Below, one piece after another: positions 1 to 53,142 of a stretch of 53,142 nt of DNA. A model generated the notes under the pieces. That model was not told the origin of the DNA. It was given only the letters and a program-made list of their open reading frames with translations, and ran no database searches. The stretch's first letter is position 1. Each line of letters starts with the position of its first letter. Made by a program: the position numbers and the translations under genes. The stretch is from Deltaproteobacteria bacterium (lineage in GTDB: Bacteria > Myxococcota > Myxococcia > Myxococcales > 40CM-4-68-19), in NCBI GenBank assembly GCA_005879535.1, contig VBKI01000091.1, positions 17,882 to 71,023 of the forward strand, read 5' to 3'.

Positions 1-1
1 G

Positions 2-1432
2 CTCACGCTGCTGACGGATCTGTACCAACTGAGCATGGCGGCGGCGGCGTGGAAGGCCGGCGTGGAAGATCGGGAGACGGTATTCCACCTCCTGTTCCGC
101 CGGCCTCCGTTCGCCTCCGGGTTCACCATCGCGGCGGGACTGGGCACGGCGCTCGAGTACATCCGCGAGCTGCGCTTCTCCGACGACGATCTGCGCTATC
201 TGCGCGAGCTGCGCGCGGACTCGGGCGAGGCGATGTTCGAGCCGGCCATCCTCGAGCATCTGCGGGCGCTGGACTTCCGTGTCGACGTGGAGGCGGTCCC
301 CGAGGGAACGGCCGTGTTCCCACAGGAGCCGCTGTTGCGTGTATCCGGTCCGGTGGTCCCCTGCATGCTGCTGGAGACGCCGCTCCTCGACCTGATCAAC
401 TTCCAGACGCTGATCGCCACGAAGGCGGCGCGCGTCTGCATCGCCGCACAGGGCGAGCCGGTGCTGGAGTTCGGGCTGCGCCGCGCCCAGGGAATCGACG
501 GAGCGGTGAGCGCGGCCCGCGCCGCGTACATCGGCGGCTGCGCGGCGACGTCCGACGTGCTGGCGGGCAAGCTTCTCGGCATCCCGGTGCGGGGGACGCA
601 CGCCCACTCCTGGGTGATGCTGTTCGACTCCGAGCGGGAGGCCTTCGACGCGTACGCGCGGGCCATGCCCCACAACGTGGTGTTGCTCGTCGACACGTAC
701 GACACGCTGCAAGGCGTTCGCAACGCCATCGAAACCGGGAGATGGCTGCGCGCCCAGGGGCGCGAGCTCTCCGGCATCCGTCTCGACTCCGGGGATCTGG
801 CCTGGCTGTCCATCGAGGCGCGGAAGCTGCTCGATGCGGCGGGGTTCACCCGCACCGTCATCCTCGCCTCCAACGAGCTGGACGAAAACGTGATCGCGAG
901 CCTCAAGCAACAGGGTGCGCAGATCACCGCCTGGGGCGTCGGCACCCGGCTGGTAACGGGGGCCGATGACGCGGCCCTCGGGGGCGTCTACAAGCTCTCG
1001 GCCATGCGGGTGGACGGGGGTCCGTGGAAGGGAAGGATCAAGCTGTCCGACCAGAGCGCCAAGATCTCCGTCCCGGGGATCCTCCAGGTCAGGCGCTTCC
1101 GCGCCGGCGGCGAGTTCACAGGCGACCTCATCTACGACGTCGAGGACGGCGAGCCGTCGCGCACGCTCGTCGACATGCTCGACGCGACTCGTCGCAAGAC
1201 CGTGCCCGAGGAAGCAACCCACGAGGAGCTGCTCGTACCCGCGGTGCGCGGAGGCAAGGTGACGTACGCATCTCCACCGCTCCATGAGGTCCGCGCGCGG
1301 ACGCAGAGGCAGCTCGCGCAACTCCATGCGGGGATCAAGCGGTTCGTGAATCCGCACCAGTATCCGGTGGGCCTCGATCCGGCGCTGCACGATCGGCGCA
1401 CCCGGATGATCCTCGAGGCGCGCCAGCCATGA
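2..1432 (+). CDS. pncB: Nicotinate phosphoribosyltransferase, 5'-truncated by window edge
   Basis: This enzyme joins nicotinate to PRPP to give nicotinate mononucleotide, the entry step of NAD salvage in the cytoplasm. The open frame runs in from the window edge: the first residues read LTLLTDLYQLSMAAAAWKAG, the usual N-terminal region of the family, so the ATG at 35 is internal and the true start lies outside. Family signatures include EFGLRRAQGIDGA, the THAHSWVM segment with its conserved histidine, and the IRLDSGDL phosphate-binding region. About 476 residues are visible, so only a few are missing. Its stop overlaps the next start by 4 bases (ATGA), so it is translationally coupled to a PRPP-synthetase-like gene that could supply its co-substrate. 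Family assignment is firm; the exact start cannot be seen. Confidence 0.95.
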   Translation, partial: LTLLTDLYQLSMAAAAWKAGVEDRETVFHLLFRRPPFASGFTIAAGLGTALEYIRELRFSDDDLRYLRELRADSGEAMFEPAILEHLRALDFRVDVEAVPEGTAVFPQEPLLRVSGPVVPCMLLETPLLDLINFQTLIATKAARVCIAAQGEPVLEFGLRRAQGIDGAVSAARAAYIGGCAATSDVLAGKLLGIPVRGTHAHSWVMLFDSEREAFDAYARAMPHNVVLLVDTYDTLQGVRNAIETGRWLRAQGRELSGIRLDSGDLAWLSIEARKLLDAAGFTRTVILASNELDENVIASLKQQGAQITAWGVGTRLVTGADDAALGGVYKLSAMRVDGGPWKGRIKLSDQSAKISVPGILQVRRFRAGGEFTGDLIYDVEDGEPSRTLVDMLDATRRKTVPEEATHEELLVPAVRGGKVTYASPPLHEVRARTQRQLAQLHAGIKRFVNPHQYPVGLDPALHDRRTRMILEARQP

Positions 1433-2322
1433 TCTTCTCCACGCGATCGTACGCCGAGCTCGGGGCGCGCGTCGCGGAGCTCGCCCGGCTTCCGATCGGA
1501 GCCGTGGAGACCAAGCTGTTCGCCGACGGCGAGCGGTACCTGCGCCTCGCCAGCGATCCCGCGGGCCGGGATGCCGCGGTGCTCGGCGGCACGGTGAGCG
1601 AAGCCGACGCGCTCGAGCTGTACGATCTGGCCTGCGGCGTGGTGGAGGCGGGAGCGCGCAGCTTGACGCTCGTGATTCCCTACTTCGGATATTCGACGAT
1701 GGAGCGGCCGACCCAAGCGAACGAGATCGTCACCGCCAAGACGCGGGCGCGCCTCTTCTCCAGCATTCCGGTTCCTGGATCCGGCAGCCGGGTGCTGCTG
1801 CTCGATCTGCACACCGAAGGGATCCCCTTCTACTTCGAAGGAGCGCTGCGGCCGGTGCACCTTTCGGCGAGATCCGTGGCGCTGGCCGCGCTCCGCGGCC
1901 TTTCCGCGGAGATCGTCGCGTGCACGGATGCCGGGCGCGCGAAGTGGGTGGAGCGGTTCGCGAACGACCTCGGCCTGCCCGCGGCGTTCGTGTTCAAGCG
2001 CCGGCGCGAGGAAGGTATCGAGGTGACCGCGGTGTCCGCGCAGGTCTCGGGAAAGCGCGTCGTCATCTACGACGATCTGATCCGGAGCGGAGGGTCGCTC
2101 CTGGCTGCGGCGCGCGCGTACCGGGAGGCCGGCGCAGCCTCCATCGCCGCGGTGGCGACCCACGGCGTGCTGCCCGGGGATGCCCTGCAACGGATCCGCG
2201 GAAGCGGCCTGATCGAGAAGCTGGTGATCACGGATTCGCATCCGCGGGCCGCGGCGGTGCGAGGCGACTTCGTCGAGGTCGTCTCCGTCGCGCCGGTTCT
2301 GGCGGCCGCGCTCAGCGCTTGA
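1429..2322 (+). CDS. Ribose-phosphate pyrophosphokinase-like protein (divergent PRPP synthetase)
   Basis: Probable PRPP synthetase, transferring pyrophosphate from ATP to ribose 5-phosphate. The 297-residue length fits the family (about 300-315). Visible signatures are the VIPYFGYSTMERP loop (canonical IPYYGYARQDRK), LDLHTEGIPFYFEG, a TDAGRAKWVERFA segment where housekeeping enzymes have SPDxGGVxRA, and the PRPP-binding loop VVIYDDLIRSGGSL. Several active-site positions differ from the classic Prs enzyme, so it belongs to a divergent branch and a separate housekeeping prs may exist. The start overlaps the pncB stop (ATGA), which suggests a dedicated PRPP supply for NAD salvage; that role is inference. 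Its 3' end overlaps the convergent thioredoxin gene by 11 bases. Confidence 0.85.
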   Translation: MIFSTRSYAELGARVAELARLPIGAVETKLFADGERYLRLASDPAGRDAAVLGGTVSEADALELYDLACGVVEAGARSLTLVIPYFGYSTMERPTQANEIVTAKTRARLFSSIPVPGSGSRVLLLDLHTEGIPFYFEGALRPVHLSARSVALAALRGLSAEIVACTDAGRAKWVERFANDLGLPAAFVFKRRREEGIEVTAVSAQVSGKRVVIYDDLIRSGGSLLAAARAYREAGAASIAAVATHGVLPGDALQRIRGSGLIEKLVITDSHPRAAAVRGDFVEVVSVAPVLAAALSA

Positions 2323-2782
2323 CCGCGCGCACCGCCGCCGCCAACGCGGCGGGGTCGGCGCGACCGACGAAGCTCTTGCTGAGCTTGCCATTCCCGTCGA
2401 AGACGAAGGTGGCCGGCAGCGTTCCGTCCCAGGTGGGCTCCCCGATGGCGCGAGCCACGGGATCGGGCTCGGGCGCGTCGAGCAGCACGGCGGGAAGCGA
2501 GAGCAGCTTGTACTCGCGGAGCATCCGCCGTGCCTGCGCGCGGTGGTCGGGACGGTCGATGCTGACGAGAAGAACGCCCACGCCCCGTCCCGGCAGCGCG
2601 AGCAGCTCGCGCCGTATCGACGGAAACTCGTCGCGGCAGGCCTCGCACCAGGTGGCCCAGAAGTGGAGCACGACCGGCCGCGCCGGTTTGCCCGCCACAT
2701 CCGCGACGAGCTTCGATGCGTCGGAGGCCGGAAGCACGGGCAGCGTCGCGGCCGTCAACAGCGCTGCGAGCAGGGCGCGCAT
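2312..2782 (-). CDS. TlpA-family thioredoxin-like protein, probably exported
   Basis: A 156-residue protein with a hydrophobic N-terminus (MRALLAALLTAATLPVLPAS) that looks like a signal peptide, followed by a thioredoxin fold. The active-site motif is HFWATWCEACRDEFPS, a CxxC redox pair (C-E-A-C) typical of TlpA/ResA thiol-disulfide oxidoreductases, and the cis-proline region appears as GTLPATFVFDGNGK. It probably reduces or oxidises disulfides in exported proteins in the periplasm; the partner is unknown. The start overlaps the stop of the upstream minus-strand gene by one base (TGATG), so the two are likely cotranscribed. Family assignment is confident; the substrate cannot be told from sequence. 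Confidence 0.85.
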   Translation of the reverse strand: MRALLAALLTAATLPVLPASDASKLVADVAGKPARPVVLHFWATWCEACRDEFPSIRRELLALPGRGVGVLLVSIDRPDHRAQARRMLREYKLLSLPAVLLDAPEPDPVARAIGEPTWDGTLPATFVFDGNGKLSKSFVGRADPAALAAAVRAVKR

Positions 2783-3423
2783 CAGTCCAGCTCGATTAGT
2801 TCGAAGCGGTCGCGCCGGGGACCTTCGTCGCGCTTCGTTCCCGCGCAGGCAACGAGGGTGGCGCGGCCCTGCCCGCAGAGACGGCAGAGGCCTTGCGGCG
2901 AAAAATCGTGCTCGCCGGGCTGCAGCATGCGCGTCGGCGGCGGCGCGGGCGGCGGGAGGCGGACCAGCAGCTCGTCGATCTTCCTGGCCACTTCGTCCTC
3001 GCGCGCCGCGATCTCCTCGCCGCGGGGGTCGGGCCGGCCGTCCAACGTCGTGTGCGCGCGCTCCTCGAAGAAGATCTCGACCAGCGCCACGGGCTGCTTC
3101 TGCCGCAGCAGCAGCGCAAACCGCCGGCGGCCGTCGTCGCGCAGCAAGCGCGGCCGGACCTCCGGGGCGACTCCCAGCTCGCGAAGCGCTGCCTCGCCTT
3201 CGCGCTCGCGGTCATCCTGCTCCCATTCCGCTGCGACGATCACGTGGAGCCGGCCGCCGAAGCGCTCCGCCAGCGGCGCGAACGGGCGCAGCTTGTCCTC
3301 GCTCGTGTACTTGTCGCGCAGCACGGCGAGAAGGGTGGGGCGATCCGTCAGCGCCAGCTGCAGCATCTGCCACAGCGACTTGCGCGCCCTCCGCGCGGCG
3401 AACCACGGGATGACCGTGTACAC
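2782..3423 (-). CDS. Hypothetical protein with C-terminal CxxC
   Basis: I do not recognise this 213-residue protein. The chosen start is the GTG at 3423 (VYTVIPWFAARRARKSLW), because in-frame sequence further upstream is the antisense of the divergent RimK-like gene. The N-terminal half is basic and mixed alpha/beta; a charged region (GEEIAAREDEVARKIDELLVR) could be helical; a PPPAPPP linker leads to a C-terminal segment with CRLCGQ and a further Cys, possibly a small metal-binding knuckle. No signal peptide is evident. It is cotranscribed with the downstream TlpA-like gene (TGATG overlap). The ribosome-binding site is weak, so the start is uncertain. Confidence 0.6.
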   Translation of the reverse strand: MYTVIPWFAARRARKSLWQMLQLALTDRPTLLAVLRDKYTSEDKLRPFAPLAERFGGRLHVIVAAEWEQDDREREGEAALRELGVAPEVRPRLLRDDGRRRFALLLRQKQPVALVEIFFEERAHTTLDGRPDPRGEEIAAREDEVARKIDELLVRLPPPAPPPTRMLQPGEHDFSPQGLCRLCGQGRATLVACAGTKRDEGPRRDRFELIELD

Positions 3424-3480
3424 GCGGCAAGGATAACCCACGCTTGACCGCCCGCGCAGCGCGGGCCATGACTCGGCGGC

Positions 3481-4356
3481 TTGCACCTGACCATCCTGTC
3501 GCGCAAGCCCGGCATCTACACCACGCGCCGGCTCGCGCAGGCTGCGCGCTTGCGCGGCGCACGCGTCCGCGTGCTCGATCCGATGCGGGTCGAGGTACAC
3601 CTCGGCGAGTCGCCGGGCGCGTACTACGGCCGCAAGCCGCTCGCGCGCACCGACGTGGTGGTGCCGCGGATCGCGCCCTCGGTCCAGGCCTATGGGCTCG
3701 CGGTGGTCAACCATTTCGAGATGATGGGGGTGCCGACGCTGAATCGCGCGGCGGGCATCGCCGCGAGCCGCAACAAGATGCGGGCGCTGCAGCTGCTGGC
3801 GGCGAGCGGGATTCCGGTGCCGCCCACGATGATGGCCGCCAACGCCAGCGAGCTGAAGGCGCTGGTTGAGCGCGTCGGCGGCCTGCCCGTTCTCATCAAG
3901 CTGCTGACCCCCAGCGAGCGCCCGCTGGTGATGGTCTGCGAGTCGCTGCAGTCGATGGAAGCGGCGTTGGAGGCGGTGCTCTCCATGGGGCACAACCTGG
4001 TGGTGCAGAGATACGTGCGCCGCAAGCGCGAGCGCGACCTGCGCGCACTGGTCGTGGGCGAGAAGGTGACCGCCTGGGTCGAGCGCAGGCCCAGGCCGGG
4101 GAGGCTGCTGCACACCCTCGCCCGCGGCGCGAAGCTGAAATCGGTGCGGGTGCCCGACGCCCTCGACGAGCTCGCCGTCAAGGCGGCCGGCGTGGTGGGC
4201 CTCGAAGTCGCCGCGGTGGACCTGCTGGAAGCCGCCGGCGGCCCGATGGTTTTCGACGTGAACTCGAGCCCCGGTCTGAAGGGGCTGGAGAAGGCCACCG
4301 GCAAGGACCTCGCCCTGCCGATCGTGGCCCGCGCCGAGGAGCTCGTAAAACGTTAG
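3481..4356 (+). CDS. rimK: RimK-family ATP-grasp ligase
   Basis: An ATP-grasp enzyme of the RimK family, which adds glutamate (or a related amino acid) to a protein C-terminus or small molecule via an acyl phosphate. The 291 residues start at TTG 3481: HLTILSRKPGIYTTRRL matches the usual RimK N-terminus, and the nearby ATG at 3468 is in another frame. The ATP-grasp region spans roughly residues 95-290, with PVLIKLLTPSERP and, near the end, the metal-binding FDVNSSPGLKGLEKATG motif. E. coli RimK modifies ribosomal protein S6, but rpsF is not in this window, so the acceptor here is unknown. It is followed after one base by a small secreted-protein gene. Confidence 0.85.
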   Translation: MHLTILSRKPGIYTTRRLAQAARLRGARVRVLDPMRVEVHLGESPGAYYGRKPLARTDVVVPRIAPSVQAYGLAVVNHFEMMGVPTLNRAAGIAASRNKMRALQLLAASGIPVPPTMMAANASELKALVERVGGLPVLIKLLTPSERPLVMVCESLQSMEAALEAVLSMGHNLVVQRYVRRKRERDLRALVVGEKVTAWVERRPRPGRLLHTLARGAKLKSVRVPDALDELAVKAAGVVGLEVAAVDLLEAAGGPMVFDVNSSPGLKGLEKATGKDLALPIVARAEELVKR

Positions 4357-4357
4357 A

Positions 4358-4759
4358 ATGATGCCCATGCTCGCTTTCGCGCTTGCCGGGTTGCTGGCCG
4401 CTGCTCCCGACGTCTCGGGGACCTACCGCATCGAGACGTCGAAGGCGCTCAAAGTGAAGAAGGGCGAGACCGCCCACGCGAAGGTGGAGGTGGTGCCGCG
4501 GTCGGACGCGCACGTCTCGCCGGAGGCGCCCATCTCGCTGGCCCTCACCTCCGGTCCCGCCGTCAAGCTGGAGAAGGAGAAGTTCGGGCGCCCGGAGGCG
4601 AAGGAGACGAAGGCCAAGGGCGTGGAATTCGACGTGCCGTTCACCGCCTCGGCGGCGGGGAAGGACGAGCTCAAGGGGACGCTCAGCTTCTTCATCTGCA
4701 CCGAGAAGCTCTGCGAGAAGCAGAAACGCGAGATCGCCATGGCGGTCGAGGTGCAGTGA
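4358..4759 (+). CDS. Small exported protein of unknown function with a Cys pair
   Basis: A 133-residue protein with a short hydrophobic leader (MMPMLAFALAGLLAAAP), then a beta-rich domain beginning DVSGTYRIE. Near the C-terminus is FFICTEKLCEKQK, a Cx4C pair in a strand-loop that resembles the pattern in the N-terminal periplasmic domain of DsbD-like proteins; the resemblance is short, so function is not assigned. The start is one base after the rimK stop, with a second possible ATG at 4367. The stop TGA overlaps the GTG start of rlmB, so the three plus-strand genes probably form one transcript. Confidence 0.65.
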   Translation: MMPMLAFALAGLLAAAPDVSGTYRIETSKALKVKKGETAHAKVEVVPRSDAHVSPEAPISLALTSGPAVKLEKEKFGRPEAKETKAKGVEFDVPFTASAAGKDELKGTLSFFICTEKLCEKQKREIAMAVEVQ

Positions 4760-5499
4760 GCCGGTTCGTCTACGGCGTCAATCCGGTGCTCGAGGCGCTC
4801 AAGGCGCACCCCAGGGACGTCGTGCGGGTGATGCTGGAGCGCGGCAAGGAAGGGCGGAGGTCGCAGGGGGCTGACCGCGTGGCCGAGGCGGCGGCGAAGG
4901 CTGGAGTCCGCGTCGAGGACGTCCCCCAGGGAGACCTCGCGCACCGCTCGCGCTCCGGCGTGCACCAGGGCGTCGGCGCCGAGCTGGCGGAGTTCCGTTA
5001 CGCGGAGCTCGAGGACATCCTCGCGCGCGCTTCCGGCTCCGCGCTCCTGCTCCTCCTCGACGGCGTGACCGACCCGCAGAACCTCGGAGCGCTGATCCGC
5101 AGCGCGCATGCCTTCGGCGCCAACGGCGTGGTGGTGCCCAAGGATCGCGCCGCTGGCGTCACGCCCGCGTCGTTCAAGGCCGCCGCGGGCGCCCTGGAAC
5201 ACTGTCCCTTGGCGCGAGTGACGAACCTCGCCCGGGCGCTGGAGCAGTTGAAGGAGCAGGGCATCTGGACCGTCGCGCTCGCCGCGGAAGGCGACAAGGA
5301 GCTCGGCGAAGTGGACCTGACCGTGCCCACGGCGCTGGTGCTCGGCAGCGAAGGGTCCGGCGTGCGGCCGCTGGTGCGGAAGACCTGCGATCACCTGGCG
5401 CGTATCCCGATCGCGGGACAGGTTGGCTCGCTCAACGTGGCCGCGGCGGGGGCGGTGGCGCTTTACGAGGTCGCGCGGCAGCGCGCCGCTAGAAAGTGA
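4756..5499 (+). CDS. rlmB: 23S rRNA (guanosine-2'-O-)-methyltransferase, TrmH/SpoU family
   Basis: RlmB methylates the 2'-O of G2251 (E. coli numbering) in the 23S rRNA peptidyl-transferase loop, using S-adenosylmethionine. The 247-residue protein has the substrate-binding N-terminal domain (FVYGVNPVLEALKAHP) and a SPOUT knot domain: motif 1 LDGVTDPQNLGALIRSAHAFG, motif 2 LVLGSEGSGVRPLV and motif 3 IPIAGQVGSLNVAAAGAVAL. The start is GTG 4756, overlapping the preceding TGA. The 3' end overlaps the convergent TonB-receptor gene by 11 bases. Other TrmH-family activities are possible, but N-terminal domain and length fit RlmB best. Confidence 0.9.
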   Translation: MSRFVYGVNPVLEALKAHPRDVVRVMLERGKEGRRSQGADRVAEAAAKAGVRVEDVPQGDLAHRSRSGVHQGVGAELAEFRYAELEDILARASGSALLLLLDGVTDPQNLGALIRSAHAFGANGVVVPKDRAAGVTPASFKAAAGALEHCPLARVTNLARALEQLKEQGIWTVALAAEGDKELGEVDLTVPTALVLGSEGSGVRPLVRKTCDHLARIPIAGQVGSLNVAAAGAVALYEVARQRAARK

Positions 5500-7621
5500 A
5501 CGCGGCCACGAGCCGCAGGCTTCGCTTCTCCGCGGGATGGAAATGGATGTCCGCCCGCGGCCGAAGAAGGACTGGGGCCAGAATTCCGGCGGCGGGCTCG
5601 TTGCGCAGCCGCGAAGTGTAGAAGTAGGCGATGTCGTCCACCTGGGCATCGAAGAGGTTGAAGACATCCAGCGTGAGCCTCGCCCATCCCGTGAGCTTGA
5701 AGCTCGTCTGGGCATTGAAGACGGTGGACGCCATCGACCGCTCGCTGTCGTCCTCGATCAGCGGCCGCGGCCCGAAGTACCGCATGTACAAGCTGGCCCT
5801 CCACGGCCCCAGCTCGTGCAAGGTGACGCCGGCGGACGCGGCCCATTCGATCGAGCCCGGGATGCGATCTCCGGTCACCGCGGGATTCGGATCCGGCGAA
5901 GTAAACCGCGCGTGCGACCAGGCGAGGACGAGGTCCCAGACCAGCCACCGCACCGGGTGCCACTGCGTGTTCCACTCGATCCCGTAGCGTCGCGACGCGC
6001 GCGAAGGCTCGGTCGTGCCGGCGTCGCCCGTGAACAGCAACTCGGAGTCGATGTCGAGGCGCCACAGCGCGAGCGAGGACTGCATGTCCGGAATGATCTC
6101 GGTACGGACGCCCAGCTCGCCCCCGCGGGTCGGCACCAGCGGCGTCACCTTCGAGACCGGCTCGCCGGACTTCGGATCCACGGTGGTGATCACGCCGCGG
6201 GCGTCGTTGGAATGGAACCCGAACCCGAAGTTGGCGAAGAATTCGGTCTTCGCCCAGGGGGAAAGGATCGCCGAGAGCTTCGGGGAAAGGCGGCCGGCGT
6301 CGTCGTTTCCGGAGTTCAGCGGATTGTCGCTCTGGACGTCGAAGAAATAGTGGTCGTAACGCAGGCCAGCGAGGAAACGCAGCCACCGCGTCGGCGTCAG
6401 CTCGGCTTCGGCGAAGAGGCTCCCGCTCGTCTCGCGCACCGCGTCCTGGCGCACGGTGCCCAGGCGCTGCTGGGCTGCGGTGTCGTAGAGGCCGATGGTG
6501 TCGATCCGATCGTGCCGCGCTTCCCAGCCGACGGTGGCGTGCAAGGAAATCGAGTCCGCCGAAGCGTTCCACGCGTACCGTCCCGATGTGCCGAAGATCC
6601 AGCGATTGTCCGCCTGCTCGATCTGGTCTCCGTTCACCGGGTCGTCGAGAAAGTAGGTGAAGTTGGAGAACAGGTTCAGGCGGTACTTCACGGCATACAC
6701 GTTGGCTTGCAGCAGGCCGGCGCCGAGCCCCTGCTGGTAGTCGCCGGAGAGGCTGAAGCGATGGCTCTTTCCGCCGGTCGTGGGATCGATGGCGCCGAAG
6801 CGATCGATCTGTCCCGTCTCCACGGCGCGCAACGGGATCTGGTCGGTCGAATCCCAAAGGCCGTAGTAGCCCATCGCTGTCACGCCCCAGGTCGCGTCCT
6901 GCGACGAGCGCGTATAGCGAAGCACGGCGTTCACGCGGCGGTAGTCGTCGGCGTGGTCCCACGGACCGTCGTTGTGGAACACCTCGAGCCCATAGAGGAG
7001 ATTCCCGCCTCCCACCTGCGGTGATCCGGCGAGGAGGGCACGGCCGTAGAGAAAGCTGCCGCCGGTCAGCTCCATGAGGTTGTGCGGCAGCGACGCGGCG
7101 TAATGGATGTCCGCTGCGCCAGCGGAGGCGAAGTCGCCCTTCGACGCGAAGTAAGGCCCCTTGAAGTAGTCGACGCGCTGGATGAGCTCGGGGATGAGGA
7201 AGTTCAGGTCGGTGTAGCCCTGGCCATGCGCGTGGGTTCTGAGATTCACGGGCATGCCGTCCAGCGTGGTGAGAAAGTCCGTGCCGTGGTCAAGGTTGAA
7301 CCCGCGCAGGAAGTACTGGTTCGCCTTCCCGGCGCCGCTGTGCTGGGTGATGATGAGGCCCGGCACCAACTCCAGCACCTCTCCGGGTCTGAGGATGGGC
7401 CGGTCCTCCACGAGCTGGCGCGTGATCCTCCCCGCGCTGGCGGCGTCGGAGGAGCCGACGGCATTCTCGTAATGTCCGGTGACCTGGATCTCCTCGGTGT
7501 AGTGCGTGTGATCGGAAGCCGGCGAAGCGGCATCCTCCGCACGGACCACCGCGGGTAGGACGAGCACGAGCAGGAGCGCGCAGCGGCACGAGGCCGAGCG
7601 CGCCCGCGAGGCGGGTTGCAT
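5489..7621 (-). CDS. TonB-dependent outer-membrane receptor
   Basis: A 710-residue outer-membrane receptor. A signal peptide (LLLVLVLPAVVRAEDA) is followed by a TonB-box-like EEIQVTGHYEN, a plug domain (about residues 50-170) and a 22-strand type barrel ending in the aromatic LRLVAAFTF, the usual outer-membrane insertion signal. The plug has FLRGFNLDHGTDFLTTLDG and RTHAHGQGYTDLNFL, which mark a distinct receptor subgroup. It probably imports a metal complex or other scarce solute using TonB-ExbBD energy; the ligand cannot be read from sequence. The gene lies 48 bp downstream of a His-rich membrane-protein gene on the same strand, which hints at a metal ligand (inference). No ExbBD or TonB gene is in the window. 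Confidence 0.92.
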   Translation of the reverse strand: MQPASRARSASCRCALLLVLVLPAVVRAEDAASPASDHTHYTEEIQVTGHYENAVGSSDAASAGRITRQLVEDRPILRPGEVLELVPGLIITQHSGAGKANQYFLRGFNLDHGTDFLTTLDGMPVNLRTHAHGQGYTDLNFLIPELIQRVDYFKGPYFASKGDFASAGAADIHYAASLPHNLMELTGGSFLYGRALLAGSPQVGGGNLLYGLEVFHNDGPWDHADDYRRVNAVLRYTRSSQDATWGVTAMGYYGLWDSTDQIPLRAVETGQIDRFGAIDPTTGGKSHRFSLSGDYQQGLGAGLLQANVYAVKYRLNLFSNFTYFLDDPVNGDQIEQADNRWIFGTSGRYAWNASADSISLHATVGWEARHDRIDTIGLYDTAAQQRLGTVRQDAVRETSGSLFAEAELTPTRWLRFLAGLRYDHYFFDVQSDNPLNSGNDDAGRLSPKLSAILSPWAKTEFFANFGFGFHSNDARGVITTVDPKSGEPVSKVTPLVPTRGGELGVRTEIIPDMQSSLALWRLDIDSELLFTGDAGTTEPSRASRRYGIEWNTQWHPVRWLVWDLVLAWSHARFTSPDPNPAVTGDRIPGSIEWAASAGVTLHELGPWRASLYMRYFGPRPLIEDDSERSMASTVFNAQTSFKLTGWARLTLDVFNLFDAQVDDIAYFYTSRLRNEPAAGILAPVLLRPRADIHFHPAEKRSLRLVAAFTF

Positions 7622-7669
7622 GGATCGTCTCCGTATTGTCGGACGACTGCGGACGATCGGCCGGACAGC

Positions 7670-8155
7670 TCAGGAGCCGGCCGGCGGACCCTGCGACCAT
7701 TCCGGGACGAGGTAGGGAAGCGCATTGCAGAGCTGCCCGACGAACGCGACGGGCGCGGCGTGCTCCGGCGCAATCGCCGGCAGGTCGATGAGCCGTGGCG
7801 CCGCGTGCAGCGCGATGCCCAGGTGCGCCGGGGCGCCCGAACCGTGCGGACCCGGGCTCGAGGGTCCGTGCGAGTGGCCATGCCCGTCCTGCTGTCGCGG
7901 CGCGCGCGGTTGCGACTCGTGCACATGCTCGAGGGCAAACGCGAGCTGGTCCAGCGGGTCGGTCGAGCCCGCCTTCCAGGATTCCGCGAGCGCCGCGGCC
8001 TCGGCTTCCTCCTCGAGCTCCTCGCGGAGGTGTTCCTCGGCATGGAGCAGCGGCGCAACGACCAACCCCAGCAATCCGGCCGCGGCGAGGAACACCGCCC
8101 GACCGGATCTGGCGGCAGCGATCTTCCGGTACTGCGTGGTCGGCTGGAGCGACAT
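7670..8155 (-). CDS. His-rich hypothetical membrane or exported protein
   Basis: A 161-residue protein starting at ATG 8155 (MSLQPTTQYRKIAAARSGRA). An N-terminal hydrophobic stretch, AVFLAAAGLLGLVVAPLLHA, is either a signal peptide or a membrane anchor. Then comes an acidic helix (EEHLREELEEEAEAAALAE), a helix with HVHES, and a His/Gly/Pro linker containing DGHGHSHGPSSPGPHG followed by PAHLGIALHAAP. His clusters of this kind often bind Zn, Ni, Co or Cu. It is the likely first gene of a two-gene unit with the TonB receptor. I do not recognise a named family; a metal-handling role is inference from composition and neighbour. Confidence 0.7.
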   Translation of the reverse strand: MSLQPTTQYRKIAAARSGRAVFLAAAGLLGLVVAPLLHAEEHLREELEEEAEAAALAESWKAGSTDPLDQLAFALEHVHESQPRAPRQQDGHGHSHGPSSPGPHGSGAPAHLGIALHAAPRLIDLPAIAPEHAAPVAFVGQLCNALPYLVPEWSQGPPAGS

Positions 8156-8222
8156 CGAGGCCCGTTCAGGATGACCTGGCGCTGACGTACCCCCGCCGAG
8201 GGTCCGATCGCAAGCTCGCCAG

Positions 8223-8235
8223 TCGCGAATCGCGA
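8223..8235. promoter_or_regulatory. Palindromic operator candidate in divergent promoter region
   Basis: Between the divergent His-rich/TonB-receptor unit and the Memo gene lies TCGCGAATCGCGA, two copies of TCGCGA around one central base, so it is symmetric about its centre. Such a 13-base palindrome in a 123-base divergent intergenic region is a plausible repressor site. It matches no operator that I can name with confidence, and CG-rich palindromes also arise by chance in this genome. Confidence 0.3.
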
Positions 8236-8278
8236 GACATCGTGCGACATGCCGGCGGTCGAGGCGTATGCTCATGGA

Positions 8279-9028
8279 ATGCAGGCGGTGCGCGCACCGG
8301 CCGTCGCCGGCAGCTTCTATCCCGCCGACCCGTCGCAACTCCGCGAGACGGTGGCGCGCTTGCTCGCGGGTGCGCAATACGGGTCCCCGCCGAAGGCGCT
8401 CATCGCGCCTCACGCCGGCTACGTCTATTCGGGCCCCGTCGCGGCTTCCGCATTCCGCCGCATCGAGGATGCGCCGGTTTCGCGTATCGTGCTGCTCGGC
8501 CCGTCGCACTTCGCGCCGCTGCGCGGCCTGGCGCTCCCTGGCGCGGCCGCGATGCGCACGCCGCTCGGTGACGTTCCGGTGGAGGAGGCGCGTCTTCCGC
8601 AGGATCCGCGCGCGCACGCCGAAGAGCACTCGCTGGAAGTCGAGCTGCCGTTCCTGCAGGTCGCATTGTGCTCGTTCGCGCTCGTACCGCTGGCGGTCGG
8701 CGACGCCACGCCCGACGAGGTCGCCTCGGTGATCGAGCAGCTCTGGGGCGGCGCGGAAACGCTGATCGTCGTCAGCTCCGATCTTTCCCACTACCAGCCC
8801 TACGCCGACGCGCAGCGCGCCGACGCGGCGACCGCGAAGGAGATTCTCGCGCTCGGCCGGCTGACGCCGGACGACGCCTGTGGCGCAGTGCCGGTCAACG
8901 GGCTCCTGCTCGCAGCGAAGCGCCGCGGCCTGCGTGCGGATCTGATCGATCTGCGGAACTCCGGAGACACCGCCGGTGACAAGAAGCGGGTCGTCGGCTA
9001 CGGCGCTTTCGCCTTCTACGAGCGATGA
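8279..9028 (+). CDS. amrB: AmmeMemoRadiSam system protein B (Memo-like)
   Basis: A 249-residue member of the MEMO1 family, related in fold to class III extradiol dioxygenases. The start chosen is ATG 8279 (MQAVRAPAVAGSFYPADP), which gives the canonical N-terminus; an in-frame ATG at 8249 adds ten residues not typical of the family. Conserved features are AGSFYPADP, ALIAPHAGYVYSGPVAA with the conserved histidine, HSLEVELPF and VVSSDLSHYQ. The biochemical role of bacterial Memo is not settled. Its stop overlaps the start of the radical SAM partner (ATGA), the standard arrangement of the AmmeMemoRadiSam system. No AMMECR1 (protein A) gene is next to it here. Confidence 0.9.
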   Translation: MQAVRAPAVAGSFYPADPSQLRETVARLLAGAQYGSPPKALIAPHAGYVYSGPVAASAFRRIEDAPVSRIVLLGPSHFAPLRGLALPGAAAMRTPLGDVPVEEARLPQDPRAHAEEHSLEVELPFLQVALCSFALVPLAVGDATPDEVASVIEQLWGGAETLIVVSSDLSHYQPYADAQRADAATAKEILALGRLTPDDACGAVPVNGLLLAAKRRGLRADLIDLRNSGDTAGDKKRVVGYGAFAFYER

Positions 9029-10089
9029 ACGTCGAAGGCCGCTATTTCCACGCTCTTCCCGACGGCCGCGTCCAGTGCGACGTCTGCCCTCGTTACTGCG
9101 CCCTCCACGAGGGACAACGCGGGTTCTGCTTCGTGCGCGCCCGCGAGAGCGACACCATCGTGCTGACCACCTGGGGGCGCTCGAGCGGATTCTGCGTCGA
9201 TCCGATCGAGAAGAAGCCCCTCAACCACTTCCTGCCGGGGACCAGCGTGCTCTCGTTCGGCACCGCGGGATGCAATCTCGGCTGCCGCTTCTGCCAGAAC
9301 TGGGACATGTCCAAATCGCGCGAGATGGACGTGCTGGCGGACGCCGCGTCGCCAGAGCAGATCGCACGCAGGGCGGCGGAGCTCGGCTGCCGCAGCGTCG
9401 CCTTCACGTACAACGACCCGACCATCTTCCTCGAGTACGCGGTCGACGTCGCGCGGGCTTGTCACGAGCGCGGGATCAAGACCGTGGCGGTTACCGCCGG
9501 CTACATCTGCGAGGCGCCGCGCCGCGAGCTCTATCGGCACATGGACGCCGCCAACGTCGACCTCAAGGCCTTCACGCAGGACTTCTACCGGCGAATCTGC
9601 TTCGGCAACCTCGATCCCGTGCTCGAGACGCTGAAGTACCTCCGGCATGACACGGACGTCTGGTTCGAGATCACTACGCTCTTGATCCCGGGAGAGAACG
9701 ACTCCGATCCCGAGATCGACGCGCTCACCCGATGGATCTTCCGCGAGCTTGGGCCGGACGTCCCGCTCCACTTCACGGCGTTCCATCCGGACTTCAAGAT
9801 GCTGGATCGGCCGCCGACGCCGCCTGCGACGCTGACGCGCGCTCGCGAGATCGGCCTGCGCAACGGGCTGCACTATGTCTATACGGGCAACGTCCACGAC
9901 GAGGCCGGCGGCACCACGACCTGTCCTGCCTGCCGCACTGCCCTGATCGGACGCGACTGGTACCGGCTGACGCGCTGGGGCCTTGTGGACGGCCGTTGTC
10001 CGGGCTGTCGGGCGACCGTTCCCGGGGTGTTCGAGCGGCGCCCCGGTCGCTGGGGCCCCCGCCGCCTGCCGGTCTGGATGGGCGCCTGA
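9025..10089 (+). CDS. amrS: AmmeMemoRadiSam system radical SAM enzyme
   Basis: A 354-residue radical SAM protein. An N-terminal Cys segment (CDVCPRYCALHEGQRGFC, about residues 14-32) precedes the catalytic GCNLGCRFCQNW (CxxxCxxC) that ligates the 4Fe-4S cluster. Later FTYNDPTIFLEYA and the TIM-barrel helices match the family, and the C-terminus carries two CxxC pairs (CPAC and CPGC) that could bind a metal or second cluster. It is related to pyruvate formate-lyase activating enzymes, but there is no PFL gene nearby and coupling to the Memo gene identifies it as the AmmeMemoRadiSam enzyme. Its substrate is not established for the family. The next feature downstream is the tRNA-cluster promoter. 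Confidence 0.92.
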   Translation: MNVEGRYFHALPDGRVQCDVCPRYCALHEGQRGFCFVRARESDTIVLTTWGRSSGFCVDPIEKKPLNHFLPGTSVLSFGTAGCNLGCRFCQNWDMSKSREMDVLADAASPEQIARRAAELGCRSVAFTYNDPTIFLEYAVDVARACHERGIKTVAVTAGYICEAPRRELYRHMDAANVDLKAFTQDFYRRICFGNLDPVLETLKYLRHDTDVWFEITTLLIPGENDSDPEIDALTRWIFRELGPDVPLHFTAFHPDFKMLDRPPTPPATLTRAREIGLRNGLHYVYTGNVHDEAGGTTTCPACRTALIGRDWYRLTRWGLVDGRCPGCRATVPGVFERRPGRWGPRRLPVWMGA

Positions 10090-10107
10090 TCGCCGACGGT
10101 CGCTAGC

Positions 10108-10136
10108 TTGACAAGGCGCATAAGATCCCCTACAAG
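10108..10136 (+). promoter_or_regulatory. Sigma-70-type promoter for the tRNA-rpmG-secE-nusG unit
   Basis: TTGACA at 10108-10113 and TACAAG at 10131-10136 are separated by 17 bases, the preferred spacing. The -35 is a perfect consensus and the -10 matches 4 of 6. It lies about 65 bases before the first tRNA and in the only gap of size between amrS and the tRNA cluster. Confidence 0.7.
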
Positions 10137-10201
10137 GCGTCTCCCTGCGCGGGACAGGTGTCTCTTTTTGCCTGAACAGCACAGGAAAATCGAGCGGTTA
10201 G

Positions 10202-10277
10202 GCTGGCGTAGCTCAGCCGGCAGAGCACCCGCCTTGTAAGCGGAAGGTCGCGGGTTCGACTCCCGCCGCCAGCTCCA
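10202..10277 (+). tRNA. tRNA-Thr (anticodon TGT)
   Basis: The acceptor stem GCTGGCG pairs with CGCCAGC, the D arm AGCTCAG and T arm GGTTCGACTCC are present, and the anticodon loop CTTGTAA gives TGT, reading ACA and other ACN codons. The 3' CCA is encoded. It is the first of four tRNAs before rpmG. Confidence 0.97.
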
Positions 10278-10328
10278 GCCGGCGGAGCCGTCCGGACGGG
10301 GATTTAGGACGGGAGGCAGAACGTTCAA

Positions 10329-10414
10329 GGAGGGATGCCCGAGCGGCCAAAGGGAGCAGACTGTAAATCTGCCGGCTTACGCCTTCGAAGGTTCGAATCC
10401 TTCTCCCTCCACCA
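10329..10414 (+). tRNA. tRNA-Tyr (anticodon GTA)
   Basis: The acceptor stem GGAGGGA pairs with TCCCTCC. This is a class II tRNA of 86 bases with a long variable arm, as expected for bacterial tRNA-Tyr; the anticodon loop contains GTA. The discriminator is A and the CCA is encoded. Confidence 0.97.
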
Positions 10415-10431
10415 GTGACAGGAGATGAACC

Positions 10432-10507
10432 GCGGGAATAGCTCAGCTGGTAGAGCGTCAGCCTTCCAAGCTGAATGTCACGGGTTCGAATCCCGTTTCC
10501 CGCTCCA
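10432..10507 (+). tRNA. tRNA-Gly (anticodon TCC)
   Basis: The acceptor stem GCGGGAA pairs with TTCCCGC, the anticodon loop CTTCCAA gives TCC (reads GGA/GGG), and the T loop TTCGAAT and encoded CCA are present. It sits in the conserved Thr-Tyr-Gly-Thr order seen upstream of secE in many proteobacteria. Confidence 0.97.
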
Positions 10508-10523
10508 AGCAACGAAAGGGACC

Positions 10524-10599
10524 GCCCACATAGCTCAGTCGGCAGAGCACTTCCTTGGTAAGGAAGAGGTCACCAGTTCAATTCTGGTTGTGGGCTCCA
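10524..10599 (+). tRNA. tRNA-Thr (anticodon GGT)
   Basis: The acceptor stem GCCCACA pairs with TGTGGGC, the anticodon GGT lies in CTTGGTAA and reads ACC/ACT, and the T loop is TTCAATT with an encoded CCA. In many relatives a tuf gene follows this tRNA; here rpmG follows directly after 19 bases. Confidence 0.97.
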
Positions 10600-10618
10600 G
10601 ATCAGGAGCAGAGAAAAG

Positions 10619-10771
10619 ATGAACCGAACCATCATCACGCTCGAGTGCCCGGTGTGCAAGGAGCGGAACTACACCACCACCAAGAACAAGCGGACCATGA
10701 CCGACAAGCTGGTCCTACCGAAGTTCTGCCCGCGTTGCCGCAAACACACCGAGCACAAGGAGACGAAGTAG
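10619..10771 (+). CDS. rpmG: 50S ribosomal protein L33, zinc-binding form
   Basis: A 50-residue protein, [18 protein letters not shown] at the start and [15 protein letters not shown] at the end. Two CxxC pairs (about residues 10/13 and 37/40) mark the zinc-ribbon (C+) form of L33, which sits near the E site of the large subunit. It is encoded between tRNA-Thr and tRNA-Trp, the usual place in this cluster, with a GGAGCAGAG ribosome-binding region upstream. It must be released from the same transcript as the tRNAs by processing. Confidence 0.95.
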
Positions 10772-10776
10772 GCCAT

Positions 10777-10852
10777 AGGCCAGTAGCTCCAATGGTAGAG
10801 CGGCGGTCTCCAAAACCGCATGTTCCAGGTTCGAGTCCTGGCTGGCCTGCCA
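10777..10852 (+). tRNA. tRNA-Trp (anticodon CCA)
   Basis: The acceptor stem AGGCCAG pairs with CTGGCCT, the anticodon loop TCTCCAAAA gives CCA, the discriminator is G as usual for tRNA-Trp, and the CCA end is encoded. It begins 5 bases after the rpmG stop and ends 17 bases before secE, so it is embedded in the mRNA operon. Confidence 0.97.
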
Positions 10853-10869
10853 ATCGCTTCGGTTGACCC

Positions 10870-11262
10870 ATGACGAACACGCGCCTCGTCGCCATCGGAT
10901 ACGTGGTGCTCGCCATCGCAGCGGGCCTGTTCCTCGAGCACGTGCTGCTCGTGGTCTTCGGCGCCTTCGCGCCAACGCAGCCTCTCACGCGGCCTCTCGT
11001 CGGCGAGTGGACCTGGAGCACGGTCATCGGGCTCGGCAGCTGCGCCGCTACCGCCCTCTACCTGTGGACGAACCGCAAGACCCACGACGTGTCGCTGGAG
11101 ATCGCCGGCGAGCTGCGCAAGGTGAGCTGGCCGGGCTTCCCCGAGACGCGCGCCGCCACCATCGCCGTCATCGTCGCTTCGATCATCGCCGCCGTGCTGC
11201 TGGGCCTCTTCGACGTGTTCTGGCAGTTCCTGACGGACAAGATCCAGAACCCGAGCATCTAG
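10870..11262 (+). CDS. secE: Preprotein translocase subunit SecE
   Basis: SecE is the membrane clamp of the SecYEG channel. The 130-residue product has three predicted membrane segments (about residues 8-30, 47-66 and 96-120), the longer form also found in E. coli. The conserved cytoplasmic amphipathic region is ELRKVSWPGFPETRAATI just before the last helix, the family signature (E-x-KVxWP). It lies in the canonical tRNA-Trp / secE / nusG / rplK order. No strong Shine-Dalgarno sequence is visible in the 17 bases after tRNA-Trp. Confidence 0.95.
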   Translation: MTNTRLVAIGYVVLAIAAGLFLEHVLLVVFGAFAPTQPLTRPLVGEWTWSTVIGLGSCAATALYLWTNRKTHDVSLEIAGELRKVSWPGFPETRAATIAVIVASIIAAVLLGLFDVFWQFLTDKIQNPSI

Positions 11263-11273
11263 AAAGAATGCCC

Positions 11274-11825
11274 ATGGCCGCCGAACAGAAGAAGATCGAC
11301 AAGAAGTGGTACGTGGTCCACACGTACTCGGGCTTCGAGAACAAGGCGAAGAAGTCGCTCGAGGAGAAGATCAAGCAGAACGAGCTCGACGAGTACTTCG
11401 GCGACATCCTCATCCCGATGGAGAACGTGGTCGAGATGGTGAAGGGCGAGAAGCGCGCCAGCAAGCGCAAGTTCTTCCCGGGCTACATCCTGGTGCAGAT
11501 GGAGCTGAACGACCGCACCTGGCACCTGGTGAAGAACACGCCCAAGATCACCGGCTTCGTCGGCAACGCCACGAAGCCGCCGGCGGTGAGCGAGCACGAG
11601 ATCGCGCGGCTGACCACGCAGCTCTCGGAAGGCGCGCTGAAGCCGAAGCCGAAGGTGGAGTTCGAAGAGGGCGACAACGTCCGGGTGGTCGACGGGCCGT
11701 TCTCGAATTTCAACGGCACCGTCGAGGAAGTGAACCCGGACAAGGGCCGCGTGCGCGTGCTGGTCTCCATCTTCGGCCGCGCCACGCCGGTCGAGCTGGA
11801 TTTCATGCAGGTGGAGAAGACCTGA
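11274..11825 (+). CDS. nusG: Transcription termination/antitermination protein NusG
   Basis: NusG binds the RNA polymerase clamp and links it to Rho or to ribosomal protein S10. The 183-residue product has the NGN domain from [19 protein letters not shown] to about residue 115 and a C-terminal KOW domain ([19 protein letters not shown]). Two ATGs are possible: 11274 is preferred because AGAAAG at 11261-11266 then has a normal 7-base spacing, whereas 11268 would be too close. The gene is 11 bases after secE and is followed by the L11 operon. Confidence 0.96.
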
Positions 11826-11874
11826 TCAAGTGGGAGGCTGATCACAGCCGCTTGGACCACGGAGGAGCAGTTCG

Positions 11875-12324
11875 ATGGCGAAGAAGGTCACAGGAATGGT
11901 GAAGCTGCAGCTTCCCGCCGGGAAGGCGAACCCGTCGCCTCCGGTGGGTCCTGCGCTCGGGCAGCACGGCGTCAACATCATGGGGTTCTGCAAGGAGTTC
12001 AACGCGGCGACCCAGGCGCAGGCCAAGGAAGGCCTGATCGTGCCGGTGCTGATCACGATCTACTCGGATCGCTCGTTCACCTTCGTGGTGAAGACGCCGC
12101 CGGCTGCCATCCTCATCAAGAAGGCGCTGGGGCTGCACACCGAGAAGAAGAAGGGCAGCGGCGCGCACAAGCCCGGCAAGGAGAAGGTGGGGACGCTCAA
12201 GCGCAAGCAGCTGGAGCAGATCGCGAAGACGAAGATGCCGGACATGACCGCCGGCTCCCTCGAAGCTGCCATGAACTCCATCGCCGGCACCGCCCGTTCC
12301 ATGGGCGTGGACGTGGAGGGCTAG
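11875..12324 (+). CDS. rplK: 50S ribosomal protein L11
   Basis: L11 binds the GTPase-associated centre of 23S rRNA with the L10-L12 stalk and is needed for RelA activation by stalled ribosomes. At 149 residues it has the family length. Signatures are [20 protein letters not shown] at the N-terminal domain with the conserved prolines, and the RNA-binding C-terminal domain ending [22 protein letters not shown] ribosome-binding site precedes the ATG. It is followed after two bases by rplA, as in the classic L11 operon. Confidence 0.98.
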
Positions 12325-12326
12325 CC

Positions 12327-13040
12327 ATGCCGAAGCACGGGAAGAAGTACCGGGACGCGGCGAAGCTGGTCGACGTCAACAAGCGCTACTCGGTGGACGA
12401 GGCGGTGGGTCTCGTGCAGAAGGCCGCCGCGCTGACCAAGAGGAAGTTCGACGAGACCGTCGACGTGGCCATCAGGCTGGGCGTCGATCCGAAGCACGCC
12501 GATCAGATGGTGCGTGGCGCCGTCGTCCTTCCGCACGGCATCGGCAAGACCGTGCGCGTGGCAGTGTTCGCCAAGGGCGACAAGGCGCGCGAGGCGACAG
12601 AGGCGGGTGCGGACGTGGTCGGCGCCGAGGACCTCGCCGCCAAGGTGCAGGAAGGCTGGATGGACTTCGACGTGGCCGTCGCCACCCCGGACATGATGGG
12701 CGTCGTCGGCCGCCTCGGTAAGGTGCTCGGTCCGCGCGGGCTGATGCCCAACCCCAAGGTCGGAACCGTCACCGCGGACGTTGCCCGCGCGGTACGCGAG
12801 TCGAAGGCCGGGAAAGTGGAGTTCCGGGTGGAGAAGGCCGGCATCGTCCACGTCCCGGTGGGCAAGGCGTCGTTCGACTCCAAGCGGCTCCAGGACAACG
12901 TGAACGCGATCCTCGACACCATCATCCGGGCGAAGCCGGCGACGGCGAAGGGCGTCTACCTCAAGGGCGTAACCATCAGCACCACGATGGGTCCTGGAAT
13001 CAAACTCGACGCGCAGGCGATTGCCAGCGCCCACAAGTAA
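12327..13040 (+). CDS. rplA: 50S ribosomal protein L1
   Basis: L1 forms the mobile stalk at the E site and in many bacteria represses its own operon by binding the mRNA. The 237-residue product carries domain I with the basic N-terminus ([15 protein letters not shown]), the [16 protein letters not shown] segment, and the conserved [18 protein letters not shown] motif, with [16 protein letters not shown] near the C-terminus. It is spaced two bases from rplK. The 138-base gap after it holds the structured rplJ leader. Confidence 0.98.
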
Positions 13041-13178
13041 TTCGGGCTCCAAGCAAGACCTGGTCACAGACAGCAGGCGGGGTGCGATCCCTTAAAGCAA
13101 TGCCTGCCGAGACCGAGCTGGGCCAGGGGTTCCGGAGTTCGGAACCGAATCGGCGCACGAGAGGAGGTGGAAGACAAC
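13041..13178 (+). promoter_or_regulatory. Probable rplJ (L10) mRNA leader
   Basis: The 138-base gap between rplA and rplJ is much longer than most spacers in this operon. It holds a purine-rich CTGCCGAGACCGAG segment followed by a perfect 7-bp hairpin with GGTTCCG at 13128-13134 and CGGAACC at 13140-13146, then the rplJ ribosome-binding site GAGGAGG. L10(L12) complexes bind such leaders in many bacteria to repress rplJL. I place it by position and structure, not by a covariance search. Confidence 0.5.
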
Positions 13179-13697
13179 ATGCAGCGCAACGAGAAACAGG
13201 AACTGGTCGGCGCTCTCAGAGAGAAGATGACCAAGGCCGCCATCGCCATCGCGGTGGGGTACAAAAACATCGACGCCGCCGCCACCGTGAAGCTCCGGAA
13301 GACCTTCCGGGACAGCAAGGTGGACTACAAGGTCGTCAAGAACACCCTGGCACGGCTCGCCGCGAAGGGCACGCCCCTGGAGAAGTTCACCGAGGGGTTG
13401 GAGGGGCCCAACGCGATCATCCTCGGGTACGACGACGTGGTGGCGCCCGCCAAGGTGCTCCGCGACGTTCTCAAGGAGCAGGGCGAGAAGATGACCGTCA
13501 AGGCCGGCGTGGTCCAGGGCAACCTGGTCGACGCGAAGGGTCTTGCCGCGCTGGCGAACATGCCCGGCTTGCCGGAGCTTCGCGGGATGCTGGCGGCCAT
13601 GATCGCCGGTCCTGCCACGAAGCTCGTCCGACTGCTCAACACGCCGGGCGGTCAAATCGCTCGCGTGCTCAAAGCGAAATCCGAGAAAGCGGCCTAG
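13179..13697 (+). CDS. rplJ: 50S ribosomal protein L10
   Basis: L10 anchors L7/L12 dimers to the ribosome stalk. The 172-residue product begins MQRNEKQELVGALREKM; ATG 13179 is chosen because AGGAGG at 13162-13167 is 11 bases upstream, while an in-frame GTG at 13167 would overlap that site. The rRNA-binding domain has VKLRKTFRDSKVDYKVVKNTLA, and the C-terminal helix that carries L12 dimers ends IARVLKAKSEKAA. It is cotranscribed with rplL 89 bases downstream. Confidence 0.97.
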   Translation: MQRNEKQELVGALREKMTKAAIAIAVGYKNIDAAATVKLRKTFRDSKVDYKVVKNTLARLAAKGTPLEKFTEGLEGPNAIILGYDDVVAPAKVLRDVLKEQGEKMTVKAGVVQGNLVDAKGLAALANMPGLPELRGMLAAMIAGPATKLVRLLNTPGGQIARVLKAKSEKAA

Positions 13698-13786
13698 CGG
13701 CCGAGAGGCAGTGCCCAGAGGAAGCGTACGGTTTACAACATTTTGCTGCGCTGCAAAGGCCGCGCCGTTAGAAGGACGGGACTTTC

Positions 13787-14176
13787 ATGGCTGACCTGAA
13801 CACGATTGCCGACCAGTTGTCGTCGCTCACCGTCATGCAGGCGGCTGAGCTGGTGAAGATGCTCGAGGAGAAGTGGGGCGTTTCCGCCGCCGCCCCCGTC
13901 GCCGTGGCCGCGGGCCCGGCAGCGGGTGCCGCCGGAGGCGCCGCGGCGAAGCCGGCCGAGGAGAAGACAGAGTTCACCCTCGTGCTGCAGGCCGCAGGCG
14001 AAAAGAAGATCAACGTCATCAAGGAGGTCCGGACCATCACCGGCCTCGGCCTGAAGGAGGCCAAGGACCTCGTCGAAGGCGCCCCCAAGACCGTGAAGGA
14101 GGGGCTCTCGAAGGAGGACGTAAACAAGTTCGCCGACATGCTCAAGGCGGCGGGTGCCACGGTCGAGATCAAGTAG
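13787..14176 (+). CDS. rplL: 50S ribosomal protein L7/L12
   Basis: L12 recruits and stimulates the translational GTPases. The 129-residue acidic protein has the N-terminal dimerisation helices ([20 protein letters not shown]), an Ala/Gly-rich flexible hinge (about residues 38-62) and the C-terminal factor-binding domain [20 protein letters not shown] to [20 protein letters not shown] site lies upstream. The spacer after it holds an attenuator-like hairpin before rpoB, the same position where E. coli attenuates. Confidence 0.98.
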
Positions 14177-14198
14177 ACCGGCACCTTTCGAATCAGAC

Positions 14199-14243
14199 CG
14201 GCTCGGCGCGGATCGAAGAGGTCCGCGCCGCTGCCGGAGTTTT
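14199..14243 (+). terminator. Attenuator-like hairpin between rplL and rpoB
   Basis: CGGCGCGGA at 14204-14212 pairs perfectly with TCCGCGCCG at 14222-14230 around a 9-base loop. An outer CGGC (14199-14202) pairs with GCCG (14233-14236), and TTTT follows at 14240-14243. This intrinsic-terminator shape in the rplL-rpoB gap matches the place where E. coli has a partial terminator that lowers rpoBC expression relative to ribosomal genes. The short U-run suggests partial, not full, termination. Confidence 0.6.
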
Positions 14244-14304
14244 CGCTTCGTAGAAGTCTTCGTCTTCCGGGATGTCTGACTCAGTCCGAGGAGCGCTCGC
14301 TCAA

Positions 14305-18498
<4,194 letters not shown>

Positions 18499-18533
18499 GA
18501 ACGCGGACCTTTCGAGATTCGGAGAGAAAAAAC

Positions 18534-22742
<4,209 letters not shown>

Positions 22743-22766
22743 AGCGCATCGGATTGGAACACGCGG

Positions 22767-22803
22767 CGGCGGCGGGCCTTCGGGCTCGCCGCCGTTGTCG
22801 TTT
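22767..22803. terminator. Rho-independent terminator after rpoC with UUCG tetraloop
   Basis: The sequence folds into a 12-bp stem (22767-22778 with 22783-22794, one G-T pair) closed by a C(TTCG)G tetraloop, the most stable RNA tetraloop. It is followed by TTGTCGTTT. It lies between rpoC and a convergent small gene, so it can stop transcripts from both sides, although the T-run is interrupted. Confidence 0.75.
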
Positions 22804-22811
22804 CCAGCGCG

Positions 22812-23018
22812 CTATCGCGACAGCGTCTGCTTGATCCACTCCCGGCTGCGGGAGGCCCTCTCGGTCTCGGTCGGCAGGCGCGAGTAGATGGCGTTCAGAA
22901 GGTGGTTCCGGGCGCGGCGCGCCTTGACGGCTGCCCGCAGCGCGCGGTCGCTGGAAACCGCGTGCTGGTAGAGCTCGGTCAGGAGGAGGCCGTAGGGTTC
23001 GAAGGCGCTGGGGATCAT
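22812..23018 (-). CDS. Small hypothetical protein, 68 aa
   Basis: A 68-residue basic protein beginning [20 protein letters not shown], with a helical, Arg/Ala-rich middle ([20 protein letters not shown]). GGGAGGA lies six bases upstream of the ATG, a good ribosome-binding site, which supports real translation. There is no signal peptide or recognised motif. It is convergent with rpoC across a shared terminator. A 63-codon open frame (23015-23206) overlaps its start by ATGA but looks unlike a natural protein. Function unknown. Confidence 0.5.
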
Positions 23019-23375
23019 GGTGCGTCCTCCCGGTGGGGGGCTGGGTTTACCTCAGGTGCAACGGACGTGCCCTGCGGCGGAGGGTCGCGGGCCGCTCTAC
23101 GCGAGGCCGATAGTGGGGGACGAAGATGTCGGCGACGTGGGCGCGCGGCAACAAAATCGTGCCCCTTCAGTCCGGCGACTACGCGCTCCGTCAATTGGCG
23201 AGTCATCGCGCTGACGCGGAACGTTCCGCCGGACCATGCCGCTGCTCAGGGCGGAAGTGGAATGTGCTGCAGTGGGCGCTCGGAGGTGGCGAACCCACTG
23301 ATGTCGCTGAAGCTTTCTGGGTCGCGGTGATGGGCCGCGGTGTCTTCCCCACGGTAACTCTTACGGGAGGGAGAC
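23019..23375. other. 357-base gap without a convincing gene
   Basis: This divergent stretch separates the 68-aa minus-strand gene from the 52-aa lipoprotein gene. Short open frames occur on both strands (for example 23015-23206 minus), but their composition is Arg/Pro-rich as expected from random high-GC sequence. A GGGAGGGA ribosome-binding site for the lipoprotein is at its end. It probably holds promoters for both flanking genes; I see no clear consensus -35/-10 pair, RNA gene or repeat. Confidence 0.5.
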
Positions 23376-23534
23376 ATGAACGTCGCCATTGCAGTCATTC
23401 TCGCCATGTTTGTCGCGGGATGCGGAGGGCAGCGAGATCCGGTTCGAGCTGCACAAGCCGAGATCGAGAACAACATCCAGAGCTCGTTCAGGGCGTTCAA
23501 GGACGACGACCACGACGGCCAGGAGGACACGTAG
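23376..23534 (+). CDS. Small lipoprotein, 52 aa
   Basis: A 52-codon frame starting MNVAIAVILAMFVAGCGGQR. The hydrophobic leader ends in a lipobox (VAGC), so Cys16 is the predicted lipidation site and the mature peptide is only 37 residues. The rest is an Ala/Glu/Asn-rich helical segment (AAQAEIENNIQSSFRAFK) and an acidic tail DDDHDGQEDT. GGGAGGGA lies upstream with good spacing. Small Asp/Gly tails like this resemble calcium-binding type-3 repeats but are too short to call. It converges on the OmpA-family gene with 8 bases between stops. Function unknown. Confidence 0.7.
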   Translation: MNVAIAVILAMFVAGCGGQRDPVRAAQAEIENNIQSSFRAFKDDDHDGQEDT

Positions 23535-23542
23535 TCGCCGCG

Positions 23543-25117
23543 CTACGGACCCACGTCCGTCACTTCGCCCGCCACCCTGCGCCGGATCACCCGGAACTCG
23601 ACGCGCCGGTTCTTTTCCCGGCCCTGGCGCGTCGAGTTCGTGGCGATGGGCTGGTTCGGTCCGAAGCCGTGCGCGACCATGCGGTTGGCGGCGACGCCGC
23701 GACGGATCAGCGCGCCGACTACCGCCTCGGCGCGCGCCTGCGAGAGCGCCAGGTTCGTGGCGATTCGGCCGGTGCTGTCGGTGTGTCCCTGCACGTCGAT
23801 GCGCACCACCTCCGGATGGTTCTTGAGCACCCGCGCAATCTGGTTCAGCAGGCGCGTCGAGCGCGGATGGATCAGCGTCTTGGCCGGCGCGAAGTAGACC
23901 TTGTCGAGGATGTCGATCCGGTTCTCGCGGATGGAGACGATCTGCTTTTCCGCGCGCGGGCACCCGGCGTTGTCGGCAGGGCCCTTGACGAAGGGGCAAT
24001 TGTCGATGGCGTCGGGAACGCCATCGCCATCGGAATCACGCGACTCCTCTTCGCCATACGTCGTCGCGCGCGAGGCCGCCTGACCCTCCGAAGCGGGAAG
24101 AAGATCGGCCGCCTCGGAACGGATCAGCGCCTCCCGCGCCGCCGATTCCGACGGCCCGAGGAGCTTGGGAATTCGCTTCTCCTGCTCCTCCTTCTCGCGC
24201 TCGGCGCGCTCCTTCGCGATCTGCGCCACCAGCTCCTTGAGGCCTGGTTCGGGGCCGGTGTCGCGCTTGGGCGGCGTGCAGAGAGAAGGCGCGTAACGGA
24301 GCGCGACTACGCCGCGCAGCGACGGCGCGCCGAGCCCGTCGTCGAGGCGCGTTCCTCCGGCAAGGTCGGCCGCAATGACCGAGGTCGCGCACAATGTCGC
24401 ACCGATGCGCCACTCGATGGGAAACGACTGCTGCGAGAGATCGCGCAGGGAAGACTGCAGCTCGAGCTCTGCGTAGGCGCGGGACCGCGTCGACAGCCAC
24501 CAGGCGGCGCCCCCGCGCAGCCCGATCTCGTTGCCGAGCTTCGCCGTTCCGACGTCGTGCGGCGGCCGGAAGCGCAGGAACGCGTTTCCGATCAGCTCCA
24601 GTTGCCCGCGGCGCCGCGCTACCGCGACCAGCCCTTCCACCACCAGCCGCTGGTCGTCCGTGAGCGACTGGTGCGCGCCGCTCGCCACCTCGACCGAGAG
24701 CTGCCCCGCAAGGTCGATGGGCCCGCGGAGAAAGCCGTGCCGCACGCCTGCCCGGATGTCGCCGACGGAGAACCCGAACGACGGCGTAGGCGCGCCCGCG
24801 ACTTGCGCGACGCTCCCCGACTGCCACTGCCCCAGCGTGATGGGAAGCTGCGCGAAGATGGATGCGTACCCGTTCAGCGGTGCCGCGAGCTGCACCCAGC
24901 CACCGCTGCGCGATTCGTGGCTCACTCCATCCAGGCCGATACGGATCGGCTTGTACCCGAAGTCGAGACCGACCTGGAGCTGGAGTGGCTCGGAGGAATC
25001 CGTCGGCGGCCGCGCTCCTTCCACGCCGAGAAGCCCGTCGCTTCCGCTCGCCGGCCGCAAGAGAGAAAGGTTCACCTCGGGGAGAGCGGCGACGAGCAGG
25101 GCGAGGAGGTGACCCAA
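23543..25117 (-). CDS. OmpA-family outer-membrane protein with type-3 calcium-binding repeat
   Basis: A 524-residue envelope protein. A short hydrophobic leader (LLALLVAALPEV) is followed by a beta-barrel-like N-terminal domain (about residues 40-280) as in alginate-export or transporter-type barrels, then a charged coiled segment (AKERAEREKEEQEKR), a thrombospondin type-3 motif DSDGDGVPDAIDNCPFVKG, and a C-terminal OmpA peptidoglycan-binding domain (VDVQGHTDS... region with NLALSQARAEAVV and GREKNRRVEFRVI). It probably anchors the outer membrane to peptidoglycan. The start is a TTG directly abutting the permease stop codon, so the pair is likely cotranscribed; another start is possible. Confidence 0.85.
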   Translation of the reverse strand: MGHLLALLVAALPEVNLSLLRPASGSDGLLGVEGARPPTDSSEPLQLQVGLDFGYKPIRIGLDGVSHESRSGGWVQLAAPLNGYASIFAQLPITLGQWQSGSVAQVAGAPTPSFGFSVGDIRAGVRHGFLRGPIDLAGQLSVEVASGAHQSLTDDQRLVVEGLVAVARRRGQLELIGNAFLRFRPPHDVGTAKLGNEIGLRGGAAWWLSTRSRAYAELELQSSLRDLSQQSFPIEWRIGATLCATSVIAADLAGGTRLDDGLGAPSLRGVVALRYAPSLCTPPKRDTGPEPGLKELVAQIAKERAEREKEEQEKRIPKLLGPSESAAREALIRSEAADLLPASEGQAASRATTYGEEESRDSDGDGVPDAIDNCPFVKGPADNAGCPRAEKQIVSIRENRIDILDKVYFAPAKTLIHPRSTRLLNQIARVLKNHPEVVRIDVQGHTDSTGRIATNLALSQARAEAVVGALIRRGVAANRMVAHGFGPNQPIATNSTRQGREKNRRVEFRVIRRRVAGEVTDVGP

Positions 25118-26416
25118 CTAGCCGGCCTCCGCGACGGTGCGCCGTCCGAATGCGCGCCAGGCGCCGTGGAGGGCGAGACCGACGGCGAGCGTGCCGACGG
25201 AGAAGATCGCGTCGTCGCGCTTGATGCCGTTGAGGAAGAGGATGCAGCCGAGCGTCGCCAGCAACGGAATGGTGGGTCCGAGCGGCAGGCGGAACGCGCT
25301 CGCGCCCTTCGTCCGCCGCAGGATGGGGACGGCGAGGCAGGTGGGCACGTACTGCGCGAAGACGGCGGCGTTGTTCAGGTCCGAGAGGCGGTCGAAGTCG
25401 GCGAAGACCGCCAGCCCCGCGCAGACGAGCGCCGTGACCGCGATGGCGATCGACGGCGTGCCGAAGCGCGGATTCGTACGGGCGAACACGGCAGGGAGCT
25501 CACCGTTCTCCCCCAGCGCCGAGAGGTAGCGTGGAGTCACCAGCGCGACCGCAGTCAGATAGCCGAACGAGGAGATCACCGATCCCAGCGCGACGAACCG
25601 GCCCATCCAGGGACCCGCGAACGCCGCCGCCGCTTCCGCCAGCGGCTTGTCCGCCGTGCCGGGATCGGGGTGCGTTCCCATGAAGACGACCTGCACGACG
25701 ACGTACAGCAGGACCGACCCGAGCAGCGCGAAGAAGAGCGCGAGGGGAACGTTGCGTCGCGGATTGTCGGTCTCGCCGGCGGTTACCGGGACGTACTCGA
25801 AGCCGGTGCAGGCAAAGAGCGCGGCAAAACCGCCGAGCTTGAGCGCCTCGAGCTTCGTCTCTCCCGCCGGCGGCGGCAGCGCGAGGCGGTGCCAGTCGAC
25901 GAAGAGCAGCCCGATGCCGACGAAGAGGAGGATCGGAATCAGCTTCGCGCCGCTGAAGAAATCGCTGGTCAGAGCGCCAGGGCGAATGCCGCGGTAGTTG
26001 AGCGCGGCCAGGCCCGCGATGACCGCGATCGCCAGCGCGATCTGGGGCGCCGCGCCGTTCAGCGACGGGACGAAAAAGGAAACGTTTCGCCCGATTCCCC
26101 GCGCGACCGCTCCGTAGGCGAACAGGTTCGCCATCAGCGCCATCCATCCCACGGCGACGCCGACCCACCGCCCGAACGCATCGCGCGCGTACAGGTAGGG
26201 GCCGCCGTTTCGCTCGGCGCGGCCGGCGGTCTCGCAGAAACAGAGCCCCACGAGGAGGCAGACTCCGCCGATGGCGAGCCAAGCGGCCCAGGAGAAGCCG
26301 CCCGCGTTGCGGAAGACTTTCGCGGGAAGAAGGAAGATGCCAGTGCCGATGATGCCGTTGATGCCGAGCCCGACGCAGTCCAGCAGCGTCATCCGGTTTC
26401 TGGCGCGCACTTGCAT
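25118..26416 (-). CDS. APC-superfamily amino acid permease
   Basis: A 432-residue inner-membrane transporter with about 12 hydrophobic segments. The first helix carries the substrate-binding signature [16 protein letters not shown] (G-x-G-x-G type loop of the amino acid-polyamine-organocation family), and [24 protein letters not shown] in the sixth helix region is also characteristic. The substrate cannot be read from sequence; amino acids or amines are likely. It precedes the OmpA-family gene on the minus strand with no spacer and is divergent from the rpsL promoter region. Confidence 0.9.
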
Positions 26417-26473
26417 CTAACAATGCCCGAGGGCGGGCGGGCAGCCAAGCGCGTCAGCGAGCGCCACCTTCGC

Positions 26474-26501
26474 TTGACAGCGAGAGCTTCCCCAGTATGA
26501 T
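26474..26501 (+). promoter_or_regulatory. Sigma-70-type promoter of the rpsL (str) operon
   Basis: TTGACA at 26474-26479 and TATGAT at 26496-26501 are 16 bases apart: a perfect -35 and a 5-of-6 -10. It is in the intergenic region before rpsL and would give a leader of about 73 bases. The start of the divergent permease gene is 57 bases away on the other side. Confidence 0.8.
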
Positions 26502-26537
26502 GCGCGCCTTTTCGGGGACAACTCCCTGTTTTTCCTG

Positions 26538-26563
26538 CCGCCGCCGGCATCTCGAGGCGGCGG
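26538..26563 (+). promoter_or_regulatory. Hairpin in the rpsL leader
   Basis: CCGCCGCC at 26538-26545 pairs perfectly with GGCGGCGG at 26556-26563 around a 10-base loop, preceded by a TTTTT run. It lies between the promoter and the rpsL start and could be a ribosomal-protein (S7 or S12) control element; in E. coli S7 represses the str operon at a different site, so the role is inference. Confidence 0.4.
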
Positions 26564-26580
26564 TTGCGTTGAAAGGCACG

Positions 26581-26952
26581 ATGCCGACGATCAGCCAGCT
26601 CATTCGCAAGGGCCGCGAGAAGGTCATCTACAAGGGCAAGGCGCCCGCGATGACCCGCTGCCCGCAGAAGCGGGGGGTCTGCACCCGCGTCTACACCACC
26701 ACCCCGAAGAAGCCGAACTCGGCGCTGCGCAAGGTGGCGCGCGTGCGGCTCACCAACGGGATGGAGGTGACGAGCTACATCCCCGGCGTCGGCCACAACC
26801 TGCAGGAGCACTCGGTGGTGATGATCCGCGGCGGCCGCGTCAAGGACCTGCCGGGCGTGCGCTACCACATCATCCGCGGAACGCTGGACTCGGTCGGCGT
26901 GGCTGGCCGCAAGCAGGGCCGCAGCAAGTACGGCGCGAAGCGGCCGTCTTAA
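26581..26952 (+). CDS. rpsL: 30S ribosomal protein S12
   Basis: S12 sits at the decoding centre and controls accuracy. The 123-residue product begins [20 protein letters not shown] at ATG 26581; the in-frame ATGs upstream lie in the leader. The streptomycin-region sequences [17 protein letters not shown] and [17 protein letters not shown] keep the wild-type lysines (about 43 and 88), predicting sensitivity. GAAAGGCACG precedes the start. It is followed 14 bases later by rpsG. Confidence 0.98.
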
Positions 26953-26966
26953 GGAGAACGTCAGAA

Positions 26967-27437
26967 ATGCCTCGTCGTCGTGAAGTTGCCAAGCGCAGGA
27001 TCCTTCCCGATCCGAAGTTCCAGGACCGGCTGCTCGCCAAATTCATCAACGACATGATGCGCAGGGGCGAGAAGGCGGTCGCCGAGCGCGTCGCCTACCG
27101 GGCCCTCGATCTGGTGCAGCAGCGCACCAACGACGACCCGCTGAAGACGTTCAAGAAGGCGCTCGACAACGTCAAGCCGGTGCTCGAGGTGAAGAGCCGC
27201 CGCGTCGGCGGCGCCACCTACCAGGTGCCGGTGGAAGTGCGCCAGGAGCGCCGGGTCGCCCTCGCCATGCGCTGGCTGATCGAGTACGCCAAGGAGCGCG
27301 GCGAGAAGACCATGGACCAGAAGCTCGCTGCTGAGCTGATGGACGCCGCGAACAACCGCGGCAACGCGGTGAAGAAGCGCGAGGACACGCACAAGATGGC
27401 GGAGGCAAACAAGGCCTTCGCGCACTACCGCTGGTAG
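26967..27437 (+). CDS. rpsG: 30S ribosomal protein S7
   Basis: S7 nucleates assembly of the 30S head and contacts the E site tRNA. At 156 residues it matches the family: [20 protein letters not shown] at the N-terminus, [20 protein letters not shown], and [28 protein letters not shown] precedes the ATG. In most relatives fusA follows directly; here a minus-strand frameshifted gene of about 1.5 kb intervenes, with only 6 bases between the convergent stops. Confidence 0.98.
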
Positions 27438-27443
27438 ACGGGG

Positions 27444-28912
27444 CTAGAGCGGTGTGAGCAGGACGGCGCGCCACTCGCCGTCGAACACTGACGTCGCGGC
27501 GATGCGCCCGGATTCGTCGACGCATGCTGCGGAGTCGATGAAGTACGGGCCCGGCACGACGAGATCGTTCAGATCGAACAGACGATCTTCGCCCCAGACG
27601 ATGCCGCGGCGGACCACGTCGTTTTCGTCGAAGGAGATTCCCGCAGCGACGCCGGCCGAGTTGATGCAGCCGAGATAGCTGTGCACGAGGCCTGGAAGTG
27701 ATCCGACGTCGCGCAGGGTCGTCCCCTCCGTCCAGATGAAGGCGTGGTACGTCGACCGTTCTGGGCGCGTGGCGTAGCCGACGATGACGCCGACGTTGTT
27801 GATGGCGACGGCGCGGCCATAGCTTCCTCCCCAGGAGCCGAGATCGTCGATCACTCCGGGCTTCCGGAATCGGACGGGATGGAATGCGTTGGCGACGCAG
27901 GATTCGCCCACGATGATCCCCTTCGAGTTGATTCCGTACGCCTCCGAGTAGTCGCAGTGGATGGGATCGATCGACCCGAGGTCGGTGGCGAGGCCGTCAG
28001 CCCACGCCGCCGCGTGGATGCTGTGGTCGGCGAGCTGGGCCCACCCCGCGATCATGCCTTCGGCGTTGATGGCCGCTGCCCAGCTGTTCTCGCCGCCAAG
28101 CGTCCCAAGGTCGGCCGCGACGCCGCGTTCCCACCGGAAGGCGCGAAAATCGGGAGTGCCGTGGACGCCTACAATCGTCCCGGAATCATTGATCCCGTGC
28201 ACGTCCGTCGGCCAAGCCATGCCGACGTCGTGAAGCACGCCGTCCCAGAAAAAGCTCGCGCCGCTGGTATATGCACCGCCAACCAGTCCCGAGCGTGGAC
28301 TCATGATCGAGGCGAAGGATTGTGGGTCGGCAAGCGGTGTGACTGCATAACGGCGTAGCTCGAATCGGCCGACGGCCGCCGTGTGGGCGCGAACGACCAC
28401 CTGGCAATCCCTCCCCGCGCACGATCCGCTCCACGCACTAGCGTCCCGGCCGGGAACGTCGCGCTACATCGTCCGGGGCAGTCGATGCCCGGCGGCTCGG
28501 ACGTGATCCTGCCACCTCCGCTTCCCACCATTCCAACCGAAAGCCGCGCGCGGCCTCGGTCGAAATGCGCGGACACGGACGCATCCGTCGACAGCGTCAG
28601 GTCGCAGACCGCGCCGGCGCAAGAGCCCGTGAACGCGTCGAAGACCCAGTCGTTGTCCGCAATGGCGACCAGTCGCACATTCGTCGCTGCGCGGAAGTCC
28701 GCAGCGCACGCACCGGGGCAGTCGATTCCGACGGGGTCGCTCCGGATCGCTCCGGATCCCTCGACGGTAACGGCCAGGCGGCGCGCGGCTACGCTCGGCG
28801 CAACGGGGGGGGCGCCGACGGACGGAGGAGGATCATCAGCGACTGGATGAACGCCCGAGCTGCTGCTGCAGGCCACCGCCGCGAGTACGAGAACGGCGGC
28901 GATAGCGCGCAT
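27444..28912 (-). pseudogene. Frameshifted lipoprotein with InlB-like repeats and HAF repeats
   Basis: The 5' part (start ATG 28912, GGGGGAG upstream) reads [20 protein letters not shown], a lipoprotein signal with lipobox VAC, then a repeat module ([16 protein letters not shown] ... [20 protein letters not shown]) and the first half of a second one ([20 protein letters not shown]). The reading frame then changes: the second repeat continues in another frame (AWSGSCAGRDCQVVVRAHTA) into a C-terminal region of HAF repeats (DLGTLGGENSWAAAINAEG and similar, roughly six copies). The two frames meet between 28430 and 28463. The second repeat is about 13 residues short, which suggests a real deletion rather than a miscalled base. 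Alternatively two separate genes exist, but the GTG at 28400 would start within the repeat. Confidence 0.7.
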
Positions 28913-29130
28913 GCGGCTCCCCCAATGACGAAAATGCGCACGCCAGGCCGAAGAGACGAGGAGAGTGCGCTCGCCCGCCCGGCAGCCGCGCACGCGGCCC
29001 TGCGACACAGAGGACGCCGCAGCGCGCCATCGAAGGGTGCCCCGTCCCCCGAGGAAGTCCGTTCTTTCTCAAGCAATTCGTTCATCCGGTCCCCAGGCGC
29101 GCAAGCGCCCGCACTGACGAGGTATTCGCC

Positions 29131-31197
<2,067 letters not shown>

Positions 31198-31226
31198 TTG
31201 CAAACTTCCGGGGTTTGGCGTAAAAG
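31198..31226 (+). promoter_or_regulatory. Candidate sigma-70 promoter for tuf
   Basis: TTGCAA at 31198-31203 (first base right after the fusA stop) and TAAAAG at 31221-31226 are 17 bases apart; each hexamer matches the consensus at 4 of 6. It would allow tuf to be transcribed separately from fusA with a leader of about 55 bases. Confidence 0.5.
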
Positions 31227-31289
31227 CCCGCCCCCTCCACCGAGCGAGACGCAGCACTTCACAGCAGGACAGAGCGAGGAGCACGACCC

Positions 31290-32495
31290 ATGGCCAAGGA
31301 GAAGTTCGAGAGAAAGAAGCCGCACGTCAACGTCGGGACCATCGGCCACGTCGACCACGGCAAGACCACCCTGACCGCGGCGCTGACCAAGGTGTCGGCC
31401 GACAACGGCTGGTCGAAGTTCGTCTCCTACGACGAGGTGGCCAAGGCCTCCGCCTCGCAGGGCCGGCGCGACGCGACCAAGATCCTCACCATCGCGACCT
31501 CGCACGTGGAGTACGAGTCGAAGAAGCGGCACTACGCGCACGTCGACTGCCCCGGACATGCAGATTACGTGAAGAACATGATCACCGGCGCGGCGCAGAT
31601 GGACGGCGCCATCCTGGTGGTCTCGGCGGTGGACGGCCCCATGCCGCAGACCCGCGAGCACGTGCTCCTGGCCTCGCAGGTGAACGTGCAGCGCATCGTC
31701 GTGTACCTCAACAAGGTCGATCTGGTGGACGACCCCGAGCTGCTCGATCTGGTCGAGATGGAGATCCGCGACCTGCTGAAGCAATATAAATTTCCGGGGG
31801 ACGAGACGCCGATCATCCGGGGAGCTGCAATCAAAGCTCTCCAGGGCGACAAGGGAGACCAGGGCGCGGGCTCCATCATCAAGCTGATGGACGCGATGGA
31901 CAGCTACATCCCCGAGCCGGTCCGCGAGACCGACAAGCCTTTCCTGATGCCGGTCGAGGACGTGTTCTCCATTGCAGGCCGCGGCACCGTGGCCACCGGC
32001 CGCATCGAGCGCGGCAAGATCAAGGTGGGCGAGGAAGTGGAGATCGTCGGCCTGCGCCCCACCAGCAAGACCGTGGTGACCGGCGTGGAGTCGTTCCGCA
32101 AGCTTCTCGACGAGGGCCTCGCGGGCGACAACGTGGGCTGCCTGCTCCGCGGCATCAAGCGCGAGGAGATCGAGCGCGGCCAGGTGCTCTCCAAGCCCGG
32201 CTCGGTGACTCCGCACACCAAGTTCAAGGCGAACGTCTACGTGCTCACCAAGGACGAGGGCGGCCGGCACACGCCGTTCCTCAACGGGTACAAGCCGCAG
32301 TTCTACTTCCGCACAACCGACGTCACGGGCACCGTCAAGCTCCCCGGCGGAGTGGAGATGGTGATGCCCGGAGACAACATCGAAATGGAAGTGGAGCTGA
32401 TGATGCCCATCGCGATGGACAAGGAAGTGCGCTTCGCCATCCGCGAAGGCGGCCGCACGGTCGGCGCGGGCGTGGTGACGCAGGTGATCGCGTAA
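31290..32495 (+). CDS. tuf: Elongation factor Tu, with a divergent switch I
   Basis: EF-Tu delivers aminoacyl-tRNA to the ribosome. The 401-residue product has G1 ([14 protein letters not shown], from residue 19), G3 ([15 protein letters not shown]) and G4 (NKVDLVDD), and its beta-barrel domains II and III are ordinary ([19 protein letters not shown]). Switch I (about residues 47-70) is unusual: instead of the usual PEE(K/R)xRGITI it reads [20 protein letters not shown], about five residues longer; the Thr of the TI(A/N)T motif is kept ([11 protein letters not shown]). The G5 region is GAAIKAL where GSALKAL is normal. It seems the only tuf in the window. GAGGAGCACG precedes the start. Confidence 0.95.
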
Positions 32496-32508
32496 GGAAT
32501 TCGAAGTG

Positions 32509-32549
32509 GCCGGACCGTCCGGCGGAAACCGGACGGCGCGGCTGTTTTT
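32509..32549 (+). terminator. Hairpin plus T-run between tuf and rpsJ
   Basis: CCGTCCGG (32515-32522) pairs perfectly with CCGGACGG (32529-32536) around a 6-base CGGAAA loop; an outer GCCG (32509-32512) can pair with CGGC (32539-32542), and TTTTT follows at 32545-32549. This is a good intrinsic terminator. It lies 22 bases before the rpsJ start, so it ends the tuf transcript or acts as an attenuator for the S10 operon; no separate promoter for rpsJ is visible after it. Confidence 0.7.
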
Positions 32550-32571
32550 CGGTCTTTGAGAAGAGGTATCG

Positions 32572-32880
32572 ATGGCGACCCAGAAGATCCGGATCCGGCT
32601 GAAGGCGTATGACTACAAGCTGCTCGATCAGTCGGCCGGCGAGATCGTCGAGACGGCGAAGCGCACGGGCGCGAAGGTGGTGGGACCGATCCCGCTGCCC
32701 ACGCGGATCAACAAGTTCACCGTGCTGCGCTCGCCCCACGTGGACAAGAAGTCCCGTGAGCAGTTCGAGATCCGCACGCACAAGCGGCTCCTCGACATTC
32801 TCGAGCCCACCCAGCAGACGCTCGACGCCCTGATGAAGCTCGACCTGAGCGCAGGCGTCGACGTCGAGATCAAGAGCTAA
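32572..32880 (+). CDS. rpsJ: 30S ribosomal protein S10
   Basis: S10 is in the 30S head and, as NusE, links to NusB and NusG in antitermination. The 102-residue product has [40 protein letters not shown] and [25 protein letters not shown] precedes the ATG. It opens the S10 operon, but the next gene is rplD three bases after its stop: rplC (L3), which normally lies between them, is missing. Confidence 0.98.
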
Positions 32881-32883
32881 GCC

Positions 32884-33504
32884 ATGGCCACCCTGGACGT
32901 CATCAACCTCGAGAAGCAGAAGGTCGGCACCATCGACCTCCCCGACGAGATCGTGAACGCGCCCGTTGCCGAGCACCTCTTCTACGAGGTGGTCAAGGCG
33001 CAGCTCGCCTCGCGGCGGGCGGGCACGGTGGGGGTGAAGAACCGGTCGCTGGTCTCCGGCGGCGGAAAGAAGCCATACAAGCAGAAGGGGACCGGGCGGG
33101 CGCGTCAGGGCTCCATCCGCGCCAGCCAGTGGGTCGGCGGCGGCAAGGCCATGGCACCGAAGATGCGCGACCACGAGTACCACGTGCCGAAGAGGGTGCG
33201 GAAAGCGGCCCTGCGGGCGGCGATCAGCAAGCGCAACCAGGACAAGGCGCTGGTGGTGGTCGACGCCTGGACTCCGGCGAAGCCCTCCACGAAGGAAGCG
33301 GTGAATGCCTTCGCGAAGCTCGGGATCGAGAGCGCGCTGGTGCTCGGCCTGAAGGACAACCAGAACCTCTTCAAGTCCGTCCGCAACGCGAAGAAGTACA
33401 TGTTCCTGCCCGTCGAGGGCGCCAACGTCTACGACATCCTGCGCCACCAGACCCTGCTGCTGACCAAGGACGCGGCCCTGGCGCTGACGGGGGTGCTCGC
33501 ATGA
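32884..33504 (+). CDS. rplD: 50S ribosomal protein L4
   Basis: L4 lines the exit tunnel and in E. coli regulates the S10 operon. The 206-residue product contains the extended loop [21 protein letters not shown] that reaches the tunnel, then [20 protein letters not shown]. It starts three bases after rpsJ, so it may rely on coupling or the GAGCTAAGCC region. Its stop overlaps the rplW start (ATGA). The usual upstream neighbour rplC is absent. Confidence 0.98.
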
Positions 33505-33788
33505 ACCGCTTCGAGATCATCAAGCGCCCGCTCGACACCGAGAAGCTCGACCGCATGCGCGACCGCGAGAACAAGTTCGCCTTCGAGATCGACCTCAAGG
33601 CGAACAAGACCGAGGTCAAACAGGCCATCGAGCAGCTCTTCAAGGTGAAGGTGCTCGACATCAAGACGCACATCGTGCGGGGCAAGTTCCGCCGCATCGG
33701 CCGCTCCGAAGGCCGTCGGCCCAACTGGAAGAAGGCGATCGTGACGCTCAAGGAAGGCGACGCGATCCAGCTCTTCGAGGGGAAGTAA
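33501..33788 (+). CDS. rplW: 50S ribosomal protein L23
   Basis: L23 forms the docking site for trigger factor and SRP at the tunnel exit. The 95-residue product begins [20 protein letters not shown] and has the family core [20 protein letters not shown] and [20 protein letters not shown]. The ATG overlaps the rplD stop by 4 bases. It is a normal length and is followed by rplB after three bases. Confidence 0.97.
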
Positions 33789-33791
33789 GCG

Positions 33792-34628
33792 ATGGTGCTC
33801 AAATCCTACAAGCCGACCAGCCCCGGGCGCCGCCTGACCACGTCGCCGGACTTCGCGGAGATCACCAAGGACTACCCCGAGCGCTCGCTGACGGCGCCGC
33901 TCAAGTCCACCGGGGGCCGGAACGTGTACGGCCGCATGACCACGCGGCACCGCGGCGGCGGACACAAGCAGCGGCTGCGGATCATCGACTGGCGCCGCGA
34001 CAAGGACGGAGTGCCGGCCAAGGTGGCGGCCATCGAGTACGACCCGAACCGCTCCGCGCGCATCGCGCTGCTCCACTACACCGACGGGGAGAAGCGCTAC
34101 ATCCTCTGGCCTGTCGGGGTGAACGTCGGCGACGTGCTGCAGTCGGGCGAGACGGTCGACATCCGGCCGGGAAACGCCTTGCCGCTGCACGCCATCCCGC
34201 TCGGCACCGTCATCCACAACATCGAGCTGAAGAAGGGCCACGGCGCGCAGATGATCCGCTCCGCCGGATCCTTCGGGCAGCTGATGGCGAAGGAAGGCAA
34301 GTACGCGCAGATCCGCCTGCCCTCGACCGAGGTCCGCATGGTCCTGCTCGAGTGCAAGGCCACGGTGGGGCAGCTCGGCAACACCGAGCACGAGATCGTG
34401 CGCATCGGCAAGGCCGGCCGGAACCGCTGGAAGGGCTGGCGGCCGACGGTGCGCGGCCTGGCGATGAATCCGGTCGATCACCCGCACGGCGGCGGCGAGG
34501 GCAAGAGCGGCCAGGGCAACCCGCACCCGGTCTCGCCCTGGGGCCAGCAGGCCAAGGGTCTCAAGACGCGCGTAAACAAGCGCACCAGCAAGTTCATCAT
34601 CAAGCGGCGCGACAAGGGAGTTCGCTGA
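33792..34628 (+). CDS. rplB: 50S ribosomal protein L2
   Basis: L2 is needed for subunit joining and peptidyl-transferase assembly. The 278-residue product has the N-terminal [20 protein letters not shown], the [20 protein letters not shown] region and the conserved C-terminal [15 protein letters not shown] with the histidine region near the active centre. Its stop shares a base with the rpsS start (TGATG). Length is as expected. Confidence 0.98.
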
Positions 34629-34981
34629 TGGCACGTTCAGTCAAGAAGGGCCCGTTCATCGACCGCCACCTGATCAAGAAGGTGGAGGACATGAACCGGC
34701 AGAACCAGAAAAAGGTGGTGAAGACGTGGTCGCGCCGCTCGACCATCCTTCCCGACCTGGTGGGGCACACCTTCGCGGTGCACAACGGGCGCAAATTCAT
34801 CCCCGTCTTCGTCACCGAGAACATGGTGGGCCACAAGCTCGGCGAGTTCGCTCCCACCCGCACCTTCCACGGCCACACCGGCGACAAGAAGGCAGTGAAG
34901 CCCGGCGCCCCCGGCGCACCGCCGGCCACCCCCGGGGCCCCGATGCCCGCTGCCGCCCCGGCCGCGCCGGCGCCGAAGTAA
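34628..34981 (+). CDS. rpsS: 30S ribosomal protein S19 with Pro/Ala tail
   Basis: S19 sits in the 30S head next to S13. Residues 1 to about 90 match the family ([40 protein letters not shown] and FHGHTGDKK). The protein is 117 residues, about 25 longer than usual: the extra end is a low-complexity tail rich in Ala, Pro and Gly (from about [10 protein letters not shown]). The tail is probably disordered and exposed. The start overlaps the rplB stop. Confidence 0.97.
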
Positions 34982-34993
34982 CGGAGACGAGAC

Positions 34994-35356
34994 ATGGAAG
35001 CCAAGGCATCCCTCCGGTATCTCCGAATCACCCCGCGCAAGGTGCGCGTGGTGGCGGACCTCATCCGGGGCAAGAACGTCAACGCCGCGCTGGCGCAGCT
35101 CGCCTACGTGGAGAAGCGCGCGGCGGAGCCGCTGGCCAAGCTATTGCGCAGCGCCGTCGCCAACGCCGAGCAGTCCGCGAAGGACCAGTCGCTCGACGTC
35201 GACCGGCTCACCGTGAAAGAGCTGATGGTCGACCAGGGACCCTCCTTGCGGCGCTACATGCCGCGGGCCATGGGCCGGGCGTTCAAGGTTCTGAAGAAGA
35301 CGAGCCACATCCAACTGACGCTCTCGGACGAGACGCCGAAGAAGAGACGGAGCTAA
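34994..35356 (+). CDS. rplV: 50S ribosomal protein L22
   Basis: L22 lines the exit tunnel constriction with L4. The 120-residue product begins [20 protein letters not shown] and has [20 protein letters not shown], the beta-hairpin region whose tip contributes to macrolide sensitivity. No insertion in the hairpin is evident. It is followed after two bases by rpsC. Confidence 0.97.
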
Positions 35357-35358
35357 GC

Positions 35359-36072
35359 ATGGGTCAGAAAGTCAATCCGATCGGTTTCCGCCTCGGCGTC
35401 ATCCGCTCCTGGGATTCCAAGTGGTACGAGGAGAAGAACTACGCGCGCTGGCTGCACGAGGACATCCGCCTGCGCGAGTACGTGAAGAAGAAGCTCGGTC
35501 AGGCCGGCATCAGCAAGGTCGAGATCGAGCGCGCCGCCAGCAAGGTGAAGGTGAACGTGCACACCGCGCGGCCGGGCATCGTCATCGGCAAGCGGGGTGC
35601 CGGCATCGAGAGCATCAAGAAGGAGCTGCAGCAGTTCACGCAGAACGAGGTGTTCCTCAACATCGTCGAAGTGCGCAAGGCGGAGACCGATGCGCAGCTC
35701 GTCGCCGAGAACATCACCACCCAGCTCGAGCGCCGCATCGCCTTCCGGCGGGCGATGAAGAAGGCCATCCAGACCGCGCAGAAGTTTGGCGCCAAGGGGA
35801 TCCGCGTGGCCTGCTCGGGCCGGCTGGGCGGCGCGGAAATGGCGCGCTACGAGTGGTACCGCGAAGGGCGGGTGCCGCTGCACACGCTGCGCGCGGACAT
35901 CGACTACGGATTCGCGGAGGCGAAGACCACCTACGGGAAGATCGGCTGCAAGGTGTGGATCTTCCGTGGCGAGGTGCTCCCGGAGAGCGCCGCGGACACG
36001 GCCAAGAAGCCCCCCACGCGCGCTCCCAGCCGCGTGACCACCGGCGGCTCGACGCCGACGCCGGTGCAGTAA
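35359..36072 (+). CDS. rpsC: 30S ribosomal protein S3
   Basis: S3 is part of the mRNA entry helicase. The 237-residue product has the KH domain with [20 protein letters not shown] (the GxxG is GKRG) and the C-terminal domain [20 protein letters not shown] and [20 protein letters not shown]. The last 25 residues ([20 protein letters not shown]) are a short low-complexity tail. The start ATG 35359 is two bases after the rplV stop, giving the usual [13 protein letters not shown]. Confidence 0.98.
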
Positions 36073-36097
36073 CCCCTTGCTCTAGAGAGACACCGTC

Positions 36098-36520
<423 letters not shown>

Positions 36521-36521
36521 G

Positions 36522-36797
36522 ATGAAGGCCTCCGAGCTGAAGGAGCTGAGCGTCGAGGAGCTGACCCGCAAGGCGGGCGAGCTTCGCGAGAACCTCTTCA
36601 ACCTCAAAATCCGCCGGCGCGCGGGCACGCTGGAGTCCACCGCCGACGTGACGAAGAACAAGCGCGATCTGGCGCGGATTCTCACCCTCCTCACGCAGAA
36701 GACGGGGGTCAGCAAGGCGCAGCGCAAGGCGGCGCAGAAGCAGCCGCCGCCGCCGAAGCAGGCCGAGCAGCCCGCGGAAGGAAAGGAACAGCGATGA
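36522..36797 (+). CDS. rpmC: 50S ribosomal protein L29 with extended tail
   Basis: L29 is a small helical hairpin near the tunnel exit. The core ([20 protein letters not shown] and [17 protein letters not shown]) matches the family, whose usual length is 60-70. The product is 91 residues; the extra part is [20 protein letters not shown], a Lys/Gln/Pro tail. It starts two bases after rplP and its stop overlaps rpsQ (ATGA). Confidence 0.96.
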
Positions 36798-37102
36798 CCG
36801 AGAACACGCAGAGCGGGCAGGCGCAGCGCGGACGCCCCAAGAGCCGCATCGGCACCGTCCTCTCCGACAAGATGATGAAGACGGTCGTCGTGCAGGTCGA
36901 GCGCCGGGCCAAGCACGGCCAGTACGGCAAGTACATGACCGAGAAGAAGAAGTACAAGTGCCACGACGAGCACCAGTCGGCGAAGCCGGGTGACAAGGTG
37001 CGGATCGTCGAGACGCGCCCGATGTCGAGGGAGAAGCGCTGGCGCGTGGCCGAGGTCCTGGTCAAGGCGGAAGCCGAGATGCAGGGGAAGGCAGAGGTCT
37101 GA
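36794..37102 (+). CDS. rpsQ: 30S ribosomal protein S17
   Basis: S17 is an early-assembling OB-fold protein binding the 5' domain of 16S rRNA. The 102-residue product has a short hydrophilic N-terminus then [24 protein letters not shown]-type [20 protein letters not shown] and [15 protein letters not shown]. The start overlaps the rpmC stop by 4 bases. It is three bases before the rplN ATG at 37106. Confidence 0.97.
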
Positions 37103-37105
37103 GTC

Positions 37106-37474
37106 ATGATCCAGATGCAGACGGTGCTGGACGTGGCCGACAACTCCGGCGCCAAGAAGGTGGCCTGCATCAAGGTGCTGGGCGGCACCAAGCGCCGGTA
37201 CGCTTCGATCGGCGACGTGATCGTCGTCTCCGTCAAGGAGGCGGTGGTCAACAGCAAGGTGAAGAAGGGCGAGGTCGCGCGCGCCGTGATCGTGCGCACC
37301 AAGCGCGAGCTGAAGCGGCCCGACGGCAGCTACATCAAGTTCGACACCAACAGCGCGGTGATGGTCAGCAAGGACGGCGAGCCCATCGGCACCCGCATCT
37401 TCGGGCCGGTGGCCCGCGAGCTCCGGGCGAAGAAGTTCATGAAGATCATCTCCCTGGCGCCGGAGGTCCTCTAG
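37106..37474 (+). CDS. rplN: 50S ribosomal protein L14
   Basis: L14 is at the subunit interface and binds the silencing factor RsfS. The 122-residue product begins [20 protein letters not shown], the invariant N-terminus, so the first ATG is used. It has [14 protein letters not shown] and the C-terminal [20 protein letters not shown]. It opens the spc-operon set and is followed two bases later by rplX. Confidence 0.98.
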
Positions 37475-37476
37475 CC

Positions 37477-37815
37477 ATGGCCCGCTCGAGCATCCGCATC
37501 AAGAAGGGTGACAACGTGTTCGTCCTCTCCGGAAAGGAGAAGGGCAAGACCGGCAAGGTGCTGGAGATCGACCACGAGAAGCAGCGCGCCATCGTGGAGA
37601 AGCTGATGGTGTTCAAGCGCCATTACAAGCGCGGCCGCAACCCGGCGGCGCCGGAAGGCGGGATCGTGGAGAAGAACGGCAGCATCCACGTCTCCAACCT
37701 GGCGCTGGTGGATCCCGAGTCGAAGAAGCCCACGCGCATCGGCACCAAGCTGCTGGAGAACGGCAAGCGCGTGCGCGTCGCCCGGCGCAGCGGCGCACAG
37801 ATCGACCAGGCCTGA
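37477..37815 (+). CDS. rplX: 50S ribosomal protein L24
   Basis: L24 is an assembly initiator at the tunnel exit. The 112-residue product starts [20 protein letters not shown] with the KOW motif ([20 protein letters not shown]), then [14 protein letters not shown] and [13 protein letters not shown]. The length is typical. It is followed after 10 bases by the extended rplE. Confidence 0.97.
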
Positions 37816-37825
37816 GGAAGCGACG

Positions 37826-38566
37826 ATGGCAGACGACAAGAAGAAGCAGGAAGACAAGCAAAAGAAGCACGCCCACGGCGAAGGTCCAGTGACCGACGCG
37901 AAGGCCCACGCCGAGGCGAAGAAGGCCGGCGGAGGCGGAGGCAAGAAGAAGGGTGCCAGGGACCAGAAGGGTCCCAAGACCATCCAGGCCGCGGAGGGCA
38001 AGGCGGCCTCGCGCGGCGAGCATCCGGCGCGGCTCGGCATCGCCTACAAGGAGCAGATCATCCCGGCCCTGATGAAGGACTTCGGCTACAAGAACCCGAT
38101 GCAGGTTCCCAAGGTCGAGAAGGTCGTCGTCAACATGGGCCTGGGCGAGGCGATCACCAACAACAAGCTGATCGAGCAGGCCGAGGAGCAGATGATGGCG
38201 ATCACCGGGCAGAAGGCGGTGGTCACCCGCTCGCGCAAGAGCATCGCCAACTTCAAGCTGCGGGAGAACCAGCCCATCGGCGTGATGGCCACCCTGCGCA
38301 AGGACCGGATGTACGAGTTCCTCGATCGGCTGCTCAACACCGCGCTCCCCCGCGTGCGCGACTTCAAGGGCGTCTCGGTCAAGAGCTTCGACGGCCGCGG
38401 CAACTACACCCTCGGCATCAAGGAGCAGATCATCTTCCCGGAGATCAACTACGACCGGATCGAGAAGATCAAGGGCATGAACATCACCATCGTGACCACG
38501 GCGAGGAGCGACGAAGAGGGCCGCGCTCTGCTCCGGTATTTCGGCATGCCCTTCCGGACCGCGTGA
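37826..38566 (+). CDS. rplE: 50S ribosomal protein L5 with long N-terminal extension
   Basis: L5 binds 5S rRNA in the central protuberance. The core from about residue 66 ([60 protein letters not shown]) is canonical; L5 is usually near 180 residues. This one is 246: an extra 65-residue N-terminus rich in Lys, Ala, Gly and Glu ([19 protein letters not shown]). The extension is in frame with a GGAAGCGACG site 5' of ATG 37826 and with no internal start of similar quality, so it is likely translated. Its function is unknown. Confidence 0.95.
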
Positions 38567-38568
38567 TC

Positions 38569-38763
38569 ATGGCCAAGCTCTCGAAGATGGCGCAGGCGAA
38601 GCGCCTGCAGAGGAAGCCGAAGTTCAAGGTGCGCGCCTATTCGCGCTGCGAGCTCTGCGGGCGCAGCCGCGCCTTTCTGAACAAGTTCCAGATGTGCCGC
38701 ATCTGCTTCCGGAACCGGGCACTGCGCGGCGAGATCACCGGAGTCATCAAGTCGTCCTGGTAG
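38569..38763 (+). CDS. rpsN: 30S ribosomal protein S14, zinc-binding short form
   Basis: A 64-residue S14 of the zinc-ribbon type, with CELC and CRIC (CxxC pairs about 13 residues apart) and the end [15 protein letters not shown] 38569 is preferred over the GTG at 38563, which overlaps the rplE stop. The zinc-free form is about 100 residues, so this is the C+ short version. A 56-base gap then precedes rpsH. Confidence 0.96.
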
Positions 38764-38819
38764 TTCAACCACGTGAACGCCGGCGCGCCTACGGGTACGG
38801 CCGGCGGAGGTAGTCGCAA

Positions 38820-39218
38820 ATGAGCATGACCGATCCGGTTGCCGATCTGCTGACGCGGATCCGCAACGCACAGCGCGCGGGACTGGAGCAGATCGACCTG
38901 CCAGCGAGCAACATCAAGCAGAAGATCTGCGAGGTGCTGCGCGACGAAGGCTTCGTCCGCGAAGTCTCGCGCACCGACGACGGCAAGCAAGGCAGCTTGA
39001 AAGTGCTGCTCAAGTACGACGAGGGCCGCCGGCCGGCGATCAGCGAGATCCGTCGCCAGTCGAAGCCGGGGCTGCGCCGTTACGTGAAGCACACCGACAT
39101 CCCGAAGGTGATGAACGGCCTCGGCATCGCCATCCTCTCCACTTCCAAGGGCGTGCTCGTCGACCACGAGGCTCGCAAGCAGCACCTCGGCGGCGAGCTG
39201 ATCGCCACCGTCTGGTAA
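38820..39218 (+). CDS. rpsH: 30S ribosomal protein S8
   Basis: S8 binds the central domain of 16S rRNA; in E. coli it represses the spc operon by binding the rplE leader. The 132-residue product starts MSMTDPVADLLTRIRNAQRA and ends VLVDHEARKQHLGGELIATV; the VPKVMNGLGIAILSTSKG-like segment here is IPKVMNGLGIAILSTSKGVL. A GGAGGTAGTC site precedes it. Length and sequence are ordinary. Confidence 0.98.
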   Translation: MSMTDPVADLLTRIRNAQRAGLEQIDLPASNIKQKICEVLRDEGFVREVSRTDDGKQGSLKVLLKYDEGRRPAISEIRRQSKPGLRRYVKHTDIPKVMNGLGIAILSTSKGVLVDHEARKQHLGGELIATVW

Positions 39219-39227
39219 GGAGCCGCC

Positions 39228-39770
39228 ATGTCGCGCATCGGCAAGCTCGCCATCAAGATTCCGGACAAGGTCAAGGTGACCGCCCAGCCGGGGCTCGTGA
39301 ACGTCGAAGGGCCCAAGGGAAAGGTCGCGCAGAAGCTCGACCGGGAAATGAAGGTGACCGTGGACAAGGGCGAGGTCCGGGTGGACCGCCCCAACGACTC
39401 GCGCCGCTCGCGCCAGCTCCACGGGCTGACGCGGACGCTGGTCGCCAACATGATCCAGGGCGTCACCCAGGGGTTCTCGCGCTCTCTGGACATCTCCGGC
39501 GTGGGCTACAAGGCGGAGCTCAAGGGCAAGGAGATCCACCTCGCGCTCGGCTTCTCCCATCCGGTGGTGTATCCGCTGCCGGAAGGCGTGACGGCGGAGT
39601 ACGACGCCAAGGGCAACCGCCTGACGGTGAAGGGCGCCGACAAGCACCGCATCGGGCTGGTGGCGGCCGAGATCCGCAAGCTGCGGCCGCCGGAGCCCTA
39701 CAAGGGCAAGGGCATCAAGTACGCGGAGGAAACGATCCGCCGCAAGCAGGGCAAAACCGGGGCCGCGTAA
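39228..39770 (+). CDS. rplF: 50S ribosomal protein L6
   Basis: L6 lies near the sarcin-ricin loop and factor site. The 180-residue product begins [20 protein letters not shown] and has the conserved domain end [20 protein letters not shown] followed by GKTGAA. Its stop TAA shares an A with the ATG of a 13-codon micro-ORF (TAATG), whose C-terminus repeats RKTGAA. The L6 core is intact. Confidence 0.98.
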
Positions 39771-39811
39771 TGGGTACCGCCACTACCAACCGCAAGACGG
39801 GAGCCGCGTAA
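39770..39811 (+). CDS. 13-codon micro-ORF bridging rplF and rplR
   Basis: ATG 39770 overlaps the rplF stop (TAATG) and TAA 39809 overlaps the rplR start (TAATG). The frame encodes [13 protein letters not shown], whose last six residues repeat the end of L6 (RKQGKTGAA) with the same GCCGCGTAATG junction, so it looks like a duplicated tail of rplF. It may serve for stop-restart coupling rather than as a peptide. No close database comparison is possible here. Confidence 0.4.
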
Positions 39812-40179
39812 TGAGCGCCTCGACGAACATGAAGAAGCAGTTGCTGCGGCTGCGCCGCAAGGCGCACATCCGCAAGAAGGTGGAGGGCTCGCAGGAGCGC
39901 CCCCGGCTCTCGGTGTACCGCAGCCTGAACCACATCTATGCGCAGGTGATCGACGACGTCTCGGGCAAGACGCTCGCCGCCGCCTCCACGCTCTCGCCGG
40001 AGCTCAAGGACGGCAAGGGCAAAAAGAAGGAGCTGGCGAAGGAGGTCGGCAAGCTCGTGGCGAAGAAATGCCAGGAGAAGCAGATCGCCGCGGTCGTGTT
40101 CGACCGGAACGGCTTCATGTACCACGGCCGGATCGCGGCCGTCGCAGAGGGCGCCCGCGAGGGCGGCCTGAAATTCTAA
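39811..40179 (+). CDS. rplR: 50S ribosomal protein L18
   Basis: L18 binds 5S rRNA with L5. The 122-residue product begins [20 protein letters not shown] and has [20 protein letters not shown] and [20 protein letters not shown]. The start is inside a TAATG overlap with the micro-ORF. Length is typical, with an internal Lys-rich loop [14 protein letters not shown]. Confidence 0.97.
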
Positions 40180-40193
40180 GGCAAGGGGAGACA

Positions 40194-40712
40194 ATGGCTG
40201 CACCGATCAATCCGAACGACCTCCCCGAGCTGAACGACCGGGTGGTCCACATCAACCGCGTCGCCAAGGTCGTGAAGGGTGGCCGGCGCTTTTCCTTCTC
40301 CGCGCTGGTGGTGGTCGGCGACGGCCAGGGCCACGTCGGCGCGGGCCTCGGCAAGGCCAACGAAGTGCCGGAGGCCATCCGCAAGGGCGGCGAGCAGGCG
40401 AAGAAGAACCTCTTCAAGGTGCCCCTCGCGGGCAACACCATTCCGCACGAAGTGATCGGTCACTTCGGCGCGGGGCGCGTGCTGCTCAAGCCGGCAGGCG
40501 AAGGAACCGGCGTGATCGCCGGCGGCAGCGTCCGGGCGGTGCTCGAGGCGGTGGGCATCCGCAACATCCTGACCAAATCCCAGGGGTCGCGGAATCCTCA
40601 CAACGTGGTGAAGGCCGCGCTCGACGGTCTGCGCAAGCTGCGCAGCCCCGAGGAAGCGGCCCGCTTGCGCGGCAAGGAGCTGACGGAGATGCGCGCGGAG
40701 CAGGGAGCCTGA
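40194..40712 (+). CDS. rpsE: 30S ribosomal protein S5
   Basis: S5 contributes to decoding fidelity and the mRNA entry site. The 172-residue product has [20 protein letters not shown], the [20 protein letters not shown] region and [31 protein letters not shown] lies upstream of the ATG. It is followed by rpmD after one base. Length and motifs are canonical. Confidence 0.98.
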
Positions 40713-40713
40713 G

Positions 40714-40977
40714 ATGGCACTGAAAGTGAAGCTGGTCCGCGGGATGAGCGGCCACACCGAGAAGCACCGCGCGACGCTGCGCGGCCTGGGCCTGACGCGG
40801 GTGGGGCGCGAGCGCGTGCTGCAGGACACGCCGGCCATCCGCGGGATGATCGACAAGGTCGGCTATCTGATCGAGTGGGCGGAGACCAACGAAGAGTTCA
40901 AGCCGTTCGGCCGTCGGTCACAGCGGAAGGCGCAGAAGGCCGGGAGCGCGAAGCCGCGAAGCGGAGAGTTGCGATGA
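40714..40977 (+). CDS. rpmD: 50S ribosomal protein L30 with extension
   Basis: L30 is a small protein usually of about 60 residues. The core [20 protein letters not shown] and [20 protein letters not shown] matches, with [13 protein letters not shown]. The product is 87 residues; the extra C-terminal region ([20 protein letters not shown]) is basic and low in complexity. Its stop overlaps the rplO start (ATGA). Confidence 0.96.
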
Positions 40978-41501
40978 ACGAGCTGACGAGACTGACGCCG
41001 CCGCGCGGCGGTGGAGTACAGGAAAAGAAGAGGGTCGGGCGCGGTCAGGCCAGCGGCACCGGCAAGACCGCCGGCCGAGGTGGCAAGGGTCAGAAGGCCC
41101 GCACCGGCAACATGAACTTCATCGGCTTCGAGGGCGGGCAGATGCCCATCCAGCGCCGCATCCCCAAGCGCGGGTTCACCAACCCCTTCCGGTTGGAGTA
41201 CGCCCTGATCAACGTCGGCGACCTGGAGGGCCTGGGGCTCGCCGAGGTGGATCTGGACAAGCTCGTCGAGGCCGGGACGGTGAAGGACCGCAAGAACGGG
41301 CTGAAGATCCTCGGCGACGGCGAGCTGACCAAGGCCATCTCCGTCCGCGCCCACAAGTTCTCCGCCTCGGCGAAGGAGAAGATCGAGAAGGCGGGCGGGA
41401 AGGTCGACGTGATCGTCCTTCCACCCAAGGTCACCCCGCAGCAGCGGAAGGCCGAGGAAAAGAAAGCGGCTGCGGCCGCGGGAAAGCCTAAACTGCGTTA
41501 G
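40974..41501 (+). CDS. rplO: 50S ribosomal protein L15
   Basis: L15 is a late-assembling core protein. The 175-residue product has the N-terminal [40 protein letters not shown] and [20 protein letters not shown], then [20 protein letters not shown]. It ends with a short Lys/Ala-rich tail. The stop TAG at 41499-41501 is the first part of a long hairpin before secY. Confidence 0.97.
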
Positions 41502-41541
41502 CAGGGCGTTGAAGAACGAGGTTCTTCAACGAACCCTGCTA
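41499..41541. repeat. Long imperfect palindrome covering the rplO stop codon
   Basis: TAGCAGGG (41499-41506) pairs with CCCTGCTA (41534-41541), and CGTTGAAGAAC (41507-41517) pairs with GTTCTTCAACG (41521-41531), with a 3-base loop and an AA bulge: 19 base pairs in all. No T-run follows. It resembles a REP-like or mobile palindrome; the rplO stop codon forms part of the left arm. Confidence 0.6.
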
Positions 41542-41584
41542 CGTTTGGCTGTTAGACTGTGCCCTTTGTAGGAGATGAGACGCC

Positions 41585-42925
41585 GTGTCGTTCGCCAACG
41601 CCTTCTCGAACCTGTTCAAGATCCAGGAGCTGCGCAAGCGGCTCCTCTTCACTCTCGGCTTGCTCGCGGTCTATCGCATCGGGGTGTTCGTCACCGCGCC
41701 GGGCGTCAATCGCGAGGTGATGAAGAAGGCCATCGAGTCCAGCGGCGGCTTCCTCAACCTCTTCAACCTCTTCACCGGCGGCGCGCTCGAGCAGCTCTCC
41801 ATCTTCGCGCTCGGCATCATGCCGTACGTCAGCGCCAGCATCATCCTGCAGCTGCTCACCGTCGTCGTGCCCACCCTGGAGAAGCTTTCCAAAGAGGGCG
41901 AGATGGGCCGGCGCAAGATCACCCAGTGGACGCGCTACGGCACCATCGTCCTCTCGATCGTGCAGGGCTTCGGCATCGCCCGCTATCTCGAGTCGGTGAA
42001 GGCCGGCAACGAGAGCGTCGTCCCTGACGACGTGAAGGGCTGGGGCTTCCGGCTGCTCACGGTGATCACGCTCACAGCCGGGACGGCGTTCATCATGTGG
42101 CTCGGCGAGCAGATCACCGAGCGCGGCATCGGCAACGGCATCTCGTTGATCATCTTCGCCGGCATCGTGGCCCGCATCCCGCAGGCGACATTGCAGACCT
42201 GGAGCACCTTCCAGGACAAGGCCGAAGGCTCGGACATCCAGATCCTGGTGCTGGGCTTGGTGATGGTGGTCACCATCGCGGTGATCGTGTTCGTCGAGCG
42301 CGCGTACCGGAAGATTCCCGTTCACTACGCGAAGCGGGTGGTGGGGCGGCAGACCTTCAGCGGCCAGAGCACCCACTTGCCGCTCAAGGTGAACATGTCG
42401 GGCGTGATCCCACCCATCTTCGCCAGCTCGATCCTGCTCTTCCCGGCCACGCTCGCCACCTGGATCCCGGCGTTCAAGCCGTTCGCCGACGCGATGACGC
42501 GGGGCGGCTGGATCTACGACGGCCTGTACGTCATCGGGATCATCTTCTTCTGCTACTTCTACACCGCGGTGACCTTCAACCCGGTGGACGTGGCCGACAA
42601 TCTCAAGAAGTACGGCGGCTACATCCCCGGCATCCGTCCCGGCAAGAAGACCGCCGAGTACATCGACCACGTGCTCTCGCGCATCACCTTCGGCGGGGCC
42701 ATCTACATCTCCGCGGTGTGCGTGCTGCCGAGCGTCCTCATCACCAAGTACAACGTGCCGTTCCAGTTCGGCGGCACCGCGCTCCTGATCGTCGTCGGCG
42801 TCGCGCTCGATACCGTGCAGCAGATCGAGAGCCATCTGATCACGCGCCACTACGAGGGCTTCACTGGCCCGCGCGGCCCGCGCATCCGCGGCCGTCGCGA
42901 CGTCGGTGCTCCTGCAGCCGCTTAA
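41585..42925 (+). CDS. secY: Preprotein translocase subunit SecY
   Basis: SecY is the central pore of the SecYEG translocon. The 446-residue product starts at GTG 41585, with GTAGGAGATGAG upstream, and has about ten membrane helices. Conserved parts include [20 protein letters not shown] near the N-terminus, the plug region [20 protein letters not shown], and the C-terminal cytoplasmic loops ([19 protein letters not shown] and [12 protein letters not shown]). SecE is encoded at 10870. It is in its normal spc-operon position between rplO and adk. Confidence 0.97.
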
Positions 42926-42934
42926 GGGGGGCGC

Positions 42935-43573
42935 GTGAACCTGATCTTCCTCGGACCGCCGGGGGCTGGAAAGGGAACGCAGTCCAAGCGGCTGGCGGCG
43001 CGCTACGGCATTCCGCAGCTCTCCACCGGAGACATCCTGCGCAAGGCGGTCGCCGACGGTACTGCGCTCGGCAAGCAGGCAAAGGCGCTGATGGACGCGG
43101 GCAAGCTCGTACCGGACGAAATCGTCAACGGCATCGTCGACGAGGCGCTGGCGTCTCCGATGGCGGCGAAGGGGTTCCTCTTCGACGGATTCCCGCGCAC
43201 GGTCCCGCAGGCGACGGCGCTCGACGAGATGTTGCAGCGCCGCGGGAAGCGCATCGACCACGTCATCCTCCTCGAAGTCCCCATCGAGGTGCTGGTCGAC
43301 CGCCTGTCCGGCCGGCAGACGTGCCCCAAATGCCAGACGCCGTACGGCAAGGACACGCCGCCGAAGCGACCGGGGATGTGCGACAAGGACGGCGAGAAGC
43401 TGGTCGTCCGCCCCGACGACATGCCGGACCGCGTCCGCCAACGGATGACCGAGTACCAGAGCAAGACGGCGCTGCTCACTGATTACTACAAGGCCAGGGG
43501 CGTCGTGCGGTCGGTGAGCGGCGTGGGTACCGTGGAGGAAGTGGAGAAGCGCATCGTCCAGGCGCTGAGCTAG
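42935..43573 (+). CDS. adk: Adenylate kinase, zinc-type lid
   Basis: Adenylate kinase interconverts ATP, ADP and AMP. The 212-residue product starts at GTG 42935 (NLIFLGPPGAGKGTQSKRLA) with the P-loop GPPGAGKGT at residues 7-15, and FDGFPRTVPQA for AMP binding. The lid domain (about residues 125-160) is the long form with CPKC and CDKD, a Cys3-Asp zinc site. Its stop is followed at once by the map ATG. It lies in the usual secY-adk-map order. Confidence 0.97.
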   Translation: MNLIFLGPPGAGKGTQSKRLAARYGIPQLSTGDILRKAVADGTALGKQAKALMDAGKLVPDEIVNGIVDEALASPMAAKGFLFDGFPRTVPQATALDEMLQRRGKRIDHVILLEVPIEVLVDRLSGRQTCPKCQTPYGKDTPPKRPGMCDKDGEKLVVRPDDMPDRVRQRMTEYQSKTALLTDYYKARGVVRSVSGVGTVEEVEKRIVQALS

Positions 43574-44344
43574 ATGCCGGGAGGAATCGAGATCAAGACC
43601 CGCGACGAGATCGGGTACATGCGCGAGGCCTCGCTGATCGTCTACGAGGTGCTCGAGGAGCTGACCCGCGCCGTCGCGCCCGGCGTCACGCTGGAGGAGC
43701 TCGACGCCATCGCCGAGCGCGAGACCGTCCGCCGCGGCGGCGTCTGCGCGTTCAAGGGGCTGTACGGGTTCCCCAAGAACGTCTGCATCTCGGTGAACGA
43801 GCAGGTCGTCCACGGCATCCCCACCCGGCGCAGGCTCGTCGAAGGCGACTTGCTGAAGCTGGACTACGGCGTGATCAAGCACGGGTACTACGGAGACTCC
43901 GCGCGCACCGTCGCCGTCGGGAAGGTGTCGCTGGAGGCGTCGCGGCTGCTGGAGGAGACGCGGCTCGCGCTGGAGAAGGGCATCGCGGCGATGGTTCCCG
44001 GCAACCGCATCAGCGACATCGGCTCCGCCATCGAGGCGCATGTCAGGCCGTTCGGGTACGGCATCGTTCGCGATTACGTCGGCCACGGAATCGGCAAGAA
44101 GCTGCACGAGGAGCCGCAGGTGCCGAACTACGGGCTGTCGCTGTGGTCCCGCGGACAGCCGAACCCGCGCATGCGGGCGGGCATGGTCCTCGCCATCGAG
44201 CCGATGATCAACCTCGGCACCCACGAGGTCGACACCCTCCCGGACGGCTGGACCGTGGTCACCCGCGACGGCAAGCTGTCCAGCCACTGGGAGCACACCA
44301 TCGCCGTCACCGACAACGGCCCCGAGGTCCTGACCCGCCCGTGA
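43574..44344 (+). CDS. map: Methionine aminopeptidase, type I
   Basis: Map removes the N-terminal methionine from nascent proteins using two metal ions. The 256-residue product has the metal ligands in LDYGVIKHGYYGDSARTVAV (Asp), VGHGIGKKLHEEPQVPNYG (His), LAIEPMINLGTHEV (Glu) and WEHTIAVTD (Glu). The ATG immediately follows the adk stop. The TGA stop overlaps the GTG start of the next gene. infA, often next in other genomes, is not here. Confidence 0.97.
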   Translation: MPGGIEIKTRDEIGYMREASLIVYEVLEELTRAVAPGVTLEELDAIAERETVRRGGVCAFKGLYGFPKNVCISVNEQVVHGIPTRRRLVEGDLLKLDYGVIKHGYYGDSARTVAVGKVSLEASRLLEETRLALEKGIAAMVPGNRISDIGSAIEAHVRPFGYGIVRDYVGHGIGKKLHEEPQVPNYGLSLWSRGQPNPRMRAGMVLAIEPMINLGTHEVDTLPDGWTVVTRDGKLSSHWEHTIAVTDNGPEVLTRP

Positions 44345-44973
44345 TCGCACTGTTCGCCGCCGCCCACATCTATCTGTTCCCCTGGCCGGGTGAGCCACCC
44401 AAGGCGCTCTTCCTGCTGCCCACGGAGGGCGAGAGCGCGTGCGGCATGGGTCCGGTCAACTTCGGGCCGCCGGATGGGTCGTGGAGCAGCGGCAGCGGCG
44501 GATCGCAGGCCTCCTGCGAGTTCCGCCAGATCGTGCAGCCCGATGCCCTGCTGCCGGCATGGATCGATGCGGGAAAGGTCGTTCCCGGCGCAGAGATCGA
44601 GGTTACCTGGACGCTCCAGGGCGGCGGTGCGAAGGGGACAGGGCACAAGGCGACGTTGAAGGCGGACGCGGTGGCGCCCGACGCGCTCCGCAGCACCGCC
44701 GCGGGACTGTCCGCGAAAGCCGCGAAGGTAAAGAACAACGTGCGCGTGGATGTCCGCAATGGCGGGCAAGGTCCCATCCTCCTCGGCGACGCGGTCGCCG
44801 CCCGGAATCGTCCGGACGACAGCTGCGTGGGAGCGGGGCCGCAGGCCTTGCTGCAGCCCGGCGAGACCCTGGTCGACACGCGGCCGGGCCTGCTCTCCAA
44901 GTCGATGAAGGTCTACGCGGCCGCCTTTACCGCCCCGAAGAAGTGCCGCTGGGTGGAGATTCAGCGGCGCTGA
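44341..44973 (+). CDS. Hypothetical exported protein
   Basis: A 210-residue product from GTG 44341, in a GTGA overlap with the map stop. The N-terminus (IALFAAAHIYLFPWPG) is hydrophobic and may be a weak signal peptide. Cys residues occur near the N-terminus (ESACGMG and ASCEF) and C-terminus (DDSCVGAG, KKCRW), in a beta-rich, Gly/Ala-rich domain. I do not recognise a family. It probably rides on the spc operon transcript. Its end overlaps the convergent lipoprotein gene by 47 bases. Confidence 0.6.
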   Translation: MIALFAAAHIYLFPWPGEPPKALFLLPTEGESACGMGPVNFGPPDGSWSSGSGGSQASCEFRQIVQPDALLPAWIDAGKVVPGAEIEVTWTLQGGGAKGTGHKATLKADAVAPDALRSTAAGLSAKAAKVKNNVRVDVRNGGQGPILLGDAVAARNRPDDSCVGAGPQALLQPGETLVDTRPGLLSKSMKVYAAAFTAPKKCRWVEIQRR

Positions 44974-45418
44974 TCGAAGGTAGCCCCGAACGGCTGCACC
45001 GTTCGGCGTGGTCCCTGGCCCGAAGCGTGAAGGCGAAAGGCAGCTCCTGCCTTGGCGCGCCCTTCATGACTTCGGGCGGAGGGGGATCGAGCTTTCGGAC
45101 AGACTTGATGCTCTCTACCGCGACCTCGTCGAGGTACCGCGCACCCGAACTCGTGGCGACGCGGATATCCGAAATCTGCCCATCGCCCTCGACCGTGAAC
45201 GTCAGAACGGTGCGCCGGTCCCGGGTCGAATACAGGCATCCCGTCGGATCGTTGCGTGAGGCCGCATCGATGACGCGAGGCTTCCAGGCCGCTCCGAACG
45301 CTGCTTTCACCGTCTCGAGGTACGACTTGCCAGCGGGTGAAAGAGGCGACCCGCGGGGTGTCGTCCTGCAGGCGGACAGGCAAGCAACAAGAATCGCGAC
45401 GAGAAGAGTGGGTCGCAC
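44927..45418 (-). CDS. Lipoprotein with TonB C-terminal-like domain
   Basis: A 163-residue product from GTG 45418: VRPTLLVAILVACLSACRTT has a lipobox (LSAC). The main domain (about residues 30-130: LETVKAAFGAAWKPRVIDAA, RTVLTFTVEGDGQISDIRVA, YLDEVAVESIKSVRKLDPPP) resembles the periplasmic C-terminal fold of TonB/TolA. It may connect to an energy-transducing or envelope complex, but it lacks the TonB membrane anchor. The last 30 residues run into the convergent gene. It is divergent from the rpmJ promoter region. Confidence 0.7.
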   Translation of the reverse strand: MRPTLLVAILVACLSACRTTPRGSPLSPAGKSYLETVKAAFGAAWKPRVIDAASRNDPTGCLYSTRDRRTVLTFTVEGDGQISDIRVATSSGARYLDEVAVESIKSVRKLDPPPPEVMKGAPRQELPFAFTLRARDHAERCSRSGLPSISAAESPPSGTSSGR

Positions 45419-45472
45419 GCGAGGCGCTCCTATCACTTCTATCGGCCTTGCTCGGCGCCGTAACGCCCCCGT

Positions 45473-45492
45473 GGCCGGCCCTCCGGCCGGCC
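45473..45492. repeat. Perfect inverted repeat upstream of the rpmJ promoter
   Basis: GGCCGGCC at 45473-45480 and again at 45485-45492, separated by CTCC. Each arm is itself palindromic. It lies 9 bases upstream of the -35 of the rpmJ promoter and 55 bases from the start of the divergent lipoprotein gene. It could be an operator or a chance high-GC structure. Confidence 0.35.
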
Positions 45493-45501
45493 AGGAGCAC
45501 C

Positions 45502-45530
45502 TTGACATGATGCAGCGCGGCTGTTATTAG
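45502..45530 (+). promoter_or_regulatory. Consensus promoter of the rpmJ-rpsM-rpsK-rpsD-rpoA-rplQ operon
   Basis: TTGACA at 45502-45507 and TATTAG at 45525-45530 with a 17-base spacer; the -35 is perfect and the -10 matches 4 of 6. It is upstream of rpmJ with about 100 bases of leader. A 9-bp inverted repeat, AGCGCGGCT (45514-45522) with AGCCGCGCT (45529-45537), straddles the -10. Confidence 0.8.
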
Positions 45531-45636
45531 CCGCGCTCCCTTCGTTCCGGGTAGGCCCCGGCGGCGCGAGCCGCGGTAGGGGGTGCGGACGGAAGGAAAG
45601 CGATTTTCGGGGCGTTTTCGTCGGCTGGAGGAAGCC

Positions 45637-45753
45637 GTGAAGGTCCGTGCTTCGGTGAAGAAGATCTGCGTGAAGTGCAAGGTGATCCGCCGCAAGGGCG
45701 TGGTGCGCGTGATCTGCACGGCGAACCCCCGCCACAAGCAGCGGCAGGGCTGA
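45637..45753 (+). CDS. rpmJ: 50S ribosomal protein L36, zinc-binding form
   Basis: A 38-residue product from GTG 45637, [20 protein letters not shown] onward, ending NPRHKQRQG. The three Cys and one His (CVKC, CTAN, H) form the zinc site of the C+ form. CTGGAGGAAGCC precedes it. It is the usual last small protein before rpsM. It is too short for many gene finders, but its sequence is unmistakable. Confidence 0.96.
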
Positions 45754-45765
45754 GGAGATTCGTAG

Positions 45766-46158
45766 ATGGCGCGTATTGCAGGCGTGGACCTTCCCCGCGA
45801 GAAGCAGATCGAGACCTCGCTGCAGTACCTGTACGGGATCGGCAAGACCACCGCACAGAAGATCTGTACGGCGGCGCAGCTCGATCCCACCAAGCGGACG
45901 AAGGACCTCACCGAAGACGAGATCCACCGCATCCGCGAGACGCTGGAACAGGGCTACAAGGTGGAGGGCGACCTGCGCCGCGAAGTGAGCCTCAACATCA
46001 AGCGCCTGATGGACCTCGGCTGCTACCGCGGCCTCCGCCACCGCAAAGGCCTGCCGGTCCGCGGCCAGCGCACCCACACCAACGCGCGCACCCGCAAGGG
46101 TCCGAAGCGCGGCATCGTCCGCCGCGTCGTCAGCGCCGCGCCCCCCGCCGGCAAGTAA
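45766..46158 (+). CDS. rpsM: 30S ribosomal protein S13
   Basis: S13 is in the 30S head and forms bridges to the 50S. The 130-residue product has [40 protein letters not shown] and the conserved C-terminal [20 protein letters not shown] with a basic tail. It has a short Pro/Ala extension at the very end. It starts 12 bases after rpmJ. Confidence 0.98.
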
Positions 46159-46170
46159 GGACACATCGAC

Positions 46171-46623
<453 letters not shown>

Positions 46624-46637
46624 GGAGCTTTCTCGAG

Positions 46638-47264
46638 ATGGCTCGATACACGGAATCGTCTTGCCGCATCTGCCGGCGTGAAAATCTCAAGATGTACCTG
46701 AAGGGCGACCGCTGCTACACGGACAAGTGCGCCATCGAGCGCCGCCCGTATCCGCCGGGCCAGCACGGCCAGGGCCGCGCCAAGTTCTCCGAATACGGCG
46801 TGCAGCTGCGCGAGAAGCAGAAGGTGAAGCGGCTCTACGGCCTGCTCGAGACGCAGTTCCGCGGCTACTACCTGCGCGGCAGCGCCGCCAAGGGCAAGAC
46901 CGGCGAGAACCTGCTCCAGTTCCTCGAGCAGCGCCTCGACAACGTGGTCTTCCGCCTCGGTTTCGCCGACACGCGCGCGGAGGCGCGCCAGCTCGTCCGG
47001 CACGGGCACTTCCGCGTCAACGACCGCAAGGTCAACATCCCCAGCTTCCAGGTGAAGGTCGGCGACGTGGTCGCGGTGAAGGAGAAGTCCCGCAAGGTCG
47101 TCCGCATCAACGAGGCGCTGGAGGCGGTCGACCGCCGCGGCGTTCCGGCCTGGCTCGATCTCGACAAGGGCGGCTTCAAGGGGACGGTGAAGTCCACCCC
47201 CAGCCGCGACGACATCACCATGCCCATCCAGGAGCAGCTGATCGTCGAGCTCTACTCGAAGTAG
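46638..47264 (+). CDS. rpsD: 30S ribosomal protein S4, zinc-binding form
   Basis: S4 nucleates 30S assembly and in E. coli represses the alpha operon. The 208-residue product has the N-terminal zinc motif (CRIC, C and C in [20 protein letters not shown]), the S4 RNA-binding domain [20 protein letters not shown] and [20 protein letters not shown]. The start ATG 46638 is 14 bases after rpsK. A 93-base spacer follows before rpoA. Confidence 0.98.
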
Positions 47265-47357
47265 TGCGCAGGGCAGTACGCAGTTCCCGCAGCGGACGAC
47301 CCAATGGTGCCCCGCAATTCCGCGGTGGAGACGGGCGGCGTTGCAAGGAGAAGAAAC

Positions 47358-48383
47358 GTGGCAGAAGCATTGATTGCGAAGAACTGGCGCGACCTGATCA
47401 AGCCGCGCGGCCTGCACGTCGAGCAGGACACGCTGACCGACACCTACGGGAAGTTCGTCGCCGAGCCGCTCGAGCGCGGCTTCGGCATCACCCTCGGCAA
47501 CGCGCTGAGGCGCGTGCTGCTCAGCTCGCTGCAGGGCGCCGCCATGACCAGCGTCCGCATCGAAGGCGTGGAGCACGAGTTCACCACCATCTCCAACGTT
47601 GCCGAGGACGTCACCGACATCATCCTCAACCTCAAGGAAGTCCTCCTCCGGATGCACACGCAGGAGGAGAAGACCATCCGCATCGAGGTGGAGGGGCCCA
47701 AGGAAGTCAAGGCCGGCGACGTCATCGTCGACCAGGACGTCGAGGTGCTGAATCCCGGCCATCACCTCTTCACCGTGTCCGAGGGCGGGCGCGTGCGGAT
47801 GGAGATGACCTGCCGCCGCGGCCGCGGGTACGTCCCCGCCGAGCGGAACAAGGTGGTGGGCGCGCCCATCGGGGTGATGCCCATCGACTCGCTCTTCAGC
47901 CCGGTGAAGAAGGTCAACTACCAGGTGACCAACGCCCGCGTCGGGCAGGCCACCGACTACGACCGCCTCTCGCTGGAAGTGTGGAGCAACGGGTCGGTGA
48001 CGCCGGCGGACGCGGTGGCGTTCGCGGCGAAGATCGTCAAGGAACAGCTCTCCATCTTCATCAACTTCGACGAGACCGAGGAGCCGGCCCCGATCGAGCT
48101 GCCGAAGAACGAGGAGAAGCTGAACGAGAATCTCTTCCGCTCGGTAGACGAGCTGGAGCTGTCGGTCCGCTCGGCCAACTGCCTGCAGAACGCCAACATC
48201 AAGACCATCGGCGACCTGGTGCAGAAGACCGAGGCCGAGATGCTGAAGACCAAGAACTTCGGCCGGAAGTCCTTGAAGGAGATCAAGGAAATCCTCGCCG
48301 AGATGGGGCTTGGCCTGGGAATGAAGCTGGAGAACTGGCCGCCCAAGCCGCCCACGGCCCAGGCGCCCGTCCTGAAGCAGTAA
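47358..48383 (+). CDS. rpoA: DNA-directed RNA polymerase subunit alpha
   Basis: Alpha dimerises to start polymerase assembly. The 341-residue product begins at GTG 47358 ([20 protein letters not shown]) with AAGGAGAAG upstream; further upstream in-frame ATG 47304 lacks a good site and adds non-typical residues. The N-terminal domain has [20 protein letters not shown] and the C-terminal DNA- and activator-contacting domain has [20 protein letters not shown] and [21 protein letters not shown] short Pro-rich tail ends the protein. Confidence 0.98.
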
Positions 48384-48393
48384 GGAGACCGCG

Positions 48394-48903
48394 ATGTCCC
48401 GCCACGCCAATGCCGGCCGCAAGCTGAGCCGGAATACCAGCCACCGCAAGGCGCTGCTCGACAACCTGGTCCGGGCGGTGATCCTCAACGAGAGCATCCG
48501 CACCACCACGCCCAAGGCCAAGGAGGCGCGGCGGCTGGTGGAGCGGGTGATCACCAAGGCGCGCGACAACACGCTGGCCTCCCGCCGGGTCGTTCACAAG
48601 ACGGTGCGCGATCAGGCGGCGCTGGCGAAGCTGTTCGAGAATATCGGCCCGCGCTTCAAGGAGCGCCCGGGCGGGTACACGCGGATCGTCCACGTGCAGA
48701 ACCGGCTCGGGGACAACGCGCCGATGTCGATCCTCGAGCTGGTCGTGAAGGGCGAGAAGACGGAGCCGGAGCAGAAGCCCGCCGCGGAGAAGAAGGCGGA
48801 GAAGAAGGCGGCAGCGAAGGAGACCGGCGGCCAGGGCGCGGGCGAGAAGAAGCCTGCGAAGCAGAAGAAGGCCAAGAAGGAGAAGGAAGAGAAGGGCGAA
48901 TAG
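48394..48903 (+). CDS. rplQ: 50S ribosomal protein L17 with charged tail
   Basis: L17 lies by the tunnel exit. The core ([60 protein letters not shown]) is canonical for about the first 120 residues. The product is 169 residues: the rest is a Lys/Glu/Ala-rich tail ([20 protein letters not shown] and onward). Tails like this are common in high-GC bacteria and are probably disordered. It ends the alpha operon. Confidence 0.97.
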
Positions 48904-48926
48904 CTCCGACTTTGCGCTCCCACCCC

Positions 48927-48968
48927 GAACTCGCCCCGGCGGCCGCGAGCTCGCCCCGGGGCGAGTTC
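48927..48968. terminator. 13-bp inverted repeat after rplQ
   Basis: GAACTCGCCCCGG (48927-48939) pairs perfectly with CCGGGGCGAGTTC (48956-48968) around a 16-base loop. It lies between the convergent rplQ and response-regulator genes, in line with a bidirectional terminator, but no U-run follows, so Rho or processing may be needed. Confidence 0.55.
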
Positions 48969-48985
48969 AGTTTCGAACTCAATCA

Positions 48986-49001
48986 GTTCAGCCGGCTGAA
49001 C
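48986..49001. repeat. 16-base perfect palindrome
   Basis: GTTCAGCCGGCTGAAC is a perfect 16-base palindrome in the same convergent gap as the larger inverted repeat. A shorter GAGTTC/GAACTC pair (48963-48968 with 48975-48980) lies just before it, so alternative hairpins are possible. Its role is not known; it may be part of the transcription end signals. Confidence 0.4.
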
Positions 49002-49043
49002 CAAATAGCGGCGCAACCTCGCGCAAGCAGGGAGTAACGCGGC

Positions 49044-49436
49044 TCAGTCGCTGAGCCGCACGCGGATTCGCGCGATCAGCTCCTGGTTCTCGAACGGCTT
49101 GCGGATGAACTCCTCCGCGCCGGCGGCGAGAGCGCGCTCCACGACGTCCTTGCCCGGCCGGGCCGAGACAACGAACACCGGGACGTTGCGCGTGCGTGGA
49201 TCCTTCTTCAGGGCACGGCAGAGATCGAGCCCGTCGCGGTCGGGCATGGCGATGTCCAGGAGCACCAGATGGGGGACCGCGTGCTCGAGCTTCTCCAGCG
49301 CCGCGGCGGCGCTGGTCGCCACGGTGGAGTCGATTCCCTCGAGCTCGAGCAGGGTGGCGAGGAAGGTGACGATCTCCGGGTCGTCGTCCACCACCAGGAC
49401 GCGCCGGCGCGGCGATCGCTCTTCGGCTGCGCTCAT
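49044..49436 (-). CDS. Stand-alone receiver-domain protein (CheY-like)
   Basis: A 130-residue single-domain response regulator starting MSAAEERSPRRRVLVVDDDP. The acidic pocket is VDDD, the phosphorylated Asp is in LVLLDIAMPDRDG, the conserved Ser is in VVSA and the Lys in RKPF. No output domain is attached, so it probably acts through protein contacts. Its start overlaps the stop of the upstream gene (ATGA). The histidine kinase gene lies two genes upstream in the same minus-strand cluster. Confidence 0.9.
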   Translation of the reverse strand: MSAAEERSPRRRVLVVDDDPEIVTFLATLLELEGIDSTVATSAAAALEKLEHAVPHLVLLDIAMPDRDGLDLCRALKKDPRTRNVPVFVVSARPGKDVVERALAAGAEEFIRKPFENQELIARIRVRLSD

Positions 49437-49999
49437 TCGCGGAACTCCGCTTCGTAGCGCCCGGCGAGCGTATCGACGAGCAGCGTCTTGGGCGCCATGC
49501 TGCGCGGCGCGTAGGTGGCCCTGCCGGCCTGATCGCGGATGGCGAATTTGTTCACGGGGAGCATCACGTGGCCGCCGGGGCCGACTTCCTCCGTCCGAAA
49601 CTGATAGATGCCGTTCAGCGTCAGCCGGACGTTGTGCCATGATTTCGGGGAATCGTTGCGCACGAAGATCTGCGTCATGGCCGGCACCTCGACGCGCTGG
49701 ACGCGCACATACGCGCCCAGCACATTATCGGTGTACAGCTGGCCGACCAACGTAGCCGCCACGATCAAGCCGTAGCTCCCCAGCGCGTAAGCGCGCCACC
49801 GGGAGTGTTCGGGCCGCGCCCGGAAGTCCGCAAGCGCGTTGCCACTCCGGGTGGCGACGCGCCCGAAGCTCGACCCCGTCATCCGGATCAGCCCACGCGC
49901 CGCCGCTGCGAGCCCGCTTCCGATGGCAGCGCCCAGTCCACGCTTCTGTGGCGCTGCTGCCGCTGCCGGCGCTGCCGGCGGTCGGGTGACTTCTCCCAC
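49433..49999 (-). CDS. Hypothetical membrane-anchored protein
   Basis: A 188-residue protein from GTG 49999. A Pro/Ala-rich N-terminus is followed by a basic segment and one predicted membrane helix (ALGSYGLIVAATLVGQLY, about residues 72-89), then a beta-rich domain with TQIFVRNDSPKSWHNVRLTL and MLPVNKFAIRDQ, probably exposed outside the membrane. It is coupled (ATGA) to the receiver gene. I do not recognise a family; the domain has an Ig-like look. The start is uncertain because no good ribosome-binding site stands out. Confidence 0.6.
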   Translation of the reverse strand: MGEVTRPPAAPAAAAAPQKRGLGAAIGSGLAAAARGLIRMTGSSFGRVATRSGNALADFRARPEHSRWRAYALGSYGLIVAATLVGQLYTDNVLGAYVRVQRVEVPAMTQIFVRNDSPKSWHNVRLTLNGIYQFRTEEVGPGGHVMLPVNKFAIRDQAGRATYAPRSMAPKTLLVDTLAGRYEAEFRE

Positions 50000-50138
50000 C
50001 GAGCCATCGTACCCGATGAAGTCGCCATGGCAAGCAGGGCCCGGGCGAAGAGTGCTGAACGAGCGATTTATCGGGGATTTCCGGTCGCTCCCGGGTGATG
50101 ACGCTCTGTGTCAACCGAAGGAGATCCCGCGCGCGGGC

Positions 50139-50963
50139 TCAATGCCACGCAGCGCGCCGGAACCCCGGGTCCTGCGCCCAGCGGGAAAACGCCGGGTCGT
50201 CCTGCATCTGGGCGAGCGACCGGTCGGTCGCCTCCTGCACGGCCGCATCGAGGGCGGCGCCTTTGAGCCCCTGTTCCGCGAGCCGCGTCCGCGCGTCCGG
50301 CTCCACCCTCTTCGCCGCTTCGCTCAGCGCCTGGGCGGCAGACGCTGCGTTCCCGCGCGCGGCAAACACCCGCGCGCGTCCATGGTAGCCCTGCGGCGAC
50401 CCGGGAGCGACCGAGAGCAGGCGATCGAACGTCGCGCCCGCTTCCGGAATCTGGCCGTCCTCGAGCAACGCCAGGCCGTATTGGTACAGCGCGGGAACGT
50501 TGTCCGACTTGAGGTGGACGGCCCGCTCGTAATCCGCGAGCGCCGCCTTCCGGTCTCCGGCGCGCGCGGCGAGATTCCCGCGCGAGAGCAGCAGGAAGAG
50601 GTTGGTCGGCGCGCCCTCCAGCGCGGCGCTCAACTCGGCCCGCGCAGCCACCACATCTCCCGTTTCCCCGAGCACGCGCGCAGCGCCGATCCGGGCGGTG
50701 ACCGAGCCGGGGTCGACGGCAGCGGCGTCCCGATATGCGGCGAGCGCCTCCTGCTTCCGGCCGAGATCGTAGAGCGCGTCGCCGAGCCGCTCCCGCGCCT
50801 GCGCGCTGCGGGGGGCGAGGCGCGCTGCCTCGCGGTACTCCGCCACCGCTTCCTGCGGATGCCCGGTATTTACCAGCACGTTCCCGCGTGCGAGATGCGG
50901 CGCCGAAGCGTCGGTGTTGCAGGCGCACGCGAGCGCCAGCGCGAGAGCAGCTCCGGATCTCAT
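50139..50963 (-). CDS. TPR-repeat lipoprotein
   Basis: A 274-residue protein with a lipoprotein-like leader (ALALALACACNTDASAP, lipobox near Cys13 or 15) and about six tetratricopeptide repeats, for instance ARGNVLVNTGHPQEAVAEYR and ARERLGDALYDLGRKQEALA. TPR repeats mediate protein contacts, so it may be an outer-membrane scaffold. It lies 45 bases after the histidine kinase and 139 bases before the next gene on the minus strand, so it may be part of the same regulatory cluster. Confidence 0.8.
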   Translation of the reverse strand: MRSGAALALALACACNTDASAPHLARGNVLVNTGHPQEAVAEYREAARLAPRSAQARERLGDALYDLGRKQEALAAYRDAAAVDPGSVTARIGAARVLGETGDVVAARAELSAALEGAPTNLFLLLSRGNLAARAGDRKAALADYERAVHLKSDNVPALYQYGLALLEDGQIPEAGATFDRLLSVAPGSPQGYHGRARVFAARGNAASAAQALSEAAKRVEPDARTRLAEQGLKGAALDAAVQEATDRSLAQMQDDPAFSRWAQDPGFRRAAWH

Positions 50964-51008
50964 GGCGGGCGGAGGATAATCGAGAAGATCCAGCGGAAAA
51001 AGCGCTTC

Positions 51009-51929
51009 TTACGCCGGGGGCAGCGTGAGCACGAACGCCGCGCCCGATCCCCCGTCGCGGAGCGTGAGCGTGCCGCCGTGGGCCTGAGCAATGTCCCGGC
51101 TGGTGGAGAGGCCCAGCCCGTTTCCGCCCGGGCGCGTGGTGACGAAGCGCTGGAAGATGCGATCGCGATTTTCGGGCGGCACTCCAGGACCGTCGTCCGT
51201 CACGGTCACTTCCGCCCGCCCATCCGTCGTCCGCGCGGTGCTGATGCTGATGCGCGTCCGCGCGAAGTCCAAGGCGTTCAGGAGCAGGTTCAGCAGGAGC
51301 TGGCGGATGGCGAACGGATCCGCATCCACCCGCGGCGGCTCTCCCGTCGCCTGCTCCAGCTGCAGGTCCTTGATCCGCGCCATCGGCCGGACCATCTGCA
51401 GCGCGTCGCTGACCAGCTCGTTCACGTCCTGTGGCCGCCGCGGCACCTTTTCTCCGGCGGAGTAGCTGAGAAAGCTCTGCAGCTGCGCAACGGTCCGCCG
51501 GGTCTCGTTCTCCAGTTCCTTGAGATGCCGGGTGACCTTGGGGTCCGACCGCGCTCGTTCCGCCGCCGTCCGCGCGAGCTCGGCGAACCCGAGCACCACC
51601 GTCAGCGCGTTCTTCATCTCGTGCGCGAATCCCGCCGTCAGCAGACCCACCGTGCTCGTCCGCTGCGCTCTCTCCAGCGCGACGGAGATCTCCGCCAGCC
51701 GGCGCTGCAGCGTCCAGGCAGCCGCCACGCCGCCCGCAGCCAGGAGCAGGACGGCAAGATACTGCAGTCCGCCGAGGTTCACGCCCTTCCACAGTGAGAC
51801 GACGAGCACGATGGTCGAGAGCAAAAAGATGATCGGCCCCCAGTACAGTGCAGCCATCGCCACCTGCCGCGCGCGGAGCGCGGCGAGAATGCCGGGCGAG
51901 GTGGGGCGCCGCTTCTTCACGCGCGCCAT
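51009..51929 (-). CDS. Sensor histidine kinase, two transmembrane helices, no sensory domain
   Basis: A 306-residue kinase from ATG 51929. Two membrane helices (YWGPIIFLLSTIVLVVSLW and LQYLAVLLLAAGGVAAAW, about residues 29-75) have only a few residues between them, so no large periplasmic sensor exists. The H-box is GLLTAGFAHEMKNALTVVLG; the N-box is LLLNLLLNALDFA; G1 is TDDGPGVPPENRDRIFQRF and G2 is GGNGLGLSTSRDIAQAHGG. It is likely to autophosphorylate and pass phosphate to a regulator such as the receiver protein three genes downstream (inference). No good ribosome-binding site is seen at the start. Confidence 0.9.
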   Translation of the reverse strand: MARVKKRRPTSPGILAALRARQVAMAALYWGPIIFLLSTIVLVVSLWKGVNLGGLQYLAVLLLAAGGVAAAWTLQRRLAEISVALERAQRTSTVGLLTAGFAHEMKNALTVVLGFAELARTAAERARSDPKVTRHLKELENETRRTVAQLQSFLSYSAGEKVPRRPQDVNELVSDALQMVRPMARIKDLQLEQATGEPPRVDADPFAIRQLLLNLLLNALDFARTRISISTARTTDGRAEVTVTDDGPGVPPENRDRIFQRFVTTRPGGNGLGLSTSRDIAQAHGGTLTLRDGGSGAAFVLTLPPA

Positions 51930-51966
51930 ATAGCAGAAGTGGAATGCGGAGCGCCCACGATCCATC

Positions 51967-53142
51967 ATGCGCCCCATGGGCCTGCAAGGGCGGCGCGTGC
52001 TCCTCTGCGTAGGGGGCGGCATCGCGGCATACAAAGCCTGCGAGCTCGCCCGCCTGCTCGTGAAGGACGGCGCGCAGGTCCGTGTCGCTCTGACCCCCGC
52101 CGCGCAGCGGTTCGTCACCGCCCTGACGTTCCAGGCGCTGACGGGCTCGGCGGTAGCCGCCGACATCTTCTGCGCCGAGCAGGAGCTCGCCGCGGGCCAC
52201 ATCGCGCTCGCCGATTGGGCCGAGCTGGCCGTCGTCGCGCCGGCGACGGCGAATCTCCTCGCGCGGCTGCGGATCGGGCAGGCCGACGACGCCGCGGCGG
52301 CGGCCCTCCTGGCGATCGATCCCCGCCGCTGGCTGCTCGCGCCGGCGATGAACGAGAAGATGTGGGCGAGCCCCGCGGTCGAAGAGAACGTGCGGGTGCT
52401 CCGCGAGCGCGGAGCACGGATGGTCGGCCCGGCGATCGGCGAGATGGCGGAGCGAAGCCACGTCGGTCCGGGGCGCATGTCGGAGCCGGCAGAGATCTTC
52501 GCCGCCTGCCAGCAGGCGCTCGCGCCTCGCGATCTGGAGGACGTCCCGGTGCTGGTCACCGCCGGGCCCACCCGGGAGATGCTCGACCCGGTCCGTTACC
52601 TCTCGAACCCGTCCTCGGGCCGGATGGGATACGCGCTTGCCGAAGCGGCCCGCGACCGCGGCGCGCGCGTGACGCTGATCTCCGGCCCGGTGGAGCTTCC
52701 CAAGCCGCCGCAGGTCGACATGGTGGAGGTGGTCTCGGCGGAGGACCTCGCGCGCGCCGTGGGCGAGCGTCTCGACGGCGTCCGCGTGGTGGTGATGGCC
52801 GCTGCCGTCGCCGATCAGCGTCCTTCGAAGCGCGCTTCACAGAAGGTGAAGAAGAAGCCCGGCGACGAGACCGTCACCCTGGTGCGGACGCCCGACATCC
52901 TGGCCTCCCTCGGCGAGCGCGCGCAGCGGCCCCTCCTGGTCGGCTTCGCGGCCGAGTCGGAGAACGTCGAAGGGAATGCGCGCGACAAGCTCCTGCGCAA
53001 GAACCTCGACTTGATCGTCGCCAACGACGTGGCCGATGCCTTCGGCAAGACCACCAACAAGGTCCTGGTGCTCGGAAAGGATGGCGCGCGCCGGGAGCTG
53101 GCCGGGCCGAAGCAGACGGTGGCGCACGCCATCTGGGACATG
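51967..53142 (+). CDS. coaBC: Phosphopantothenoylcysteine decarboxylase / phosphopantothenate-cysteine ligase, 3'-truncated
   Basis: This bifunctional enzyme makes phosphopantetheine for coenzyme A. The frame runs off the window end with no stop. The CoaC half has VLLCVGGGIAAYKACELARL, the catalytic His in HIALADWAE, and the APAMNEKMW substrate clamp. The CoaB half starts at about residue 195 (VLVTAGPTREMLDPVRYLSN, SSGRMGYALAEAARDRGA, AAAVADQRPSKRA, with a Q where Tyr is usual, and KVKKK). Start ATG 51967 or 51976 (MGLQGRRVLL); the second fits the family better. Only 37 bases separate it from the divergent kinase gene. Confidence 0.95.
   Translation, partial: MRPMGLQGRRVLLCVGGGIAAYKACELARLLVKDGAQVRVALTPAAQRFVTALTFQALTGSAVAADIFCAEQELAAGHIALADWAELAVVAPATANLLARLRIGQADDAAAAALLAIDPRRWLLAPAMNEKMWASPAVEENVRVLRERGARMVGPAIGEMAERSHVGPGRMSEPAEIFAACQQALAPRDLEDVPVLVTAGPTREMLDPVRYLSNPSSGRMGYALAEAARDRGARVTLISGPVELPKPPQVDMVEVVSAEDLARAVGERLDGVRVVVMAAAVADQRPSKRASQKVKKKPGDETVTLVRTPDILASLGERAQRPLLVGFAAESENVEGNARDKLLRKNLDLIVANDVADAFGKTTNKVLVLGKDGARRELAGPKQTVAHAIWDM

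Follow-up and report, generated by a model that had tools for sequence, protein, structure and literature searches.

The S10 operon, in which rpsJ is followed by rplC, rplD, rplW, rplB and further genes, has this arrangement in Escherichia coli and most bacteria. Break-up of ribosomal operons occurs in bacterial lineages. The review PMC10931766 describes repression of the E. coli S10 operon by L4 acting at its leader, and counts L3, the product of rplC, among the proteins that 50S assembly requires at its first step. The locus considered here lies in a 53,142-nt stretch of a myxococcal draft genome (contig C91; hereafter the window). When compared with the operon of E. coli and most bacteria, its rpsJ, rplD, rplW, rplB and the genes that come next retain the usual order and strand, whereas rplC does not stand between rpsJ and rplD but exists elsewhere as a separate gene. 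The features around the junction are as follows.

32496..32571, plus strand: spacer between tuf and rpsJ, 5' of the S10 operon, containing a GC-rich hairpin, no Rfam match
32572..32880, plus strand: rpsJ (ribosomal protein S10), 102 aa, 157.7 bits with the bacterial S10 model
32881..32883, plus strand: three-base junction 'gcc', the place of rplC in other phyla
32884..33504, plus strand: rplD (ribosomal protein L4), 206 aa, 220.5 bits with the bacterial L4 model
33501..33788, plus strand: rplW (L23), its start overlapping the rplD stop by 4 bases, assigned by position and sequence
33792..34628, plus strand: rplB (L2), the next gene of the S10 operon, assigned by position and sequence

The four genes are contiguous on one strand, as in the canonical operon, and only the 3-nt junction stands where rplC would be expected: the rpsJ stop codon TAA (32878-32880) is followed by 'gcc' (32881-32883) and then by the rplD start codon ATG at 32884. 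These coordinates confirm the original prediction that rplC is absent between rpsJ and rplD, with a gap of three bases. Its further statement that the window holds no L3-like frame likewise agrees with our results: a search of the whole genome with the Pfam and NCBIfam L3 models detected no L3 gene in the window, and the sole match in the genome lies on another contig, C70. Two stretches upstream of the operon also drew attention. Between rpsG (26967-27437) and fusA (29131), two overlapping frames on the opposite strand (27444-28400 and 28301-29008) split the str operon, and the frames in 27444-29008 match no Pfam family at the cut-off. Further upstream, about 3.7 kb (22743-26496) separate a 1402-aa frame (18534-22742), which by its size and place is probably rpoC, from rpsL (S12, 26497-26952); the frames at 22902-23330 and 23126-26500 in this interval have no Pfam match and may not be the real genes.

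The whole-genome profile search for L3, which had been proposed together with the prediction, recovered one intact rplC, at C70:66455-67081 on the minus strand, matched once each by the Pfam and NCBIfam models. It had been suggested that the gene must have moved or been lost; the former proved correct, and a loss of L3 is rejected by the intact gene on C70. This gene has an uninterrupted reading frame of 216 aa, scores 244 bits with TIGR03625 (cut-off 142.9) over positions 1-202 of the 202 in the model, and its product aligns over its whole length with L3 chains of solved structure. Like bacterial L3 in general (TIGR03625; PF00297), it is thus full-length, single-copy and above the family cut-off, and as far as tested it differs only by its position in the genome. 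Given its sequence and its status as the only L3 gene found, the C70 protein presumably still does the job of L3, including incorporation into the 50S subunit. It is flanked on one side by a divergent lytic transglycosylase gene, whose longest start is about 0.2 kb away, and on the other by a convergent cupin gene, and because of this placement it is probably transcribed alone.

The distribution of the arrangement was assessed in 144 Myxococcota genomes, drawn evenly across the phylum and each at least 90% complete. Profile matches to L3 were found in 139 of these and to L4 and S10 in 141 each; the five genomes with no L3 match are drafts, and assembly gaps are the likely reason. Among the 60 nearest genomes the corresponding counts are 55, 58 and 58. 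In every one of the 141 phylum genomes having both S10 and L4, their profile matches lie 48-190 nt apart (56-190 nt in the 105 genomes within the order, 48-179 nt in the 36 outside it). Since L3 takes about 630 nt to encode, none of these 141 genomes has rplC between S10 and L4. The relocation of rplC is hence an old trait common to Myxococcota. The original prediction had implied that the absence is rare within the clade, and had named a relocation both old and common among relatives as the result that would speak against it; gene order in relatives shows such a relocation across Myxococcota, with all 141 genomes lacking rplC at this place.

Outside the clade, a sample of named genomes was examined by means of an S10 query, with L3 and L4 then checked by tblastn at the best 80 S10 loci listed. 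Sixty-seven of these have the order S10-L3-L4 and nine have S10 directly before L4; two more have L3 next but the contig ends before L4, and the remaining two are cut off at once. Among the nine direct S10-L4 loci of the best 80 listed are those of Archangium lansinium, a Sorangium MAG, two Myxococcales MAGs and the MAG DP_13; the last appears to be identical with G006, a genome of the window's genus, since contig number, coordinates and score of rplC agree. Eight of the nine genomes carry L3 at another place. The loci with the canonical rpsJ-rplC-rplD order among the best 80 listed include those of Geomonas, Geobacter, Desulfobacca, Bdellovibrionales, Acidobacteriota, Nitrospirota, Nitrospinota and Alphaproteobacteria; in the named sample the other phyla keeping it are Thermodesulfobacteriota, Bdellovibrionota, Acidobacteriota, Nitrospirota, Nitrospinota and Alphaproteobacteria; six canonical loci of the L3 tree that are titled 'Deltaproteobacteria bacterium' have their phylum from that tree only, where they fall among Thermodesulfobacteriota and Bdellovibrionota. 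This outgroup sample bears out the premise of the prediction, namely that rplC normally sits between rpsJ and rplD.

In several deep lineages of the phylum, one or two genes for outer-membrane barrel proteins, together with large TPR genes, come after rplC on its strand. Homology between two such lineages is clear for the first TPR protein (28% identity over 538 columns, E 6e-82) and only weak for the barrel proteins (E 3e-06). Within the family of the window's genome, the barrel/TPR neighbourhood is kept in one genome (G008) and is not beside rplC in another (G000). At three loci (L086:7640-15924, L100:2537-11609 and L101:598-10362) rplC is followed by barrel genes and three consecutive TPR genes, an arrangement reminiscent of gltB-gltA-gltC. 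The Myxococcus gliding proteins encoded by these genes have 275, 256 and 673 aa (PMC3169522). An identification of the rplC neighbours with them was considered and is not claimed: the barrel-barrel-TPR order is alike, but the lengths at one such locus (L068; 273, 441 and 512 aa) differ. Other lineages have a small gene of 96-102 aa after rplC that belongs to no Pfam family (L090:8354-8662, L093:10159-10449 and L095:9325-9630).

These observations can be reconciled by a scenario in which rplC would have left its operon on a single occasion, no later than in the common ancestor of the sampled Myxococcota (the stem of the phylum), all descendants would have inherited the operon as rpsJ-rplD-rplW-rplB, and L3 would now be supplied by an intact single-copy gene standing apart, here the 216-aa frame on C70. 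We consider this one-time move, with its inheritance by all sampled lineages and the supply of L3 from a separate gene, to be highly probable. The contrary notion that a misassembly or binning gap removed rplC at 32881, and that the real operon retains it, could draw on the draft state of the genome (118 contigs), but it has practically no chance of being correct. The same gene order recurs in independent assemblies, including single-contig chromosomes, and the genome in question does have rplC, at another place. The relatives also share the rpsJ-rplD junction: most of the genus and family members looked at have 2-3 nt between the two genes, and the sequence is stop-CC-ATG or stop-GCC-ATG at L050, L055, L056 and L058 and in the MAG DP_13 (L102). 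Since their junctions are of this same type, a deletion introduced by the present assembly alone is excluded.

The remaining alternatives concern the history of the gene, for which an L3 tree was computed that is quick and single-gene, with weak deep forks. In the free search the relocated and canonical L3s were nearly separate, with Alphaproteobacteria and two Nitrospinota intruding at positions lacking strong support. The failure of the relocated L3s to form a strongly supported clade, and the presence of Alphaproteobacteria among them, count against a single move, and could suggest loss of the old rplC and acquisition, at the new place, of an rplC from another phylum, so that the present L3 would not descend from the operon copy. 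Such a replacement seems improbable, given that a tree holding all relocated L3s as one clade surpassed the likelihood reached by the free search by 12.45 log units (p-AU 0.742, not rejected). Moreover, rplC lies 43-208 kb from rplD in 16 of 19 single-contig chromosomes, many of them close relatives and hence not independent; this spacing is consistent with a move of moderate range, and such regional proximity to the S10 operon is more readily reconciled with a local move than with an import. The variation of the rplC neighbours between lineages, including the second set with the small gene, also speaks against a single move, and these several neighbourhoods might instead point to independent exits of rplC from the operon in different Myxococcota lineages. 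We regard repeated exits as very improbable: the canonical order is kept in none of the 141 sampled genomes, and one neighbourhood is common to several deep lineages. The junction, the presence of an intact rplC at a distance and the distribution across the phylum are observed; behind them we infer a single event rather than several, a single transposition being the simplest account because one L3 clade is not rejected, deep lineages share neighbours and rplC lies near the S10 operon. The fuller proposition, that the exit of rplC was a single, phylum-defining event of Myxococcota which uncoupled the supply of L3 from the S10 operon phylum-wide and tied the gene to a barrel/TPR cluster in several deep lineages, is favoured by us only slightly over its negation.

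With rplC outside the operon, L3 would be translated from its own mRNA, presumably from a separate promoter, and would lie beyond any feedback acting on the S10 mRNA; any control of the L4 type in these organisms would therefore not reach L3. No ribosomal leader was matched by Rfam at the S10 or the rplC locus, where only tRNAs were found, and a scan detected no consensus promoters or terminators around tuf-rpsJ-rplD. The GC-rich hairpin in the tuf-rpsJ spacer (CCGTCCGG CGGAAA CCGGACGG) has counterparts at the same place in members of the genus and family, with a similar loop and a different stem sequence in which pairing is still predicted, and may be an S10-operon leader or terminator.

As in the break-up of ribosomal operons generally, one ribosomal protein gene has been transposed out and kept separately; here, in contrast, the change appears fixed across a whole phylum sample, in a neighbourhood that is among the most stable. 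A description of the rplC move in Myxococcus or Myxococcota was not found in the literature, of which our coverage is incomplete. For the window itself, the missing rplC is mainly ordinary for the clade. Myxococcota were formerly placed with other Deltaproteobacteria, and a fixed change in a gene order that ranks among the most stable in bacteria is a useful rare genomic marker for the phylum. It also offers a natural case of L3 encoded apart from its operon partners, in which the matching of the amount of L3 to that of the S10-operon products is testable.
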